64,000 nt of DNA from Geomonas ferrireducens (GTDB lineage Bacteria; Desulfobacterota; Desulfuromonadia; Geobacterales; Geobacteraceae): assembly GCF_004917065.1 (NCBI RefSeq), contig NZ_SSYA01000001.1, positions 309,001-373,000 on the forward strand, read 5' to 3'. The notes beneath the pieces are model-generated. The model was not told the origin of the DNA and made no database searches. It was given only the letters and a program-made list of their open reading frames with translations. Position 1 is the first letter of the stretch; each line of letters begins with the position of its first letter. A program made the translations under genes and the position numbers. This document shows, one piece after another, positions 1 to 64,000 of this stretch.

Positions 1-1
1 G

Positions 2-3000
2 GTGCCGGTGCGCGCCCTCGCCATCGATCCCCTTTCCCCCGCAACCGTTTACGCGGCAACCGGCTCCGGCGTGTACAAAAGCACGACGGGGGGGTCGTCA
101 TGGAGCACCGCGAACACAGGTCTTGTGAGCCTGGACGTACGCGCGCTCCTAGTCGATCCGTCGACACCCGGCGTGCTCTACGCGGCGACCGCCGGCGGGG
201 TCTGCAAAAGCGCGGACGGCGCCGCCACCTGGAGCGCGGCTAACACCTCGCTAGCCGACACCGACGTCCTCTACCTCGCCTATGCCGCTACGACCCCGGC
301 CACGCTCTTCGCGGGAACGGCCACCGGGATGTACCTCTCCACCGACGGCGCGGCGACCTGGACGCTGGACGGCGCCGCTTCACTCGGCAGCCAGGCGGTG
401 GTCAGCATCCTCGTCGACACCCCCTCGGCACCGACGGTGCTCTACGCCGGGACCGCGAACGGGATATACCGCCAGAGCTACACCTCGGGTAACTGGGGGA
501 ACTGGAGCGCCTTCGTCTCCGGGCTCACCCCGGGTGCGACGGTGCGCGCGCTCGCCAACATCCCGACCAGCCGCACCACGCTCTACGCGGCGACCACCCT
601 GGGCGCCTTCAAAAACACCGGTGCGACCTGGAGCGCTCTCTCCTCGGGGCTGCGACAGGGGCGGGCGGTGACCGTGAAGCCGACCGATCCGACCGTCGTG
701 GTGGCGGGGTTTGCCGGCGGAGGGATCTATCGCTCCACCGACAGCGGGAGCAGCTGGAGCGCGACCATCGACGACGCGGCCGCGGGGATGTTCGCCACCG
801 CGCTTCTCTACGACGCGTCCGGGACGGCGCTTTACGCCGCGTCCGGCAACGGCGTATTCAGGTCCACGAGCGACGGCGCCAGTTGGACCGACATCAGTGC
901 CACCCTCCCGACCAGCGACGTCCGCGCCCTCGCCCTCGACGCGGGTGCCACGCTCCACGCCGCCACCTCGCTCGGGGTCTTCGTCTGGAACGGCGTCGAC
1001 ACCTGGAACGCCTACGGAGCCGGGCAGCCTTCCAACAGCGACGTCACCACGCTCACCTTCAAGGGGGGCTTCCTCTTCGCCGGGACCAACGGCGGCGGGG
1101 TGTTCCGCTCGGACGGGACGAGCTGGACCCAGGTGAACTCCGGGCTCACCAACACCGTGGTGTACGCGCTCGCCTCGGACGGCGCAAGCCTCTACCTCGG
1201 GACCGGCGCGGGACTTTTCAAGTCCGGCGACAACGGGACGACCTGGGTGGCGAGCAGCAGCGGCCTCACCAACCTCGTGGTGAAGTCGATCGCCCTCTCC
1301 GGCGGGGTGCCGAACTTCATCACCGCCGGGACAGCCGGCGGCGGGGTCTTCTTCTCGACCAACGGCGGCGATATCTGGACCGCGATGAACACCGGCCTCA
1401 CCGACAAGAACGTGAACGCCCTGAGCGCGAACGCGGCGACGAAGAAGGTGTACGCCGCCACCGCGACCGGCAGGGTCTTCAACCTGAACCTGAGCGCGGT
1501 CTCCGCGGTCACCCCCGCCGCGCCGCTTGCATCCGCCCCGTACAGCTTCGGCCAGGTGAACATAGGGGACACCAAACAGGTGATCTTCTCCCTGCAGAAC
1601 ACCGGAACGCTGCAGCTTAAGATCTCGTCGCTCTCGCTTGCCGGGACCGACGCCGCGCTCTACGGCATTACCCAGGGGGGCGCGCGCGAGTGCAACCTCG
1701 CCCTGCTCCCGAACCTGACCGTGGAGGCGGGAGACTACTGCACCGTCACCGTCGGCTTTCTCCCGGTCGCCCCCGGCAACAAGACCGCCTCGCTCACCGT
1801 GCATTCCGACGCGGTGAACCAGCCGGTGACCACGTTCCTCATCGGCACCGGGGGGTACCCCCCCCAGGCGACCATCACCTCACCGGTGAGCGGCGATACG
1901 AAGAAGAGCCCGGTGCTGATCGCGGGGAGCGCCATCGACCGTAACCAAAGCGACGGCTCCGCCGGCACCGGTGCCACCCTCGCCAAGGTGGAGGTTTCCA
2001 CCGACGGCGGCGCCACCTGGCAGAGCGCCACCAAGAGCCCGACCCTCAACTCGTGGACCCAGTGGAGCTACAGCTGGACCGCCTCGCCGCTGCCGCCCAA
2101 CGGCCCCTACGTGATCAAGGCGCGCGCCACCGACACGAACGGTTTCGTGCAGAGCGCCCTCTCCAGCATCAACCTGACCCTGGACAACACGCCGCCGGTC
2201 ACCACCATCACGACCTTCCCGCCGCTTCTGGACGACACCGCGTCGGGCTCCTTCGGCTTCACCGTCGACAAGGCGGGCTCCACCTCGGTCTGCCGAATCG
2301 ACAGCGGGATCAGCAACGCCTGCAGCTCCCCCTTCTCCTTCGCGGCGCTTCCCGACGGCAGCCACACCTTCAGCGTCCTCTCCACCGACACGGTGGGGAA
2401 CGTGGAGACCACCGCCAAGACCTACACCTGGACCATAGACACGACCCCGCCCGCGACCACCATCACGACGGCGCCCGCGGCCTACACCCAGCTGACCTCG
2501 GCGAGCTTCGCCTTCTCGGCCAACGAAACGTCGACCTTCGCCTGCAGCCTGGACGGGGTGACCACCTCCTGCACCAGCCCCAAAAGCTACACGGGACTTG
2601 CCGACGGCCCCCACCTCTTCACGGTCCAGGGGACCGACCTCGCCGGCAACACCAGCACCGGCGCTCCGACCACGAGGAGCTACGGCTGGATCGTGGACGC
2701 GAACAACAAGCCGACCTCCAGCGTGAACGTCCCGCTCGCCCCGCTCTCCGGGATCAGCTACCAGATCACCGGGAGCGCGGCCGACACCGTCTCGGGCGTG
2801 AGCGGCGTGAACATCTCCGTGAACGGCGGCGGCGCGAACGCGGCCACCGACACGAGTGTCGCACCGGCTGCTCCCTGGTCGAGCTGGGGGTACCTCTGGA
2901 CCCTGCCGGTGAACGGCACCTATACGGTGCAGGCCCAGGCGGTGGACAACGCAGGCAACGTGCAGGCCGCGACGACCGGGAGCAGCTTAATCGTCAACAA

Positions 3001-4429
3001 CCCGCTTCCCGAAGTCGCCCTCGGGGGACCTACCGACGGCGCGCTCCTCGGGAGCGGCTCCCCGCATCTCATCACCGGCACGGCGCAGGCCGCAACCGGC
3101 GGGCTTCCGCTGCAAAAGGTCCAGGTGGCCATCTTCCCGAGCGCGACACCTCCCGCAACCGTCTCCTGGCAGGATGCCGCCGGCTCCACCGCCTGGAGCT
3201 ACAACTGGCAGTTCCCGGCGGACGGGAACTACACCATCCAGGCGCGCGCCCTCGACGTGGCCCCGAACCTGGCCGGCGCCGTCACCGGCAACCCGTCCCA
3301 GGTGGTCAGCCGGAGCGTGACCATAGACACCACCCCACCCACCTCGACCATCACGCCGCTTGTGACCCCCTACCTGACCGGGCAGCAGATCACGGTGAGC
3401 GGCACCGCCGACGACCCGGCCCCGGGAACCGGCGTGAAGCAGATCACCATCGCCATCGTGAACGCCCTCGGCCAGTCGGTGACCGGCACCCCCTTCTACA
3501 ACAGCGGCAACAAGAGCTGGAGCTACACAAGCGGCGCCCTCCCCGACGGCAGCTACACGGTGCAGGCGACGGTGACCGACAACGCCGGGAACCAGCAGTC
3601 GCCCCCCGCCTCGGTAAACGTGGTGATCGACAACGTCGCGCCGGTAACCACCATAACGGCGAAGCCGTCGCTGCTGTCGAACCTCTCCAGTGCGACCTTC
3701 AGCTTCAGCGCCAACGAGCCCGCCACTTTCATCTGCAGCCTGGACGGGGTCTCCGCCCCCTGCAACTGCAGCGCGTCGACGACAACCTCCTGTACGGTGA
3801 GCTACAGCGCACTTTCGACGACGCAGCACACCTTCGCGGTGTCGGCAAAGGACGTCGCAGGCAACGTTGAGACACCGGCCAAGGGGTACTCCTGGACCGT
3901 CGACCTGGTCCCCCCCGTGGTAAGCGCCACCACACCCGCAGACGGCACCGTGCGGCTCTCGGTCGCCACCCACACGGTGAGCGTAGTTTTCAGCAAGGAC
4001 GTCGATCCGGCCACGGTGAACGGCAACACCTTCTACTTGGCCCCGGCGGCTCCCGGGACGGTCAGCTACGACCAGGCGACCCGCACCGCCACCCTCACCC
4101 TCAGCGCCCCGCTTGCCTACGCCACCACCTACACGGCGACCCTGACCGGCGCCATCACGGACCCGGCGGGGAACCACCTGCTGCAGAACTACACCTGGAG
4201 CTTCGCCACCGATCCGGACGGCGACATGAACCTGGACGGCACGGTCGACCTCTCCGACGCCCTGCTCTGCCTGAAGGCTGCGGTCGGCAAGATCACCCCT
4301 ACGGCACAGCAGTTGCGCCATGCCGACCTAGCCCCCTTCAGAAACGGCAAGCCGCTCCCCGACGGGAGCATCGACGCAAGCGACGCACTGATCATCCTCG
4401 CCAGGGTGGTCGGGGCGGTGACATGGTAA
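2..4429 (+). CDS. Giant secreted beta-propeller/Ig-repeat protein with C-terminal dockerin-like module (5' partial)
   Basis: The frame is open at the window edge, so the N-terminus and any signal peptide are missing; 1475 residues are visible. Residues 1-500 are BNR/sortilin-type propeller repeats, each with a strand such as VYAATGSGVYKS and an Asp-box-like SxDGGxxW. About residues 505-620 form an ASPM/HYDIN-like (choice-of-anchor D) domain beginning FGQVNIGDTKQV. Residues 620-1300 are tandem bacterial Ig-like repeats recognisable by TVDNTPP/TIDTTPP linkers. A Big_5-like domain (PPVVSATTPADGTV) follows. The last 70 residues hold two Asp-rich repeats, DMNLDGTVDLSDALLCLK and a more diverged DGSIDASDALIILARVVG, typical of type I dockerins. 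It is probably a surface or secreted adhesive protein. Its downstream neighbour starts 27 bp after the stop, so the two are likely co-transcribed. Confidence 0.85.
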   Translation: MPVRALAIDPLSPATVYAATGSGVYKSTTGGSSWSTANTGLVSLDVRALLVDPSTPGVLYAATAGGVCKSADGAATWSAANTSLADTDVLYLAYAATTPATLFAGTATGMYLSTDGAATWTLDGAASLGSQAVVSILVDTPSAPTVLYAGTANGIYRQSYTSGNWGNWSAFVSGLTPGATVRALANIPTSRTTLYAATTLGAFKNTGATWSALSSGLRQGRAVTVKPTDPTVVVAGFAGGGIYRSTDSGSSWSATIDDAAAGMFATALLYDASGTALYAASGNGVFRSTSDGASWTDISATLPTSDVRALALDAGATLHAATSLGVFVWNGVDTWNAYGAGQPSNSDVTTLTFKGGFLFAGTNGGGVFRSDGTSWTQVNSGLTNTVVYALASDGASLYLGTGAGLFKSGDNGTTWVASSSGLTNLVVKSIALSGGVPNFITAGTAGGGVFFSTNGGDIWTAMNTGLTDKNVNALSANAATKKVYAATATGRVFNLNLSAVSAVTPAAPLASAPYSFGQVNIGDTKQVIFSLQNTGTLQLKISSLSLAGTDAALYGITQGGARECNLALLPNLTVEAGDYCTVTVGFLPVAPGNKTASLTVHSDAVNQPVTTFLIGTGGYPPQATITSPVSGDTKKSPVLIAGSAIDRNQSDGSAGTGATLAKVEVSTDGGATWQSATKSPTLNSWTQWSYSWTASPLPPNGPYVIKARATDTNGFVQSALSSINLTLDNTPPVTTITTFPPLLDDTASGSFGFTVDKAGSTSVCRIDSGISNACSSPFSFAALPDGSHTFSVLSTDTVGNVETTAKTYTWTIDTTPPATTITTAPAAYTQLTSASFAFSANETSTFACSLDGVTTSCTSPKSYTGLADGPHLFTVQGTDLAGNTSTGAPTTRSYGWIVDANNKPTSSVNVPLAPLSGISYQITGSAADTVSGVSGVNISVNGGGANAATDTSVAPAAPWSSWGYLWTLPVNGTYTVQAQAVDNAGNVQAATTGSSLIVNNPLPEVALGGPTDGALLGSGSPHLITGTAQAATGGLPLQKVQVAIFPSATPPATVSWQDAAGSTAWSYNWQFPADGNYTIQARALDVAPNLAGAVTGNPSQVVSRSVTIDTTPPTSTITPLVTPYLTGQQITVSGTADDPAPGTGVKQITIAIVNALGQSVTGTPFYNSGNKSWSYTSGALPDGSYTVQATVTDNAGNQQSPPASVNVVIDNVAPVTTITAKPSLLSNLSSATFSFSANEPATFICSLDGVSAPCNCSASTTTSCTVSYSALSTTQHTFAVSAKDVAGNVETPAKGYSWTVDLVPPVVSATTPADGTVRLSVATHTVSVVFSKDVDPATVNGNTFYLAPAAPGTVSYDQATRTATLTLSAPLAYATTYTATLTGAITDPAGNHLLQNYTWSFATDPDGDMNLDGTVDLSDALLCLKAAVGKITPTAQQLRHADLAPFRNGKPLPDGSIDASDALIILARVVGAVTW

Positions 4430-4456
4430 CCATCAAACTTTCATAAGGGAACGGAC

Positions 4457-5632
4457 ATGCGTACAACTCTCCTACTTGCCAAAATCTTCACCCTCTTCGC
4501 CCTCATCGCAGGATGCGGCGGAGGGGGAAGCACCTCCGGGACAGGCCCGAGCGGCCCTCCCCATACCACCGTGTCCGGCGTGGTCTCCAAGGGGCCCCTC
4601 CATGGAGAGGTGAAGCTTTACGCCCCGGGTGCGAACGGGGACACGGCAACCAAGGTCTTCCTCAGCAGTGCCTTAACCGACAGCACCGGCTACTACACGG
4701 CGAACCTCGGCTCCTACAAGGGGATCGTCATGATCGAGGCCACCGGCAGCTACACCGACGAAGCGACCGGCGCGACGCTCGCCATCGGCACCTCGGCGCC
4801 GCTGCGCGCCGTAGCGGTGATCGCCACCGCGGGCGACACGGTGCAGGTGAGCGTCACCCCGCTCACCGAGCTCGCCACCAGGAAGGCCTTGGCGGCCGGA
4901 AGCGGCAGCGTCCTCACCGAGACCGCCATCACCTCGGCGAACGCCCTGCTCTCGAACCTCTTCCCGTTCGACATCCTCGCCACCCGCCCGGTGGCGCCGA
5001 CCGTGATCGCGATGAGCGGCGCGACGCAGCAGCAGCGGGACTACACCATCGCGCTCGCCGCCCTCTCCAAGCTCTCGGCGGCCTCCTCGCTCGCGGCCGT
5101 CCTCAACTCCTTTGCCGCTGACCTCACCCTGAACGGCCGGCTCTCCGCCGCGACGGTCGCCAACTTCGAGACGGCGGCAGGCGCTTTTCTCGCCGACGGC
5201 ACCCACAACCGGACCGGGGTGACCACCATCTCGGCGGGGATCGCCGCGGTCGGGTACTACACCGGCACCCTCTACCTCGCCACGACGGGGACCGCCTCGG
5301 CGCCGGTCACCTCGATCCAGATGACGCTCAAGCTTCCCGCGGGCGTGACGCTGAAGACGGGAAGCGACGGCGAAGCGCTCGTCTCGCTCTACGGGGTCGC
5401 TGGACAGGCGGCCGCGCCGGGGATCAACTACACCGCACCGGACACCCTGATCCTCGCCATCGTTAGCTCACCCGGCTTCGCGGTGGGAGAGTTCGCCGCC
5501 GTCACCTACGTGGCCGAGCCCGGCGTGATCCCGGTCGCCTCCAGCTTCACCGTTCCGTACAGCAGGGTGACCGGCTTTGACGGGACGAGCGACTTCGAGC
5601 TCCCGCTGTTGGTGGTGCCGCTGCTCCACTAG
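4457..5632 (+). CDS. Lipoprotein with possible cohesin-like C-terminal domain
   Basis: The protein has 391 residues with a lipoprotein signal peptide (MRTTLLLAKIFTLFALIAGC, lipobox Cys20) followed by a Gly/Ser linker. Residues 40-100 look like a carboxypeptidase-regulatory or Ig-like fold (VSGVVSKGPLHGEVKLYAPG). The middle is Ala-rich and helical. The last 115 residues form a beta-rich block (VTSIQMTLKLPAGVTLK ... AVTYVAEPGVIP) whose layout resembles cohesin domains; that is a fold guess, not a clear motif match. It lies 27 bp downstream of the dockerin-like protein, which would fit a membrane-anchored receptor for that partner. An intrinsic terminator follows directly. The lipoprotein call is firm; the cohesin idea is tentative. 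Confidence 0.75.
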   Translation: MRTTLLLAKIFTLFALIAGCGGGGSTSGTGPSGPPHTTVSGVVSKGPLHGEVKLYAPGANGDTATKVFLSSALTDSTGYYTANLGSYKGIVMIEATGSYTDEATGATLAIGTSAPLRAVAVIATAGDTVQVSVTPLTELATRKALAAGSGSVLTETAITSANALLSNLFPFDILATRPVAPTVIAMSGATQQQRDYTIALAALSKLSAASSLAAVLNSFAADLTLNGRLSAATVANFETAAGAFLADGTHNRTGVTTISAGIAAVGYYTGTLYLATTGTASAPVTSIQMTLKLPAGVTLKTGSDGEALVSLYGVAGQAAAPGINYTAPDTLILAIVSSPGFAVGEFAAVTYVAEPGVIPVASSFTVPYSRVTGFDGTSDFELPLLVVPLLH

Positions 5633-5665
5633 CGCCACTCCCGGGAAAAGGCCCAGTAAAACGCA

Positions 5666-5704
5666 AAGAGGGGATGCGCCAAGGCGCATCCCCTCTTCTT
5701 TTTT
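5666..5704 (+). terminator. Intrinsic terminator after the lipoprotein gene, possibly bidirectional
   Basis: A perfect 15-bp stem (5666-5680 with 5683-5697) and a 2-nt top is followed by CTTTTTT. It lies between two convergent genes. A short T-rich stretch follows the stem on the minus strand as well, so it may stop transcription from both sides. Confidence 0.9.
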
Positions 5705-5722
5705 ATCCGATCCGGCTTCCGC

Positions 5723-6361
5723 TCAGTACAGGTACTTGAAGCCCAGACTCACCGTGGTCCCGCCGAGGTCCCAGCTCGAGCTTTTCTTCACGTTCTGGGC
5801 ATCGGTGAGCTCAAGGTCCGGTTTCACCGAGAACCATTTGAAATCTGCCCCGAGCCGGAAGTTCTCGCTGAGCTTCAGATCCCCCCCCGCCACCAAGTGG
5901 TAGCCCAGGGCGCTGCCGTGGCTGCTCTCGTCCACCGGCGCGATGCCGCCGTTGGCGAAGGAGAGCTTCTGGTCGATGAAGGTGAAGTAGTACCCGGCAC
6001 CGGCGCCGGCGAAGAGCTCCAGCTTTTCCAGCTCGAGGATCGCCTTGGCGGTGAGGGTGATCGGGACGCCGTAGAGGGTCTTCTCGCTGCGGGCCACGGC
6101 GTCGGTCACCGTACCCGATGCGCTGTAGACCCCGGTGCCGAGCTCGAGCGCCGCGTACGACTCGGGACGGTAGCCGAAGGCGACCTCCGCCGCGTACCCG
6201 GTGTCGAAACTCTTCAGACTGTTGGTGGTGCCGCGCTCCTTGCCGCTGGGCAGAAACGCCCCCCCTTTGACCGAAAAATAGGCGCTGTCGGCAGCGGCGG
6301 TCGATACCGCCAGCAGGGTGATCACCCCCGACAGGGCCATGCGCATTCCAGCACTTCGCAT
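5723..6361 (-). CDS. Outer-membrane beta-barrel protein
   Basis: The protein has 212 residues with a Sec signal peptide (MRMALSGVITLLAVSTAAADS). The mature part alternates aromatic/hydrophobic and polar residues in amphipathic strands (FSVKGGAFLPSG, AAEVAFGYRPES, FAGAGAGYYFTF) and ends in aromatic residues (SLGFKYLY), as in 8-stranded OmpA/OmpW-like barrels. The start is supported by GGAG six bases upstream. It is the last gene of a minus-strand run with the FlgO-like protein (31 bp gap) and the lipoprotein before it. Substrate or function cannot be told from sequence. Confidence 0.8.
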   Translation of the reverse strand: MRSAGMRMALSGVITLLAVSTAAADSAYFSVKGGAFLPSGKERGTTNSLKSFDTGYAAEVAFGYRPESYAALELGTGVYSASGTVTDAVARSEKTLYGVPITLTAKAILELEKLELFAGAGAGYYFTFIDQKLSFANGGIAPVDESSHGSALGYHLVAGGDLKLSENFRLGADFKWFSVKPDLELTDAQNVKKSSSWDLGGTTVSLGFKYLY

Positions 6362-6392
6362 AGTTTCTCCGTTTCTTTTTGAGTTGTACCGA

Positions 6393-6929
6393 CTATCGAT
6401 TCGAGGTGACCCAGAGGAGGGACCTCACGTTGCTGTCCATCGGCAGGACGTAGTCCTCGGCGGCGATGGCCGTGTTGTCCTTCATCCCCACCAACTTCAC
6501 CGTGATGTAAACCCGCCCGTTGGCGATCGCGTAGGTCCCGACGAGGACCGCCTGGGCCTGGTGCGTCAGGGTGATGTCCTTGATCTCGCGGGAGAGGAGC
6601 AGCTCCCCCTGCGACTGCTTGACGAAGATGCTGTCGCGCATCTTGAGTTCCACCACCTGGTAGCCGTTCTGGGTCAGGCGGGTGGCGAGCTGTTCGGAAA
6701 GCATCCTGCCGAGGCGGGAGCTGTTCAGGTCGTCTATGTTCACCAGCGAGGCGACCACGATCGGCCTGCGCTTGTTGAGCGTCTGGCCCACGGCGGGCGC
6801 CTGCAGCATCCGGTCGACGGCCCGGTAATTGGAGCGCACGATGGGATCGGTGAAGTCTTCCACGCGTGTCTGGAAGAGGGCGCAACCGGCGCAAAGAAGC
6901 GCCAAGCAAAAGAGAAAGAGTCTTGTCAT
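6393..6929 (-). CDS. FlgO-family outer-membrane lipoprotein
   Basis: The 178-residue protein has a lipobox near residue 15 (FCLALLCAGC). The remainder matches the FlgO domain pattern: a conserved VASLVNIDDLNSSRLGRMLSEQ segment, then LTQNGYQVVELKM, and AQAVLVGTYAIANGRVYI. In Vibrio, FlgO is an outer-membrane lipoprotein linked to flagellar motility. Here no flagellar genes are adjacent, so a general envelope role is equally possible. Its ATG overlaps the TGA of the upstream lipoprotein gene (ATGA), so the two are translationally coupled. Confidence 0.8.
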   Translation of the reverse strand: MTRLFLFCLALLCAGCALFQTRVEDFTDPIVRSNYRAVDRMLQAPAVGQTLNKRRPIVVASLVNIDDLNSSRLGRMLSEQLATRLTQNGYQVVELKMRDSIFVKQSQGELLLSREIKDITLTHQAQAVLVGTYAIANGRVYITVKLVGMKDNTAIAAEDYVLPMDSNVRSLLWVTSNR

Positions 6930-7588
6930 CGTCCCACCACCCCCAGTTGCTTGAGCGGTCCCTCGGAAACCTCGGCGAACAGGTCCACGTCATCGTCCTC
7001 GATGTAGTAGATATCCGTCTTCCGGAAGAAGTACCTGGACTGGTCCATGATGGTCGTGGTGACCACCAGCTCGGTATGCGTGGCCTCCCCCGCGTAGAGC
7101 CCGAGGGCGTAGTCGGCAAGCCCGGCGATCCCTATGGTGGCGGGAATGGCCGAGGAGGCGTCTCCGGCGATGTCCCGAACCACCCAGATCCCGGCGGTGA
7201 GCGCGGTCAGGGTTCCGGGGACGTGGGTATACCGGCTGCTTTCGTGCCGCACCAGCTGGGTCTCGTAGCTCACCCCTTTCCCCTTGGCCGTGTCGGAGGT
7301 GACCGCGACGCCCCGGTTCACGAGCCGGGTGATGAGGAAGTTTCTGAAGGCATGGTCGAAGGCGGTCTTCCCACCGGGCTGGATGTAGAGCTCCTGGTCC
7401 TTCAGAGCGCTTCCGGGGCGGGAGACGGCGGCCTGGGTCTGGCGCGCGATGTCGTCGGCGAGGACATCCCAGTGATGGGCGGCCTTGGCCTTTTTCTGGG
7501 TGGTCAGCGGATGGTTGACCGCGACGGGGACCCGCGAGGCGCAGCCTGCCATGAGCACCACGGTTAACAACAACACCACTCGCAACAT
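6926..7588 (-). CDS. Putative lipoprotein coupled to the FlgO-like gene
   Basis: The start was chosen at MLRVVLLLTVVLMAGC because GGAGGT lies eight bases upstream and the lipobox (LMAGC) is then near residue 16; the frame is open further upstream but has no signal peptide there. The mature protein of about 205 residues has no family I recognise. It contains a Gly/Ala-rich hydrophobic stretch (IPATIGIAGLADYALGLYAG) and an acidic tail. Its stop overlaps the FlgO start. Together with that gene and the barrel it probably forms one envelope operon. Confidence 0.7.
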   Translation of the reverse strand: MLRVVLLLTVVLMAGCASRVPVAVNHPLTTQKKAKAAHHWDVLADDIARQTQAAVSRPGSALKDQELYIQPGGKTAFDHAFRNFLITRLVNRGVAVTSDTAKGKGVSYETQLVRHESSRYTHVPGTLTALTAGIWVVRDIAGDASSAIPATIGIAGLADYALGLYAGEATHTELVVTTTIMDQSRYFFRKTDIYYIEDDDVDLFAEVSEGPLKQLGVVGR

Positions 7589-7967
7589 ATCTGAAGACCT
7601 CCATGTCAAATTAGGCGCCGGACGCGGCTTGAGTGTCAAAATTCCGACCGGCTTTGCGGACCGTCGCACCGCACCGCGCCACGTGATATCGGCCGGTTAC
7701 AGACCGCACCGGCGCCGCGGGTTCCATGCCCGGTTTACACCGCTTCATTTTGCAATGTTTCGGCCAAAAGAAAGATCGGTCGATATTTTCACTCTTCGGC
7801 GCGGGGCCCCTCTTCTTGAGCCTTTACGGAACTGTGTGGGAGAAAAACGGTCACGGCAGCCGCCGGGGTGCCGGTGCGTCGCGGTGGATGGCAAGGAAAG
7901 AAAGGAAAGGGAAAACCAAGGGGGGAAAAGCAGCGGCGCTCCGCATCAGGGAGCGCCGCGTCGCGGA
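7589..7967. other. Intergenic region between greB and the lipoprotein operon
   Basis: No convincing gene is seen in these 379 bp. The right end holds the greB terminator. The left end must hold the promoter of the minus-strand lipoprotein operon; two TTGACA-like boxes are present on that strand near 7605 and 7635, but neither has a well-spaced -10 box. Confidence 0.5.
7925..7959 (-). terminator. Intrinsic terminator of greB
   Basis: A perfect 10-bp GC-rich stem (7933-7942 with 7950-7959, 7-nt loop) lies 9 bp past the greB stop and is followed on the minus strand by CTGCTTTTC. The T-run is short. Confidence 0.7.
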
Positions 7968-8441
7968 CTACTGCGGCCTTTTCGAGGCGATGGCGGTTAT
8001 CGTCACGGTGAGGTCTCCGGCCGGGCGCCTGATCAGCACCTCGTCGTCGACCTTCTTGCCGAGCAGCGCCTTACCCACGGGGGAATCCACACTGATCTTT
8101 CCCAGGCTCACGTCGAACTCGTCCGGTCCCACGAGCTGGTAGCTGCGCTCCTCCCCCTCCTCGTCCTCGTAGGTCACCCAGCAGCCGAAGCTGACCAAGG
8201 TGGGGTTCAAAGGGGGGTAGACCACCTTCAGCACCTTGAGACGGTCCCCCAGGTGCCTGAGCTCGCGGTCGATCTCGCGCAGCCTTTTCTTCGAGTAGAT
8301 GTATTCCGCGTTCTCGGAGCGGTCCCCCTCGGCGGCCGCGTCCGCCATGTTCTTCACCATGCGCGGGCGCTCGGTCTCCCAGAGGAAATCGTAACGTTCC
8401 TGAAGTCTCTTGCGCCCTTCGGCGCTGATCATGTTGGTCAT
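7968..8441 (-). CDS. greB: Transcription elongation factor GreB/GreA family
   Basis: The 157-residue protein starts MTNMISAEGRKRL; GAGGGG seven bases upstream fixes this start rather than the in-frame ATG 63 bp earlier. The N-terminal coiled coil carries ENAEYIYSKKRLREIDRE, with the acidic tip (DRSENAEY) that enters the RNA-polymerase secondary channel and stimulates cleavage of backtracked RNA. The C-terminal FKBP-like domain contains VGPDEFDVSLGKISVDSPVGKALLGKKVDDEV. The YIYSKKRLREID segment is closer to GreB than GreA. It is monocistronic with its own terminator. Confidence 0.9.
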   Translation of the reverse strand: MTNMISAEGRKRLQERYDFLWETERPRMVKNMADAAAEGDRSENAEYIYSKKRLREIDRELRHLGDRLKVLKVVYPPLNPTLVSFGCWVTYEDEEGEERSYQLVGPDEFDVSLGKISVDSPVGKALLGKKVDDEVLIRRPAGDLTVTITAIASKRPQ

Positions 8442-8525
8442 GCTGATCCCCTCGTTGAACGGCAGTTGGCAAAGGGGGGCATCATAATAGACTTTCCGCC
8501 CCAAGGCAATACGGTACCGGAGGTT

Positions 8526-9542
8526 TCAGGGGTTGTCGAGGTGGCGGTACTTCCGGATCGACTGTTCGTAGGTCTTCTCGATCTGGTTATCGGAGGGAGC
8601 CTTGCTGTAGGCGATGAGGTAGCGGGCCGCGGCCCAGATGAGGATGAGGAAAAGAAGCGTCCAGCCGCACCGGGCAATGATCTGGCGCCTGCTGAGTGGG
8701 GCGCGCGGTGTATCGGGGATTTCGTCCATCTCCCGTTTGTCGGCGACCTTGCGCATATGGGCGATCTGGACGGAGGAGATCTGCTTGAAGATGAGGTCGC
8801 GATCGCGCTCGTCCAGAAAGAGGAACTGCATGCCGACGTCGTAGCGGGAGGAGCCGTCGCGCAGGGTCATGGGGGGCTTCACGTGGACCACCTGTCCCAC
8901 GGCATGCACGAGCCGGGGCGGATCGAGGGGGAGGTGCAGTTCCAGGTTCAAAAGCTGGTCGGGACGCGCCGTCACCGGCATGCGCAGGCAGATTCCCCCG
9001 CCTCCCAGGTTCAGCTGGGCCCGGAGCAGGTCGCACCAGTTGATGGGCTTCGCCGGCGCGAAGCGCGCCATGTGGGCGGCGATGACGAATTCGTCGTACC
9101 CCTGGAACTTCATCTGCTCCCGTTCCTTGCGCACCTCCCAGTCCCGCTCCACTTCCTTGCGGCTCGACTCGTCTGCGATGTCATAGCGCACCCTGAGCGC
9201 CATATCGGTCCTGAAAAACTGGCGCCGCTCGCGCAGGGTGAAGCTGCCGAAGAGCCGGATCTGCAGCACCCTCGCGCCAAGCTTGTCGGTGACGATGCCG
9301 TTACAGGTATAGCTGTCCTTGCCGCGCCAGACGCAAACGTCGAGGATGAAACCGATGTCGACCCGCACGTTGGACGGCAGAACATCGCGGGAGATCTGCA
9401 CGAGGAGCATGTCCCCGCCGGACTCGCTGATGACGCCCCAGTCCCGGAAAACGCCTCCGCCGGAGAGCGGGATGCCGATCTCGATGCGCATGCCGGACGC
9501 GAGCGCGTCCCGGTATTCGGCGTATTCGTCGTTCATGATCAC
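8526..9542 (-). CDS. PilZ-domain protein with C-terminal membrane anchor
   Basis: The 338-residue protein has a YcgR-N-like first half and a PilZ domain. The first c-di-GMP motif is RERRQFFRTD (near residue 106) and the second is seen as LNLGGGGICLRM, a variant of the usual D/NxSxxG. A hydrophobic helix near residues 292-312 (WTLLFLILIWAAARYLIAY) anchors the C-terminus. It should be a membrane-tethered c-di-GMP receptor, possibly a motility brake. The start may be either of two ATGs six bases apart (9542 or 9536), both behind a weak GGGTG. Confidence 0.8.
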   Translation of the reverse strand: MIMNDEYAEYRDALASGMRIEIGIPLSGGGVFRDWGVISESGGDMLLVQISRDVLPSNVRVDIGFILDVCVWRGKDSYTCNGIVTDKLGARVLQIRLFGSFTLRERRQFFRTDMALRVRYDIADESSRKEVERDWEVRKEREQMKFQGYDEFVIAAHMARFAPAKPINWCDLLRAQLNLGGGGICLRMPVTARPDQLLNLELHLPLDPPRLVHAVGQVVHVKPPMTLRDGSSRYDVGMQFLFLDERDRDLIFKQISSVQIAHMRKVADKREMDEIPDTPRAPLSRRQIIARCGWTLLFLILIWAAARYLIAYSKAPSDNQIEKTYEQSIRKYRHLDNP

Positions 9543-9655
9543 CCTTTTTAATAAGAAAAAAAGTAGTCCATCACATTAAACTGCAACTACGCCAAAATGC
9601 AAGAGGACAACCGGCCACACCTTGCGTTTGCAACCTATCGGGAACAGTGGCCGTC

Positions 9656-9683
9656 TTGACATCGCAGTGCTGTGTGTTATCAA
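9656..9683 (+). promoter_or_regulatory. Sigma70-like promoter of the triheme cytochrome gene
   Basis: TTGACA (9656-9661), 16 bp spacer, TATCAA (9678-9683). It lies 38 bp upstream of the cytochrome start. Just before it, CGGCCAC (9612-9618) can pair with GTGGCCG (9647-9653). Confidence 0.55.
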
Positions 9684-9721
9684 CTTAAAGGCTTTTTTTA
9701 CTAATGAACGAAGGGAGAACT

Positions 9722-10030
9722 ATGAAAAAGATAACGATGATGGCGGCAGCCCTGGTGGTTGTCATGGCGGCGGCACAGGCGATGGCAGTACCGGCGGGCA
9801 AGAGCGTGGAGTGGAACACGGCGATGGGGAAAGTGACCTTCAAGGGTGACGACCATGCCGGCAAGGGGCTCAAGTGCAACGAGTGCCACAGCAAGATCTT
9901 CAAGATGAAGAAGGGTGCCGCCCATATGAAGATGGCGGACATCAACGCGGGCAAGTACTGCGGCGAGTGCCACAACGGCAAGAAGGCATTCAAACCGGCC
10001 GGCAACTGCGCAAAATGTCACAAGAAGTAA
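9722..10030 (+). CDS. Periplasmic triheme c7-type cytochrome
   Basis: The 102-residue protein has a signal peptide (MKKITMMAAALVVVMAAAQAMA) and three CxxCH heme-binding motifs (CNECH, CGECH, CAKCH), with extra His residues (FKGDDHAG, AAHMKM) as distal ligands. This is the c7/PpcA-like triheme arrangement used to shuttle electrons across the periplasm. GGGAG eight bases before the ATG at 9722 supports this start over the upstream ATG at 9704. It is monocistronic. Confidence 0.9.
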   Translation: MKKITMMAAALVVVMAAAQAMAVPAGKSVEWNTAMGKVTFKGDDHAGKGLKCNECHSKIFKMKKGAAHMKMADINAGKYCGECHNGKKAFKPAGNCAKCHKK

Positions 10031-10357
10031 CCCTTCCCACTCTGCGCGTCCCCGGTTTACCGGGGCGCGCACCCGCTTTATCCCTCTCTTAGAACTGACT
10101 CAAGGCAAATCCCCCCGGTCCCCCGTAGCCTTGGCGAAGGGGGAACGTTAGGCCCCATGCTGCGCTTCATGGCACGTTGACCATAGTTGCCACAACCATC
10201 CAACCATCCAAGTTCGCGGAGACAGAAGGGGACCGATACCTACGGAGCTAGGCCCCGAGTGATGCACATGAACAGCTTTTGTGTTGATCTGCAGCCGCAA
10301 AAAACATAAAAAGGAACAGCCAGTTTCCGAAGCCGTTTCACCCCCAGGAGAAAAGAG
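10031..10357. other. Intergenic region between cytochrome and molybdoenzyme genes
   Basis: No gene is seen. It holds a hairpin after the cytochrome gene, a C-run/G-run inverted pair near 10110-10143, and two direct copies of CAACCATC (10193-10208). An AGGAG Shine-Dalgarno at its right end serves the molybdoenzyme gene. Confidence 0.5.
10043..10071 (+). terminator. Hairpin after cytochrome gene, probable terminator
   Basis: TGCGCG-CCCCGG pairs with CCGGGG-CGCGCA around a TTTA loop, with one bulged T. It starts 13 bp past the stop. There is no proper T-run after it, so termination may be weak. Confidence 0.5.
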
Positions 10358-12364
10358 ATGAGCGTTGTCACCAAGAGATCGGTCTGCCCCTTCGACTGTC
10401 CTGACACCTGCGGCATGCTGGTGCAGGTGGAAAACGGCCGCGCGGTCGCGGTGCAGGGGGACCCGGAACATCCCTTCAGCCGCGGCACCCTCTGCCCGAA
10501 GATGCGCCACTACGAAAAGACGGTCCACTCGCCGCTCAGGCTCACCACGCCGCTCAAACGCACCGGCGCGAAGGGAAGCGGCAGCTTCGCCCCCATCTCC
10601 TGGGAAGAGGCGATCGCGGAGGTGACCGCGCGCTGGCAAGGGATCATCGCGGAGCACGGGGCGGAGGCGATCCTCCCCTACTCCTACGCCGGGACCATGG
10701 GGATCGTGCAGCGAAACTCCGGGCACCCCTTCTTCCACCGCATGGGGGCCTCCCGCCTCGACCGCACCATCTGCTCTCCCGCGAAGGGGGAGGGATGGAA
10801 GGCGGTCATGGGACAGACGGCGACGCCGCCGCCGGAGAGCGCGGGCAAGAGCGATCTCCTCATCCTCTGGGGGATCAACGCCGCGGCGACCAGCATCCAC
10901 TTCCTGAACCAGGCGGGCGAAGTGCGCCGAAACGGCGGCGAGGTCTGGCTCATCGACACCTACGAGACCCCCACCGCCTCGGCCGCCGACCGCACCTTCC
11001 TGGTCCGCCCCGGAAGCGACGGGGCGCTCGCCCTCGGCATGATGCACGTGATCGCCCGCGACGGGCTCACCGACGCCTCCTTCATCGCGGAGCACGTGCT
11101 CGGTTTCGAGGAGCTCGCGGCCCAGGTACTTCCCGATTTCACCCCGGAGCGCGCTGCGGCACTCACCGGGCTCCCCGCCGAAGAGATCGTCGCCATGGCG
11201 CAACGCTACTCGAAAGCGAAAGCCCCCTTCATAAGGCTCGGGAGCGCCCTTTCGCGCTACGGCAACGGTGCCATGACGGTGCGCTGCGTCTGCTGCCTCC
11301 CCGCACTCGTCGGGGCCTACGGCAAGGAGGGGGGCGGATGCTTCCCGGACACCTCCACCGGTGCCGCCTTCCCGATGGAGCTCCTGACCCGCGAGGACCT
11401 GATCCCTGGGACGACGCGACTAGTCAACATGAACCGGCTCGGGCACGCCCTGAACGAGCTCGACGCTCCCCGCATCATGGGGCTCTACGTGTACCACTCG
11501 AACCCGGCCGCCGTCACGCCGGACCAGAACCAGGTGCTTAAGGGGCTCTCCCGCGAGGACCTCTTCACCGTGGTGCACGAGCGCTTCATGACCGACACGG
11601 CGCGCTACGCCGACATCGTCCTCCCGGCGACCTCGTCGCTCGAGCACAGCGACATCTACCGCTCCTACGGCACCTACTGCATCCAGCGGGCGCAGGCGGC
11701 GGTCGCCCCGGTGGGGGAAAGCAAGTCGAACTGGGAGGTGTTCTCCCTGCTCGCGAAGGGTATGGGCTTCACCGACGAGATCTTCACCCTGAGCGCCGAC
11801 GAGATGATCGACCGGCTCCTCGCCGTCCCGAGACCGCTCAGGGAGGGGATCGACGCAGAGGCGCTCGCCCAGGGGCGCCCGGTGACCCTCGCCGCGCGGA
11901 AGGACGGGTTCCTCACCCCGTCCGGGAGGATCGAGATCCTGAACGACCAGTTAGAGGAGAAGCTGCCGCGCTACCTGCCGACGCACGAGGAAGCGGGGAA
12001 GCTCCCCTTCCGGCTCATGACCGCACCGACGCCGTACGCGCTGAACGCAAGCTTCTACGAGCAGGAGGGGTTGCGCGAGAAGCAGGGGGGGATGCGCCTC
12101 AAGATGAACCCTCAGGACGCGACAGGCAAGGGGCTCGCCGACGGGGAGCAGGTCGTCGCATGGAACGAGCTCGGGGAGGTCACCTTCACACTTGAGGTGA
12201 CGCCGAAGGTGCCGTCCGGGGTCGTGGTCGCCGAGGGTGTCTTCTGGCTCGCCTTCGCGCCGGGAAGCCGTTCGGTGAACGCACTCACCTCGCAGCGCCT
12301 CACCGATCAGGGTGGGGGGAGCACCTTCTACGACAACCGCGTCGATGTGCGCAGAGGCAATTGA
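10358..12364 (+). CDS. Molybdopterin (bis-MGD) oxidoreductase with 4Fe-4S cluster
   Basis: The 668-residue protein belongs to the DMSO-reductase/formate-dehydrogenase superfamily. The N-terminus carries the 4Fe-4S signature Cys10, Cys14, Cys18 (CPFDCPDTCG) and Cys46 (TLCPK). The central part has GINAAATSIH and the IDTYETPTASAADRTFLVRPGSDGA stretch typical of MGD binding. The C-terminal MGD-binding domain begins near RLMTAPTPYALN. A Cys in RLDRTICSPAKG could be the Mo/W ligand. There is no Tat signal, so it is cytoplasmic. No partner subunit or chaperone gene is adjacent and the substrate is unknown. The stop codon lies inside the heptad repeat that follows. Confidence 0.85.
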   Translation: MSVVTKRSVCPFDCPDTCGMLVQVENGRAVAVQGDPEHPFSRGTLCPKMRHYEKTVHSPLRLTTPLKRTGAKGSGSFAPISWEEAIAEVTARWQGIIAEHGAEAILPYSYAGTMGIVQRNSGHPFFHRMGASRLDRTICSPAKGEGWKAVMGQTATPPPESAGKSDLLILWGINAAATSIHFLNQAGEVRRNGGEVWLIDTYETPTASAADRTFLVRPGSDGALALGMMHVIARDGLTDASFIAEHVLGFEELAAQVLPDFTPERAAALTGLPAEEIVAMAQRYSKAKAPFIRLGSALSRYGNGAMTVRCVCCLPALVGAYGKEGGGCFPDTSTGAAFPMELLTREDLIPGTTRLVNMNRLGHALNELDAPRIMGLYVYHSNPAAVTPDQNQVLKGLSREDLFTVVHERFMTDTARYADIVLPATSSLEHSDIYRSYGTYCIQRAQAAVAPVGESKSNWEVFSLLAKGMGFTDEIFTLSADEMIDRLLAVPRPLREGIDAEALAQGRPVTLAARKDGFLTPSGRIEILNDQLEEKLPRYLPTHEEAGKLPFRLMTAPTPYALNASFYEQEGLREKQGGMRLKMNPQDATGKGLADGEQVVAWNELGEVTFTLEVTPKVPSGVVVAEGVFWLAFAPGSRSVNALTSQRLTDQGGGSTFYDNRVDVRRGN

Positions 12365-12387
12365 CAATTGATGATTGACGATTGACA
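12360..12387. repeat. Four tandem 7-bp repeats (ATTGAYR)
   Basis: Units are ATTGACA, ATTGATG, ATTGACG and ATTGACA, perfectly phased. The first unit supplies the TGA stop of the molybdoenzyme gene. A second pair of heptad arrays with another unit lies between sucA and sucB. Confidence 0.9.
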
Positions 12388-12505
12388 ACGGAAGGCCCAA
12401 CGTCTCGCGCGGGGATTGCCGAGCGGATAGTGCAGATTTGCCTCATGCTTTGGCGCGTGCTGCCGATGTAATCAGGAAAAGCGGCACGAAATAAGCGGGG
12501 GGCGT

Positions 12506-13447
12506 ATGGAACCGAACAGCAAGATACTTCTGGAAAGCGGCACCAACGAGCTGGAAATAGTCGAGTTCAGGATCGATGAAATGGACGCCAAGGGGAACGT
12601 CGTTCCCTGCTACTTCGGCGTCAACGTGGCGAAGGTACGCGAGATCATCCGCCTCCCGGAGATCCGCAAGGTGGTAAACGCGAACGCCTCGGTAAGCGGC
12701 ATGATCAAGCTGCGCGACCAGGTGATCACCCTGATCGACCTCTCCCGCGCGCTCAACAAGAATACCGAGGGGATCCCGGCGGACCGGGTCATCGTCCTTG
12801 AGTTCAACCGGATCGTAGTGGGGATCCAGGTGCATTCGGTCTCCCGTATCTACCGCATCTCGTGGGAAAACGTGGAGCCCCCGGTAAAGGCGATCCACGA
12901 CGCGAACATAACCGGCGTCGTCAAGATGGAGGACCGCATCATCCTGATCCTCGACTTCGAAAAGATCATAGGGGAGCTCTCCTCGACCATGGCGCTCGCC
13001 GCGCCGGGAGAGGACCTGATGCTCGCGCATTCGACCGCGAACCGCGGCACGAAGACCATCCTGGTCGCCGACGACTCGGCTTTCATCAGGAGAACCATGT
13101 GCGGTTCACTCAGGGAGGCGGGTTACCGGGTGGTGGAAGCGGAAAACGGCGAGGAGGCGTGGGAGCACGTGCAGGCGGTACGCGAGAAATGCAAGGCGAG
13201 CGGGGAGCCCTACGGCAACCAGCTGAGCCTCGTCATCACGGACATCGAGATGCCCCGCATGGACGGTCTGCACCTGACGGCGCTGATCCGCAAGGAGGCG
13301 GACCTTGAGTATCTGCCCGTGGTCATCTTCTCTTCGCTTGCCAGCGAGGACAACAAGATGAAATGGCGCAACCTGGGCGCGAGCGACATCCTTACCAAGC
13401 CGGACCTGCCGAACCTGGTGCAAAAGGCGGACACCCTTGTCCTTTGA
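12506..13447 (+). CDS. cheV: Chemotaxis coupling protein CheV (CheW domain + receiver)
   Basis: Residues 10-165 form a CheW-like SH3 domain (VVPCYFGVNVAKVREIIRLP, SGMIKLRDQVITLIDL, GVVKMEDRIILILDFEKI). Residues 185-313 form a receiver with the acidic DD pair (TILVADDSAF), the phospho-acceptor Asp in VITDIEMPRMDG and a conserved Lys in LTKPDL. CheV couples receptors to CheA and tunes signalling through phosphorylation. It is isolated from other che genes here. The next gene overlaps its end by 11 bp. Confidence 0.93.
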   Translation: MEPNSKILLESGTNELEIVEFRIDEMDAKGNVVPCYFGVNVAKVREIIRLPEIRKVVNANASVSGMIKLRDQVITLIDLSRALNKNTEGIPADRVIVLEFNRIVVGIQVHSVSRIYRISWENVEPPVKAIHDANITGVVKMEDRIILILDFEKIIGELSSTMALAAPGEDLMLAHSTANRGTKTILVADDSAFIRRTMCGSLREAGYRVVEAENGEEAWEHVQAVREKCKASGEPYGNQLSLVITDIEMPRMDGLHLTALIRKEADLEYLPVVIFSSLASEDNKMKWRNLGASDILTKPDLPNLVQKADTLVL

Positions 13448-14477
13448 GCCATGCCCCGAGCTGTCGATCATCGTGCCGTTTTACAATGAGGCGGGGAACG
13501 TGGTTCCCTTCCTCACGGCGCTCTCCCGGCAGCAGGGGGTACACCTGGAGGTGATCCTTTCGGACGGCGCCTCCAGCGACCTGGGCAGGGATGAGGCGGA
13601 ACGGTTATCTAGCAAGCTCCCCTTTCCGGTCAGGGTGATCGAAGGGGAGAAGGGGCGCGCGGGACAGTTGAACCGCGGCGCCCTCGCGGCAAGGGGAACG
13701 ACGTTCCTCTTCCTGCACATCGATTCTTACTTCGAGGACCCGCTCGCCCTGCGCAAGGGGCTCGATGCGATAGCTGCAACGGGAGCGGCGCGGGTGGCCG
13801 GCCGCTTCGCCCTCAGCTTCGACTTTGCCGGAGCGACCCCGCTCCCATACCGTTTCTACGGACAAAAAGCGACCCTGGACCGCCCGGGATGCACCCACGG
13901 CGACCAGGGTTTTCTTATCGGCCGCGTCTTCTTCGAGGAGGCGGGTCCCTTCGACGCTGGCCTGCCGCTCATGGAAGACACCTTTTTCGCCGAGCGCGTG
14001 CGAAAGATGGGGCGCTGGCTTCTCTTGCCGCCCCGCATCAGCACCTCGCCGCGCCGCTTCTTAGCCGAGGGGCTCCTCCCCCGCCAATCGCTGAACGCGG
14101 TCCTGATGAACCTCGCCCACACCGGACATCTGCCGCTGATCCACGACCTGCAGAAAAGTTACCGAAGCCAGGATGCGACGGGGAAGCTCAGGCTCAGACC
14201 GTTTCTCGCGCCGCTCGCCGAGGCGATCCGCGCGCTGCCGCGTGAAGAGAGGCGCCGCCTGTGGCGCGAGACGGGTGCCTACGTGAGGGGGAACGCCTGG
14301 CAGATCGCCCTTTTCATGGACGTTGTGACCGGTGACGTAGAGGCGGGCAAGGGGGGAAGGTTTCTGCTTCTTTACGACCGCTTCGTGGCGCGGCTCATCG
14401 CCAACCGCGCAGGGGACCTGGGTGCGGAGCTCCTCACCAGGCTCTGGCTAAGGCTCACCCTCGCTGCCCTACCCTAG
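13437..14477 (+). CDS. Family 2 glycosyltransferase (TIGR04283-like), cheV-coupled
   Basis: The 346-residue GT-A protein opens with LSIIVPFYNEAGNVVPFL. The donor-site acidic motif is HIDSYFEDP and the acceptor-side motif is PLMEDTFFAERV. The start is a TTG inside the last codons of cheV; a nearby ATG at 13451 is out of frame. The C-terminal 110 residues are an extension beyond the core GT domain. The layout resembles the TIGR04283 arsenosugar/sterol-type glycosyltransferases, but the substrate cannot be told. The 3' end overlaps the convergent receiver-PilZ gene by 4 bp. Confidence 0.8.
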   Translation: MSFEPCPELSIIVPFYNEAGNVVPFLTALSRQQGVHLEVILSDGASSDLGRDEAERLSSKLPFPVRVIEGEKGRAGQLNRGALAARGTTFLFLHIDSYFEDPLALRKGLDAIAATGAARVAGRFALSFDFAGATPLPYRFYGQKATLDRPGCTHGDQGFLIGRVFFEEAGPFDAGLPLMEDTFFAERVRKMGRWLLLPPRISTSPRRFLAEGLLPRQSLNAVLMNLAHTGHLPLIHDLQKSYRSQDATGKLRLRPFLAPLAEAIRALPREERRRLWRETGAYVRGNAWQIALFMDVVTGDVEAGKGGRFLLLYDRFVARLIANRAGDLGAELLTRLWLRLTLAALP

Positions 14478-15178
14478 CGCATCCCCTCAACAAATCCCTT
14501 CAGCTCGTCGGCCTGCCACGGCTCCAGTTCGAGCAGTTCCACGCCGAACCCCGCAGGAAGCCCCTTGTGCACCCGGCTCCCCTCCTCGTTCACCCATGCC
14601 ACCCGTCCCTGCACCTCGAAGAGGGGGAGCTTCTCCGTCTCCAGGTAGAAGGCGAGGCGCAGTTTCTGATGCAAAAGCACAGTTTCTCGGCTCGCCACGA
14701 AGAGTCCGCCGTCGCCGATGTCGAGGGCGTGGGCGCCGACCGGGGCGCCGTCCAGGAGGAAAAGGAGCGGGACCTGGCAGGGCACCCTCTGCTCGCGTCG
14801 CTCGACGCCGGCGGTGTACTTGTGGGCCATATCCAGGAAGAGGCGGCGGTCGACCGGCTTGGTGAGGAAGTCGTCGCAACCGGCTTGGGCGGCGCGCGCC
14901 CGGTCCTGCTCGTTGCCCGCGGTGGTCAGCATGACGACGGGGATGCCGCAGAGGAAGGGATCGGCCTTAAGAAGGGCACAGCAGGAGATGCCGTCCATGA
15001 CCGGCATGTTGAAGTCCATGAAGACCAGGTCGGGGGGATCCTTGCGGATCAACTCGAGCGCTTCCAGGCCGTTGCCGGCCGTGACGACCTCCACGTGGGA
15101 ACACTTTAGGAAGCTCTTCTCCAGCTCCAGGATCAGCTTCGTGTCGTCAACCAGCATGATCTTCGCTTTGGTACTCAC
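14474..15178 (-). CDS. Response regulator with receiver and PilZ domains
   Basis: The 234-residue protein has a receiver domain at residues 5-125: DD in IMLVDDTKL, the phospho-acceptor in VFMDFNMPVMDG and Lys in FLTKPVD. It is followed by a PilZ domain: RREQRVPC near residue 130 and the second motif DIGDGGLFV. It would link a phosphorelay to c-di-GMP binding. No histidine kinase is adjacent. Confidence 0.88.
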   Translation of the reverse strand: MSTKAKIMLVDDTKLILELEKSFLKCSHVEVVTAGNGLEALELIRKDPPDLVFMDFNMPVMDGISCCALLKADPFLCGIPVVMLTTAGNEQDRARAAQAGCDDFLTKPVDRRLFLDMAHKYTAGVERREQRVPCQVPLLFLLDGAPVGAHALDIGDGGLFVASRETVLLHQKLRLAFYLETEKLPLFEVQGRVAWVNEEGSRVHKGLPAGFGVELLELEPWQADELKGFVEGMR

Positions 15179-15279
15179 GCCTATTCCTCCCGGTCAGTCA
15201 TATCAGCGGGAAACCGGTGCAGCCGGCCACCCGTTCATTAATCAATATCATGGCGGGTTTGTCAAGGTGACAACAGTTA

Positions 15280-16149
15280 TCAGACCACGAGGCGCACGAG
15301 TTCGGGAATGGTCCGGATGGTAAGCGGTGTCGGGCAGACATAATCGCCGTCCAACTGTACCGCCTTCGCCCCGGAGAGTTCGAGCTGCGCCGCGCTGAAA
15401 GAGGTGACGTTCCGGCTGTAGACGGCCGTGCCGTTTAAAAGCCCCATGGCGAGCCCGAGGTAGGCGAGACGCCCCCCGCTGATGCAGAGCACCTGGAAGC
15501 CGGGGGTGAAGAGGTCCGCCTCGGGGGCGAGGAGAAAGTCCCCGCCGTACTTGGCGGCGTTGCAGACGATGACGCCGTGGCAGGTGACGCTTTTCCCTCC
15601 CCCTGTGACGGTGAGCTGCGAGGCGTCCCAGTCTCTCAAGTTGCGCAGGGCGGAGAGGAGGTAGGCCCCCTTGCCGACGGCGCGTTTCTCGGAGAGGCGC
15701 ACGTCGCGTACCACGGCGCCGTCGAAACCGGCGCCCGCCATGAGCACGAACCGCCTCTTTTCGCCGTCGCGCTCCACTTCTCCCACGGAGATGGGGCGCG
15801 ACTCGCCGCGACCCAGGCGATCGAGGGCGTCGTCGATGGAGGAGATGTCGAGTTCGCGCGCGAGCACGTTCGAGGTGCCGAGCGGGATCACGCCGAGGGT
15901 CGCCGTCCCCGGGACGAGCCCGTTCAGGACGCCGTTGATGGTGCCGTCCCCCCCTGCCACCACGATGAGCGGTTCGCTCTCCTCGGCACAGATGCGGGAG
16001 GCGAAGAGGGCCGGGTCGGCGGCGCTTTGCGTCGGCATGAGCTGCGGGTCGAGCCCGCGCCCCTTGAGCCCGGCCATGATCAGGTCGACCTTTTGCTGCG
16101 AAAAGGTCCCAGAGGTGGGATTTACGATGAGGAAACAGCGTCTGGACAA
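15280..16149 (-). CDS. Diacylglycerol/lipid kinase family protein (YegS-like)
   Basis: The 289-residue catalytic domain starts LSRRCFLIVNPTSGTFS and carries the nucleotide-binding GGDGTINGVLNGL and PLGTSNVLARELDI motifs. The family phosphorylates diacylglycerol, sphingoid bases or similar lipids. I place the start at a TTG (16149) because GGAGGT sits seven bases before it; the frame is open about 90 bp further up, but that stretch runs through the lon terminator and has no ribosome site. A second frame, open from 15248 to 16237, is a shadow. Confidence 0.85.
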   Translation of the reverse strand: MSRRCFLIVNPTSGTFSQQKVDLIMAGLKGRGLDPQLMPTQSAADPALFASRICAEESEPLIVVAGGDGTINGVLNGLVPGTATLGVIPLGTSNVLARELDISSIDDALDRLGRGESRPISVGEVERDGEKRRFVLMAGAGFDGAVVRDVRLSEKRAVGKGAYLLSALRNLRDWDASQLTVTGGGKSVTCHGVIVCNAAKYGGDFLLAPEADLFTPGFQVLCISGGRLAYLGLAMGLLNGTAVYSRNVTSFSAAQLELSGAKAVQLDGDYVCPTPLTIRTIPELVRLVV

Positions 16150-16164
16150 GGAGCACCTCCACGG

Positions 16165-16188
16165 AAAAGGGGCCGCAGTAGCGGCCCC
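16165..16188 (-). terminator. Intrinsic terminator of the Lon-like protease gene
   Basis: An 8-bp stem GGGGCCGC/GCGGCCCC with loop AGTA is followed on the minus strand by TTTTCC. It sits between the protease stop and the lipid kinase ribosome site. Confidence 0.75.
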
Positions 16189-16241
16189 CGGAAGGTAGCA
16201 AAAACAGTGTCTGATTACAAGGGGTTTGCAGGTGCATCCCA

Positions 16242-18698
16242 TCAGGAATGCTCCGGCTCTTTCACCTGTTCGGGAAGTCGCGCCGGCTCGTCCTTCTCCC
16301 TTTCGGGCTGCTGGAACTTGCGCATGTTCTCGAGCATGATCTTAAGCCTCTTCTGGACCAGGAAGTTGACGCTCCCCTCGGGGTAGCTGCCGTCCTCGGC
16401 GGGTTTCCCGGCCGGAACGCCGGTGAGGATCTCGATCCCCTCCTCCACCTCGGAGACGCTCCAGACGTGGAACATGCCGTCGGCCACCGCCTGCACCACC
16501 TCGTCGCTCAGCATCAGGTTCTGCTCGTTGATCTTCGGTATGACGACCCCCTGCTCGCCGGTCAGCCCCTTCGCCTTGCAGACGTTGAAGAACCCCTCGA
16601 TCTTGTAGTTCACCCCGCCGATGGGCTGGATCTGCCCGTGCTGGTTGACGCTCCCGGTCACCGCGATCCCCTGCTTGACCGGCAGCCCCGAGAAGGCGGA
16701 AAGAAGGCCGTAGAGCTCGGCCGAGGAGGCACTGTCCCCCTCGATCCCCTCGTAGGACTGCTCGAAGCAGATGTGCGCCGAGAAGGAGAGCGGCTGTTCC
16801 TGCCCGAACTTCCCGGCCAGGTAGCCGGTGAGGATCAGCACCCCCTTGTCGTGGATCGGGCCGGAAAGTTTCACCTCGCGCTCGATGTTCACCATCCCGG
16901 CACGCCCCTGGGAGACGCGTATGGTGAGGCGCGAGGGACGCCCGAAGGTGTAGTCCCCCATGGTGATCACGGAGAGGCCGTTCACCTGCCCGACCACGCT
17001 ACCCTTCGTGTCGCACAGGATCACCCCTTGGGCTAGGAGCTCCTGGATGCGCTCCTCGATACGGTTCGAGCGGTAGGTGCTCTCCTGGATCGCCCGCTTC
17101 ACCCAACTGCGGTCCACCACCTGCGCGCCGTCGCGCTTGGCCCAGTAGCTCGACTCCCGGATCAGGTCGGAGAGCTCCATGAAGTGGGAGGAAAGGCGCG
17201 TCTGGTCCTCGACCATGCGCGAGGCGTGCTCCAGGAGGGCGGCGACGCCGGTCGGGTCGAAGGGAAGGAGCCCCTCATTGCAGCAGTGAGCCGCGACGAA
17301 GAGGGCGTAGTCCTGCATGACGTCCGGGGTGCGGCTGATGCGGCTGTCGAAATCGGCCTTCACCTTGAAGAACTTCCGGTAGTCCGGCTCGAGGTAGAAG
17401 AGGAGGTAGTAGATCCAGAGCGACCCGATCATGATGATCTTCGCGTCCAACGGGATCGGCTCGGGTTTCAGGGACACCACGGTCATGAAGCGGTACTGCT
17501 CGAGGACGTCCTCGATCTTTATCTCCATGTTCCTGATGCATCGCTTGAGCGACTCCCAGGCGAAGGGGTTGATGAGCACTTCACGTGCGTCGAGGACGAG
17601 GTAGCCGCCGTTGGCGCAGTGCAGGGCGCCCGGCTTTATGAGGGTGAAGTTGGTGGTCGCCACCCCCCCCATCTGCATGACGTTCTCGATGCGCCCGAAG
17701 AGGTTGTTGTAGGTCGGGTTCGACTCGAAGACCACGGGGGCGCCGATGTCCGGGTTGTTCTCGACGAGGACGTTCACCTCGTAGCGCTCGAAGGTCGGCT
17801 CCTGTTTGGGGAGCTTAAGGCCCGGTATCTGCGGCGGCGCCGCCTGGGGCTTGAAATCCTCCAGGTTCAAAAGGAGGTCCTCCTGCACGCTCTCCAGGTA
17901 CTCCTGAACCTTGGCGAACCCCTGGTATTTCTCCTTGAGCGGGTTCAGGTGGTGCCCGACCGCGGCTAACCCGAGCTCGCGGTCCAAAAGCGCCAGCGCG
18001 TCGCGCAGCGCCTTCTCGTTCTCGCGCACCTGGCGCAGGGCGTCGTTCAGCTTCTCGGTCAGCTCGCGCCCCACCGTGTCGAGCTTCTCCCGCTCGTCCT
18101 TCTCGAGCGCCTCGTACTCCTCCTGGGTGAAGTTGCGCCCCTCTTTTTGCGGCACGATGACGAGCCCGGACACGGTGCGCTGCAGGGCGAAGCCGCGCTC
18201 GCCCGCCTCCGCCTCGAGCTCCGAGAAGATCTCGCCGTTTCGCTCCTGGAACTGCTCGATGATACCGACCCGGTTGGTCTCGTACTCCTTGCTCTCGAGC
18301 GCGGTCGGGACGTTTGCGCGCATGTAGTCGAGGAGTTCGCGCATATCGGCGGCAAAGCCACGTCCCATGCCCGCCGGAAGGGCGATGGCTATGGGCGCGT
18401 CAGGGGTGTGGAAGTTGTTAACGTAGCACCAGTCGCTCGGGGGGCAGGTGTCCTTGACGAACTTCTTCAGCATCTGCCGGATGGTGGAGGTCCGTCCCGT
18501 GCCGGGCTCGCCGGCTAAGAAGATGTTGAAGCCGTTGCTGGGCATGCCCAGGCCGAACTCGATGGCGGCAATGGCGCGGTCCTGGCTGATGTTGCGTTCG
18601 ATGTTCGCGATTTCTTCGGTGGTCTTGAAATTGAAAAGGGCGGGGTCGCATACCCACCGCAGCTTCTCAACGGGGACTCTGTTAGCGGTTTCGGACAT
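16242..18698 (-). CDS. ATP-dependent Lon-type protease (LonB-like, AAA domain fused to S16 protease)
   Basis: The 818-residue protein has Walker A in FLAGEPGTGRTSTIRQ (near residue 62), a long coiled-coil insertion (residues 170-290), and a C-terminal S16 protease domain. The catalytic Ser lies in EGDSASSAELYGLLSAFSGL and the catalytic Lys in GGVNYKIEGFFNVCKAKGL. It is shorter at the N-terminus than LonA and matches the bacterial LonB-like (AAA_32) group. AAGGAGG directly upstream fixes the start. It should degrade misfolded or regulatory proteins in the cytoplasm. Confidence 0.92.
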   Translation of the reverse strand: MSETANRVPVEKLRWVCDPALFNFKTTEEIANIERNISQDRAIAAIEFGLGMPSNGFNIFLAGEPGTGRTSTIRQMLKKFVKDTCPPSDWCYVNNFHTPDAPIAIALPAGMGRGFAADMRELLDYMRANVPTALESKEYETNRVGIIEQFQERNGEIFSELEAEAGERGFALQRTVSGLVIVPQKEGRNFTQEEYEALEKDEREKLDTVGRELTEKLNDALRQVRENEKALRDALALLDRELGLAAVGHHLNPLKEKYQGFAKVQEYLESVQEDLLLNLEDFKPQAAPPQIPGLKLPKQEPTFERYEVNVLVENNPDIGAPVVFESNPTYNNLFGRIENVMQMGGVATTNFTLIKPGALHCANGGYLVLDAREVLINPFAWESLKRCIRNMEIKIEDVLEQYRFMTVVSLKPEPIPLDAKIIMIGSLWIYYLLFYLEPDYRKFFKVKADFDSRISRTPDVMQDYALFVAAHCCNEGLLPFDPTGVAALLEHASRMVEDQTRLSSHFMELSDLIRESSYWAKRDGAQVVDRSWVKRAIQESTYRSNRIEERIQELLAQGVILCDTKGSVVGQVNGLSVITMGDYTFGRPSRLTIRVSQGRAGMVNIEREVKLSGPIHDKGVLILTGYLAGKFGQEQPLSFSAHICFEQSYEGIEGDSASSAELYGLLSAFSGLPVKQGIAVTGSVNQHGQIQPIGGVNYKIEGFFNVCKAKGLTGEQGVVIPKINEQNLMLSDEVVQAVADGMFHVWSVSEVEEGIEILTGVPAGKPAEDGSYPEGSVNFLVQKRLKIMLENMRKFQQPEREKDEPARLPEQVKEPEHS

Positions 18699-18728
18699 TT
18701 GAGCCTCCTTGCAAGCGGTCGTGAAGGT

Positions 18729-19346
18729 TTACCGGGACGGCAGGTGCGTGTTCAAAAGCGTCTCGAAACGGGCGGCCGCGAGTTTCTTAAGCTCCCCTAC
18801 CGCCACAGTTTCCCCGCGTTCGAGGGATATGGAGGTGATGCGGCAGTCGCGCATGCCGCAGGGGTTGATGCTTTGAAAGGGCGAGATGTCGGGGGCGACG
18901 TTCAGGCAGAAGCCGTGCATGGAAACCCAGCGCCGTACGCCGACGCCGATGGCGGCGATTTTCCCCCCCGGGGTCCAGACCCCGGTCTTCCCCGGGACGG
19001 TGAACCCGGCGACGCCCATGCTGCCGCACATCTCGATGAGAAAGAGCTCCAGGAAGCGGAGGTAGCGGTGCAGGTCGCGCCCGCGTCGCCCGAGATCCAG
19101 GATGGGGTAACCTACCAGTTGGCCGGGGCCGTGGTAGGTGACGTCTCCTCCCCGGTTGACCCGGTGCGCCGTTATCGCGGGATCGAGCAGGTTTCCGCTG
19201 TCGCCTCCTGCACCGATGGTATAGACGGGGGTGTGTTCGAGAAGGATGAGCGCCTCCTCCCCCCCCTGCTGCACCTCGCCTACCAGGCGCTCCTGCAAGG
19301 CGAGCGCCTCCGGGTAACCGATCACCGCCGCGTCGTGAATGACCAT
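18729..19346 (-). CDS. lipB: Octanoyl-[ACP]:protein octanoyltransferase LipB
   Basis: The 205-residue protein begins MVIHDAAVIGYPEAL; its ATG overlaps the lpdA stop by one base (TGATG), so earlier in-frame starts inside lpdA are ruled out. Conserved features are RGGDVTYHGPGQLVGYPILDL, GKTGVWTPGGKIAAIGV (catalytic Lys) and SINPCGMRDC (catalytic Cys). It transfers octanoate from ACP to lipoyl domains, the first step of lipoylation. Placement right after the 2-oxoglutarate dehydrogenase genes puts it beside its substrate, the E2 lipoyl domain. lipA is not in the window. Confidence 0.95.
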   Translation of the reverse strand: MVIHDAAVIGYPEALALQERLVGEVQQGGEEALILLEHTPVYTIGAGGDSGNLLDPAITAHRVNRGGDVTYHGPGQLVGYPILDLGRRGRDLHRYLRFLELFLIEMCGSMGVAGFTVPGKTGVWTPGGKIAAIGVGVRRWVSMHGFCLNVAPDISPFQSINPCGMRDCRITSISLERGETVAVGELKKLAAARFETLLNTHLPSR

Positions 19347-20752
19347 CAGCCGTGGATGGCGCGCTTGTCGAGGTCGAGCGCCGCCTCCTTCATCGCCTCG
19401 GAGAGGGTGGGATGGCCGTGCACGGTGAGGGCGATGTCCTCGCCGCTGCCGCCGAAACTCATCACGGTGACCGCCTCTGCGATCATGTCCGAGGCGCGGG
19501 GACCCAGGATGTGCACGCCTAGAAGCCTCCCCCCCTTCTCCTCGGTGAGGAGCTTCACGAACCCTTCGGTCTCGTCCATGCACTTGGCGCGGCCGTTGGC
19601 CATGAAGTTGAATTTGCCCACCTTGTAGGCGATTCCCTCTTCCTTGAGGGCCTCCTCGGTCTTGCCGACCGAGGCCGCCTCGGGCCAGGTGTAGCAGACA
19701 CCGGGGATGCAGCCGTAATCGACTTGGCTCGGCTCGCCTTGCATCCGCTCGACGCAGACCGCACCTTCCTCCATCGCCTTGTGGGCGAGCATGGGACCGG
19801 CGATCAGGTCGCCGATGGCGTAGATCCCGGCGACGTTCGTCGCGTAGTCGGCGTCGACCTTGATACGGCTGCCGTCCATGGCGACGCCGAGCCCTTCCAG
19901 GTTCAGCCCGCCGGTAAGCGGCCTGCGCCCGACCGCTACGAGGACCTTGTCGCAAAGGATCTCCTGCGCCTCTCCCTCCCCCTCTATGCGCGCGGCGAGG
20001 CGTCCGTCCTTCTTCTCGACGCCGGCCACCTTGGCCCCCAGCATGAACTGCATCCCCTGCTTCTTGAGCGAGCGCAGGAGCGCCTCGGCCACCTGGCCGT
20101 CGCTCCCCGCGACGAGGCGCGGCAACAGCTCAACGACGGTTACCTTGGCACCGAGCCTAAGCCACACCGAGCCGAGCTCGAGGCCGATGTACCCACCGCC
20201 CACGACGAGCAGGTGCTCGGGGACCGAGGTGAAGCTGAGCGCCTCCCGGGCGGAGACGACACCTTCGCCGTCAAAGGGGAGCGACGGGAGTTGCACCGCG
20301 TCGCTGCCTGTGGCGATGATCACCTTCTTGCCGGAGATGATGGTGTTCTGCTCCCCCTTAACCTCGACCCGGTGCGTGCCGTTTTCCGGCGCGAGCATGG
20401 TCGCCGTGCCGAGAAAGCTCGTGATGCCGTTTTTCTTGAAGAGATAGGCGATGCCGTCGGTGAGTTTCTTCACGACATCTTCCTTGCGCGCCATCATGCG
20501 GGAAAGGTTGAGGGTGGGAGGCTGCACCTCGATGCCGTGGCCGGCGAAGCGGTGCAGCGCCAGATGGTAGAGTTCGCTCGAGTCGAGGAGCGCCTTGCTC
20601 GGGATGCACCCCTCGTTCAGGCAGACGCCCCCCAGGGAGCCGCGCTTTTCTACGACGGCGACCTTCATGCCGAGCTGGGCGCCCCTGATGGCGGCGACGT
20701 ACCCGCCAGGGCCGGCGCCGATTACTATGAGATCGAAGGTTTCTTCGGACAT
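19346..20752 (-). CDS. lpdA: Dihydrolipoyl dehydrogenase (E3)
   Basis: The 468-residue flavoprotein has the FAD-binding VIGAGPGGYVAAIRGAQLG, the redox disulfide GGVCLNEGCIPSK, an NAD-binding GGGYIGLELGSVW and a second FAD motif IYAIGDLIAGPML. The C-terminal dimerisation domain ends with the His-Glu-type HGHPTLSEAMKEAA. It reoxidises the dihydrolipoyl group of E2. GGAGGG precedes the ATG. Confidence 0.95.
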   Translation of the reverse strand: MSEETFDLIVIGAGPGGYVAAIRGAQLGMKVAVVEKRGSLGGVCLNEGCIPSKALLDSSELYHLALHRFAGHGIEVQPPTLNLSRMMARKEDVVKKLTDGIAYLFKKNGITSFLGTATMLAPENGTHRVEVKGEQNTIISGKKVIIATGSDAVQLPSLPFDGEGVVSAREALSFTSVPEHLLVVGGGYIGLELGSVWLRLGAKVTVVELLPRLVAGSDGQVAEALLRSLKKQGMQFMLGAKVAGVEKKDGRLAARIEGEGEAQEILCDKVLVAVGRRPLTGGLNLEGLGVAMDGSRIKVDADYATNVAGIYAIGDLIAGPMLAHKAMEEGAVCVERMQGEPSQVDYGCIPGVCYTWPEAASVGKTEEALKEEGIAYKVGKFNFMANGRAKCMDETEGFVKLLTEEKGGRLLGVHILGPRASDMIAEAVTVMSFGGSGEDIALTVHGHPTLSEAMKEAALDLDKRAIHG

Positions 20753-20803
20753 GGTTTCCCTCCTGCTTGCATCGATTTCAGTTCCAGGTTGACTCGCTTT
20801 CTC

Positions 20804-22072
20804 CTAGCACTCGAGCAGCATCTCCTCCGGGTCCTCGATGTACTCCTTGACCAGCTTCAGGAAGCCGACCGCCCCCTTGCCGTCCACGATCCTGTGGTCG
20901 TAGGAGAGTGCCAGGTACATCATGGGACGCACGACGATCTGCCCGTCCACCACCACGGCGCGCTCCTGGATGTTGTGCATCCCGAGAACACCGGACTGGG
21001 GCGGGTTCAGGATCGGCGTGGAGAGCATGGAGCCGTAGATGCCGCCGTTGGAGATGGTGAAGGTCCCACCCTCGAGGTCGGAAAGGGCGATGCGGTTGGT
21101 GCGCACCTTTTCGGCGAACTCGGCGATGGCGAGCTCGATCTCGGCGAGTCCCATCTTCTCCGCGTCCCTCAAGACCGGCACCACCAGGCCACGTTCGCCA
21201 CCGACCGCGACGCCGATGTCGCAGAAGTTATGGTAGATGATGTCGTCACCCTCGATGTTCGCGTTCACGTCCGGGAACTCTGCAAGCGCGGCGCAGCAGG
21301 CACGCACGAAGAGCGACATGAAACCGAGCTTCACACCGTGGCGCTTCTGGAAGTGCTCACCGTGTTTCTTGCGCAGCCTGATCACTTCGGTCATGTCCGC
21401 CTCGTTGAAGGTGGTGAGCATGGCGGTGTTCTGGCGCACGGAGACCAGGCGTTCGGCGATGCGCTTCCTGATCTGGGTCATCGGCTTGCGCACGATGCGC
21501 CCCTCTTCGGCCGCCTCCTTGGGGGCGGTTTTCGGCTGCGGGGGTGCGGGTGCCGCGGGGGGGGGCGTAACGGGCTGACTGGTGGTAGCCGGTTCCGGCT
21601 CGACCGGCGCAGGCTTAACCGCGGCCGGCTGAGCCGCCTCGCCCTTGGCCGCCTGTGCCTTCATCAGGTCGTCGTTGGTGACCCGGCCGCCCCGGCCGCT
21701 TCCCTGGACCTCGCCCGGCTCTACGCCGAGCTCACGGGCGAGCTTGCGGCCCGAGGGGGACATCGGGGGGGCGGCGCCTTGTGCTGCAGGTTTTTTCGGC
21801 GCCTGCGGGGCTGCGGGTTTAGGAGCCTCCTTAGCCTCCGCGCCGCGTGCGTCGATCGTCGCGATCACCGCGCCGATTTTCACCGTCTCCCCTTCTCCGG
21901 AGAGCACGGTCAGTACGCCGTCAGCTTCGCTGGTCACCTCCAGGGTCACCTTGTCAGTCTCGATCTCGCACAGCGGCTCGTCCTTGGCCACCACGTCGCC
22001 CGTCTTCTTGAGCCACCTGGCGATGACCGCCTCATAAACCGACTCGCCGACTGCCGGAACCTTGATATCCAT
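20804..22072 (-). CDS. sucB: 2-oxoglutarate dehydrogenase E2 (dihydrolipoyl succinyltransferase)
   Basis: The protein has 422 residues from MDIKVPAVGESVYEAV; AGGAG six bases upstream supports this ATG over the one two codons earlier. The N-terminal lipoyl domain carries the lipoyl Lys in ETDKVTLEV (residue 41). A Pro/Ala-rich linker, the peripheral subunit-binding domain (SPSGRKLARELGVEPGEVQGSGRGGRV) and the acyltransferase core follow, ending with LSYDHRIVDGKGAVGFL (catalytic His and Asp). It is the second gene of the operon. Confidence 0.95.
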   Translation of the reverse strand: MDIKVPAVGESVYEAVIARWLKKTGDVVAKDEPLCEIETDKVTLEVTSEADGVLTVLSGEGETVKIGAVIATIDARGAEAKEAPKPAAPQAPKKPAAQGAAPPMSPSGRKLARELGVEPGEVQGSGRGGRVTNDDLMKAQAAKGEAAQPAAVKPAPVEPEPATTSQPVTPPPAAPAPPQPKTAPKEAAEEGRIVRKPMTQIRKRIAERLVSVRQNTAMLTTFNEADMTEVIRLRKKHGEHFQKRHGVKLGFMSLFVRACCAALAEFPDVNANIEGDDIIYHNFCDIGVAVGGERGLVVPVLRDAEKMGLAEIELAIAEFAEKVRTNRIALSDLEGGTFTISNGGIYGSMLSTPILNPPQSGVLGMHNIQERAVVVDGQIVVRPMMYLALSYDHRIVDGKGAVGFLKLVKEYIEDPEEMLLEC

Positions 22073-22102
22073 GTGCATCTCCTTAACCCAATTTCTAAAA
22101 CA

Positions 22103-22249
22103 CGTTCAGCGTTCAGCGTTCAACGTTCGATGACATTTTCTCACGGCTCAGCGTGCTCCTGACTTGTTACGACAAATAGGTCGCCGTACCGGTGAACCCG
22201 GTCGGAGCCGCCATGCCGCGCGAACGTTGAACGTTGAACCTTGAACGTT
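22103..22249. repeat. Inverted pair of tandem 7-bp repeat arrays between sucA and sucB
   Basis: Four heptads (CGTTCAG, CGTTCAG, CGTTCAA, CGTTCGA; 22103-22130) face four heptads in the opposite sense (GAACGTT, GAACGTT, GAACCTT, GAACGTT; 22222-22249), 91 bp apart. The arrays can pair with each other as a long imperfect stem in the sucA-sucB message. Confidence 0.9.
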
Positions 22250-22251
22250 CT

Positions 22252-24945
22252 TTAGATTTTTAAAGCTTCGTCAACGATGCGCTCCTGCTCGACACGGTCC
22301 AGCCGGTGCGAGCCGGAGGCGGGGGCGGCCGCGTCGGGGCGCCCTACGTACCTGGGAACGCTTCCCAAAAGCTCGCTCAGCGGCTCGTGGATGAAGCGCC
22401 AGGCTCCCATGTTACGCGGCTCTTCCTGAACCCAGGTATAACGTACGCCGGCGGGGAAACGCTGCAGCTCGTCGCGCAACTGCTCTATGGGGAGCGGATA
22501 GAGCTGCTCGATGCGCAGAAGGGCGCTTCCCTGCAACTGCTCTTTCCTGATGCGTCCCAAAAGATCGTAGTAGATCTTGCCGCTGCAGATGATCACCTGG
22601 CAGACCGATGCGCCGGCCGCGGGCTCGGCAATCACCTCGCGGAAACCGCCGGAGCTCAACTCCTCGAGCCTCGAAACGCAGTCCGGGTGGCGCAGAAGAC
22701 TCTTCGGGGTGAAGAGGATGAGCGGCTTTCTGAAGGGCTGCAGCATCTGCCGGCGCAGGACGTGGAAAAGCTGGGCCGGTGTGGTGGGATAGACCGCCTG
22801 GATGTTGCCGGCGGCGGCAAGCTCCAGGAAGCGCTCGATGCGGGCGCTGGAATGCTCCGCCCCCTGCCCCTCATAACCGTGCGGCAGCATGAGGACGAGA
22901 CCGCTGGAGCGCTCCCATTTTGCCTCACCGCTCACCAGGAACTGGTCGATGATCACCTGGGCGCCGTTGGAGAAGTCGCCGTACTGGGCCTCCCAGATGG
23001 TTAGGGCCTCGGGAGCCTCGAGGGAATAACCGTACTCGAAGCCAAGTACCGAGAATTCGGCCAGCATGCTGTCAAAGGCGCAGAAGTGGGTCCTCTCCGG
23101 TACCACCGCGCAGAGCGGCATGTAGGTGGCGCCGCTTTCCTGATCGAAGAGGGTGCTGTGGCGGTGGCTGAAGGTGCCGCGCCGCACGTCCTGCCCCGAG
23201 AGGCGCACGGAGACACCCGAGGAGAGGAGCGAGGCATAGGCGAGGGTCTCGACATTGCCCCAGTCGAGCGGTCCCCCCTTCACCACGGCATCCCTGCGCT
23301 TTTGCAGCACCGCGGCTACCTTGGGATGGGGGGTGAAGCCGTCGGGGATGCGCGCGAGCCGCTCGGAAAGCTCGAGGAGCGTGGCGGAGGGAACCGAGGT
23401 CGGCACGGCTACCTTGGCAACGCCCGGCTTCATCCCGCTCCAGTGGGCGAGGAAGGCGGATTCCACCGAGGCCGCCTGGCGCTCGCCGGCCTGGGCCAGC
23501 CGCTGCACCACCTCGTTCTCGATCTCTTTAAGCACATCCTCCTCGAACCCCTCGGCCAAAAGCTCCATCTCGTAAAGCGAGTGCAACTGAGGGCGGAGCT
23601 TGATCTGCTGGTACATGAGCGGCTGGGTGAAGTAGGGCTCGTCACCCTCGTTGTGGCCATGCCTTCTGTAGCAGATCACCTCCACCACCACGTCCTTGCG
23701 GTAGCGGTCGCGATAGGCTACGGCGAGCTCGGTCACGTGCACCACGGCCTCGGCGTCGTCGCCGTAGACGTGGAACACCGGGGCCTGCACCATCTTCGCG
23801 ACGTCGGTCGCGTAATGGCTGGAGCGTGCATCTACGGCGCTCGTCGTGAAGCCGATCTGGTTGTTGAGGACGATGTGGAGAGTGCCGCCGGTCCGGTAGC
23901 CGGCAAGCTGGGAGAGGTTCAGGGTCTCGGCCACCACCCCCTGGCCGGAGAAGGCGGCGTCGCCGTGGATCAGAAGCGGGAGCACGCGGGTTTCCCCGTC
24001 GCTGCCGATGCGATCCTGACGCGCGCGGCATTTCCCCTGCACCACCGGGTCGATCGCCTCGAGGTGGCTCGGGTTGGAGGTAAGGGTCAGGTGGACGGTA
24101 CCGCCGTCGGCACCCGGGACGTCCACCGAGAACCCTTTGTGGTATTTCACGTCCCCCTCACCGACCACGCCGTACTCGGAGTTGTCGGAGAACTCGGCGA
24201 ACATGTTCTCGTAGGGCATGCCGAAGATGTTGCACAGCACGTTCAAGCGGCCGCGGTGCGGCATGCCGAAGACGACGTCGGTTACGCCCGTGGAGGCCGC
24301 CTTGGCGACGGCGGCATCCAGCATAGGGATGAGGACGTCTCCCCCTTCGAGGGAGAAGCGTGTCTGGCCGGGGAACCTCTTGTGCAGCTCGCGCTCGAAG
24401 AGGGCGGCCTCCTTGAGCTTTTTCAGCAAAAGGAGCCGTTTCTCCCTGGTGAACTCGCCGCGGTTACCCACCGGTTCCATCCGGTCGATGAGCCACTGCC
24501 GCTCGTCCGGGTCCTGAAGGTGCATGAACTCGACGCCGACCGACCCGCAGTAGGTGCTGCGCAGCACCTGCAGGATATCCTTCAGGGTGGCGCTCTTTTT
24601 CATGAAGCGCCTGGTGTGGAAGGTCTTGTTAAGGTCGGACGGGTCCAAACCGAAGGTCGAAAGCGAGAGGAGGGGATGCTCTATCTTACATGGTGAAAGG
24701 GGGTCGGTGCATGCCAGCAGGTGACCTATGTCGCGGTAGCGGTAGATGAGGGACTGTACCGAGGACTGTTTCAGAGCCTCCTCGGATCCCGGCGCCGGGG
24801 GGGTGCCCGGCGCCGGAGCGGCAGCCCCCAGGTCAAATCCGGTGAAGAATGCCCGCCATTCCTCGGAAAGCTGCTCGGGCTCACGTTTCCAAAGTTCGTA
24901 CTGGTTCTCAATCCACTGGGGGGTCAGGTTGTCTAATATACCCAT
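22252..24945 (-). CDS. sucA: 2-oxoglutarate dehydrogenase E1 (thiamine-diphosphate dependent)
   Basis: The protein has 897 residues from MGILDNLTPQWIENQY; AGGAG seven bases upstream and homology to the E1 N-terminal motif (YELWKREPEQLSEEWRAFF) set this start. ThDP/Mg-site segments are IHGDAAFSGQGVVAETLNLS and VLNNQIGFTTS; CYRRHGHNEGDEPYFTQPLMY is diagnostic for E1o. With sucB and lpdA it forms a complete 2-oxoglutarate dehydrogenase complex that makes succinyl-CoA and NADH. Confidence 0.95.
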   Translation of the reverse strand: MGILDNLTPQWIENQYELWKREPEQLSEEWRAFFTGFDLGAAAPAPGTPPAPGSEEALKQSSVQSLIYRYRDIGHLLACTDPLSPCKIEHPLLSLSTFGLDPSDLNKTFHTRRFMKKSATLKDILQVLRSTYCGSVGVEFMHLQDPDERQWLIDRMEPVGNRGEFTREKRLLLLKKLKEAALFERELHKRFPGQTRFSLEGGDVLIPMLDAAVAKAASTGVTDVVFGMPHRGRLNVLCNIFGMPYENMFAEFSDNSEYGVVGEGDVKYHKGFSVDVPGADGGTVHLTLTSNPSHLEAIDPVVQGKCRARQDRIGSDGETRVLPLLIHGDAAFSGQGVVAETLNLSQLAGYRTGGTLHIVLNNQIGFTTSAVDARSSHYATDVAKMVQAPVFHVYGDDAEAVVHVTELAVAYRDRYRKDVVVEVICYRRHGHNEGDEPYFTQPLMYQQIKLRPQLHSLYEMELLAEGFEEDVLKEIENEVVQRLAQAGERQAASVESAFLAHWSGMKPGVAKVAVPTSVPSATLLELSERLARIPDGFTPHPKVAAVLQKRRDAVVKGGPLDWGNVETLAYASLLSSGVSVRLSGQDVRRGTFSHRHSTLFDQESGATYMPLCAVVPERTHFCAFDSMLAEFSVLGFEYGYSLEAPEALTIWEAQYGDFSNGAQVIIDQFLVSGEAKWERSSGLVLMLPHGYEGQGAEHSSARIERFLELAAAGNIQAVYPTTPAQLFHVLRRQMLQPFRKPLILFTPKSLLRHPDCVSRLEELSSGGFREVIAEPAAGASVCQVIICSGKIYYDLLGRIRKEQLQGSALLRIEQLYPLPIEQLRDELQRFPAGVRYTWVQEEPRNMGAWRFIHEPLSELLGSVPRYVGRPDAAAPASGSHRLDRVEQERIVDEALKI

Positions 24946-24997
24946 CGATCTGCTCCTTTTCATGAACACGGAGAGTGTAGCAGATGAGGGTCTCGTT

Positions 24998-25375
24998 TCA
25001 AGCGGAGCGTTTCTTCGCGTACCGCCAAACCTGAACTTTTTCAAGGGTGATCATGCCGCCGTCCATCATCTCTTCCACGGCGGGAAGAATCGCCTCGACG
25101 CGTACCCGCTCGTCGACCACCTCGATCACCATGGGGAGGTCGGTGGACAGACGCAGCAGCCTGTCGGTGTGGTACATGCTGTGCGCGCCGAAGCCGGCCA
25201 CCCCGCGCAGCACCGTGGCACCGGCGAATCCATCCTTGCGGAACAGTTCGACGAGCGCCTCGTAGAGCGGGATGTGCTTGTACTTGTCGCGCTCCCCGAT
25301 GTAGATCCTCAGGAGAACCTGCTCGCCGAGCATCCCCTGCCTGTCAGTTTCCAGGCTCATGTCCCTCACCTTCAT
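24998..25375 (-). CDS. DUF190 domain protein
   Basis: The 125-residue protein starts MKVRDMSLETDRQG, with GGAGGG ten bases upstream. The DUF190 core is seen as LLRIYIGERDKYKHIPLYEALVELFR and GFAGATVLRGVAGFGAHS, ending with LITLEKV-like MITLEKVQVWRY. DUF190 has a ferredoxin-like, PII-like fold. It often accompanies crcB, as here (71 bp downstream), suggesting a regulatory or accessory role in fluoride export. Confidence 0.85.
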   Translation of the reverse strand: MKVRDMSLETDRQGMLGEQVLLRIYIGERDKYKHIPLYEALVELFRKDGFAGATVLRGVAGFGAHSMYHTDRLLRLSTDLPMVIEVVDERVRVEAILPAVEEMMDGGMITLEKVQVWRYAKKRSA

Positions 25376-25446
25376 AGGCACGCTTCCCTCCATGTGTATT
25401 TAAATATATGCAAAGGCGCAGGCCGCCGATGACGGCAGGCGCGGGG

Positions 25447-25821
25447 CTACATCCAGCGGGCCGTCTGTATCCCGAGCCAGGTGCAGGCAAGGCAGGCGAT
25501 TACGCTGATCAAGATATTGGTAAAGGCAAGGAGCAGCGCTCCCTCCTCGATGAGGCGGAAAGTTTCCAGGCTGAAGGTGGAAAAGGTGGTGAGTCCCCCC
25601 AGAAAGCCGATGGTGATGGCAAAGCGCAGGGTAGGCGGGATGAGCGCGCTCCTGATGGAGAACTCCATGACGAGGCCGATGAGAAACGCCCCGATGATGT
25701 TGACCGCAAGCGTGCCGTAGGGAAAGCCGGTACCGCAGATCCGGTACACGAAGCCGGAAAGGAAATACCGGGTCAGACAACCGGCCGCCCCGAGAAGGGC
25801 TATGAGAAAAATCTGCTCCAT
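25447..25821 (-). CDS. crcB: Fluoride channel CrcB/FluC
   Basis: The 124-residue membrane protein has four hydrophobic helices and the family motifs GAAGCLTRYFLSG, NIIGAFLIGLVMEF and GFLGGLTTFSTFSLE. These form the fluoride pore and the central Na+ site. It acts as a dual-topology dimer that relieves fluoride toxicity. No fluoride riboswitch is visible; the barrel gene ends 16 bp upstream. Confidence 0.93.
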   Translation of the reverse strand: MEQIFLIALLGAAGCLTRYFLSGFVYRICGTGFPYGTLAVNIIGAFLIGLVMEFSIRSALIPPTLRFAITIGFLGGLTTFSTFSLETFRLIEEGALLLAFTNILISVIACLACTWLGIQTARWM

Positions 25822-25837
25822 GTAAAAACCAGCCGTT

Positions 25838-26623
25838 TTAGAAGTTCCAGCCGAGCCTCAGGCCGAAGCTGTCGGAAGAGGAGTCGGGCTGGAAGTAGTA
25901 GGTTCCCTGGACCGACTTGAGGTCGGACCGGGCGAAACGCAGGGCATCGAAGACGAGCGACGCCCGGAAGTTGCCGTATCCGGCGCCCAGTTCGGCGAAG
26001 CCGCTCATCCGTCCCTTGGGGTGGAAGGTGGTCTTGCCGCTGCCGCTGAAGTCGATGGTGTTCCCCACGTAGAAGGGGTACTTGGCACCCGCCTCGGCTG
26101 AGACCCTCACGCGCCCCAGCGGAGCGTCAGCGCGTGCACCGAGCCGCGCGTAACCGACCTGCCATCCCTCGGTGTAGCCGGAGACGCTGGTCCCGTCGGA
26201 AGCGGTCGAGTCCTGCAGGTCCCGGAACCATCCCTGATACCCGACGCCGGCAAATGGCTCCAGACGCGCGGGGCCGGTCTCAAGCCGGTAGCCCAGGTCC
26301 AACTCCCCTTTTCCACCGAAGTAGCTTACGCGGGTGTCGACCGGCACCGATTCGGGCGCCTGGGTTTGCCCCTCGTAGGAGACTTCGCCGCCGAACAGTT
26401 CGGCCCTGGCGCGGACGGCAATCGAGGAGGAAGTTACCGAGCCAAGGCGCACACCGGCGCAGAAAAGCGGGCCGTGCTCCTTGAGCAGGGTCTTGCCACC
26501 ATTACGCTCCTTCCAGGTGAAGTACTGAGGGCCGAAGTACGGGGTGAGCTCTTCCAGGCCTGCCGCAGCCGAGGGAGCGGCGCAGCCAAGTAATAAGGCT
26601 GCGACCGCGAGGTATTTCATCAT
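25838..26623 (-). CDS. Outer-membrane beta-barrel protein
   Basis: The 261-residue protein has a signal peptide (MMKYLAVAALLLGCAAPSAAAG) and a porin-like series of amphipathic strands (VRARAELFGGEVSYEGQ, LEPFAGVGYQGWFRD), ending FGLRLGWNF with a terminal Phe. GGGGGATGAG precedes the ATG pair. A much longer open frame running upstream is a shadow inside the RNase gene tail. It starts 17 bp after the RNase gene, so the two may be co-transcribed. No specific function is evident. Confidence 0.8.
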   Translation of the reverse strand: MMKYLAVAALLLGCAAPSAAAGLEELTPYFGPQYFTWKERNGGKTLLKEHGPLFCAGVRLGSVTSSSIAVRARAELFGGEVSYEGQTQAPESVPVDTRVSYFGGKGELDLGYRLETGPARLEPFAGVGYQGWFRDLQDSTASDGTSVSGYTEGWQVGYARLGARADAPLGRVRVSAEAGAKYPFYVGNTIDFSGSGKTTFHPKGRMSGFAELGAGYGNFRASLVFDALRFARSDLKSVQGTYYFQPDSSSDSFGLRLGWNF

Positions 26624-26639
26624 CTCATCCCCCGAGCCG

Positions 26640-29423
26640 TCAGACGGCCGTATCTTCTTTTTTCTTACGCGGCGCGCGAGGCTTCTTCGGTTTCTCCTCG
26701 GACGCTGCAGCGGGCTCCGCGTCCTTTGCGCCACCACGCTTCGTGGGGGCTTTGGTCTTTGCGGCGGGCGCCTTTTCGGGGGCAGGCTCGGCCTTGGCAG
26801 GCTTCGCAGGCTTGGCGGCCTTGGCTGCCTTGGCGGGCTTTGCAGCCTTCTCGGACTTTTCGGACTTCGTCTCAGACTGGTCCGACGGGGCGACCGCCTT
26901 CTTGGCCTTCGCGGCTTTTGCAGGCTTTGCGGGTTTTGCTTGCTCGACCGCAGCAGGTACGGCGGTGGCTGCCGGGGCCACGGCGGCGGGCTCGGCAACC
27001 GTTGCCTTCCTGGGGCGGGCCGGCTTTTTCTTTGCGGCAACCTCGGCCTTGCCGGCTTCGGCAGCGGGTGCTGCCGCCGACTCCGCCGCTCCGCTTTGCG
27101 ACGCGGGGGCCGGTGCCGAGGCCTGGCTCTGTACTGCAGGTGCGGCTGCCTCGACGGCAACGGCAGCAGCCTTCGGCTTGCGCGCAGGGCGCGCCTTCTT
27201 GGCCGGTTTCTCCGGGACGGCGGCGGGCTCGGCTGCCGGGGCAGGTGCACCGGACTCGGCCACGGGGACAGCCACACCGGCTACCACGGCCTCAAGGACG
27301 GCCTCGACTGCTCCGCCCTTGCCGCGGCTTCTCTTCTTGCGTGCCGGCTTCTTCTCCGCGGGCGCCTCACCCGAGGCAGCGGCCTCGACAACGGGCGCCG
27401 CTTCGGCGGCAAGGGCCACCGGCAGGGCGGTTTCGGACTCCCCGTCGGCTACCTGCTGCCCTTCACCTGCTGCGACGGCCTCGTGACCGCCCTTGCCGCG
27501 CCGTCTTTTCCGGCGACGTTTCTTCTTGACCTCTTCAACAGGCTCGCCCGATGCCGACTGCTCGGCCCCGGCCTCCTCGGCCGGCTCGGAAACGGCGCCA
27601 CCTGCGGCAAGCTCCCCGGCGTCGCCGGGCAACTCGACTTCGGCCTCGGCCGGGTGGGCGGCCGCATCGGCGCCTCCCCCCTTGCCCCGCTTGCGCTTTC
27701 TGCGCCGCTTCTTCTTGTGCTCCTCCTGCTCGCCCTCTACGGTCACCACGAGCTCCGCACCAGTCGGCTCCTCGACCACAGCGATCGGCACCGCCTCGGC
27801 ATGCACCTCGGGCTCGGCGGCCTTCTTCCCTTTTTTCTTCTTCTTGCGCCCATCGGCGGCGGCCTCTGCGGGCGCCTCCTCCTTGGCTACGGGACGCGCC
27901 GGCTGCACCTTCTCCTGGGGCAGCTCCTCGACCTTCTCCCGCTTGACGAGCTCCAGGTCCATCTGGTTCAAGAGATAAGAGGGTTTCCCCTTTACGGTCA
28001 CCTCTATGTCGTAGTCGTTCTCGATACGGGAGAGCTCGTGACGCTTGCGGTTCAGAAGGTAGTAGGCGATCTCGAGGGGCAGGCTTCCCACCACCTCGCC
28101 GATGGTCCCCTTGGCGGCCGCCGCATGCACCTTCCTCAGGAAGGAGAGCGCCATCGCCTCGACAGACTTAACCTTGCCGCGCCCGTCACAGTGAGGACAC
28201 TCGAGGGTGCTCGCCTGGTTCAGGGTCTGGCGGATGCGCTGCCGGGACATCTCCAAAAGGCCGAACTCGGAGATGCGGGCGACGTTCACGCGCGCCTTGT
28301 CCGCCTTGAGTGCGCTTTTCAGGGTCTTCTCGACCTCGGCGTTGTGTTTTCTGTCACGCATGTCGATGAAGTCGATGACGATCAGCCCGCCCAGGTCGCG
28401 CAGCCTCAGCTGGCGCGCCGCCTCTTCGGCAGCCTCCATGTTGGTCTTGAACGCGGTGTCCTCGACCCCCTTCTCGCCGGTGGACTTGCCGGAGTTGACG
28501 TCGATGGAGACGAGCGCCTCGGTCGGCTCGATGAAGATGGAGCCACCCGATTTGAGCGGCACCTTCTTCTCGTAGATAAGGTCGATCTGCTCCTCGAGCT
28601 GGTAGCGCGAGAAGAGGGGACGCTTCTCCTGGTGCATCTTGACGAGCTTCTCGAAGGCGGGATCGATCTCCTTGAGCGCCTCGCGCACGTCCTGGTAGAC
28701 GTCCTTGCTGTCGACGAGCACCTCGTCTATGTCGGCGGAGAAGTAATCCCGGATGGTCCTAATGATCAGGGCGGACTCCTGGTAGATCATCCCCGCCCCT
28801 TTCATGGACATCCCTTTTTCGCGGATCCCCTGGTACAGCGCCACCAGACTGTCGAAGTCCTTCTGCAGCTCCTCGCGGGTGCGCCCCATCGCCTCGGTAC
28901 GGATGATGTAGCCGTACCCCTCGGGGATGGTCATCTCGGAGATCATCTCCTTGAGCTTCTTGCGCTCCCCCTCGCTCTCCACCTTGCGGGAGATCCCGGC
29001 GGAATCGCTACCCGGCATCACCACCATGTAGCGGCCCGGCAGCGAAACGTACGTGGTGAGGGCGGCCCCCTTGTTGTCGCGCTCCCCCTTCTCCACCTGG
29101 ACGATCAGCTCCTGCCCCCTTCTCAGCACCTCCTGGATGCGGGGACGACGGTGGCGCTGGTCCTCGGGGATATCGTCACGCCACTTCCAGTTCTCGGGGT
29201 GCAGCTCACCCATCTGCAGAAAGCCTAGCTTCTTGAGCCCGATGTCGACAAAGGCGGCCTGCAGCCCCTGTTCGACGCGGACCACGACCCCCTTGTAGAT
29301 GTTGCCGCGCGTCTGCTCGTTGCCGGCGATCTCAACATCGAGATCCACCAGACGTCCATCCTCCACGATTGCCACGCGCGCCTCTTCCGAGTGCAGCGCA
29401 TTGATCAGCATTTTTTTTGCCAT
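26640..29423 (-). CDS. Ribonuclease E/G family endoribonuclease with long basic tail
   Basis: The protein has 927 residues from MAKKMLINALHSEEARVAIVEDGRL. Residues 1-125 hold the S1 RNA-binding domain (GNIYKGVVVRVEQGLQAAFVDIG). The DNase-I-like catalytic region has the metal-binding Asp residues in SIDVNSGKSTG and GGLIVIDFIDMRD. A Zn-link is visible as CPHCDGRGKVKS near residue 410. From about residue 490 the protein is an Ala/Pro/Lys-rich, probably disordered tail of some 435 residues with at least four RG/KR patches (KKKKKGKK, KKRRRKRKRGKGGG, KKKRRRKRRRGKGGH, KKPARKKRSRGKGG). Such tails scaffold degradosome partners and RNA in RNase E proteins. An rne name is as defensible as rng. Confidence 0.92.
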   Translation of the reverse strand: MAKKMLINALHSEEARVAIVEDGRLVDLDVEIAGNEQTRGNIYKGVVVRVEQGLQAAFVDIGLKKLGFLQMGELHPENWKWRDDIPEDQRHRRPRIQEVLRRGQELIVQVEKGERDNKGAALTTYVSLPGRYMVVMPGSDSAGISRKVESEGERKKLKEMISEMTIPEGYGYIIRTEAMGRTREELQKDFDSLVALYQGIREKGMSMKGAGMIYQESALIIRTIRDYFSADIDEVLVDSKDVYQDVREALKEIDPAFEKLVKMHQEKRPLFSRYQLEEQIDLIYEKKVPLKSGGSIFIEPTEALVSIDVNSGKSTGEKGVEDTAFKTNMEAAEEAARQLRLRDLGGLIVIDFIDMRDRKHNAEVEKTLKSALKADKARVNVARISEFGLLEMSRQRIRQTLNQASTLECPHCDGRGKVKSVEAMALSFLRKVHAAAAKGTIGEVVGSLPLEIAYYLLNRKRHELSRIENDYDIEVTVKGKPSYLLNQMDLELVKREKVEELPQEKVQPARPVAKEEAPAEAAADGRKKKKKGKKAAEPEVHAEAVPIAVVEEPTGAELVVTVEGEQEEHKKKRRRKRKRGKGGGADAAAHPAEAEVELPGDAGELAAGGAVSEPAEEAGAEQSASGEPVEEVKKKRRRKRRRGKGGHEAVAAGEGQQVADGESETALPVALAAEAAPVVEAAASGEAPAEKKPARKKRSRGKGGAVEAVLEAVVAGVAVPVAESGAPAPAAEPAAVPEKPAKKARPARKPKAAAVAVEAAAPAVQSQASAPAPASQSGAAESAAAPAAEAGKAEVAAKKKPARPRKATVAEPAAVAPAATAVPAAVEQAKPAKPAKAAKAKKAVAPSDQSETKSEKSEKAAKPAKAAKAAKPAKPAKAEPAPEKAPAAKTKAPTKRGGAKDAEPAAASEEKPKKPRAPRKKKEDTAV

Positions 29424-29461
29424 AGATTGCTTGTTCCCTTTCCTTTTGGGGCCGCGGGCTC

Positions 29462-29566
29462 CCGGCGGCAGTGCCGGCCGGTGCCTCTCGCGCCCAGGTT
29501 TGTTGTCTCGCCGGTAGTACCGGCCGATTTCTTCTCGTATATGCAGCCCCGAATGAAGATTCGGGG
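29462..29566 (-). promoter_or_regulatory. Hairpin-rich leader of the RNase E/G gene
   Basis: Three stem-loops occur in the 145 bp before the RNase start: CCCCGAAT/ATTCGGGG (29547-29566, perfect 8-bp stem, GAAG loop), GCCGGT/ACCGGC (29510-29524) and CCGGC/GCCGG (29462-29477). In Escherichia coli the rne leader hairpins serve autoregulation; the same role here is an inference. Confidence 0.45.
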
Positions 29567-29860
29567 CGGACAAGATTAATGAAAACCGAGTGATTATAGC
29601 AGAGTTTCTTTCTCACGCACTATAAAAAAACGGAGTGACCACGCGGCATTAAGGCCTTCAAAGCAGCGCTTGCATCGCCGGGGATGCTCCACATGAGGGA
29701 CGGCAGGATGAGATCCACATGAATATGGCTGCAAATTCAGCAGTTTACCAGGAGCACCCATGCAAGCCTGCCCCCGGCGCCCCCTGCCATTAAATTAGCT
29801 ATTTATGACGCCCCGGAAGTATGCTATTGGATTTCGTCAAACCACGCCCGAAGGTGCGCC
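29567..29860. other. Intergenic region between divergent RNase and HEPN-like genes
   Basis: No gene is seen in 294 bp. It must contain divergent promoters. AT-rich stretches at 29620-29632 and 29786-29808 are candidates, but no well-spaced -35/-10 pair stands out. Confidence 0.4.
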
Positions 29861-30349
29861 ATGCCCGGTATCAAAAAAGACACCACGCCGCTTAACCCGA
29901 TCTATCTGGAAATGGGGGCGGCGGTCCAGGACTGCCAAAGGATCGAGCTTTACATCTCGTTCATCGTGACGCTCCTTATCGAACTCTCCGACGGAGCGCT
30001 CACCGAAGAGGAGTTCAGCGGGTCGATGGAGATCCTCGGTTCCCAGACCATGGGACGGCTGATGGAGGAGATCAAGGAGAAGGTCGGCTTCAACGACCAG
30101 GCGGTGCACGCGCTGCGCCTGGCACTTAAGGCGAGGAACTTCCTGATCCACCGCTTCTACAACGAGCGTTCAGACCTGCTGTTGACCGGCGAGGGGCGCG
30201 AGAAGGCACTGCGTGAGGTTCGCTCCAAGAGGGCGACGCTGAACACCGCAAACGCGGTGCTCGATTCGGTCATGAAGGATCTGGTGCGCCTGAAAGGGAT
30301 CGACCTGGAACAGTTCAAGACGGAGCTGGAAGAAAGATTCGAGTCCTGA
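29861..30349 (+). CDS. Unknown protein with HEPN-like RxxxxH motif
   Basis: The 162-residue protein is all-helical by composition and has no family I can name. Residues near 91-98 read ARNFLIHRFYNERSD, which contains the Rx4H pattern that marks the active site of HEPN ribonucleases. The motif lies in a predicted long helix, as in HEPN proteins. No nucleotidyltransferase (MNT) partner is adjacent, so a classical toxin-antitoxin pair is not seen. The DUF2721 gene starts 24 bp downstream. Confidence 0.65.
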   Translation: MPGIKKDTTPLNPIYLEMGAAVQDCQRIELYISFIVTLLIELSDGALTEEEFSGSMEILGSQTMGRLMEEIKEKVGFNDQAVHALRLALKARNFLIHRFYNERSDLLLTGEGREKALREVRSKRATLNTANAVLDSVMKDLVRLKGIDLEQFKTELEERFES

Positions 30350-30373
30350 AGAGGACCCAAGGAGAAAAGCTGC

Positions 30374-30829
30374 ATGCTGCGAGATTCCCAAACCATAGGC
30401 ACCATGGCCCACGTCATACAGCTCTCGGTCGCCCCCGTCTTCCTTTTGACCGCCATCGGAACCATGCTGAGCGTCATGATCAACCGGCTCGGACGCATCA
30501 TCGACCGCGCCCGCTACCACGAGGGGAGGCTCGAGACCGTCTCCCCCGACGGGCTGCCGAAACTGCACGGCGCGCTCGCCACACTCAAACGCCGCGCCGA
30601 CCTTATCGGTCACGCCATCTTCCTGTGCACGGCTACCGCGGTTCTGGTCTGCACCGTAATCGCGCTCCTCTTCATCGGCGATTACCTGCGCTACGACGTC
30701 TCGGTCCCGGTCGCGGTGCTCTTCATCGTCGCCATGCTGCTCATGGTGGCGGGACTCATCAACTTCCTGCGCGAGATCTTCATCGCCAAGGAAAGCCTGC
30801 AAATCGGCCCGAACACGGTAGTCAAATGA
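30374..30829 (+). CDS. DUF2721 family membrane protein
   Basis: The 151-residue protein has three hydrophobic segments (residues 18-38, 77-97, 106-128). The segment QLSVAPVFLLTAIGTMLSVMINRLGRIIDRAR is the signature of DUF2721. Function is unknown. It starts 24 bp after the HEPN-like gene and is followed 36 bp later by the amidohydrolase gene, so the three may form an operon. Confidence 0.85.
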   Translation: MLRDSQTIGTMAHVIQLSVAPVFLLTAIGTMLSVMINRLGRIIDRARYHEGRLETVSPDGLPKLHGALATLKRRADLIGHAIFLCTATAVLVCTVIALLFIGDYLRYDVSVPVAVLFIVAMLLMVAGLINFLREIFIAKESLQIGPNTVVK

Positions 30830-30865
30830 TCCGGCGCCCCGAACGGGGCCCGCAGGAGGCACGCC

Positions 30866-31642
30866 ATGAATGTCCGCGATCTTGCCCTCGTCCCCGTCTT
30901 CGACAGCCATTTCCACATCATCGATCGCCGCTTCCCCCTCGTTGAAAACCAGGGTTTTCTCCCTGACGATTTCACCTGCCGCGATTACCTCGAGCGGTGC
31001 GCCGCCATGAACCTGGCCGGTGGCGCCATCGTCTCCGGATCGTTCCAGGCCCTGGACCAGTCCTACCTGGAGGATGCACTCGCCACCCTGGGGCCGCGCT
31101 TCGTGGGGGTGACGCAGCTCCCCGCCTCGGTCAGCGACGAGGAGGTCTTGCGCCTCGACCGGCTCGGCGTGCGCGCCGTACGCTTCAACATAAAGCGCGG
31201 CGGCTCCGAAAACGTGGAACACCTGGAAGCGATGGCCCGCCGGGTTCATGGCCTGGCCGGGTGGCACGTGGAGCTCTACGTCGACTCCCGCGAGCTTAGC
31301 CCCCTCAAGAGCACCCTCCTCCGGCTCCCCGCGGTCAGCATTGACCACCTGGGGCTTTCCCGCGAGGGTCTGCCGACACTCCTTGCGCTCGCCGAGCGCG
31401 GGGTACGGGTAAAAGCAACCGGCTTCGGACGCGTCGATTTCGACGTGCCGGCCGCCCTGCGCGACTTATGCAGCGCCAACCCCGACGCCCTCATGTTCGG
31501 CACCGACCTCCCTTCCACACGCGCCCCGCGCCCCTACCGCGACGACGACCTGCGGCTCGTCGTAGACACACTCCCCCCCGAGTTATCTCAGAAGGTTCTC
31601 TATCAAAACGCGCTCAACTTCTATCGTCCAATGGCTGCATAG
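30866..31642 (+). CDS. Amidohydrolase-2 family metal-dependent hydrolase
   Basis: The 258-residue TIM-barrel protein has the metal-binding FDSHFHIID at the N-terminus, SIDHLGLSREG in the middle and the catalytic Asp region MFGTDLPSTRAPR near residue 212. It ends with QNALNFYRP, typical of the amidohydrolase-2 (PF04909) group. The group includes decarboxylases and lactonases; the substrate is not evident. Confidence 0.85.
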   Translation: MNVRDLALVPVFDSHFHIIDRRFPLVENQGFLPDDFTCRDYLERCAAMNLAGGAIVSGSFQALDQSYLEDALATLGPRFVGVTQLPASVSDEEVLRLDRLGVRAVRFNIKRGGSENVEHLEAMARRVHGLAGWHVELYVDSRELSPLKSTLLRLPAVSIDHLGLSREGLPTLLALAERGVRVKATGFGRVDFDVPAALRDLCSANPDALMFGTDLPSTRAPRPYRDDDLRLVVDTLPPELSQKVLYQNALNFYRPMAA

Positions 31643-31810
31643 TCAAAGAGTTTGCTCAATGCAAGAAACCAAGGTTAATTATTTTAAAATAATTTGACTT
31701 TATTCCATTTTATATTAAAAACATAGGTCACTTCTGCGAACAGGTATAGTTTTTTCTCAGGATTTTTACTTACAATAGTCCCTGAGACTATTCTTACGAA
31801 AGCGGGTAAG
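31643..31810 (+). promoter_or_regulatory. AT-rich regulatory region with two palindromes upstream of the receiver-like membrane protein
   Basis: This 168-bp gap is far richer in AT than the genes around it. It holds the 18-bp palindrome AATTATTTTAAAATAATT (31677-31694), a TACAAT -10-like box (31771-31776) and the inverted repeat AATAGTC/GACTATT (31774-31792) 19 bp before the next start. Confidence 0.5.
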
Positions 31811-33151
31811 ATGGCAGAGATCTTCTTCATAGCCAGTGACGAACGAGCACTCGATCTTGTGGAGAGCCTGCGCATTCAGTCGCCCAAAAGTCTTACTTTC
31901 GAGACTGACTTGGCTAGCGCAGTGAAGAGACTTCACAAAGAGAATCCGCGGTTCGTGTTCATCCAGTCCAGCCTGGATGGTATTCCGTGCGACGAGATAG
32001 CCACACAGGCCAGGATGCTCGTGGACAACGCGGCCCTGCAGATCATCCTGCTTGGTAATGACGACGCGCCCCCCGGCTTCCCGCCGCCAGGCTTCGCCGC
32101 TTCACTCAACCTCACCCTACCTACTGCGCAATTGACGTCCGACGTGCTGCAGCTCCTTTCCGAAGATATTGCCCAGACCACCGCAGCGCCGTCCGCATTG
32201 ATCCTCGACGATCTCCCGGATTTTGAAATCCCCAGCTTTGACAGCATCGTAGAGCCGCACCCGGCACCCCAGTGGCCGTCCGAACCTCCCGAACCGCTGG
32301 TTTTCGACGCGGAAGCGTTGCAAGAGCCACCGGTAGAAAAAGCACCGGAGATCGCGGGCTCCGACGAGATCGTCTTTTTCGTCGCCGCCCCGCCCCCGCA
32401 GCAGGAGCCAACGGAAGAGCCGGCCGAACCTGCGTTGCAGGCCGCGGTGCAGAAAACCACGCCCCAGCGCAAGGAAAAGGGACATGGCACCCAGCCGAAG
32501 TCCTTGTACCCAAGCCCGGACCAGATCTACCGCAAGCCCCCGGAGCTGTGCGGCGTGCCGGAGGAAGGGGACGAACCGGCGGCGTCCGAGGGACCGGAAC
32601 CGAGGCGTCTGACACGCCCGCTTTCCATCGCCGCCGCAGCCCTGCTCCTCGCAGGCTTGCTCTTCTGGCGCTTTTTTGCACACCAGCCGGAGCCGCAGGT
32701 GACGCAGAAACCTGAAGCGGTTCCGGCGGCTCCGTCCGGCAAGACTGTCGCTCAACCTCTACAAACGCCGGCAGCGCCCGGTGAGCAGCAGGCGTTGCCG
32801 CTGTTCATCCAGAGGGTACCCGCCGACGCGGCCTATGCCGCGGCCCATCCCGGTTGGGAGCGTTACGAGAATGAGAAGGTTGAGTTCCGGGTCTTCCGCG
32901 AAGGGGGGCGGATCATGGCGATCCAGGCACTTCCCATGGGTTACGCCGAGATCGGCGAACGCCAGGTGCCGGCCTGGTTCCGGGAAGCGGTGGGTGCCGA
33001 GATGCCCGCAAAGGGGAAGGTCAAAGAGGCTAACGGCGTCAAGGTCGAAACAAGGCGCGCCCCCGGCGGCGCCGAGGTCGCCATCTACCGCAGCCCGCAA
33101 AGCCGCATCCTGGGTGTGGTGCTTCAGCTCGCCGCCCCGCGGCAAAAATAG
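31811..33151 (+). CDS. Membrane protein with N-terminal receiver-like domain
   Basis: The 446-residue protein starts with a degenerate receiver-like domain (MAEIFFIASDERALDLVESLRI ... FVFIQSSLDGIPC) lacking the normal phospho-acceptor context. A Pro/Glu-rich linker follows. A single membrane helix lies near residues 272-291 (LSIAAAALLLAGLLFWRFF). The last 120 residues form a periplasmic domain (WERYENEKVEFRVFREGGRIMAIQALPMG). It precedes the LysM protein by 80 bp. I do not recognise the full architecture. Confidence 0.75.
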   Translation: MAEIFFIASDERALDLVESLRIQSPKSLTFETDLASAVKRLHKENPRFVFIQSSLDGIPCDEIATQARMLVDNAALQIILLGNDDAPPGFPPPGFAASLNLTLPTAQLTSDVLQLLSEDIAQTTAAPSALILDDLPDFEIPSFDSIVEPHPAPQWPSEPPEPLVFDAEALQEPPVEKAPEIAGSDEIVFFVAAPPPQQEPTEEPAEPALQAAVQKTTPQRKEKGHGTQPKSLYPSPDQIYRKPPELCGVPEEGDEPAASEGPEPRRLTRPLSIAAAALLLAGLLFWRFFAHQPEPQVTQKPEAVPAAPSGKTVAQPLQTPAAPGEQQALPLFIQRVPADAAYAAAHPGWERYENEKVEFRVFREGGRIMAIQALPMGYAEIGERQVPAWFREAVGAEMPAKGKVKEANGVKVETRRAPGGAEVAIYRSPQSRILGVVLQLAAPRQK

Positions 33152-33231
33152 ACGGCAATCAAGGGGTGGCGCCCCGCAACAGCAGTCAGCCTTCGCGTAG
33201 CGCAGCAGCCAATCATTTTCAGGGAGTTTGC

Positions 33232-34764
33232 ATGCCGGTTCAACTCGAAACGAAGCACCTGGGCCTAGCCCTTATGTTCCTAGCCGCCTTCCCGTTGACC
33301 TCTTACAGCATCGAAAAGAAGTTCGAGTTGGAACCTGCCACCCTTGCCCGGAAATACCCGATGCCCGCCCCGGCCCCCAAGGCAAAACAGCCCGCGCCGC
33401 AGAAGGCGACGGGAACGCAGACCTACAAGGTCAAGCGCGGCGACTTCATCTACAAGGTGCTGGCCCGGGAGTACGGGCTCACCGGTGACCGCGCCGTTGC
33501 GGTCGCGCGCAGGGTGAAAAGCGCCAACCACCTCTCCGACATCAAGAGGCTGAAGGTAGGCTCTACCCTCGTGATCCCTATTGACCCCACAGCCCAAGGC
33601 ACGGCGAAGGTCAGGTCCCGCCGCGCCGCCAAGGTGGCGGCGACCAAAACGTCGCGCGGCGGCGCGAACACGATGATGGTCCTGCAGGCTCCGGCAGGGC
33701 AACAGGCACCGTCACGCGCGTCGCTGGCGGGCGCCGAGGCGGTCCAGCAAGCGTCGCACGTCTGGCCGCAGTTGATTCCCAATGCACCTTCGGTGAAGGC
33801 ACAACTCGACTACCTATCCGGCGCCTTCTCCCTCTCGCTCGATCCGGAGAAGTACCCGATACTGGCGACCCAAGACGGCGGCGCCATCCTCGTCGACGCC
33901 GACGGAACGCTCCCCCCGCTGGTAAAAAACCTGCTGCACGAGAAGAACCCGCAACTCTCCATCGTCTCCGAGCGCGCCGACAACCCGCGCGCCTTCTATC
34001 GTGCCCTTTTGGGGGCGGCGCGCTTCTACTCCTTCGAAGAGGACTTCCTGGTCGACTTCGGCGCCGAATGCAAGGTGACGGTGCAGGCGGACTTCAAGAT
34101 CGAGAAGAGCCAGGACAGCCTGCTGCACCAGGACATCACCCTTTTGAAGATCCCGGGGAAACGCCCCGCCACGCCGCAGGCGCTGGTTCGCCTCCTGGCA
34201 GCCAACGGCTTCAAGCTGGTGGAGACCCCCTCCAGCGCCCCGATCATCACGGGAAGGCCCGACGGCAACGTGCTCTACCAGATCCCGGAGAAGGACCCGA
34301 GAACCATCGCCGATGCGCTTCTTGGCGCCCTCGGCATCAGGTACCAGGCCGACAAGAACATCGACCTATACGCCGGCGACAACAACGGCGTCCGCCTGGA
34401 GGTCCCGGCGTACCGCTACTTCGAGATGAACGGCAACCGTTACGTGCTGGCGCGTTTCCAGGGGGACCCGCTGGGGGACTCGCTGACCAACCTGCTGGAG
34501 GCAAAGGGATACCGGGTGATCCAGGTGCAGGATCAGGATGATCTGGAAAGCCTCTCCGACAAGCTTTTGAACCGGCTTGACATCTCCGGCCGCTACGGCG
34601 AACAGGACCTGTGGTCGGTATGGGAGCAGGGGTACGGGGTGAGGATGCCGGGCGTCATGATCAACGACCCGCGTGGGGGAAGGATCTTCATCACGGATCG
34701 CAAGGTCGATCCGCTGGTGCAGGAACTGGCGAAGCTGAACGGCTACCGGCAAGAGGTCCGGTAA
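33232..34764 (+). CDS. LysM-containing envelope protein
   Basis: The 510-residue protein begins MPVQLETKHLGLALMF with AGGGAG upstream, and has an uncleaved anchor or signal at residues 9-25. A LysM peptidoglycan-binding domain follows at residues 62-125 (QTYKVKRGDFIYKVLAREYG ... LKVGSTLVIPID). The large C-terminal part (residues 180-510) is unrecognised, with repeated GNxxYxIPEKDP-like and NRYVLARFQGD segments. It probably acts at the cell wall with the upstream membrane protein. Confidence 0.8.
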   Translation: MPVQLETKHLGLALMFLAAFPLTSYSIEKKFELEPATLARKYPMPAPAPKAKQPAPQKATGTQTYKVKRGDFIYKVLAREYGLTGDRAVAVARRVKSANHLSDIKRLKVGSTLVIPIDPTAQGTAKVRSRRAAKVAATKTSRGGANTMMVLQAPAGQQAPSRASLAGAEAVQQASHVWPQLIPNAPSVKAQLDYLSGAFSLSLDPEKYPILATQDGGAILVDADGTLPPLVKNLLHEKNPQLSIVSERADNPRAFYRALLGAARFYSFEEDFLVDFGAECKVTVQADFKIEKSQDSLLHQDITLLKIPGKRPATPQALVRLLAANGFKLVETPSSAPIITGRPDGNVLYQIPEKDPRTIADALLGALGIRYQADKNIDLYAGDNNGVRLEVPAYRYFEMNGNRYVLARFQGDPLGDSLTNLLEAKGYRVIQVQDQDDLESLSDKLLNRLDISGRYGEQDLWSVWEQGYGVRMPGVMINDPRGGRIFITDRKVDPLVQELAKLNGYRQEVR

Positions 34765-34788
34765 CCGTTCAGGAACGTTTTGAAAGGT

Positions 34789-35256
34789 TTATTTGCCGAG
34801 CTGCTGGTAGGCGTTCTGGAGCAGTTCCATCTGGTCCCGGTTCATGATGGCGAGGAACCACTTCTGGTAAGACTCGGTGAACTGGACCACCTTCTCCATC
34901 AGGATGACATCGAGCATGCGCTCAAGCTCCATCGCCAATTCGAGAGCCTCCCGCACCGTGGGGGGCTCTTCTTTTACCTTCGCCTCCAACTCCCGCACCT
35001 GCTTAAGGATCGCCTCGGCCTGGCCCAAGTCGAGGAGCGCCGCCTCGATCACATCGTCCAGCCTTAGTTTTCCCACCAGGGCGAAAAGCCTGGCGCGGTT
35101 TTCCCGCTCGAGGGCGCTCTTCAGCCAGATGTAGAAGATCTCGCGCTCCTCCTTGAACAGGTTCGCAAAGTAGTGGTAGATATCGGCGCACGCAAACTCC
35201 GTTTTCTCACAGACGGTCAGGACCTGAGCCACCGCGATATCCATCTTGTACGCCAT
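34789..35256 (-). CDS. Small helical protein, possibly ferritin/rubrerythrin-like
   Basis: The 155-residue protein starts MAYKMDIAVAQVLTVCEKTE; GGAGG five bases upstream sets the start. It is almost entirely helical. CADIYHYFANLFKEEREIFYIWLKSALEREN recalls the ferritin-like helices of rubrerythrins, but the usual ExxH iron ligands are not clear, so metal binding is uncertain. It is convergent with the LysM gene. Confidence 0.65.
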   Translation of the reverse strand: MAYKMDIAVAQVLTVCEKTEFACADIYHYFANLFKEEREIFYIWLKSALERENRARLFALVGKLRLDDVIEAALLDLGQAEAILKQVRELEAKVKEEPPTVREALELAMELERMLDVILMEKVVQFTESYQKWFLAIMNRDQMELLQNAYQQLGK

Positions 35257-35436
35257 TTTCTCCTCCATCAGCAGACTTCTCAGGGGACGGGCTCCGCAGG
35301 TGCCTCTTCCCCTATTTAACATTTGAAAACTTCTCATCCGTCCAAGCCGCAACGGTGACGGCAGGCTTCGTCCCTGTAGCAGGTGCGATCCGGCGACTGT
35401 CTCATTGCGGCTGTGGCGGGTGGAAAATGCGGCTGG

Positions 35437-36006
35437 TTACTCCCCGGACAGGTGCAGGTAGCAGTCCGCGCGGTATAGGGAGGCATCCGCGGCGAACGAG
35501 GAACGGGGGAAGGTGCGTAAAAACTTCGTGAATCCGGCCAGCGCCTCGCGGTAATCGTGCGCCAGATAGGAGCGCTCGGCGCGCTGGAAGAGCTCGCGCT
35601 CGCCGGGTTTGACCTGTCCCACGGATGCGGGTGCAGACGTCTTCGTCTTCGCGGCGGCGGGAGCCGGACGCCGGGAGGCGCTGCTCTTGACGCTCTTTCC
35701 AGGACGCACCGGAACCAGCAGCTTGTCGCCGGGATGGATCAGGTCAGGGTTTCTTATGCTGTTGAAGACAAGCATCTGCGGGAAGTAGTCGGCCACCCCG
35801 ATGTGTTTCTTCGACAGTTTGGAGAGCGTGTCCCCCCGCTTGACGGTGACGGTGCGTACGAGGACCCCGTCTCTTGGTGAGGCAGGCGCCACGCCCGAGG
35901 TCTCCGGCTTTGGGGTGTACAGAAGCATCTCCTCGGCATGGCCTGCGGTGATGCCGGCGCCGAGCAGGATGAGACTGCCGATGGTGACTAGGGTCCGTTT
36001 TGCCAT
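35437..36006 (-). CDS. LysM-domain periplasmic protein with TPR-like tail
   Basis: The 189-residue protein has a signal peptide (LVTIGSLILLGAGITAGHAEE) and a LysM domain near residues 48-102 (VRTVTVKRGDTLSKLSKKHIG ... IHPGDKLLVPVRPG). A C-terminal TPR-like unit follows (RAERSYLAHDYREALAGF). It lies 1 bp after the large TPR/Ig protein, so the two are translated as a pair. Confidence 0.85.
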   Translation of the reverse strand: MAKRTLVTIGSLILLGAGITAGHAEEMLLYTPKPETSGVAPASPRDGVLVRTVTVKRGDTLSKLSKKHIGVADYFPQMLVFNSIRNPDLIHPGDKLLVPVRPGKSVKSSASRRPAPAAAKTKTSAPASVGQVKPGERELFQRAERSYLAHDYREALAGFTKFLRTFPRSSFAADASLYRADCYLHLSGE

Positions 36007-36007
36007 C

Positions 36008-38293
36008 TCAGTACCTGTTGCCGAGGAGATCCTGGTAGTTGAGCGAGTTCTTCATCTGCATGCTGGTGCCGACGGCCACGCCCGGCTTCACTCGATAGGT
36101 TACCTTGATGCTGCGTTTCTCGCCGGCGCCGAGTTCGTCGAGACGCCAGAGGTAGACGCCGTTATCGTACCTGCTGAAGGCGGGTTCCGCCGCTACCAGT
36201 TCGAGCTGGGCCGGCAGGGCGCTCTGCAGGATCACCTGCTTCGCCAGACTGGAGCCGCGGTTCACGCAGTTGAGATCAAGCGAGGAGACCTCGCCGGGCT
36301 TCAGCTTGCCCCCCCTTGCCGCCAGGGTGAGTTCCACAATGGGGCGGGAGTAGGTGAGCTGTAGATTGACTGCGGCGGCGCGGTCCGCGGCCTCGGGCTC
36401 GAAGCGCACCGATGCGGCGGCAACGGCACCGTCGAGGGCGCTGGCGGGCGTTTCCATTTCCATGATCACGTACGCCTCTTCCTTGGGGGAGAGAGGACCG
36501 ACGTGGTTGATGATCGGCTCGCTGTTCTGGCGTTTGCCGTCACGGTTCACGTCGTCGTAGAAGGTGTATGTTGCATGGGCCGGGACGCTGGCCTTGATAG
36601 CGAACACCTCGCGCACGTTGCCGGTGTTGGTGATGACGAGCGGCACGGAAACGGTCTGCCCCGGGATCGCGACGAGTTTCCCCGCGCCGGAGCGCGCCGT
36701 GACGCCACTCACCCGCTGCACGAAACTCGTGGCGGAGACGAAGGACTCCTTCTTGCCCAGCGCGCCGTTGACGATGTCGGCCCTGACGATGAGCTCCTGG
36801 TCGGCAAGCGCTTCGTCCTTCAGGCGGAAGGTGAGGTTGTGGTCCTGGCTCTCGCCGGACTTAAGCCGCATACCGTCGAGCACGAGGGCACCGTTCTCCT
36901 TCTTGAAGCCGGCAGGCGTGCCGGACGGCTCGTACTGGGGCGGGTAGCTGACCCTGAGGGTGACGTCCCGGGCCGACGCGCTGCCGATGTTGAGCAGGGA
37001 AACGCGGTAGGAGACCTTCTCGCCCGGGAGAAGCTTCGTCTTGTCGCTCTTCACCACCGCCCTCAAAAGCGGCGCCGAGGTGCGCAGTGCGATCTCTTTG
37101 GTCTGGGAAGCCTCCCTGGCAAAAGCGGAGACCACCTTGACGGGATAGCTGCTCTTTTGACCGTCTATGTTGCCGCGCGGAATGGTCCCGACGGCCAAGC
37201 CCCTGAATTTCTCCCCAACCTGGAGGGTCGGGGTGCTCTTGATGGCGACGTCCGGGGTGTCGGCCGCGGCGAAATGGAAGTCGTACTCAGGCGGGAAGCC
37301 CGATTCGAGCAGGAAGCTGTCGCTGCCGTTGCCGGAGTTGACGATGTCCATCGGGATCACGAAACGTTTCCCTGCTTCCTGGTTCTCGCCGGCGGCCCCG
37401 AGCCTGACATCGAGGTCGGCGTACTGGGCCACCTCGATGTTGAAGACCTGGGTCACTTCCCCCTGCGGCGCGGCCGCCCCACCCTTCTTGACGACCGGAT
37501 ATTCGATCCCCAACTGCAGGAGCTTAGCAGAGGCGTTGGCGGCGGCGGGAGTGCCGGGGTAGCGGTCGATCACGTCCTTGTAACCGGCGATCGCCTTTTT
37601 ACGCAGCGCGGAGGATTTCCCCTTTTCCTTGACATGCTTGGCGACGCTGACCTTTTTCTCTTTCACTTCCCGGGGTGCAGCGGCCTTCTCGGCAGCGGCC
37701 TTCTCCGCAGCGGCTTTCTGTGCGGCAACAGCCCTTTCCGCAGCGGCATCGAGGGCAGCCTTGTCAGCGGCAGCTTTCTCAGCTGCGGCCTTTTCGGCGG
37801 AAGCCTTGACTGCGGCGGCCCTTTCGGCGGCTGCGCGCTCTGCGGCTGCCTTTTCAGCGGCGGCCACGCCTGGAGCGGGCTGTGCTGCGGTCTTCGGCGC
37901 GGCCGGAATGGTCTCACCCTTCTCGTAGCGCTCGGCGAGCTGGATGAGTTCGTCCTCTACCGTCGCCTTGAGCGGGCTCTCCGGGTAGTCCCGGAGGAAC
38001 TGCGCCATGTATTTGCCCGCCTCCTGGTTGTTGCCGACCTTGTAGTTGGCCCGCGCCAGCCAGAAAATGGCCATGTCTTTCAAAGGAGTGTCCGGGTACT
38101 TTTTGAGAAGTGTGGACATGCTCTCAACCGCGGCAGGATAATCTTTTTTCTGGTAGGAATTGAACCCGGAAATAAAGATCTGCGAATCTTCGGAATCGAG
38201 AGAGAAGGCAGGCGCGGGAACTAGAAGCGCAACAAGGAGCAAGACTGTCAGGATTTTCAAGAATGAGGCACGGAAAATCTTATAAAGATGCAC
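36008..38293 (-). CDS. Large secreted protein: TPR, Ala-rich coiled coil and Ig-like (DUF11) repeats
   Basis: I place the start at a GTG (38293) that begins a good signal peptide (LYKIFRASFLKILTVLLLVALLVPAPAFS); the frame is open 66 bp further up from a TTG. Residues 35-125 are TPR/YbgF-like repeats. Residues 141-214 are a repetitive AEKAAAE coiled coil. The rest consists of DUF11/CARDB-like beta domains (LLPGEKVSYRVSLLNIGSASARDVTLRV; KLVAIPGQTVSVPLVITNTGNVREVF). A Ca-binding-like DDVNRDGKRQNSEP loop lies near residue 575. It should be a surface or periplasmic structural protein. Confidence 0.8.
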   Translation of the reverse strand: MHLYKIFRASFLKILTVLLLVALLVPAPAFSLDSEDSQIFISGFNSYQKKDYPAAVESMSTLLKKYPDTPLKDMAIFWLARANYKVGNNQEAGKYMAQFLRDYPESPLKATVEDELIQLAERYEKGETIPAAPKTAAQPAPGVAAAEKAAAERAAAERAAAVKASAEKAAAEKAAADKAALDAAAERAVAAQKAAAEKAAAEKAAAPREVKEKKVSVAKHVKEKGKSSALRKKAIAGYKDVIDRYPGTPAAANASAKLLQLGIEYPVVKKGGAAAPQGEVTQVFNIEVAQYADLDVRLGAAGENQEAGKRFVIPMDIVNSGNGSDSFLLESGFPPEYDFHFAAADTPDVAIKSTPTLQVGEKFRGLAVGTIPRGNIDGQKSSYPVKVVSAFAREASQTKEIALRTSAPLLRAVVKSDKTKLLPGEKVSYRVSLLNIGSASARDVTLRVSYPPQYEPSGTPAGFKKENGALVLDGMRLKSGESQDHNLTFRLKDEALADQELIVRADIVNGALGKKESFVSATSFVQRVSGVTARSGAGKLVAIPGQTVSVPLVITNTGNVREVFAIKASVPAHATYTFYDDVNRDGKRQNSEPIINHVGPLSPKEEAYVIMEMETPASALDGAVAAASVRFEPEAADRAAAVNLQLTYSRPIVELTLAARGGKLKPGEVSSLDLNCVNRGSSLAKQVILQSALPAQLELVAAEPAFSRYDNGVYLWRLDELGAGEKRSIKVTYRVKPGVAVGTSMQMKNSLNYQDLLGNRY

Positions 38294-38579
38294 GTGATGA
38301 ACCTTTCCGGGCTTAGGGTATAAGGCGTTGAACCTGTCGGAAAGTATCACTATAGACAACTATTGTCAACGCAGAATGGGGTTATATGGATGAGTCGCGA
38401 GCCCTGTGTTTGCGCGCCTTTCCACCCTGTCCTGCCCCCTCCCAAGCCGGCAGTCAACCGAGTGCCTTAATGTGACGTCTCCAGTGACGAAAGCTCCGTT
38501 TTCGCTTTACCTCAAATGACTTTTCAGTTACAGAGGTTTAGCCGTCGCGACAGGCACATCCATCACGCAGAAGGTAGCA
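38294..38579. promoter_or_regulatory. Divergent intergenic region with TTGACA and dyad GACAACTATTGTC
   Basis: No gene is seen in 286 bp. On the minus strand TTGACA opens the dyad GACAA-CTA-TTGTC (38355-38367), about 60 bp before the large TPR gene. A clear -10 box with 16-18 bp spacing is not visible, so the dyad may instead be an operator. Confidence 0.4.
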
Positions 38580-39521
38580 ATGACACGTCTGATTCTCCTC
38601 GGCACATGCTCCGCCCTTTTCTTCAGCAGCACCTTCGTCCTCAACCGCGCCATGAGCCTGCAGGGGGGGCACTGGATCTGGACCGCGAGCCTGCGCTACT
38701 TCTATATGTTCTTCATGCTGGGGCTTTGGCTCGCCCTGACCGGCAAGTCGCGCCTCCTGAAGGACGTCTTCACGGCCTTTCGCAGCAACTGGTGTTTCTG
38801 GACCGTGGCCGGAAGCACCGGCTTCGGCGTCTTCTACGCTCTGCTCACCTTCAGTTCTTCCTTCGCACCCGGCTGGGTCGTGGCGACCACGTGGCAGTCG
38901 ACCATCCTCGCCACGCCGCTTGTGCTCCTTCTCTTCGGCAAACGCGTGCCGATGCGCGGCGTCTTCTACACCCTCCTCATCTTCATCGGCATCGTCCTGG
39001 TCACCCTGGAACAAGCCGCGGCGGCCTCGCTGCGGGAAACGGTGCTGGGCATACTCCCCGTTCTCGTTGCGGCTTTCGCGTACCCACTCGGCAACCAGTT
39101 GATCTGGGAGGCGCGTCACGGCAAGATCGTCAGGCTTCCCGAGGCAAGCACCGCGGTGCTCGACGACAGCGCGGCACGCGTACTCATCATGGTGCTCGGC
39201 TCGCTCCCGCTTTGGGCCGTGCTGATCCTCTTCGTGCACCCGCCCGCCCCGTCCGCGGGACAGCTCGTCAACACCGCGATGGTGGCGGTTTTCTCGGGAG
39301 TTCTCGCCACCACCCTCTTTTACAAGGCGCGCCACCTGGCGAAGACGCCGTTTGAGCTCTCGGCCGTTGACGCCACGCAGTCCATGGAGGTAGTCTTCTC
39401 CCTGCTCGGCGAAATCGCCTTCCTTGGGGGTGCCTGGCCCGGTGCGGCGGGAGGTATCGGCATCGTGCTCTCGCTGCTAGGGCTCGTACTCTACGTGAGG
39501 TCACAGACCCTCGCGCAGTGA
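38580..39521 (+). CDS. EmrE-type multidrug resistance efflux transporter (DMT superfamily)
   Basis: The 313-residue protein has about ten hydrophobic helices in two repeats (LILLGTCSALFFSSTFVLNRAM; ATPLVLLLFGKRVPMRGVFYTLLIFIGIVLVTLEQ; AVDATQSMEVVFSLLGEIAFLGGAWP). The sequence fits the multidrug resistance efflux family of the drug/metabolite transporter superfamily (PF13536). It is transcribed alone; substrates are unknown. Confidence 0.85.
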   Translation: MTRLILLGTCSALFFSSTFVLNRAMSLQGGHWIWTASLRYFYMFFMLGLWLALTGKSRLLKDVFTAFRSNWCFWTVAGSTGFGVFYALLTFSSSFAPGWVVATTWQSTILATPLVLLLFGKRVPMRGVFYTLLIFIGIVLVTLEQAAAASLRETVLGILPVLVAAFAYPLGNQLIWEARHGKIVRLPEASTAVLDDSAARVLIMVLGSLPLWAVLILFVHPPAPSAGQLVNTAMVAVFSGVLATTLFYKARHLAKTPFELSAVDATQSMEVVFSLLGEIAFLGGAWPGAAGGIGIVLSLLGLVLYVRSQTLAQ

Positions 39522-39583
39522 ATCAGTGAATAGATATATATGTGCGGCCCGGCGCCGCCCCACCAAAGAAACCGGAGGTCGAC

Positions 39584-40084
39584 ATGGCAATCAAGGAAGG
39601 CTGGCGCGGCAGGTTCTTCGAGGATTTCGAGGTAGGCGACGTCTACCCCCACCCGCTGGGACGCACCATAACGAAGACCGACAACATCTGGTTCACCCTC
39701 CTCACCCAGAACACGGCGCCGGTCCACTTCGACGCGCACTACTCCGCCCAGACCGAGTTCGGCAAACCGCTGGTCGACTCGACCCTCACCCTCGCCATCG
39801 TCACCGGGCAGAGCGTCACCGACATCTCGCAGAACGTCTTCGCCAATCTGGGATGGGACGAGGTCACTCTCCCGAACCCGCTCTTCGAGGGGGACACGCT
39901 CTACTCACAGTCCGAGGTGCTCGCAAAGCGTGAATCGAAGTCGCGCCCGAACCTCGGCATCGTGACGGTAAAGACCACCGGCTTCACCCAAAACGGCGAC
40001 ATCGTGATCAACTTCAAGAGGACCCTGATGGTGTACAAAAAGGGGCACGAACCGAAGATCGCCCGCCTGGAGCCGAAGGCTTAG
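39584..40084 (+). CDS. MaoC-like (hot-dog fold) dehydratase
   Basis: The 166-residue protein starts MAIKEGWRGRFFEDFEVGD, with GGAGGT upstream. The hydratase-2 region reads TQNTAPVHFDAHYSAQTEFGKPLVDSTLTLAI, in which Asn and His/Asp are placed as in MaoC-type enoyl-CoA hydratases. Single-domain enzymes of this type act on CoA esters such as mesaconyl-CoA or crotonyl-CoA. The substrate is not evident from context. Confidence 0.85.
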   Translation: MAIKEGWRGRFFEDFEVGDVYPHPLGRTITKTDNIWFTLLTQNTAPVHFDAHYSAQTEFGKPLVDSTLTLAIVTGQSVTDISQNVFANLGWDEVTLPNPLFEGDTLYSQSEVLAKRESKSRPNLGIVTVKTTGFTQNGDIVINFKRTLMVYKKGHEPKIARLEPKA

Positions 40085-40088
40085 CCAA

Positions 40089-40117
40089 TTGACATCGTTA
40101 GCGTTTTTGGCTACGAT
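40089..40117 (+). promoter_or_regulatory. Sigma70-like promoter of the HD-domain gene
   Basis: TTGACA (40089-40094), 17 bp spacer, TACGAT (40112-40117). It starts 5 bp after the MaoC stop and 37 bp before the HD gene start. Confidence 0.7.
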
Positions 40118-40153
40118 CCATGCCTGACAAAAACAAGAGGGAGGCATTTTTTT

Positions 40154-40729
40154 ATGAGCAGCGCACCGACCAGGGAAGCGACCTGGAAACTGATCGAGGA
40201 ATACCTGCCGAGCGACCAGATGAGAAGGCACTCCCTCGCTGTGGAAGCGGTGATGCGCCACATGGCGCGCAAGTACGGCGAAGACGAGGAGATGTGGGGC
40301 ATCATAGGCCTTGCCCACGACATCGACTATGAGCGCCACCCCGAAGAGCACTGCCACAAGGCGCCCGAGATCCTGCGCAGCGCCGGCTGGCCCGATGATT
40401 ACATCCGAGCCGTGGTATCGCACGGCTGGGGGATCTGCAGCGATGTGGAACCGGTCACGCAGCTGGAAAAGACCCTGTTCACCATCGACGAACTGACCGG
40501 CCTCGTCTCTGCGAGCGCGCTCGTGCGTCCCTCGAAGAGCATCCTCGACCTGCCGGTTAAGAGCGTCACCAAGAAGTGGAAGGACAAGGCGTTTGCCGCC
40601 GGTGCGGACCGTTCCGTCATCGAGAAGGGCGCCGCCATGATGGGAGTCGAGCTGAACGAACTGATCGCGGACACCATCGAGGGGATGAAGCCCGCCGCCG
40701 AGGCAATCGGGCTCAAAGGGAACCTCTAA
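40154..40729 (+). CDS. HD-domain (HDIG) phosphohydrolase
   Basis: The 191-residue protein has the first His in RRHSLAVEAVMRHMA, the HD pair in GLAHDIDYERHPE, and further metal ligands in VVSHGW and the Asp of TIDELTGLV. This HDIG arrangement is common in small bacterial nucleotide or phosphate hydrolases. GGGAGG precedes the ATG. The substrate is unknown. Confidence 0.88.
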   Translation: MSSAPTREATWKLIEEYLPSDQMRRHSLAVEAVMRHMARKYGEDEEMWGIIGLAHDIDYERHPEEHCHKAPEILRSAGWPDDYIRAVVSHGWGICSDVEPVTQLEKTLFTIDELTGLVSASALVRPSKSILDLPVKSVTKKWKDKAFAAGADRSVIEKGAAMMGVELNELIADTIEGMKPAAEAIGLKGNL

Positions 40730-40764
40730 CCGCATCGCCCCCTTCCCAAACAGGAGGATCATCC

Positions 40765-41058
40765 ATGTCCCCATCGTTTCGCCCGCGCGGCCCGAAGAAC
40801 GTAGCTCCCAAGAGTGCCGAGGAAATCGACGAACTGGTGCGCAAGCTGAGAGGCGAGCAGCAACGCCCGGAAAACTACCGGGAGAAATCGCTGAAGCTGC
40901 ACGGCTGGATCTGCGCCAAGTGTGGCCGCGAATTCGAACTCTCCAACCTGCACTTGCTCACCGTGCACCACAAGGACGGCAACCACAACTACAACAAATT
41001 TTACCTCCAACTCTTAGCTTTTCCGTATTTTGGGAAACCAATACTGGCTTGGGCTTAA
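40765..41058 (+). pseudogene. yajD: YajD-family HNH nuclease, truncated by island insertion
   Basis: AGGAGG and ATG start a clean YajD N-terminus (MSPSFRPRGPKNVAPKSAEE) with the first zinc pair CAKCGREF and the nuclease core LLTVHHKDGNHN. In YajD proteins this is followed by an NNP-DGSNWELLC-YCH segment with the second Cys pair. Here the reading changes at about codon 75 to YNKFYLQLLAFPYFGK and stops 20 residues later in AT-rich DNA. The zinc site and the last third are missing, so the product is unlikely to be active. The break marks the left end of the accessory island. Confidence 0.85.
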
Positions 41059-41316
41059 TAGGACGGCACATTATTTCCAGAAAAAATAAATTGGAAGGAT
41101 TTTTTATAGCTAAACATCTAACTTTTTTCCGAAAACTGAGGTGTTTTTTTCTATTTTGAGGGGACGGGTTCAGAGGGGGGCACTTACGGGTATACCGCGG
41201 TTGTTTAGCTTCACAGCTCCCTGCTCACATGGTAACTAACTCCGCAAATTTGAACTTAAGCCGCACCCCAATGGCCTGGAGCTTTCAAACAAGACGGTGA
41301 GCCAAGTTCGTGATGC
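41059..41316. other. Left terminal region of the island, no gene
   Basis: These 258 bp contain A- and T-runs, including a run of seven T at 41144-41150, and a G-rich patch (41159-41182). No open frame of note or clear inverted terminal repeat was found. It should contain the left recombination site. Confidence 0.5.
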
Positions 41317-41724
41317 TCAATCTTTTATGACCGCAATCTCGCTTCGCCTTGCTTTCGCAAGCTTGTCCTTGAGATCAGCAACATCGTTGAGGGCAATAAC
41401 CAAAGCCGTGTGCATTTCATGGTGCGTCTGAGCCATTTTAGACATCATTTTTCGCAACTTGACAAGTTCATCCCTGTACTTTTCCTTAATCCTACGATCA
41501 GAATTTTTACCGGGTTTTCCACGCGTTAACGCATCCACCCTGAAAATCTGTTTTTTATGCATTTTTACTTTATCTACAAAGTCCTTATAGTAATAAGCGC
41601 TACCATTGCCAAGACCTGCTTCTTTTTCAACGGCACTTACACTTACATTCCGTTTAGCACTTCCAGCCAATATTCGATCTAAGGCACTTTCCAAGGCAGC
41701 ACGGGTTTCCTCACTTTTTTTCAT
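41317..41724 (-). CDS. Small HTH/coiled-coil protein of the recombinase module (TnpC/GmtX-like)
   Basis: The 135-residue protein has an N-terminal helix-turn-helix (ALESALDRILAGSAKRNVSVSAVEKEAGLGNGSAYYY) followed by a basic, then coiled-coil region (KLRKMMSKMAQTHHEMHTALVIALNDVADLKDKLAKA). The layout resembles the DUF6262/TnpC-type helpers of Tn554-like elements and the small third protein of GMT islands. It overlaps the preceding recombinase-like gene by one base. It may guide target or orientation choice; this is inferred from position. Confidence 0.7.
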   Translation of the reverse strand: MKKSEETRAALESALDRILAGSAKRNVSVSAVEKEAGLGNGSAYYYKDFVDKVKMHKKQIFRVDALTRGKPGKNSDRRIKEKYRDELVKLRKMMSKMAQTHHEMHTALVIALNDVADLKDKLAKARRSEIAVIKD

Positions 41725-42611
41725 TACGGATCCTCCCTATCACAGGTGTAACCAACGTATTTAATACCTAGGCCATCCATCACTTTCTCTGCACATCGTA
41801 TTTGCGGTATATAATGGCTAAATTCACCTTCAGACATATTTTTCAAACTGCTAACGTAGGTAACCAAAGAAAAGTGTTTTTTATACCAATTGTTACCATG
41901 TTCTACTGTAATAATAGCCCCATCGCACTCAATACAATATGCGGGGTTAATAATTCCGTACATATCACATTTGTGGCCGTTTACGCATCCATTTACTAGA
42001 GTAGTGTGATAGGAAATTTTATTTTCTTTTACTAACTTGCGCACCATCTCCCAGGATTTATATATGATTGGGGCATCCTGTCTTTCTTCAACTATTTGCA
42101 ATCCTTTTTTACCAGCTAAAGGTTGATCTGAATTGTAAAATTCGTACAACATAGTGGCCTCGAAATCGATTCTTGATTCCTTTAACAGGTAGATTAATTC
42201 GTGGTCCAAACGGACATCTTCGGCCCTGGCCGATGCAGCCCCGTGACCGTAATACTCAGAGATTCTGACAATAAGGTGCTTAAACTGTTGTTTAATCGCT
42301 GAAAAACCAGCCAGACTATGCCTAGCGCCGAACATTGCGAATGTTCTTCGCATCTGCTGTGGATGAAATGGCCATATACTTCCCACTTTCGGCAAATCGG
42401 CCACGCCAACCGATCTATTTAACCTTTGAAATTCTGCAATATCTTCATCAGTAATCCGACACCCCAAGATCTTAATAAAATCGTTTAACGATGACCTCAT
42501 TTTACCTAGTTCCGCTGTTGGAATTTCGATTATGTTACGACTGCCCTGTAGATCAATTGCCTTTTTTATATCTGCGGGGATATCAATGGCAAATTTAGCT
42601 TGAAGATTCAT
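41724..42611 (-). CDS. Tyrosine-recombinase-like protein 3 of the module
   Basis: In this 295-residue protein, residues 78-125 read WPFHPQQMRRTFAMFGA ... QQFKHLIVRISEYYGHG. That matches the HxxR ... H/K ... Y box of tyrosine recombinases, with Tyr near 117 as possible nucleophile. Most of a normal N-terminal part is absent. The C-terminal half contains a Cys pattern (CVNGHKCDMYGIINPAYCIEC) suggesting a zinc site. It overlaps the upstream gene by 17 bp and the downstream one by 1 bp. Confidence 0.7.
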   Translation of the reverse strand: MNLQAKFAIDIPADIKKAIDLQGSRNIIEIPTAELGKMRSSLNDFIKILGCRITDEDIAEFQRLNRSVGVADLPKVGSIWPFHPQQMRRTFAMFGARHSLAGFSAIKQQFKHLIVRISEYYGHGAASARAEDVRLDHELIYLLKESRIDFEATMLYEFYNSDQPLAGKKGLQIVEERQDAPIIYKSWEMVRKLVKENKISYHTTLVNGCVNGHKCDMYGIINPAYCIECDGAIITVEHGNNWYKKHFSLVTYVSSLKNMSEGEFSHYIPQIRCAEKVMDGLGIKYVGYTCDREDP

Positions 42612-44340
42612 CGATTTTTACCGCGCTAATAGAAAGGTTATCCAAATCCAACCATGCAGGGTGGCGCCCTATTTTAAATAATTTTCGTTCCGCATCAGCT
42701 CTAACATTTTTGCTTACACCTACAATACGACAATCTATTTGCCTCAATATTCTGCTAAAATTTCCTTCGTAGTGATTTCGATCTAAATGCATATATGCTG
42801 ATTCCTCTAAACACTCTTTAAAGGAAAGAATGCACCAAATATCATCAACAGTTTCCACTATTACCTGGTAAGGACACTCAAAGCACCACAGAAGATCTGC
42901 ACAGGCGAGGTGACTTTTATTATTAATAACTTTTCTGACTTGTGCTCTTAAATTTTGTTTTTGCGACCTATCTCCATAAGGATCTTTACAATAACTACCA
43001 TTAGCGTTTCGAGTGGGCAAAATTAGTTGGTTCAGCATTGCCTCATAAGGTAGTACTTCAACGTTCAACTGCGCAGCAGTAACCCCTTTAGCATCCTTTA
43101 CCCCCAATTTTCTTCGTGCCAAATTTTCCAACGTCAATGATGTAGCCTGTAACTGCATATCATTTTCAAACTTATTTCCTTCACTGTAATGTCGCTTAAC
43201 AACCCTAGGCTCATTTCCGGCAACTATTGCAGGCTTAATAGAATCATTAGTAAAAACCTGGAATCTACATATACCACTCGCTCGCATTCTTCGTACTAAT
43301 GGAACCAGCGGAACATCGAAATCATCTCGCAGGTCAAAAGTCCTTTTAAGCCACCGATTAAACCTTCCCAGATGATTGCCAGTGATGGGCGTTAAGCTCC
43401 CACCGTAAACGCCATTCAGCATCAAACTCCCTGGCTCTGGGCTTAAATTTTTTGAAATATTAATTATTTTACATAAAATCCACATAGCATGTTTTGGTAC
43501 ATTCAGACTGTCATTTTCACCAAGTTCAATATTTACGAATCTATTGGCCCTTCTTTTAAAGGCAGGCATTACTGCCCATTTTTCTGACAACGTAGTTCCA
43601 TCGATAATGGGACGTTTGATTTCCAGTAACTGAGTCGTATTCCCCCAAGTGTAATATGAAAGCAGATAACACGAAGCTGCACTAAGCTTATTTATTGGGG
43701 ATGAAATTTTGTGATCAACTCCTTTATAGTTAAAGGTCATAGCATAATACCTAGATGATTCCGCCCATCTCGGGCACACCATAAAATTTTTCGGGTTCAC
43801 AATAAATTGGTCATAAAGTGAGCAAAAAAGGTTCACCAATAAGTGCAGTAATTTTTTCAGATCAGAGTCGCTATAACCTTGAGTCGACTCCGTTTCAGTT
43901 CTGCCAAATGGGTTTATTACGTCCCACAAAAAGTTGGCATTTAGATCCATATTTTTCAAAATGCTTAAAACTGTATTCACCTGGGACAGGCACGTGCCAT
44001 CATTCCATTTCCCTTCAAGGTGCATATGATCATTATGGTCAATCCATCGATTGACTCCATTTCCAGAAATTGGTTCAATCCGGTTGTTGTCACAAAAGCT
44101 TACATATCGCACAAAGTGAGAAAATCTGTAAGTTTTAGTAGCCTCTGCCCAGTCAGAGTTCATAAAAACTTCGTAGACCAACTTTGATAGTGAGCCCAAT
44201 CTATAATCCGCGGACGTAGTCGATCCTGGGGAATATTTTTTTGGAACCCCATAATAATCAAAGCGGTTGAAGTCGCATCGAATAGGCGATCCGCCTGGCC
44301 CTCTCCAAACAGGAGCCATATTGTCATGTGTTTTACTCAT
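42595..44340 (-). CDS. Tyrosine-recombinase-like protein 2 of the module (degenerate catalytic core)
   Basis: This 581-residue protein has a SAM-like N-terminal part (LSKLVYEVFMNSDWAEATKTYRFSHF). A C-terminal region with VRRMRASGICRFQVFTNDSI and EPRVVKRHYSEGN recalls the HxLR ... GHxxxxxxxxY end of tyrosine recombinases, with Tyr near residue 384. Other catalytic residues are not clearly present. It overlaps the integrase gene by 8 bp. Size and order fit the second large protein of Tn554-like or GMT-type elements. Confidence 0.7.
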   Translation of the reverse strand: MSKTHDNMAPVWRGPGGSPIRCDFNRFDYYGVPKKYSPGSTTSADYRLGSLSKLVYEVFMNSDWAEATKTYRFSHFVRYVSFCDNNRIEPISGNGVNRWIDHNDHMHLEGKWNDGTCLSQVNTVLSILKNMDLNANFLWDVINPFGRTETESTQGYSDSDLKKLLHLLVNLFCSLYDQFIVNPKNFMVCPRWAESSRYYAMTFNYKGVDHKISSPINKLSAASCYLLSYYTWGNTTQLLEIKRPIIDGTTLSEKWAVMPAFKRRANRFVNIELGENDSLNVPKHAMWILCKIINISKNLSPEPGSLMLNGVYGGSLTPITGNHLGRFNRWLKRTFDLRDDFDVPLVPLVRRMRASGICRFQVFTNDSIKPAIVAGNEPRVVKRHYSEGNKFENDMQLQATSLTLENLARRKLGVKDAKGVTAAQLNVEVLPYEAMLNQLILPTRNANGSYCKDPYGDRSQKQNLRAQVRKVINNKSHLACADLLWCFECPYQVIVETVDDIWCILSFKECLEESAYMHLDRNHYEGNFSRILRQIDCRIVGVSKNVRADAERKLFKIGRHPAWLDLDNLSISAVKIDESSS

Positions 44341-45565
44341 AGCCAGAATTCAAAACATCTTCCATGATAGCATCTAGCATTGTGATGGCATTTTTCTTTA
44401 CTTCGTGAACTTTCAAATATGTTATGTATTTCCAAGTAGTTTTTTCGTCTTTGTGCCCAGCCAACGCCATCAGCAATGAAAGTGCTTCTGATGGGGCTAT
44501 CCCAGCATCAAGCAGCGACTGCAAACGATACGTTATGTAACTTACCCGCAAATCATGGAAATGGTGCTTGAAATTCATATCAAATGTATCTCGTATAATA
44601 TTTCTGATGTCACTCCATAACTTTTCCACACTTTTTACGTTGTATCTGTTTCCTCTTTGAGTTATGAACAACAAATTTTCTGTTGTGTTATCAGTTTGAA
44701 TCGCATTTTCCAATCTTGTTAGCCTTCTGCCACTGATAGAGTATTTATATAATGCACGCATCAAATTCGCTGGAATCTCAATTGTTCTTTTTTTGCCATA
44801 TTTGGTATTAACTTGGACGTGTGGACCAACTTCTACTTCAATTCTTTTTTCATTTTCAGTTGGTGGCCTCACTAGGTTTGTATTAAAGGTAAGAACTTCA
44901 TCTATCCTCAAACCTGAGAGGCTGGCAAGTGATACCATCAACCTGAACTCTTTCGACGCATGCCTTTTCATAACGGTCACCAGCGCCCGTACTTCCTCTC
45001 TTTCTAATGGATTTAGCGATCTCGCGGTTTTAGGAACTCTAATCCTTAGATCAGTTGTTTCCACAATTATTTGCCTCACATTCCCTTCACCCGTAGAATC
45101 ACTTAGTATCACTATCTGTACTGTTTTAAATGGAGCAAACCTTTCGTCTTCTATTAAAAGTCTACCACTTACCATTGCCGACTTATAGAACGCTACTACT
45201 CGGCCGACGTAAGTATTAGCTGTACCATATGTCATTTCACCCTTATCCGCTCGACGTAATAGCTCGTTTTTCCACCTGTATGTGGGTTTATAGTTCTTGG
45301 GCATGTTAAAATAATCCCAGGACAGTTCGTTTTCTTCAAGATATGACCAATAACTTAAAAGTGCTTTAGCATCACTGGATAAATCTTTATGGTCCGGGGC
45401 AAGCTCCATAAACCTTAAATTTACCGGCTCTACATAGTTGTCATCTTTGTCGTACAGAGCTGGGATATTTTTTAGCAACCTCCCACCCGTGAACTTGACA
45501 TTGCCGTCTACAATCTGTGGTTTACATTCGTACCTAACTTTTTCTGCCCAGATTAGTTTCGCCAC
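44333..45565 (-). CDS. Tyrosine recombinase/integrase 1 of the module
   Basis: This is the first and most complete recombinase of the quartet. The catalytic pattern is LSGLRIDEVLTF (Arg near residue 217), HHFHDLRVSYITYRL (HxLR near 330) and GHKDEKTTWKYITYL (His near 367, Tyr near 378-381). An N-terminal core-binding domain spans roughly residues 55-135. I start at a GTG (45565) with AGGA eight bases upstream. The frame is open to a GTG at 45760, but that extra stretch is GC-rich and Cys/Gly-rich and looks non-coding. It should drive excision and integration of the island. Confidence 0.85.
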   Translation of the reverse strand: MAKLIWAEKVRYECKPQIVDGNVKFTGGRLLKNIPALYDKDDNYVEPVNLRFMELAPDHKDLSSDAKALLSYWSYLEENELSWDYFNMPKNYKPTYRWKNELLRRADKGEMTYGTANTYVGRVVAFYKSAMVSGRLLIEDERFAPFKTVQIVILSDSTGEGNVRQIIVETTDLRIRVPKTARSLNPLEREEVRALVTVMKRHASKEFRLMVSLASLSGLRIDEVLTFNTNLVRPPTENEKRIEVEVGPHVQVNTKYGKKRTIEIPANLMRALYKYSISGRRLTRLENAIQTDNTTENLLFITQRGNRYNVKSVEKLWSDIRNIIRDTFDMNFKHHFHDLRVSYITYRLQSLLDAGIAPSEALSLLMALAGHKDEKTTWKYITYLKVHEVKKNAITMLDAIMEDVLNSGYE

Positions 45566-45911
45566 ATCGCACTTCCTGCTATCTCGGGGTACATTTACTG
45601 CGCAACACCCATCGTAGCCAACGCTCGATGGCACACGCAACCACTCACCTATGGCTCCCAGCCTCAAAAATGACGGCCCGCCTCCGCAACCTCCACACCT
45701 TGTGAACCGTTCGGCGCTACCCCCTAAGTGCACCTCGTTTGTCCTGTACGGGGGTACCACCGAAGCCTAATGTCATGATAGTTTCTGGGGCCACATATTT
45801 AATAAGCGCCCAGTCCCGCTTCGGGAAAGGGGGGGGGTACTATCTACCATTCTTATACCGAACAGCAGATGGAAAATCAAGCGCTATACAAGGCTAACGT
45901 GTCGAAATATA

Positions 45912-45925
45912 TACCAAATTTGGTA
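45912..45925. promoter_or_regulatory. Operator-like palindrome, copy 1
   Basis: Perfect 14-bp palindrome TACCAAATTTGGTA; the surrounding 16 bases (ATACCAAATTTGGTAC) are identical to copy 2 at 46209-46224. It probably binds a dimeric regulator. Confidence 0.6.
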
Positions 45926-46035
45926 CCGCTCGCCTCGCCACGCGCCCCTTGTTTTCCTCCCACATAACATTTGCGACGGAGACGACCTGAGGCTGGATCA
46001 GCCGTCACTAGCCCCCCCCCATGCTCAACAGTAAG

Positions 46036-46074
46036 CGGTACGGCATTCAATGTAGAATGCCCCAGTCCGTACCG
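46036..46074. repeat. Two-part hairpin/cruciform
   Basis: Outer arms CGGTACGG (46036-46043) and CCGTACCG (46067-46074) enclose inner arms GGCATTC (46042-46048) and GAATGCC (46055-46061); the two stems share a GG. GGCATTC recurs at 46090. This could be a folded recombination site or a transcript structure. Confidence 0.7.
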
Positions 46075-46152
46075 AGGTGCCGAAGATCTGGCATTCCGCG
46101 CTCCCCCCCTTTACCTTGCCCGCCGTTGTAGTACTTCATCCAACTTGCGTAT

Positions 46153-46223
46153 TTGACAGAACCGTAAAATAACTTTTAAACATCTAAGTCATTTGCCGAT
46201 ACGGGGTAATACCAAATTTGGTA
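46153..46223 (+). promoter_or_regulatory. Promoter and operator of the 213-residue unknown gene
   Basis: TTGACA (46153-46158), 16 bp spacer, TTTAAA (46175-46180). About 30 bp downstream is the second TACCAAATTTGGTA palindrome (46210-46223), 13 bp before the GTG start, where a bound repressor would block transcription. Confidence 0.55.
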
Positions 46224-46236
46224 CAAGGGGGGACTC

Positions 46237-46878
46237 GTGACAGTATTGCGACATATTGCAGGGAAAAAAACCGAGGTTGATGCTCAGAAAAGAAAACTTG
46301 GTGTGACAGCTGCGGAAATGGGGAGAATTCTCCTCTTGCAAGCATCTGGCAAAGAGGAATATGAGGGGCAAACAGATGATATACTAAATCAGCTCGCTGG
46401 CTTGACGAAGGATGATTTGTTGAATGCTTTTACGAGAATTTTGCCTGGCTTAGGGGAGACTGTCATTGAGGCTATAACACCAGTGATTCTAAATCACCTG
46501 GGCAGGCTCGTTGCAGCCAACATTGCAGACCAAGAAATAATAAACCTACTGACGCACTTAATGGAACCTGCAGCTAGAAGGCGTGAGGAAACGATAGAAG
46601 ATACTATTACACAAATAAAAAATGAGCTAGGTCTTATCTCAAGCGACTGGAAAATCAGGCTGGACCCAAAAGGGAACTATTATGACATAGTTGGGACACC
46701 CACCTTTCCTACTTCAACTTCCTTGCTCAAGGAAAAATTGAAACCCAAATATGATGAAGTTACAATCGCTACCGTTTACCTGGATGAGCCTCGAAATGAG
46801 ATGGCAACGAACGCATTATTCATTGCTACCGCCCCGCAACGGATTAAAAAATTGATTGAAATTATTGAAGGGCATTAA
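46237..46878 (+). CDS. Unknown 213-residue island protein
   Basis: The start is a GTG with AGGGGGG seven bases upstream. The protein is mainly helical and soluble, with no signal peptide or membrane segment. Segments include KTEVDAQKRKLGVTAAEMG near the N-terminus and a more beta-like C-terminus (WKIRLDPKGNYYDIVGTPTFP). I recognise no family or catalytic motif. Its promoter region carries the palindrome shared with the recombinase side, so it may be co-regulated with mobility. Confidence 0.7.
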   Translation: MTVLRHIAGKKTEVDAQKRKLGVTAAEMGRILLLQASGKEEYEGQTDDILNQLAGLTKDDLLNAFTRILPGLGETVIEAITPVILNHLGRLVAANIADQEIINLLTHLMEPAARRREETIEDTITQIKNELGLISSDWKIRLDPKGNYYDIVGTPTFPTSTSLLKEKLKPKYDEVTIATVYLDEPRNEMATNALFIATAPQRIKKLIEIIEGH

Positions 46879-46974
46879 AAGCTATCTCACTTTGGGCACC
46901 CCCTAAACGCAAGAGAGCGATGTGTGCAAGGGTGGCAGATTCTGACTTGGCCAGAAGGTCAAATACTCATAAAC

Positions 46975-47295
46975 CTACTCCCCTCTCAGAATCAGCTTTG
47001 CAATGCTCAATACGAGCCGCTTTTTTTCTGTGCCCGCAGATTTGAGCAGGGTCTCTACCTCGCGTGTCTCTTCCCTAAACGGTTCAAAATCAAAGAGATC
47101 TTTCAGTGACACATCTAGAGCGGCAGCCACTTTTTCAAGTGTAGGCAAGGATGGGCAACTAGTGCCAACCTCTATACGACTAAGGTAGTTCTCTGTGATT
47201 TCAATACGTTCCGAAAGCTCTCCTTGGGATAATCCCTTAGCCCTTCGGATCTGCTTAATACGTGCCCCAAGTAACACTTTAGCGGAACTCACCAT
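46975..47295 (-). CDS. XRE-family transcriptional regulator
   Basis: The 106-residue protein has a clear Cro/C1-type HTH (ARIKQIRRAKGLSQGELSERIEITENYLSRIEVG) followed by a helical tail. It is divergent from the metallophosphatase gene. A dyad directly before its ribosome site suggests autoregulation. Confidence 0.9.
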   Translation of the reverse strand: MVSSAKVLLGARIKQIRRAKGLSQGELSERIEITENYLSRIEVGTSCPSLPTLEKVAAALDVSLKDLFDFEPFREETREVETLLKSAGTEKKRLVLSIAKLILRGE

Positions 47296-47303
47296 CCCCC
47301 TCC

Positions 47304-47328
47304 ATTACAAATATTCGGGGAATGTAAT
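47304..47328. promoter_or_regulatory. Candidate operator of the XRE regulator
   Basis: Imperfect dyad with arms ATTACAnnnATTC and GAATGTAAT, placed directly upstream of the regulator's GGAGGGGG ribosome site. Confidence 0.45.
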
Positions 47329-47369
47329 CCTTTTCTACTCACAAGAGAACGACCCCACAGGCCTAATGC

Positions 47370-47398
47370 TTGTCAAAATAATGTCCGTGAGGTATGAT
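47370..47398 (+). promoter_or_regulatory. Sigma70-like promoter of the metallophosphatase gene
   Basis: TTGTCA (47370-47375), 17 bp spacer, TATGAT (47393-47398), reading into the metallophosphatase cluster. Confidence 0.65.
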
Positions 47399-47532
47399 TT
47401 GTCTTTGAAAACCTCCGTAAGAGGCGTGCAACTTAAAGCTTCCCCTGCATTCATGACATCCTGATGCCGCCCCTTCTGGGGTTTGGGGGATGGTTACGGG
47501 ATAATTTTCGATCCTTAGAGCCGAGGGTGGAG

Positions 47533-48291
47533 ATGGCAATCATCGTAGGCGACATTCATGGTAATCTTGAAAAGGTTCAGGCTTTCCTGGAGTATCAGCC
47601 CGACCATGAGCATATTGCCCTGGGCGACTATCTGGACTCTCCGTGGGAGTCGCTGGAACGCCAATTGAGAGCCCTGCAACTGCTTATGGAAAGTCCGGCC
47701 GTGCTCCTGTGGGGGAATCACGACCTGCACTACCTGGTGCCACCGCCGTTCCGCTGCAGTGGAATTCAGTATCGAGAAACCGTGCTGCAGGAGATCATTG
47801 AGGCAAATCATAGGCGGTTCGTCGCAGCTTACGTCGCAGATGGATGGCTCTGCACCCACTCGGGGTGCAGTACAAAAATAACTCGTGGGGATCCACCCGA
47901 ACAAATCGCAACCAGAATCAACGAAGCAATGAACGCCTGGCTGTATCACGGAGAAAGACACAGCATCTTCGACATAGGGATTGCCAGGGACGGGTCAGCA
48001 GCTCTTGGCGGATGCTTCTGGTTTGACCTGAGACAGGAAAAACTTTGGCTAGATACGGGGATTCAGCAGATTTTTGGGCACACCTCACTCCAGAAGCCGG
48101 AGGTAGCCGAGAATTACGTAGCGCTTAACACAGAAGGCAACAGGGATAATGTCTATTTATTCGACACCCAGACGAATCAAATCATCGTATTGCCGCAACC
48201 GGATCGACGGAGACGGTGCAGCAGGTGCTTAATGCTGGTTGACTATCTTAATAATGACGGAACTTGTACCGATTGCGGGCGGAGTGAATGA
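47533..48291 (+). CDS. Metallophosphoesterase with C-terminal zinc ribbon
   Basis: The 252-residue protein starts MAIIVGDIHGNLEKVQAFL, with GAGGGTGGAG upstream. The calcineurin-like metal motifs are GDIHG, ALGDYLDSP, LLWGNHDLHYL, CTHSGC and FGHTSLQ. The C-terminus adds a zinc ribbon (CSRCLMLVDYLNNDGTCTDC), which is unusual for small phosphatases and may bind nucleic acid or protein. It is likely a phosphodiesterase or phosphatase, with an unknown substrate. It leads a run of four same-strand genes. Confidence 0.85.
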   Translation: MAIIVGDIHGNLEKVQAFLEYQPDHEHIALGDYLDSPWESLERQLRALQLLMESPAVLLWGNHDLHYLVPPPFRCSGIQYRETVLQEIIEANHRRFVAAYVADGWLCTHSGCSTKITRGDPPEQIATRINEAMNAWLYHGERHSIFDIGIARDGSAALGGCFWFDLRQEKLWLDTGIQQIFGHTSLQKPEVAENYVALNTEGNRDNVYLFDTQTNQIIVLPQPDRRRRCSRCLMLVDYLNNDGTCTDCGRSE

Positions 48292-48331
48292 CGGATGCAG
48301 AACCAGTAACGAGCCAGTTGGGGAGGGGTAA

Positions 48332-48835
48332 ATGCAGCAATCTGTCAGCATAGGGCTCGCTAAGGTGTCAGGTTGTAACGATCTGCACAGAAGTGGTATT
48401 TGTGCTGGGTCTAGGCCGAAAGACGCAGACCGTACATACTTAAGACCGTCCTCCTGCGATCAAGTGTGGGATCTTGCAAAGAGATATAGAAATACAAAGG
48501 GCTATTTCTTCCGGCAGTACTTTGACCGAGAAGAAAAGAAATTAGTATCAAAAATGGAGCATATCTTAGTCTGGGAAAGACTTTACAAGAAAGAGGTCCC
48601 ACACAACTGCTGTATTCACCACCGAGACCTTGATCCAACTAACAACAATGCTGAAAATTTACTATGCCTTCCCGTCTTTCTACATCTTGAATTACATGCA
48701 CGTTTAAGGAATGCAAAGAAAGTGATGACTGATCTTGAATTTCAAGTAAAACGACAATATATCACTGTGGAGTATGAAATCAGGGGCACTGACCTAATGG
48801 AACTTTGGCGGGTAATTGACATGTATTTGGAGTGA
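48332..48835 (+). CDS. HNH endonuclease-like protein
   Basis: The 167-residue protein carries an HNH core of the homing/phage type: EHILVWERLYKKEVPHNCCIHHRDLDPTNNNAENLLCL, then HLELHARL. The His-His, Asn and final His positions match active HNH nucleases. It may be a self-splicing-element nuclease or a defence nuclease. The next gene starts 4 bp after it, so they are probably translated together. Confidence 0.75.
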   Translation: MQQSVSIGLAKVSGCNDLHRSGICAGSRPKDADRTYLRPSSCDQVWDLAKRYRNTKGYFFRQYFDREEKKLVSKMEHILVWERLYKKEVPHNCCIHHRDLDPTNNNAENLLCLPVFLHLELHARLRNAKKVMTDLEFQVKRQYITVEYEIRGTDLMELWRVIDMYLE

Positions 48836-48838
48836 AGC

Positions 48839-49291
48839 ATGAGAGATATTAACAAATTGAATATCACTCCCATTGATATCCGATATATACGGCATGCATT
48901 AAGACTCAGCCAGAAACAAATGGGGCTGTCTCTAACTGAGTATCTATATAAAACAGGAGAAAAATTCATCCCTGGTTCCCGAATTAATGAGTGGGAAATG
49001 CAAGTTAGATCGATACCTGACCATATATTTATAGCTTACGCTAGGTTCGTAGTAGACACATGGGTTAAAACAAGAATTGGTAAAAGTAAGGATATCCAAA
49101 GAATAGTCGATCCTAAGTTTGCAGGGTTGCTGAGCCCAGCCTTTGAGGAAGCAATAATTTTGGAAGCCGAGTTGATAGACAATAGCAGCAGTGAGAGTGA
49201 TAAATTCCAGCTTGGAGCCATAAAGGTGCGTAAGACTGTGCAAAAATATCTAGAGAAGCTCTTGTTCCTAGACCTGAATCAAGTTCTATGA
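48839..49291 (+). CDS. XRE-like DNA-binding protein
   Basis: The 150-residue protein has an N-terminal HTH-like segment, ITPIDIRYIRHALRLSQKQMG, followed after an insertion by a recognition-helix-like region (GSRINEWEMQVRSIP). This recalls Cro/C1-type proteins that count an Asn-Glu-Trp end to the HTH. The C-terminal half is helical and unrecognised. It lies 4 bp after the HNH gene. Confidence 0.6.
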   Translation: MRDINKLNITPIDIRYIRHALRLSQKQMGLSLTEYLYKTGEKFIPGSRINEWEMQVRSIPDHIFIAYARFVVDTWVKTRIGKSKDIQRIVDPKFAGLLSPAFEEAIILEAELIDNSSSESDKFQLGAIKVRKTVQKYLEKLLFLDLNQVL

Positions 49292-49316
49292 CCTATAGTG
49301 ACGGTGTCAGGAGTGT

Positions 49317-49721
49317 ATGATCATTATGGACAATCCCAAAGATGATAGCTTTGAATTATCCCAAATTATTAAAGCAATGAAGGGCGGAGGAATTTGGTCG
49401 ACACCAGCGGTATCGGATCAGCCGACGGTTACTCTGGTCCGTTGGAGTGTGCGCGAAACTGAACGCGGTGAACGGCATTTCGTTGGATACAATTTCGAAG
49501 GCCGTGAAGGGAGGGTGAGTACGGCCATACAGTCCTACGATAGAGAAAGATGTCAAGGAGTGACTAAATCTGGTCGGATTTATTGTCTCATTGGCCGAGC
49601 TGGATTTGATGCAGATGCTGACTACGTCTGGAATCACTGGCGCTATGCTCAAGGTGTCAAATGGAAGGATGTATCCAATGAATATAGTGGGGCTGACCCG
49701 AGAGGGGTGCAAGAAGAATAA
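49317..49721 (+). CDS. Unknown small protein
   Basis: The protein has 134 residues from ATG 49317, or 131 from ATG 49326; AGGAG lies 3 or 12 bases upstream respectively. The core reads VTLVRWSVRETERGERHFVGYN and SGRIYCLIGRAGFDADADYVWNHW. I am not certain of a family. It ends the rightward gene run. Confidence 0.6.
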   Translation: MIIMDNPKDDSFELSQIIKAMKGGGIWSTPAVSDQPTVTLVRWSVRETERGERHFVGYNFEGREGRVSTAIQSYDRERCQGVTKSGRIYCLIGRAGFDADADYVWNHWRYAQGVKWKDVSNEYSGADPRGVQEE

Positions 49722-49835
49722 GCCTCAAGGGAAGAAAGCCCAGACACGGGATAGTCTCCCAATTCTAGCCACAGCACCAGATCGCCATCAATCCCTCCTC
49801 AACGATAGCTAACCACGAGTTTTTCAGCCACTTCT

Positions 49836-50045
49836 TCACCCAAACAACGAACAGCCTTGCTCTTTTAATCTTTCGATCATGTCTTGAAGGTCGTCTTCCG
49901 TCGTCTCGAAATGGTCGGCCATACACGCGAGACACATCATCCGTTCAATCTGCCGATGGATGAGTTTTTTGTTAAGTCCAATCTCATCCTTAGACAGCTT
50001 TTCCTTGTCGCAGTAGGCACAATGGATTGTTTTTCCTCCCCTCAT
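49836..50045 (-). CDS. Small Cys4 zinc-finger-like protein, coupled to brxL
   Basis: The 69-residue protein has two Cys pairs, CAYC (residues 9-12) and CLAC (38-41), spaced as in treble-clef or rubredoxin-like zinc knuckles. The intervening KLSKDEIGLNKKLIHRQIERM is conserved-looking; similar short proteins occur in anaerobes as unassigned genes. Its ATG overlaps the brxL stop (ATGA), so it belongs to the BREX operon. It could be an accessory subunit or regulator. Confidence 0.75.
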   Translation of the reverse strand: MRGGKTIHCAYCDKEKLSKDEIGLNKKLIHRQIERMMCLACMADHFETTEDDLQDMIERLKEQGCSLFG

Positions 50046-51499
50046 TGAGCGCCCTCACGTACCGTATAAGCGGCGACGTTCTTACCTCCGTATTCCAGCG
50101 GGTCCATCTTCTGTAACTGCTGCCGGATCACAGTTCGCATCTGCACGGCGGGACGCAAACAGTATCGCATAAACTCTCCCTTATCTATTTTCCCAGGAGC
50201 TATGACGTGCGGAAACAGCAATTTTAGGTAGGCTGTGCATAACCTTAAAATGGCTTCTGTGTCTCGTGTATCCGCGCCAGAAGGATATTCAACAAGCTTC
50301 CCAACGACATCCCGATAGATAAGTGTTTCTGCTGGTTCTCGCAGCAAATGCATTATTTCAGAAAAATACTCGGTATTCAGTGCCCATCCGTTGATTTTCA
50401 AATTCTCACTCATCCGCGGGATGTCGCGCCCCCGGATAAAACCGTGGAATCGATCCAATAGTGCTGACTCGTGAAACACTTCTGGCAGCCTCTGAAACAT
50501 ATCTTTGGTTTCGTCCATCTCTGTTTGAGGAATGTTGCCCAGTAGGATGACACCAGCCCCCCCAATGATGCGATTTTTACCTACAGTGATTTCACCACTT
50601 TCCATGTAAGCTTTCAGCCCGCCCTGCATCTCACTCGGGTCGTGGAAGTTAATCGACTGAATTTCGTCCAGCGCTACGAAATCATTCGACGCGATCAGAC
50701 CAGGACTCTTCCCATTGATATCACCAAACATCTTCGCCCGCGTCAGCGTTCCTCCGCTGACCAACCAGCCGTATTTCCCCACCCTCCCGAACATATACGA
50801 TTTGCCTGTGCCTTTGGGTGCTAATTCCACCAGATTAAGGCGCGGCTCAATGAACGGCAGTAAGCGTGTCAACACTGTATGCTTCTGCACCCAGCCTTCG
50901 TATCCCTCAGGGTTGTAATCAATTGCTCCCAACACAACATCGACCCACTCTTCGGTAGTGAATTGGCTGCGAGCCTCTCTATAGGCGTCCAGATCAATCG
51001 TATATGGGCAGAAGTTCTTGTATTCTAATAAGGTGAAACATCCTCGCGGAGTTTCGTTGTCCGGGCTGCGGTACCCCAGTTGTACCAGCCCCCAGCCACC
51101 AGCCGTCTTTACGACATCATCTTTAATCCGATTCCAGATATAGTCCTCGATCAGGGTTTCAGCATGCCCAAGACCCAGTTCTGGAATTGAAAACGTGTAC
51201 TCGTCGGATCTGACGCTGAACTGGATTTCAATCTTGGCGAGAAACTTTTTCGAGCGTCCCTCACTTCGAGCCGCGTCCTTCAATTCCAACAGATTCTCCC
51301 GGCGTGGGATGATTTCGTATATGTATTTTCGTAGAGCCTCCGCGTCATGGATTTTCCCATCGGATTCCGCTTTGCGCTTAAGAATCCAGTCACGCAAAAA
51401 CGACGGAATGGACGCCGCTTTGAAGATTGCCACGATATTAGGGGCCTTAAAGACCGTCGTATCCGGAAATGCCGCTCGCAATTTTTCTGTATCGACCAT
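50042..51499 (-). CDS. brxL: BREX protein BrxL (AAA ATPase), apparently without Lon protease domain
   Basis: The 485-residue protein has an N-terminal DNA-binding-type region. An AAA core follows, with Walker A LAPKGTGKSYMFGR (near residue 226) and Walker B DFVALDEIQS (near 273), then GGAGVILLGNIPQ and LLDRFHGFIRGRDIPR as sensor/arginine-finger regions. It ends about where BrxL proteins of type 1 continue into a Lon-like domain; no catalytic Ser/Lys dyad is seen. BrxL acts as a DNA-threading motor in phage exclusion. It lies 21 bp after pglZ. Confidence 0.85.
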   Translation of the reverse strand: MVDTEKLRAAFPDTTVFKAPNIVAIFKAASIPSFLRDWILKRKAESDGKIHDAEALRKYIYEIIPRRENLLELKDAARSEGRSKKFLAKIEIQFSVRSDEYTFSIPELGLGHAETLIEDYIWNRIKDDVVKTAGGWGLVQLGYRSPDNETPRGCFTLLEYKNFCPYTIDLDAYREARSQFTTEEWVDVVLGAIDYNPEGYEGWVQKHTVLTRLLPFIEPRLNLVELAPKGTGKSYMFGRVGKYGWLVSGGTLTRAKMFGDINGKSPGLIASNDFVALDEIQSINFHDPSEMQGGLKAYMESGEITVGKNRIIGGAGVILLGNIPQTEMDETKDMFQRLPEVFHESALLDRFHGFIRGRDIPRMSENLKINGWALNTEYFSEIMHLLREPAETLIYRDVVGKLVEYPSGADTRDTEAILRLCTAYLKLLFPHVIAPGKIDKGEFMRYCLRPAVQMRTVIRQQLQKMDPLEYGGKNVAAYTVREGAQ

Positions 51500-51519
51500 G
51501 GTTCATTAACCCCTTAAGA

Positions 51520-53646
51520 CTACAAATCGAAATCGTCTTTCTCTACAATTTGTGCCCGCTTGCCGCTAGTCCTTGCCTTCGGCACAAACTGGCCAGTCCG
51601 AGAGAAAACCACCACTGGGACCAATCTCTCCTCAAGCGTGGCCCCTCCGTGCAACTCGAAGCTCTGTCCGCCGCCACTCTTGGGCAGTCGATCGTACCCG
51701 CGTACCACCCAATGCCTGCCGTCCAATGTTTCCTCTAACTCCGGAGGACATCCGCCTTGCGCCGCCCGCTCACGGTAGCGCCAATCGGCGATTTCCGCAC
51801 CGGCCTCACATGGAAGGGTCTGTGCCAACCGTGGTTCGGCCTGCCAGGCCAAGACTGCCAAACGTGAACTACCGTGGTCTGCTGTGACAAGCACACGCTC
51901 AAACCGAGTTAGCCCCTCCGCCACGTGCGGCAAAACCTTGCCACCAATTACATTCAGCGCCGCTGCCAAGTTCTCCTCCGGGCGCCGCACCTCGTGCATC
52001 TCATCGCCGTTGTGCACAATGTTGTCGAGGCGTTTGATGTTCTGCAAGCATCTGACATCCGGCCAATGGATGTTGTTGAATTTGGTCGAGGTTGGCAAAT
52101 GTGCCTCACAAATTGCCACCGAATCCACGCCCAAATTCCGCTTCAAAGCCAGCGTCACCAACATTGGAAGCCACTCAGCGCCCATCGCGTCTACCACCAA
52201 TAAGGCACATCCACCGTCTGATGCATATCTTTGAACCATCGCGTCTCGCGATTGCACAGATTCCGGGGGCAACACGCGCTGCGCCCTCATGTAGAACTCT
52301 GGCGTCACGCGGCCGGCCATTTTCAGTTCTCGGTACTCCATAAAATACTCTTCCAGGGTCAGGTCACCGAAAACGAGATCGCTGTTCATATACATTGCCG
52401 CTTCTGGATAGACAGCTTTTACAGCATTTGACACCAGGCCATCCACTGCACACCGCCGTAGTAAATCCGCCCGCTCAGCATCCGTCCCGCAATTCAACCA
52501 CGCTGCGACTCGTGACGTGGATTCGCTGGTGCACCGCGTAATGAACTGCCGGATATCCATGCCAGACATTGGAACGTCAGCTTCCTGAATAGCGTCCCTA
52601 CGCTCGACAGCATACACCGACGAATCATCTAGCCATTCCGTGGCTCCCGTTACGTATGCGGAGCGGAAGTTGCCGACAACAACCTCCTCTTGCGCTACAA
52701 TTCGCTCGAGGTAACTTCCCTTGGGCGAGATCTGTTTAACCAGCCATAGTACAGCCTCGCGTTCAATCCCCCTAGACTCGTCAAACACACGCAGTATGCG
52801 CTTCGATACCTCGCCCTGTGGAAAAAACAGAGTCTTTAGAGTTTCGGACAAAGCGTTTTTCTCACCTTCTTTACCCCGCTCGCATATCCATCGCAAAGCC
52901 TCTTCGGATAATGCGGCATCTTCCAAGTTGTAAAAAACGCGAGCAAAATCTCGCAAAGACACAACTTGCCGCACCGCAGCGCTGAGCCCCGCCAATTCAC
53001 GTCCTTCAGAGGCCACAACTACCCGTCGCATAGAGATGCCGTTCGGATGATCCTCGGTATGTCGTAAGTACTTCTGAAATGTTTCGCAGCTTCCAGGAAT
53101 GTAGGATGCTAAATCTTTCCCGACCAGCATCACCTCGGGACGTCCAGCGACTCTTTCTGATTCCTCTGAGTCGGTAGACGACATAGCCTGCTCAGAATCA
53201 ATTTCTATCAGTTGCTTCCCTTGGCGGTAGCGCGGATTAGCGAAAACTTCCCTGAGTATGTTCCCTAAGCCCTCAACATTCTGCAAAAGCAAAACGGCTT
53301 CTCGCCCAGTGGCACCATCCAACCACTCCCGTAAAGCGAAAATTGCGGACCGTCTATTCTCTTCCGTCAACAACCCAAGATAGCCGCTCCCCCCCAGCAA
53401 TACCACAGGCTCAGGGTTTGCCGCCTTTATCTTGATTGCATCGAAAACCCGCTCTAAAATTTCGCTTGGCATTGGAAGCCAGGTATTTTCCGTTACAAGA
53501 TCGCTCAATCGCAACTCAATGCTGCCACGCACTTGGTAGAATCGGCGCAATGTTGTCGAACTTTCTCCTGGTGGTACAATCACCACCCGAGCTTTTGCGT
53601 TTGAAAGCGGATTCCTGATGTATTCGCAGTACTCGTTCAAAGTCAT
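51520..53646 (-). CDS. pglZ: BREX protein PglZ (alkaline-phosphatase superfamily)
   Basis: The 708-residue protein's C-terminal half carries the PglZ metal-site features: LLVVDAMGAEWLPML near residue 482, HLPTSTKFNNIHWPD and LVTADHGSSRLAVL near 588. The N-terminal half is a BREX-specific helical region. PglZ is the hallmark of all BREX systems; its nuclease/phosphatase-like domain is needed for defence and, in other types, modification. It starts 4 bp after brxC, with GGAG inside the end of that gene. Confidence 0.9.
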   Translation of the reverse strand: MTLNEYCEYIRNPLSNAKARVVIVPPGESSTTLRRFYQVRGSIELRLSDLVTENTWLPMPSEILERVFDAIKIKAANPEPVVLLGGSGYLGLLTEENRRSAIFALREWLDGATGREAVLLLQNVEGLGNILREVFANPRYRQGKQLIEIDSEQAMSSTDSEESERVAGRPEVMLVGKDLASYIPGSCETFQKYLRHTEDHPNGISMRRVVVASEGRELAGLSAAVRQVVSLRDFARVFYNLEDAALSEEALRWICERGKEGEKNALSETLKTLFFPQGEVSKRILRVFDESRGIEREAVLWLVKQISPKGSYLERIVAQEEVVVGNFRSAYVTGATEWLDDSSVYAVERRDAIQEADVPMSGMDIRQFITRCTSESTSRVAAWLNCGTDAERADLLRRCAVDGLVSNAVKAVYPEAAMYMNSDLVFGDLTLEEYFMEYRELKMAGRVTPEFYMRAQRVLPPESVQSRDAMVQRYASDGGCALLVVDAMGAEWLPMLVTLALKRNLGVDSVAICEAHLPTSTKFNNIHWPDVRCLQNIKRLDNIVHNGDEMHEVRRPEENLAAALNVIGGKVLPHVAEGLTRFERVLVTADHGSSRLAVLAWQAEPRLAQTLPCEAGAEIADWRYRERAAQGGCPPELEETLDGRHWVVRGYDRLPKSGGGQSFELHGGATLEERLVPVVVFSRTGQFVPKARTSGKRAQIVEKDDFDL

Positions 53647-53650
53647 GCAA

Positions 53651-56600
53651 TCACTCCAGCACGGAAAGCCCTACGTCCGGGATTTCATCAATGAGGTTCA
53701 GGAGCAGTATCTTTGCCTCAGCATCGGGAAGCATACTGACCTTTTCCGCAGCCTGCTTCCTGGCATGCGTATCGTATCCCTGCTTAACGAATGCCTCAAC
53801 CGCATCCCGAAGTCCTCCGTCCGTCAACCATCTACCCGGAGAGTCACCCAGTTTTTTAGATAACCAATCGCTCAACTCCCCCACGCTGAAACCGATCTTT
53901 TGATATCGCACAGGCAGCACTCCTTTGAGAAATTTTTCACCGGCCGTGCCAACATCTAGGAATACCCCCTCTTTCCGAAGCACGTCGTACACTGACTGTA
54001 ACCGTTCCGCAGACACGCCTCCTGGGTTCGCGACCGCATCAACGATGTACTTGGCATCGTTCACTGCCAAAAGGCATTCTGCGGGCAGCGCGTGTTTGGT
54101 GCTCCACTCGACAGGCGAGTCAGTGCCTGTGCGTTCGTGCCACAGGGCACCAACCTGTTTGGAAACCAGCGTCCGGCTGTACTCCTCAATCTTATTACGC
54201 CCTTGTACTTTAAAGCTTTGTTCATCGATTCTCGCCGAGCCCTGGGGAAAAACATTATAAAGTTCGCGGCTTTCTGCATTCTCAATCGGCCACAATTCTC
54301 CAAAAATTTCCCGCATCGCCCCAAGTTGCCGCCCTTGTGCCACATCGAAGAAAACCTGGCAGATAACCTCGTTTTGCTGTTCCAGAATCTCCTCTAAGTT
54401 TTTCACGTCCTCCCCGGACAACGACTGCCTATTCAGCAAATCAAAGAATCGTTGCAACGCTGGAAATTTCTTTACCCAGAAATCTGTTGGCACCTTGTTT
54501 TCGCTCAGCACCGCCGTCTGCAACAGATTAAACGCGTCTTCGAAACCCATGTATCCCGATGAGCCCGTCAGGCCACGCACATGCTCAGCGCACAGGGTCT
54601 GCCTAAAAACCTCTTCCAGTACGGACTCGGCGTCTCCGGGTTTCCATAGCCAACCGCTGGTCTCAGCAAAGCGATTTTTGACCGCCTTACAATAGATGTG
54701 CGACAAGTCGCCCCCACGTTCAGCTGCGGTCTTCAACTCTGGCTTGGCACTATCGACATACTGCTGGAATGCCTTCTCAAAGACTACCGGCGTCATATAC
54801 TCGGCCATCGCTTCCGCCAACCCGGGGGTCGCCAAAAGAATCTTGCCAATCTCCTTGACCTTATTGCCGCGCGTCTCGGTGTCTCCTTTGGAGCTGATGA
54901 CGTTCGCTGCGCACAGTGCGTCGAGAACTTTGCTCATTGCCTCTGCACTCGGATCGGCTTGCGCACGGATATATTCGGGCAGCACCCATAGCGGTACGCG
55001 CTGTGAGATCTGTCCTAAACGTGTCCCAACCGCGTTCAGTGCAGCCTCCACAGTTCCGTCCGCAAGTGGACTGTTTCCGAAAATCACGCTGCTCTGTTCG
55101 ATGAATGCCTTTTCCTCCTTGGAAAGGCGACAAATCAATTTCTCGGACTTGATCTCATTGGCGCCGTCGTCTTTTACCACCGCCTCAATGATTTCAGCTA
55201 GCGCCGCTTCGTCCAAGGTTTTGCTAGTGACGCCATCGGTCCATTGCAGTTTGCGCTGTCCCGTCAACCATGTCTTCAGCACAAAGCCCAGCACAAAGGC
55301 TGAATGCGGTACACACATCAAGCCGAACGGCGGCCGTTGCAGGTCAATGTAGAGTTTACGTATAGAGCAAGGGTTGCCATCTCCTACCGTGTTGTCCTGT
55401 CGTTTCTTGCAGAATTCCATCAGTTGCATGAGTGGGTGGCTCGGATTTGCGTCGAACCATTTTTCGTCACCAGTTACGCCGCACTTCTGCCATGACGCCA
55501 CCACAGTTTTCCACGCTCCGGGCTTCGCGAATTTATCGAACTCCATCCCCGCCAGTGCCCAGCTCTGCAAGGCAGTCGGTGCAGCAAACGCACTGATGTT
55601 GAAGCCGCTCAAATGGTCAGTATATGCCCCGAACATCTGTTTCGCATAGGTCGTGAGCCAGTCTATTTTCAGTTGGGCCCATGTCACTTCTTCAGCGTAG
55701 GGTTCGCCGTTTAAGTTCGGTTTGTACACTATGAGCTTGGCAGCACTCGTTACCTTAGAAAGCCACGCGACTTTGGCACTGTTGACCTGAGTTTCGAACA
55801 CCCTCTTGCTTGCGCTGTCAGTAGCCAATGCAAGACGGGCACTGTTTTCTGTAAACTCATCCCACGCTTTCGCGTTGTCGCGGCAGAAGTTAACCTCCGG
55901 AAGCGTCACAAAGAGCATTCGGTGGTCTTTAAATTGTTTTGCCAACTCTTTTGCTTTCTCGGGAATTCGGAGTTGTTCCTGCTCATCCCGGGCCAGAATA
56001 AACTGAACAAGTATCCGGTTCCCATAGTCCCCAAACGATTCTTTTTTTGTGATGTTTGATGCTGAAAGGCTGCTGACTCCTGCCGAGCGAACATCAAAAC
56101 GCCCACCGTAGTTCACACCTTTTAGTTGCTTGGCCAACTCCGGCTCGGTGTCTTTCAGCACCAGGTCGCCAAACTTGCCTTCCAAGGCAGCTTTCTTCTC
56201 CTCAATTTCCTTTGTATTGGAACGGTCACGGAAACGTTCGCAACGTCCATGTACAATATCGAAACAATGCTTTTGTGCTAAATTGCGTAGGATTGCATCC
56301 ACCCCTGGCAAGGCGCCGTCCCCTTCAAAACTACGTAGGATATTTTCGACCGCAACGCTCAGCAACGGATGTGCTTTTCCCTGCATCTGCTCGATCAACC
56401 CGAACAACAGCACAGCCTTGAAGACTCGCTGTTCTTCTGGCTGTAAATCCTTTTCTCGACGAGCGTATTCCGCACGTGCGTCCTGCACAGCGTGTATCGT
56501 ACCTAGGTCGTCCCGTTCAACAAAATAACACCACAGATGATCCACCGTCAGGAACTGATGACCGAAAACATCCATCCCGCCCTTTTCAATGAAAGCCCTG

Positions 56601-57805
56601 AATTCCTCACCGTTTAAAAACTCGAACATGCTCCTTTGGTTTGCTCCAACTGTTACAGACAGATGTTTCAACAGGAACGCAGCCATCGGGTGCAAAGGCA
56701 AGATTCCCATGAAATCTGCCGTATCGATGCCCGCCTTGTTGACTGCCATGTAGTTTTCAGCGACGCCTTTCACACTGTGCCACAGTACGTCACGCTCTTG
56801 CATCCACTCGGTTTGCTTCTCCGGATTAACTACGAATGCGTCTGCTGCCAACTTAAGGGCTGTCTCATTTGGCAGATCGAGCTGTCTGAAGGTAAAGCGA
56901 TTGTTCGCCTTCTTTGCGCTTTCCGAGCCAGGAGCGACATAAGATGAAATGTCCGTATGTGTCACAGGTACAAAATAGAATCGACCTTGTTGCGCTGCCT
57001 CAGCCAATTGCTCCAAAGTCTTTAATTCCATCCGGTTCCGTTCCATGAACGCCGAAAATTCGTCCCAGATATAGACCAACTTTGAAAGTCCGTTTGCTTC
57101 TAAGGATGCTTCCACCCATTCCAGGAACTCCTCGGGGCTCAAATCCAAATAGACCTTTCGTGCCTCAAGTACTCGCATGGCGTCGCTGACCAACCCTGCT
57201 TCGAGGTTCTTATCCCGTAAACACTTCTCCAACGCATTCGCTGTTTTAATACCTGGATTCAGATGTGAAAGCCGTGTTTGCATTTCATCGCGCTTAGCGA
57301 AGAAATAAGGCTCGTCCTGCCGGATGCGCTCAATGACTTCATCCAGTTGGCCCTTCAGTGGAATGATATGACCACCCGTTTCCAGTGCCTTTGTGATGCC
57401 GCGCTGCAAGCGCATCAGAAATTGGTTTTTCGCATCCACGCCATCCGCGTTCACATCATAGACTACGAGCACTTTATCTCGACGCCGGGCAAGCACCCCG
57501 TTACGTACAGGTGCTGGAATTTGTTTCATACGGAGATCCAGCCACTCCAGGACACGGGAATCATCGTCCATGAAAAGTTTTTGCAAAACCAGAGACGCGA
57601 AGCTCTTGCCGGTGCCATACGCGCCCGTTATCCAAAGCGTCTTGTTCCCGCCTTCCAAACTTTTGAGAAGTTCCCGCAAAATCTCTACGAATGAATTATG
57701 AGGATAGAACCCCAGCCACGTTTTTGGCGTCTTGTTTATGTCCGCCAAAGTCATGCACGGCACGTAATCCGGTTTAATTCCGAAATAGTCCTTGTAGAAA
57801 GTCAT
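53651..57805 (-). CDS. brxC: BREX protein BrxC/PglY (large P-loop ATPase)
   Basis: The 1384-residue protein has Walker A WITGAYGTGKSFASLVL (residues 59-75) and Walker B LVYIWDEFSAFME near residue 245. The N-terminus (MTFYKDYFGIKPDYVPCMTL) and size are typical of BrxC/PglY. The long C-terminal region is helical and unassigned. It is the ATPase core component and lies 36 bp after brxP. Confidence 0.9.
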   Translation of the reverse strand: MTFYKDYFGIKPDYVPCMTLADINKTPKTWLGFYPHNSFVEILRELLKSLEGGNKTLWITGAYGTGKSFASLVLQKLFMDDDSRVLEWLDLRMKQIPAPVRNGVLARRRDKVLVVYDVNADGVDAKNQFLMRLQRGITKALETGGHIIPLKGQLDEVIERIRQDEPYFFAKRDEMQTRLSHLNPGIKTANALEKCLRDKNLEAGLVSDAMRVLEARKVYLDLSPEEFLEWVEASLEANGLSKLVYIWDEFSAFMERNRMELKTLEQLAEAAQQGRFYFVPVTHTDISSYVAPGSESAKKANNRFTFRQLDLPNETALKLAADAFVVNPEKQTEWMQERDVLWHSVKGVAENYMAVNKAGIDTADFMGILPLHPMAAFLLKHLSVTVGANQRSMFEFLNGEEFRAFIEKGGMDVFGHQFLTVDHLWCYFVERDDLGTIHAVQDARAEYARREKDLQPEEQRVFKAVLLFGLIEQMQGKAHPLLSVAVENILRSFEGDGALPGVDAILRNLAQKHCFDIVHGRCERFRDRSNTKEIEEKKAALEGKFGDLVLKDTEPELAKQLKGVNYGGRFDVRSAGVSSLSASNITKKESFGDYGNRILVQFILARDEQEQLRIPEKAKELAKQFKDHRMLFVTLPEVNFCRDNAKAWDEFTENSARLALATDSASKRVFETQVNSAKVAWLSKVTSAAKLIVYKPNLNGEPYAEEVTWAQLKIDWLTTYAKQMFGAYTDHLSGFNISAFAAPTALQSWALAGMEFDKFAKPGAWKTVVASWQKCGVTGDEKWFDANPSHPLMQLMEFCKKRQDNTVGDGNPCSIRKLYIDLQRPPFGLMCVPHSAFVLGFVLKTWLTGQRKLQWTDGVTSKTLDEAALAEIIEAVVKDDGANEIKSEKLICRLSKEEKAFIEQSSVIFGNSPLADGTVEAALNAVGTRLGQISQRVPLWVLPEYIRAQADPSAEAMSKVLDALCAANVISSKGDTETRGNKVKEIGKILLATPGLAEAMAEYMTPVVFEKAFQQYVDSAKPELKTAAERGGDLSHIYCKAVKNRFAETSGWLWKPGDAESVLEEVFRQTLCAEHVRGLTGSSGYMGFEDAFNLLQTAVLSENKVPTDFWVKKFPALQRFFDLLNRQSLSGEDVKNLEEILEQQNEVICQVFFDVAQGRQLGAMREIFGELWPIENAESRELYNVFPQGSARIDEQSFKVQGRNKIEEYSRTLVSKQVGALWHERTGTDSPVEWSTKHALPAECLLAVNDAKYIVDAVANPGGVSAERLQSVYDVLRKEGVFLDVGTAGEKFLKGVLPVRYQKIGFSVGELSDWLSKKLGDSPGRWLTDGGLRDAVEAFVKQGYDTHARKQAAEKVSMLPDAEAKILLLNLIDEIPDVGLSVLE

Positions 57806-57841
57806 GTTCTATCCCTCTGTAATCAGTGACCCATCTGTGCT

Positions 57842-60199
57842 TCAAATCTTTTCCAAGATCAGAGCGACAACGTCATCACAAGTTTTCGTCCCCGAGGCCA
57901 CCCGCACTTCGTCCAATCCCAGGGTAAAGCTGCACGCGATGAAGTCTGGATGCATCGCCGCGAGTCCCATGCACTGTTTCTTGAAATCATCCGGAGATAT
58001 GCCGAAAGCGGCCAGTGGTGACACGACTTCCACATCGAACTCCGTCACCATCATTTGCCGCACAGTAAATGCACCTCGGCCAGATTTTTCCGCCATCACA
58101 TAAAGCCCATATAGAACTGTCAGTGGATCCACCGGACGCGAACAGTGCATGAGCTTTTCAACAGCTCTCCCCTTCATTTCGGCATGAATCAACGCCTCGG
58201 CTCCTTCCCCAAGCGGAGAAGACTTAACCAGTTGGCAAAGGGATTGTAATGCGCCTTTCCTCACCGATGCCGAACCTACTGATTGACTAAGCTTTTCATC
58301 AATCTCTTTCATATGGAAATGGACATCGATCTCAGTATTGCAAACATACCATTTAACGAGCGGCGAAGTATTTGCTAGACGAAACCACAGCAGGTGCCAA
58401 AACAGCAAATCACTAAACCCTCGTTTTTTGCCAACTTCTAAAAGCAGGTTTGTGGTAATGGCCGTGGAATCTCCAATCAACCCCGCCTCGCGGAACCATG
58501 TCACGGCTGCTGGAACCATCCTGTTACCCAAGGCAGTTGTCTGCCGGAAATTGGCACCCGCGTTGGCTAGGACTTCAATCCATTCGGGTTTCAGTCCAAA
58601 AGTCATGTATTTATTAATTCCACTGATGTTCATAGTCTTTGCTCCTGCATACCTTTTTGAGTAATATCGCCAACATCCATCATCAGGTGCAAAGCATCTC
58701 ATGCAACTGATGCACGTTACGTCATCGATACGAACCTTCGTGTTGCCATTACAGGTATCTTTCTCAAACCGTAAAGCTCCTGTCGGACATTCCGCCTCGC
58801 ATGAGTTACATCCGGTGCAGGACATTGCCTTGTGGACAGCGTACACCAGCCACTTTGAGACGGCCTTGTCGGCCTTACCGTTTGACCAGACACATTCTAA
58901 CACCCCTCTCTGCCCGTCTTCACGGAATGACAACTCAGTGCCTTCAATTTTTCCAAGAGCCTTGAGCCATTCTTTCAAGGCTCGTTCTGCTTCAATTGGG
59001 TACTCACAAATTATGCGGTCGCTTTTGCGTTCTACGCCAGGTTCTACAATAACGTGTTTCAAAGACACGCCGCTTTTCCGCGCATGCCATCCGCCTTCGT
59101 AAACGAATGCATCCGCGTCTTCCTCAGATGAAAATTCGCGGTCAATCGTGTTACGCACGGCATTAGCAAACGGCGCGACCTTTTCCGGATAATTCATACG
59201 AATCAGGTCATTTTGGCGGTCAGTTGACATCGGACACATCAGACATCCAACACGTGGCAAACCTTTTCGATATGCTTCGTTCAGCAACAACTTGTGCTCA
59301 AAAATGTAAAGCCACAGTTCATGGGCAGACCAAGCCAAAATTGGCATGGCATTTACCTGCGATTGGCTTTTCAATCCATCGCCAATGTCCTCGTATCCCG
59401 AACGCCGTTGACTCTCCTCACCACGGACCCCAACAAATGCCAAAGTATTGATAGACCGTTTACCAAGCCTTTCCTTGAGAGCTAATATTGCGGGAGTGCT
59501 CTTGTGAACAGAACAGCACCAACGCAACGCTTGCGACGGTGGTCCGAACTGCCGCCAGTTCTCCAATGCCGGGGTTTTTGCGGAGACCTTCAAAAAAGGA
59601 CGGCCTTTGTACAGGTTTTGAATCTGTTCCCAGATGCTGTATGTATCCGGAAGCTCCATATCTGTATCACTGAAAACGACTGGAATGTCTAATGGCAGAA
59701 CTTTGTGGCAAAGGTCGAGCAGAACAACTGAGTCCTTGCCGCAACTGAAACCTATATAGACAGCATCACATTTTCCAGCGTAGGCATCGTACATTTCCTT
59801 GATACGTTTGAGCGTATCTGCCACCAACGCTGACATGATGTCACGATTTTCGGCAACCAGCACCTCAACATCAACCGGAACCAAATTCAATTTTGTTCTT
59901 GGCTTCACACTCGTGGATGGAGCTTCGGTCTCGCACAAAACCCCCTTCCACTCGATGTCCACCTTACCATTTCGTTTCTTATGGAGTTTTGCTATTTCTT
60001 CACCGCGATACAGGAATACGTTCTGTTTCGCCCAAAGGAGAGGGCGCCGCTCTACCGGATCGAACGCCAATCTTGCCTCCAACTCCATGGCTGTTAACTC
60101 TTCTGCGAAGACTGGGCGAATTTCACTCGCCACGAATTTCCCTGTCTGCGTTGTCAGACGGTATCTGCCCGTGCGCTTGTCCCACTCGTAGCTATACAT
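57842..60199 (-). CDS. brxP: BREX type 4 protein BrxP: PAPS-reductase-like, ferredoxin and DUF4007 fusion
   Basis: The 785-residue protein starts MYSYEWDKRTGRY, with GGAGG nine bases upstream. Residues 145-370 form a PP-loop PAPS-reductase domain (GFSCGKDSVVLL; VFSDTDMELPDTY; RWCCSVHKS; GVRGEESQRR; GCLMCPMS) like DndC. A 2x4Fe-4S ferredoxin-like module follows (CTGCNSCEAECPTG near 457, CISCMRCFAPDDGC near 495). Residues 522-785 form DUF4007 (TALGNRMVPAAVTWFREAGLIG). BrxP defines BREX type 4. The PP-loop plus iron-sulfur chemistry suggests a DNA sulfur-type modification in place of PglX methylation; this is inference. Confidence 0.9.
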   Translation of the reverse strand: MYSYEWDKRTGRYRLTTQTGKFVASEIRPVFAEELTAMELEARLAFDPVERRPLLWAKQNVFLYRGEEIAKLHKKRNGKVDIEWKGVLCETEAPSTSVKPRTKLNLVPVDVEVLVAENRDIMSALVADTLKRIKEMYDAYAGKCDAVYIGFSCGKDSVVLLDLCHKVLPLDIPVVFSDTDMELPDTYSIWEQIQNLYKGRPFLKVSAKTPALENWRQFGPPSQALRWCCSVHKSTPAILALKERLGKRSINTLAFVGVRGEESQRRSGYEDIGDGLKSQSQVNAMPILAWSAHELWLYIFEHKLLLNEAYRKGLPRVGCLMCPMSTDRQNDLIRMNYPEKVAPFANAVRNTIDREFSSEEDADAFVYEGGWHARKSGVSLKHVIVEPGVERKSDRIICEYPIEAERALKEWLKALGKIEGTELSFREDGQRGVLECVWSNGKADKAVSKWLVYAVHKAMSCTGCNSCEAECPTGALRFEKDTCNGNTKVRIDDVTCISCMRCFAPDDGCWRYYSKRYAGAKTMNISGINKYMTFGLKPEWIEVLANAGANFRQTTALGNRMVPAAVTWFREAGLIGDSTAITTNLLLEVGKKRGFSDLLFWHLLWFRLANTSPLVKWYVCNTEIDVHFHMKEIDEKLSQSVGSASVRKGALQSLCQLVKSSPLGEGAEALIHAEMKGRAVEKLMHCSRPVDPLTVLYGLYVMAEKSGRGAFTVRQMMVTEFDVEVVSPLAAFGISPDDFKKQCMGLAAMHPDFIACSFTLGLDEVRVASGTKTCDDVVALILEKI

Positions 60200-60389
60200 T
60201 CGTGCCGCCCTCCGGCACGATGCCATTGTTTTTGCAGATAATATAATGCGTATTACTAGTTATGATGGTTTCCTTCATAGTCGGCGCAGCCCACCCACTA
60301 TCACTTTCAAAATTCTCCACAATATCTCCGTATTCAGCGTATCTCGCCCACTCAGCATAATAACGATTTTTGCTGGCATTTTTAGTCAA
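60192..60389 (-). CDS. Possible small ORF overlapping the brxP start
   Basis: A 65-codon frame begins at TTG and ends in a TAG that overlaps the brxP ATG by 8 bases, as translationally coupled genes do. The peptide has a protein-like composition (RYAEYGDIVENFESDSGW; TSNTHYIICKNNG). No ribosome site is seen before the TTG and an in-frame stop lies just upstream. It may be a leader peptide, a gene remnant or chance. Confidence 0.3.
   Translation of the reverse strand: MTKNASKNRYYAEWARYAEYGDIVENFESDSGWAAPTMKETIITSNTHYIICKNNGIVPEGGTNV
60201..60219 (-). promoter_or_regulatory. Hairpin presenting the brxP Shine-Dalgarno in its loop
   Basis: CGTGCCG and CGGCACG form a perfect 7-bp stem. On the minus strand the 5-nt loop is GAGGG, the core of the brxP ribosome site, ending one base before the ATG. 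This may tune translation of the first BREX core gene. Confidence 0.6.
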
Positions 60390-60455
60390 CCATTAAGTTA
60401 AGACGATATCGGTTGTCTTTATACTGCAATGCTTTTGTTTTCTGCTTTCCATAAA

Positions 60456-61613
60456 TCAGCTAGCGGCGAATTCTTCGCTTCCCGGGTCTTTGTCGTGTAG
60501 GCGCTCCCATTTGAGTCGCAACCGACGCTCCCACAATGATTCGCCTTCATAACTGAAATGTGCAAAACCATTTACGACCACCCCACCTAATAAATGCATT
60601 GCCAACGGCGAAATCGCCCATGCTTTGCCGCCGTACTCCACCTGATTGGAGTCATCCAGTACAGTGCAAGTGATACGACTGTCCTTTGTGAAGAATAGCT
60701 TTGCGCCGATTGGCACACCAAGACTGTGAAAGCGCGTATTGGGACTACGGACGCGCTTGCCCGCCATGGTGCCGCCATCTCCATTAGTACGAAGTCTCTT
60801 CGTATTTGGAAATGCGTTTTTCCCACCGTGATAATGTTTTGCGCAGATCCGCATGAAGGTATCGTTATCCGTTAAGGCATATTCCGTGCGGAAGCGCACA
60901 CAGTAGAGTAAATTCAAAGCAAACTCTAAATTGGCAACAGACACTCTTTCTTCAAGCATAACCAGCGTGTCGACGATGGTGGTCAGCCTACTCGAAAAAT
61001 CCTCTGGTAGGAAAACCCCGTCTGCGTTGCGCCAACAAGGTACTCCGCCCACTTCCGCCTCATGGACTTCCGGAAGGAAAAGCTCTCGGATGCTCTCTAA
61101 TGCCTCGGCACTGAGGTGTGGCATCTCCGTTTCTATCTCGTGAACGGTCAAAGTGCCGTCCGCCTCTTCAAGCCATCCTGCAATCTTCTCTGAGATTGCC
61201 GCCAAACGTTCCTCTAAGCTAGATTCAGGCTGACAACAGAAGAGCCCCCCCTTCCTACCCGTAGCAATCGTGAATCCCATATGCCCAAGAAGCGCAGCAC
61301 AATCCTCTAACGTGGCTATATTACGGAAAACGCTGCAAAAAGCTTCCAACAACCGTTCGACCGCAAAACAACCGTATTCCATAAGCCATGCCATCGCCTG
61401 TCCATTGAATGCAGACAACGACTCTTCATCCAAAATCATCTCGCATGTAAACCACAGCCCACTCTTCGACCGGAACATGGCTGATTTCAAATCCTCGACC
61501 TGCCAATCTTCAAATGGGACTTTCTGCCGCAATAGTCGCACGGCCATGGCATCGAATGACACGCCATTGGGGCATACCCGCGTGAATGCCGTCAAAAGCT
61601 CAGGAATCGTCAT
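60456..61613 (-). CDS. Winged-helix protein with RAMA/DUF4357-like C-terminal domain, first gene of the BREX operon
   Basis: The 385-residue protein has GGAGGG five bases before the ATG. Residues 1-250 look like tandem winged-helix regions (GTLTVHEIETEMPHLSAEALESIRELF; ERVSVANLEFALNLLY). Residues 290-375 read LGVPIGAKLFFTKDS, VLDDSNQVEYGGKAWAISPLAMHLLGG, then FSYEGESLWERR. This matches the RAMA/DUF4357 pattern of proteins associated with adenine methylases and restriction enzymes. RAMA-type domains are thought to read DNA modification. It lies 257 bp before brxP. Confidence 0.75.
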   Translation of the reverse strand: MTIPELLTAFTRVCPNGVSFDAMAVRLLRQKVPFEDWQVEDLKSAMFRSKSGLWFTCEMILDEESLSAFNGQAMAWLMEYGCFAVERLLEAFCSVFRNIATLEDCAALLGHMGFTIATGRKGGLFCCQPESSLEERLAAISEKIAGWLEEADGTLTVHEIETEMPHLSAEALESIRELFLPEVHEAEVGGVPCWRNADGVFLPEDFSSRLTTIVDTLVMLEERVSVANLEFALNLLYCVRFRTEYALTDNDTFMRICAKHYHGGKNAFPNTKRLRTNGDGGTMAGKRVRSPNTRFHSLGVPIGAKLFFTKDSRITCTVLDDSNQVEYGGKAWAISPLAMHLLGGVVVNGFAHFSYEGESLWERRLRLKWERLHDKDPGSEEFAAS

Positions 61614-61819
61614 ACAACCCTCCAGTCATTGTTTTGCTGGGATGTCATCAGATTGTGCACATCAAAGGGGTAGTTTTTTGATTCCGTGACACTTGAAGCC
61701 TCTCTCACTGCTATTTAATGGCATTATCGGAACAAGGCATGGCAAGAACGATTAGGTGGGACGTCATGCGATGGATACCTGTCGACTTTGCGGATGCGGG
61801 AACTCAGACTTGGGCGAGG

Positions 61820-62023
61820 TTAAGAGCCGAATATCGGTCCGAACGTCTCCTCGAGTTTCCTACGTGCCTCCAGGGTTACCCCACGAGTTCCCTTCAGTTT
61901 GCCGTCTAAAAGATCAGCAACAATGCGCTGATGAAGCCCGTTCTTAGCAGCCCAAGATGTGACACTTTCACCAATATCCACAAGTTTGTGGGCCACAATT
62001 TTCTTTCTCTGGTCTTTCTCCAT
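61820..62023 (-). CDS. Small HTH DNA-binding protein
   Basis: The 67-residue protein starts MEKDQRKKIVAHKLVDIGES, with AGGGTG six bases upstream; the frame is open 57 bp further up but lacks a ribosome site. The HTH reads SVTSWAAKNGLHQRIVADLLDGKLKGTRGVT, in the style of phage/plasmid Cro-like or YdaS-like regulators. Its promoter carries a perfect dyad, so it probably represses itself. It lies 207 bp before the RAMA-like gene and may control the BREX operon. Confidence 0.75.
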   Translation of the reverse strand: MEKDQRKKIVAHKLVDIGESVTSWAAKNGLHQRIVADLLDGKLKGTRGVTLEARRKLEETFGPIFGS

Positions 62024-62064
62024 ACTGGCACCCTTGTTTCTTAGCCCCCTCTCAAACTGCCCGG

Positions 62065-62093
62065 ATACTACTCTTATCAAGAGTAGAAGTCAA
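62065..62093 (-). promoter_or_regulatory. Promoter with operator dyad of the small HTH gene
   Basis: On the minus strand: TTGACT (62093-62088), 17 bp spacer, TAGTAT (62070-62065). The spacer is largely filled by a perfect inverted repeat CTACTCTT-GAT-AAGAGTAG (62068-62086), a classic position for a repressor. Confidence 0.75.
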
Positions 62094-62224
62094 TGAAGTA
62101 TGGCCATCGGAACCTAGATCATTTAAGTAGCTTAAATCTCACTATCTAGCCGCATTAAGCATCTGAGGCGGTACCCGTCTCTTGTCGGTGGCTCAGGACC
62201 ACCCCACCTTCATTCTCTTATGCC

Positions 62225-63079
62225 TTATTTACCCTTCGGCGGCATTACCACCTTCTTCATCTGCTCATTGATTCCTGCAATTTGCTGCGCAGTGTAGAAG
62301 AGTACGTCGCGACCGGTGTCAGTCCCAAGAAGCCTTGTTGTAATGTTGCCGAGGAAGTCGCCATAGGCTGTGGAGAAAGGGATTGATGCATGTTGAGGGA
62401 ACTGATCCTCAAGAAGTATCTTGTGGTCTATTAGTGATAGAGCTTCTGAAAAAGCGGCAATAATGAGATTCCTAGCGACGTCCCCTTTCCCTTCTTTCAC
62501 CATCCTTTTGTACCATCTCTGGCTGTCAGGGGCAGGGAGAAGGCTGATGAGGGTCAAGACGGAGTATGGTTGACTTTCCGGTACCTCTATCATCGTTAGG
62601 TTAATGACTAGCCTTCCACCAACATATCCCCAGTCGATTCCCCAATCGGTATGCCAGTTAGGTTTTTCGAGCCGGTTCCGCCATTCGTTGGTCACCTTAG
62701 CAACCGCTTCATGTATGGTACGAAGGCCCTCGTCAAAATTTGTACGGAAATCGGCGTACATTTTTTCGCGTAGGAAAATGGGGATGTCGCAGTCTCGAAA
62801 GAGCACAGGGAGGATGACTATCCGCCGCTCTTCAAGTTCTCGGATTAAGCCGCTGTTCAACTCCTTTCTGCACCATTCTGAGGCAACAGCATCTGGTGAG
62901 AGGACCACAAGAAGTGCACTAGCATCTGTGATCGCCTGTTGGACCTTATCGATTATGGACTCGCCAACATGCATTTCCCACCGATCAAGCCAGACATGTA
63001 CATTCCGCGCGACCAGTTGCATAGCAAGATTATCGACGAAGTCCTTATCTGTGTGAGAGTAGCTGATAAAAAGCGGCAT
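62225..63079 (-). CDS. TIR-domain protein
   Basis: The 284-residue protein has a TIR domain at residues 1-135: FISYSHTDKDF at the N-terminus, HVWLDRWEMHVGESI, and SPDAVASEWCRKEL, where the NADase Glu of TIR enzymes lies. Bacterial TIR enzymes cleave NAD+ or make cyclic ADP-ribose signals. The C-terminal half is unassigned (SVLTLISLLPAPDSQRWYKRMVKEG). It starts 45 bp after the caspase stop and is most likely in the same operon. Confidence 0.88.
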   Translation of the reverse strand: MPLFISYSHTDKDFVDNLAMQLVARNVHVWLDRWEMHVGESIIDKVQQAITDASALLVVLSPDAVASEWCRKELNSGLIRELEERRIVILPVLFRDCDIPIFLREKMYADFRTNFDEGLRTIHEAVAKVTNEWRNRLEKPNWHTDWGIDWGYVGGRLVINLTMIEVPESQPYSVLTLISLLPAPDSQRWYKRMVKEGKGDVARNLIIAAFSEALSLIDHKILLEDQFPQHASIPFSTAYGDFLGNITTRLLGTDTGRDVLFYTAQQIAGINEQMKKVVMPPKGK

Positions 63080-63124
63080 TTTCCCCTCGATTTCGCTCCA
63101 GATTCTTCAACGTCCTGGGAAATT

Positions 63125-64000
63125 TTAGATACGACCTTGCTCGACTAATCTGCGATAGTGTTCACCAAGGACAGTTAGCCTACATGCCTTGTTCCCCATC
63201 GCTGCGTGCCACATATGAGGAGCATCAACAGGGACTACAAGCCCGACACGGTTGTATTTCTGTAAAATTGCGAATTTTGCCGTATTGACCGGGTTGGGTG
63301 CCGGAATTGACAGATCTGCCCCTTGTCGCTCAGGCTCGAAGGACGGATCGAGAGGGAACTCATCTCCCGCTTTAGGGAAAAATTCGGTAATGCGTTGCAG
63401 TTCAGTCAGGGCCACTGGGGCCTGAACCCTTCGAAGAGAGACGAAGCTTTTTACATTTGTTTTAAATACCGGACGCTGGTCCCATGGCCCAAGAGACTGG
63501 TCTATGTGAGCATAGACACTACCAGGCGTTACATCACCAACAAGGTTCCCCGCAGCGCCGCTCAAGGCATCGACAAGCAACGTGGTGAAGACACCCGCTC
63601 CATTCTTTTCCGAGGCATACTGTTCGGCAGTAGAGGCAGTCAGGATTGTCGTTCCTTCTTTGAGTTCTGCGACATTCGAAGCCAAGGCTGAATTTCCGGC
63701 AACTCCAGAGTGGCAGCTGTCCAGTATGATGATGCGATTTCTGGCAGACGATTGGTTGGCGAACGCAACAACCTCGCTGAGCGGTATCCCTTCATCGCCG
63801 GATTTTGCATCGCTTGCAATCAGGTAGCCGCCGGTGCTCTCAATGTGACCATGTCCTGCGAAGTAAAAGAGTGCGGTCTCACATTCTCCAGCAAATAGTT
63901 CCCTGATGCCGTCCCGGAGTTGTGCCCGTTTGACGAAATCCGAAGGACCTGTTCCTGTTAAAAGCTTTGTCCCGAAGTTGACAGTTCCGTCACTGTTCCG
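63125..64000 (-). CDS. Caspase-like protease (peptidase C14), 5' part outside the window
   Basis: The frame is open from the window edge to the stop at 63125; 291 codons are visible. The catalytic His lies in [10 protein letters not shown] (63853-63851) and the catalytic Cys in ILDSCHSG (63715-63713), the caspase/metacaspase dyad. The C-terminal 80 residues ([22 protein letters not shown] ... [18 protein letters not shown]) form a small extra domain. With the adjacent TIR protein this resembles a signal-activated protease effector pair. Confidence 0.88.

Follow-up and report, generated by a model that had tools for sequence, protein, structure and literature searches.

The caspase-like protease at the right edge of the 64,000-nt window (the whole stretch of DNA analysed, G000:C1:309001-373000) is very probably the effector of a type IV Thoeris operon, with a ThsB-type gene upstream of it encoding the dedicated TIR. 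By the same assignment, the TIR_2 gene that follows the protease gene lies outside the conserved unit and would encode a stand-alone NADase in a defence island. Type IV Thoeris was reportedly described by Rousset et al. in Science in 2025. The sequence-only reading had correctly placed a TIR gene next to a caspase-like protease gene on one strand: both ORFs are present on the minus strand, and the 284-aa TIR is separated from the protease by 45 nt. Its advice to extend the sequence rightwards mattered. The right flank was read 13 kb further and yielded the complete 324-aa caspase together with a ThsB-type TIR gene 5 nt upstream of it (ThsB-type stop to caspase ATG, both on the minus strand), the 3' end of which lies 105 bases beyond the window end. 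The order along the minus strand is therefore ThsB-type TIR, caspase, TIR_2:

Window-equivalent 64105-64497 (G000:C1:373105-373497; L002:7105-7497), minus strand: ThsB-type TIR, 130 aa (P0002), first gene, outside the window.
Window 63125-64000, continuing to window-equivalent 64099, minus strand: caspase-like protease, full length 324 aa (P0001), Pfam Peptidase_C14.
Window 63125-63424, minus strand: C-terminal ~99 residues of the caspase (226-324), past the part covered by the listed solved caspases.
Window 62225-63079, minus strand: TIR_2 protein, 284 aa, third gene, Pfam TIR_2.

The first gene is preceded by a GGAGG motif and its product matches Pfam ThsB_TIR above the cut-off. Glu80 of this protein, which we take by comparison with TIR NADases to be the catalytic-type Glu, is invariant in all 33 aligned ThsB-type proteins. 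A ThsB-type TIR gene on the same strand is found immediately upstream of the caspase gene (within 121 nt, the distance in L112, which was scored as adjacent) in 48 of 50 loci from plasmids, viral contigs and genomes and in 7 of 7 further genome loci, giving 55 of 57 overall. Plasmids account for 26 of the 57 loci (out of 52 plasmid records with the caspase), viral contigs for 13 and genomes for 18; partial matches (L077, L091, L115), weak ones (L092-L098) and a ThsB locus without caspase (L122) were excluded, two loci with a cut caspase match were retained (L121, residues 1-254; L143, residues 1-233), and near copies are present among the caspase loci (L089/L090 and L081-L084). The HMM used for the ThsB-type genes was trained on 33 of the upstream genes counted; L123-L138 and L139-L145 are outside the training set. 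The two exceptions are L084, in which a shorter ThsB-like ORF stops 179 nt short of the caspase, and L135, in which the ThsB-like gene is inverted. In a third, viral contig L148, which is outside the 57, ThsB and caspase are on opposite strands. Among plasmids, 26 records carry a ThsB relative, of which 23 belong to the 52 caspase records (8 of the 23 with a caspase fragment only) and 3 are absent from the caspase list. Furthermore, contigs of the same size, e.g. 12,985, 4,876 and 1,000,345 bases, recur among the listed relatives of the caspase and of ThsB. Since ThsB lies upstream in 55 of the 57 caspase loci and the relatives of TIR_2 are without ThsB (see below), the conserved unit is ThsB plus caspase. 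Thus, the sequence-only reading named the right type of system and the wrong TIR: it had proposed the 284-aa protein as the partner, and the conserved partner is the 130-aa ThsB-type TIR.

The protease has the catalytic features expected of a type IV Thoeris effector. The ORF inside the window (291 aa, cut by the window end) matches Peptidase_C14 of Pfam with E 2.8e-07, which improves to 2.3e-14 for the full protein starting at the ATG at window-equivalent 64099. The intact His-Cys dyad claimed for the protease is borne out: YFAGHGH and DSCHSG are present, and H83 and C129 are invariant in 31 of 31 aligned relatives, and the protein has a caspase fold. Likewise, the FISYSH and SxWCxxE motifs recognized in the TIR_2 protein are found at residues 4-9 and 67-73 (SEWCRKE), and Glu73 is invariant among all 40 aligned relatives. 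Given such conservation, neither the TIR nor the caspase motifs are due to chance, and the lack of a TIR active site, named in advance as an objection to the pair, was not observed: the active-site Glu and the caspase dyad are both present. The part of the caspase following the catalytic domain is also conserved, with 20 of the 99 columns of residues 226-324 invariant among 31 sequences, and the structure matches listed stop at model residues 224-228. These C-terminal ~100 residues could be the ligand-binding part. None of the PDB matches listed for the caspase model is a type IV Thoeris caspase, which rules out nothing, and a search of solved structures with the partial caspase sequence gave no match at E 0.1. 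No NCBIfam Thoeris model scored above its cut-off: the best caspase model reached 92 bits against 140, and ThsB had no match at E 0.01.

The caspase has at least 8000 relatives, as every candidate scored (the 8000 with most common words) passed the threshold. Among the matches listed, relatives are 76-85% identical and come from Thauera, Geothrix, Nitrospira and Aeromonas, among other sources; such near-alike proteins in far-apart taxa speak for a wide spread of the caspase by horizontal transfer. On plasmids, the caspase is found in 52 of 72,556 records, 9 of these being fragments. The nine fragments H129-H137, from Salmonella, E. coli and Klebsiella plasmids, match caspase residues 1-128 only, uniformly at 59.4% identity, and apparently represent one truncated copy that has spread. 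In three type IV loci a subtilase (S8) gene lies directly 3' of the caspase gene (L109:2499-3671, L113:2499-3689, L136:4007-5164), and in L086, L129, L130, L131 and L135 a metallophosphoesterase gene follows it, immediately, behind a small gene or past a gap.

A TIR gene lying 5 nt from a caspase-like gene on a shared strand, in one predicted operon, corresponds to what defines type IV Thoeris. Compared by description with the systems in the available parts of PMC12847820 and PMC13373217, the locus is alike in its single-strand operon of TIR and caspase-like genes with intact catalytic residues, and differs in that an additional TIR_2, of another TIR family, follows the caspase. In the type IV system, according to the portion of PMC12847820 available, the TIR senses the phage and makes N7-cADPR; this activates the protease, which breaks down proteins of the cell. 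We infer the mechanism of the present operon from that published system; gene order, protein families, catalytic residues and the near-invariant ThsB-caspase linkage are direct observations. Upon phage infection, the ThsB-type TIR would convert NAD+ to the cyclic ADP-ribose isomer N7-cADPR, which would bind the caspase, probably via its conserved C-terminal part. The activated caspase would then degrade cell proteins and production of phage would be halted, as in other suicide-type defences. The core ThsB-caspase operon is of a known kind, and only the extra TIR could be new, its tie to the caspase being unproven. With the likely partner of the protease named, a test of the TIR_2-caspase pair would not fail for the wrong reason.

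The TIR_2 protein (Pfam TIR_2, E 1.8e-30) consists of an N-terminal TIR domain (residues 1-131) and a C-terminal alpha/beta domain (residues 134-278). It has the TIR fold with the active-site Glu, as do stand-alone TIR NADases; it differs from AbTir and BtTir (PDB 7uwg/7uxu and 7uxr) in the additional C-terminal domain of ~150 residues. Among the PDB matches listed, one (9mud) extends into this domain, which may be a sensor of phages. A scan of one genome per species, 84,980 species in all, gave 70 loci with TIR_2 relatives. In 50 of them the match reaches at least residue 235, in 3 it ends at residues 160-176, and the remaining 17 match no more than part of the TIR domain. Three of the 70 have less than 1,000 nt upstream; 47 of the genome loci are full-length matches with at least 1,100 nt upstream, where the caspase gene is located in the window. 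The expectation of the sequence-only reading that the two genes co-occur did not hold. A ThsB gene was found beside none of the relatives (0 of 70 genome loci and 0 of 3 viral loci), and a caspase match of any kind beside one of the 70 and none of the 3. The single case, L056, is a Chloroflexota MAG that matches the TIR part and has a caspase-like match nearby (25% identity, 4e-06). Moreover, only 2 of 49 TIR_2 genomes searched whole encode such a caspase at any position. Conversely, the only one of the 57 caspase loci to contain the C-terminal half of TIR_2 is that of the window itself, and TIR_2 is found on 1 of 72,556 plasmid records, with the TIR part only. The commonest neighbours of TIR_2 relatives are other TIRs (5 of 53 loci), and no neighbour is conserved. 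TIR_2 is thus most likely a stand-alone TIR NADase or abortive-infection protein of the same defence island, with NAD+ cleavage without a partner suggested solely by the absence of any conserved neighbour in the 53 loci.

Nevertheless, the 45-nt gap and the common strand fit co-transcription of TIR_2 with the ThsB and caspase genes, and of the 56 caspase loci that remain when the window's is set aside, 13 have a second TIR on the same strand beside the ThsB-caspase pair (L074, L102, L109, L113, L114, L118, L119, L121, L129, L130, L131, L140, L141), so that a functional tie is possible. Promoter and terminator scans of the three-gene region gave sites not above those of shuffled controls, and therefore neither support nor rule out co-transcription of the three genes. 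'Beside the pair' here means on the same strand and ~100 nt or less from either end. The second TIR of L121 is within 100 nt by the longest ORF only, and that of control L054 lies 106 nt away; in L074 the TIR upstream is clear and the one downstream is weak, scoring below the Pfam cut-off, and L114 was counted on one search alone. Further loci have another TIR more distant or on the opposite strand (L085, L117, L135 and L136 by HMM, L132 by annotation). Among the control set of TIR_2 relatives, which is itself TIR-anchored, another TIR is so placed in 5 of 70 loci (Fisher p 0.019, calculated with 12 of the 13 known). The excess over controls is modest, and the stronger evidence is membership in a single family. 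Indeed, 11 of the 13 second TIRs, all except those of L074 and L119, belong to one family of ~158 aa with a WVPWEIGVA motif (alignment A7), including L118:5011-5487, L102:5945-6421, L129:2113-2595 and others. On plasmids, the caspase is also carried by 16 of the 16 records with this family, with variable adjacency; the 16 include the query itself, four near-copy Agrobacterium records and one Klebsiella match of 77% coverage and 38.5% identity. In genomes, the family occurs in 2 of 398, both among the 6 caspase genomes and both beside the pair, and it is found on one viral contig (L148), which carries caspase and ThsB. Collectively, the ~158-aa TIR and the caspase are found together in 19 of 19 hits over the three collections. 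In L148 the ~158-aa TIR gene lies 38 nt before the ThsB-type TIR gene, and the caspase gene is ~1.2 kb away on the other strand; this contig is a rearranged type IV locus.

These data leave room for a three-gene variant of the system, which we consider doubtful yet possible. TIR_2 would be a second sensor for the same caspase, recognizing other phages via its C-terminal domain and producing an NAD-derived signal identical to, or compatible with, that of ThsB. Its position 45 nt downstream of the caspase on the same strand, its intact Glu73, the greater frequency of a second TIR beside the pair than in controls and the constant company of the ~158-aa TIR and the caspase are all in line with such a role. 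Multiplication of TIRs around one effector also has a parallel in type I Thoeris, in which extra ThsB copies were proposed as further sensors for one effector, as stated in the available part of PMC7272460. The present locus resembles type I systems with several ThsB (PMC7272460 and PMC11204291, both seen in part) in having more than one TIR gene per effector and in the match of its ThsB to Pfam ThsB_TIR, and differs in the effector, a caspase-like protease here and a SIR2-SLOG protein in type I. Against a three-gene system, no second example of TIR_2 with this caspase was found among 73 loci, and TIR_2 is of a different family from the accessory TIRs. Membership of TIR_2 in the ~158-aa family was considered and rejected: it shares 20-26% identity over part of the TIR domain, a range that refers to those members that align, and none of the 57 caspase loci apart from the window's contains the C-terminal half of TIR_2. 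The ~158-aa family has no member in the window genome at E 0.01. TIR_2 could accordingly be either a recruited substitute for the accessory TIR or a mere neighbour. A wider proposal, which we regard as unlikely, is that type IV Thoeris is modular, with a fixed ThsB-caspase pair and room for a second TIR that would broaden the range of phages recognized while using the same protease; this place would usually be taken by the dedicated ~158-aa family, to date found with this caspase alone, and here by a TIR drawn from a family that is solitary elsewhere and brings its own sensor domain. Whether type IV Thoeris operons have two TIRs per caspase is thus a general question raised by this locus, and the ~158-aa family offers a concrete place to examine it. 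No account of an accessory or second TIR in Thoeris was found in the literature searched, which did not cover the founding type IV paper, and the available portions of PMC12847820 and PMC13373217 mention no second TIR in type IV systems. TIR_2 also matches the TIR part of the type III Thoeris model ThcB4 of NCBIfam, far below its cut-off (36.5 bits versus 220), the match being confined to 80 residues of the TIR domain; no paper on type III Thoeris or ThcB was found in the literature searched.

That TIR_2 and the caspase form a two-gene type IV pair to which the ThsB-type gene is incidental is highly improbable. The two genes are adjacent on one strand and their motifs are intact, but the near-invariant neighbour of the caspase is the ThsB-type TIR, and the relatives of TIR_2 lack the caspase. 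TIR_2-caspase as a conserved unit was therefore rejected, in view of 73 loci without ThsB, the one weak caspase match and the 2 caspase-bearing genomes of 49. Least probable of all is that the caspase serves another system, such as a Canu caspase-nuclease in which it would cleave a partner pro-enzyme: Canu loci have a bacterial MALT1-like caspase within a defence island, according to the available part of PMC12799240, MALT1 is the best of the PDB matches listed for our caspase model, and subtilase or metallophosphoesterase genes are among the neighbours of some relatives, but the MALT1 match spans the catalytic domain common to all caspases, the caspase is almost always partnered by a ThsB-type TIR, and no nuclease domain was found among the neighbours scanned with Pfam, for which reason the Canu assignment was rejected.

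The preferred assignment, a ThsB-caspase operon with a separate TIR_2, is set in a region rich in defence genes. TIR_2 lies between the ThsB-caspase operon and a BREX set to its left (window 50042-60226), which, with BrxP, BrxC, PglZ and BrxL, is presumably type 4 BREX, and further TIR_2 genes lie on the other side of the operon:

Window 57842-60226, minus strand: BrxP.
Window 53651-57805, minus strand: BrxC.
Window 51520-53646, minus strand: PglZ.
Window 50042-51499, minus strand: BrxL.
L002:11431-12375 and 12484-13455, minus strand: two adjoining Pfam TIR_2 genes with differing C-terminal halves, 4-6 kb upstream of ThsB.

The region is a defence island, and therefore adjoining genes may belong to separate systems. 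Between the BREX set and TIR_2, a small ORF (window 61820-62080, minus strand) has a phage-associated match, to BcepMu gp16, at 35.8 bits versus a cut-off of 34. A 385-aa ORF adjoining BrxP (window 60456-61613, minus strand) matches at its end the PADLOC candidate defence family PDC-S57.
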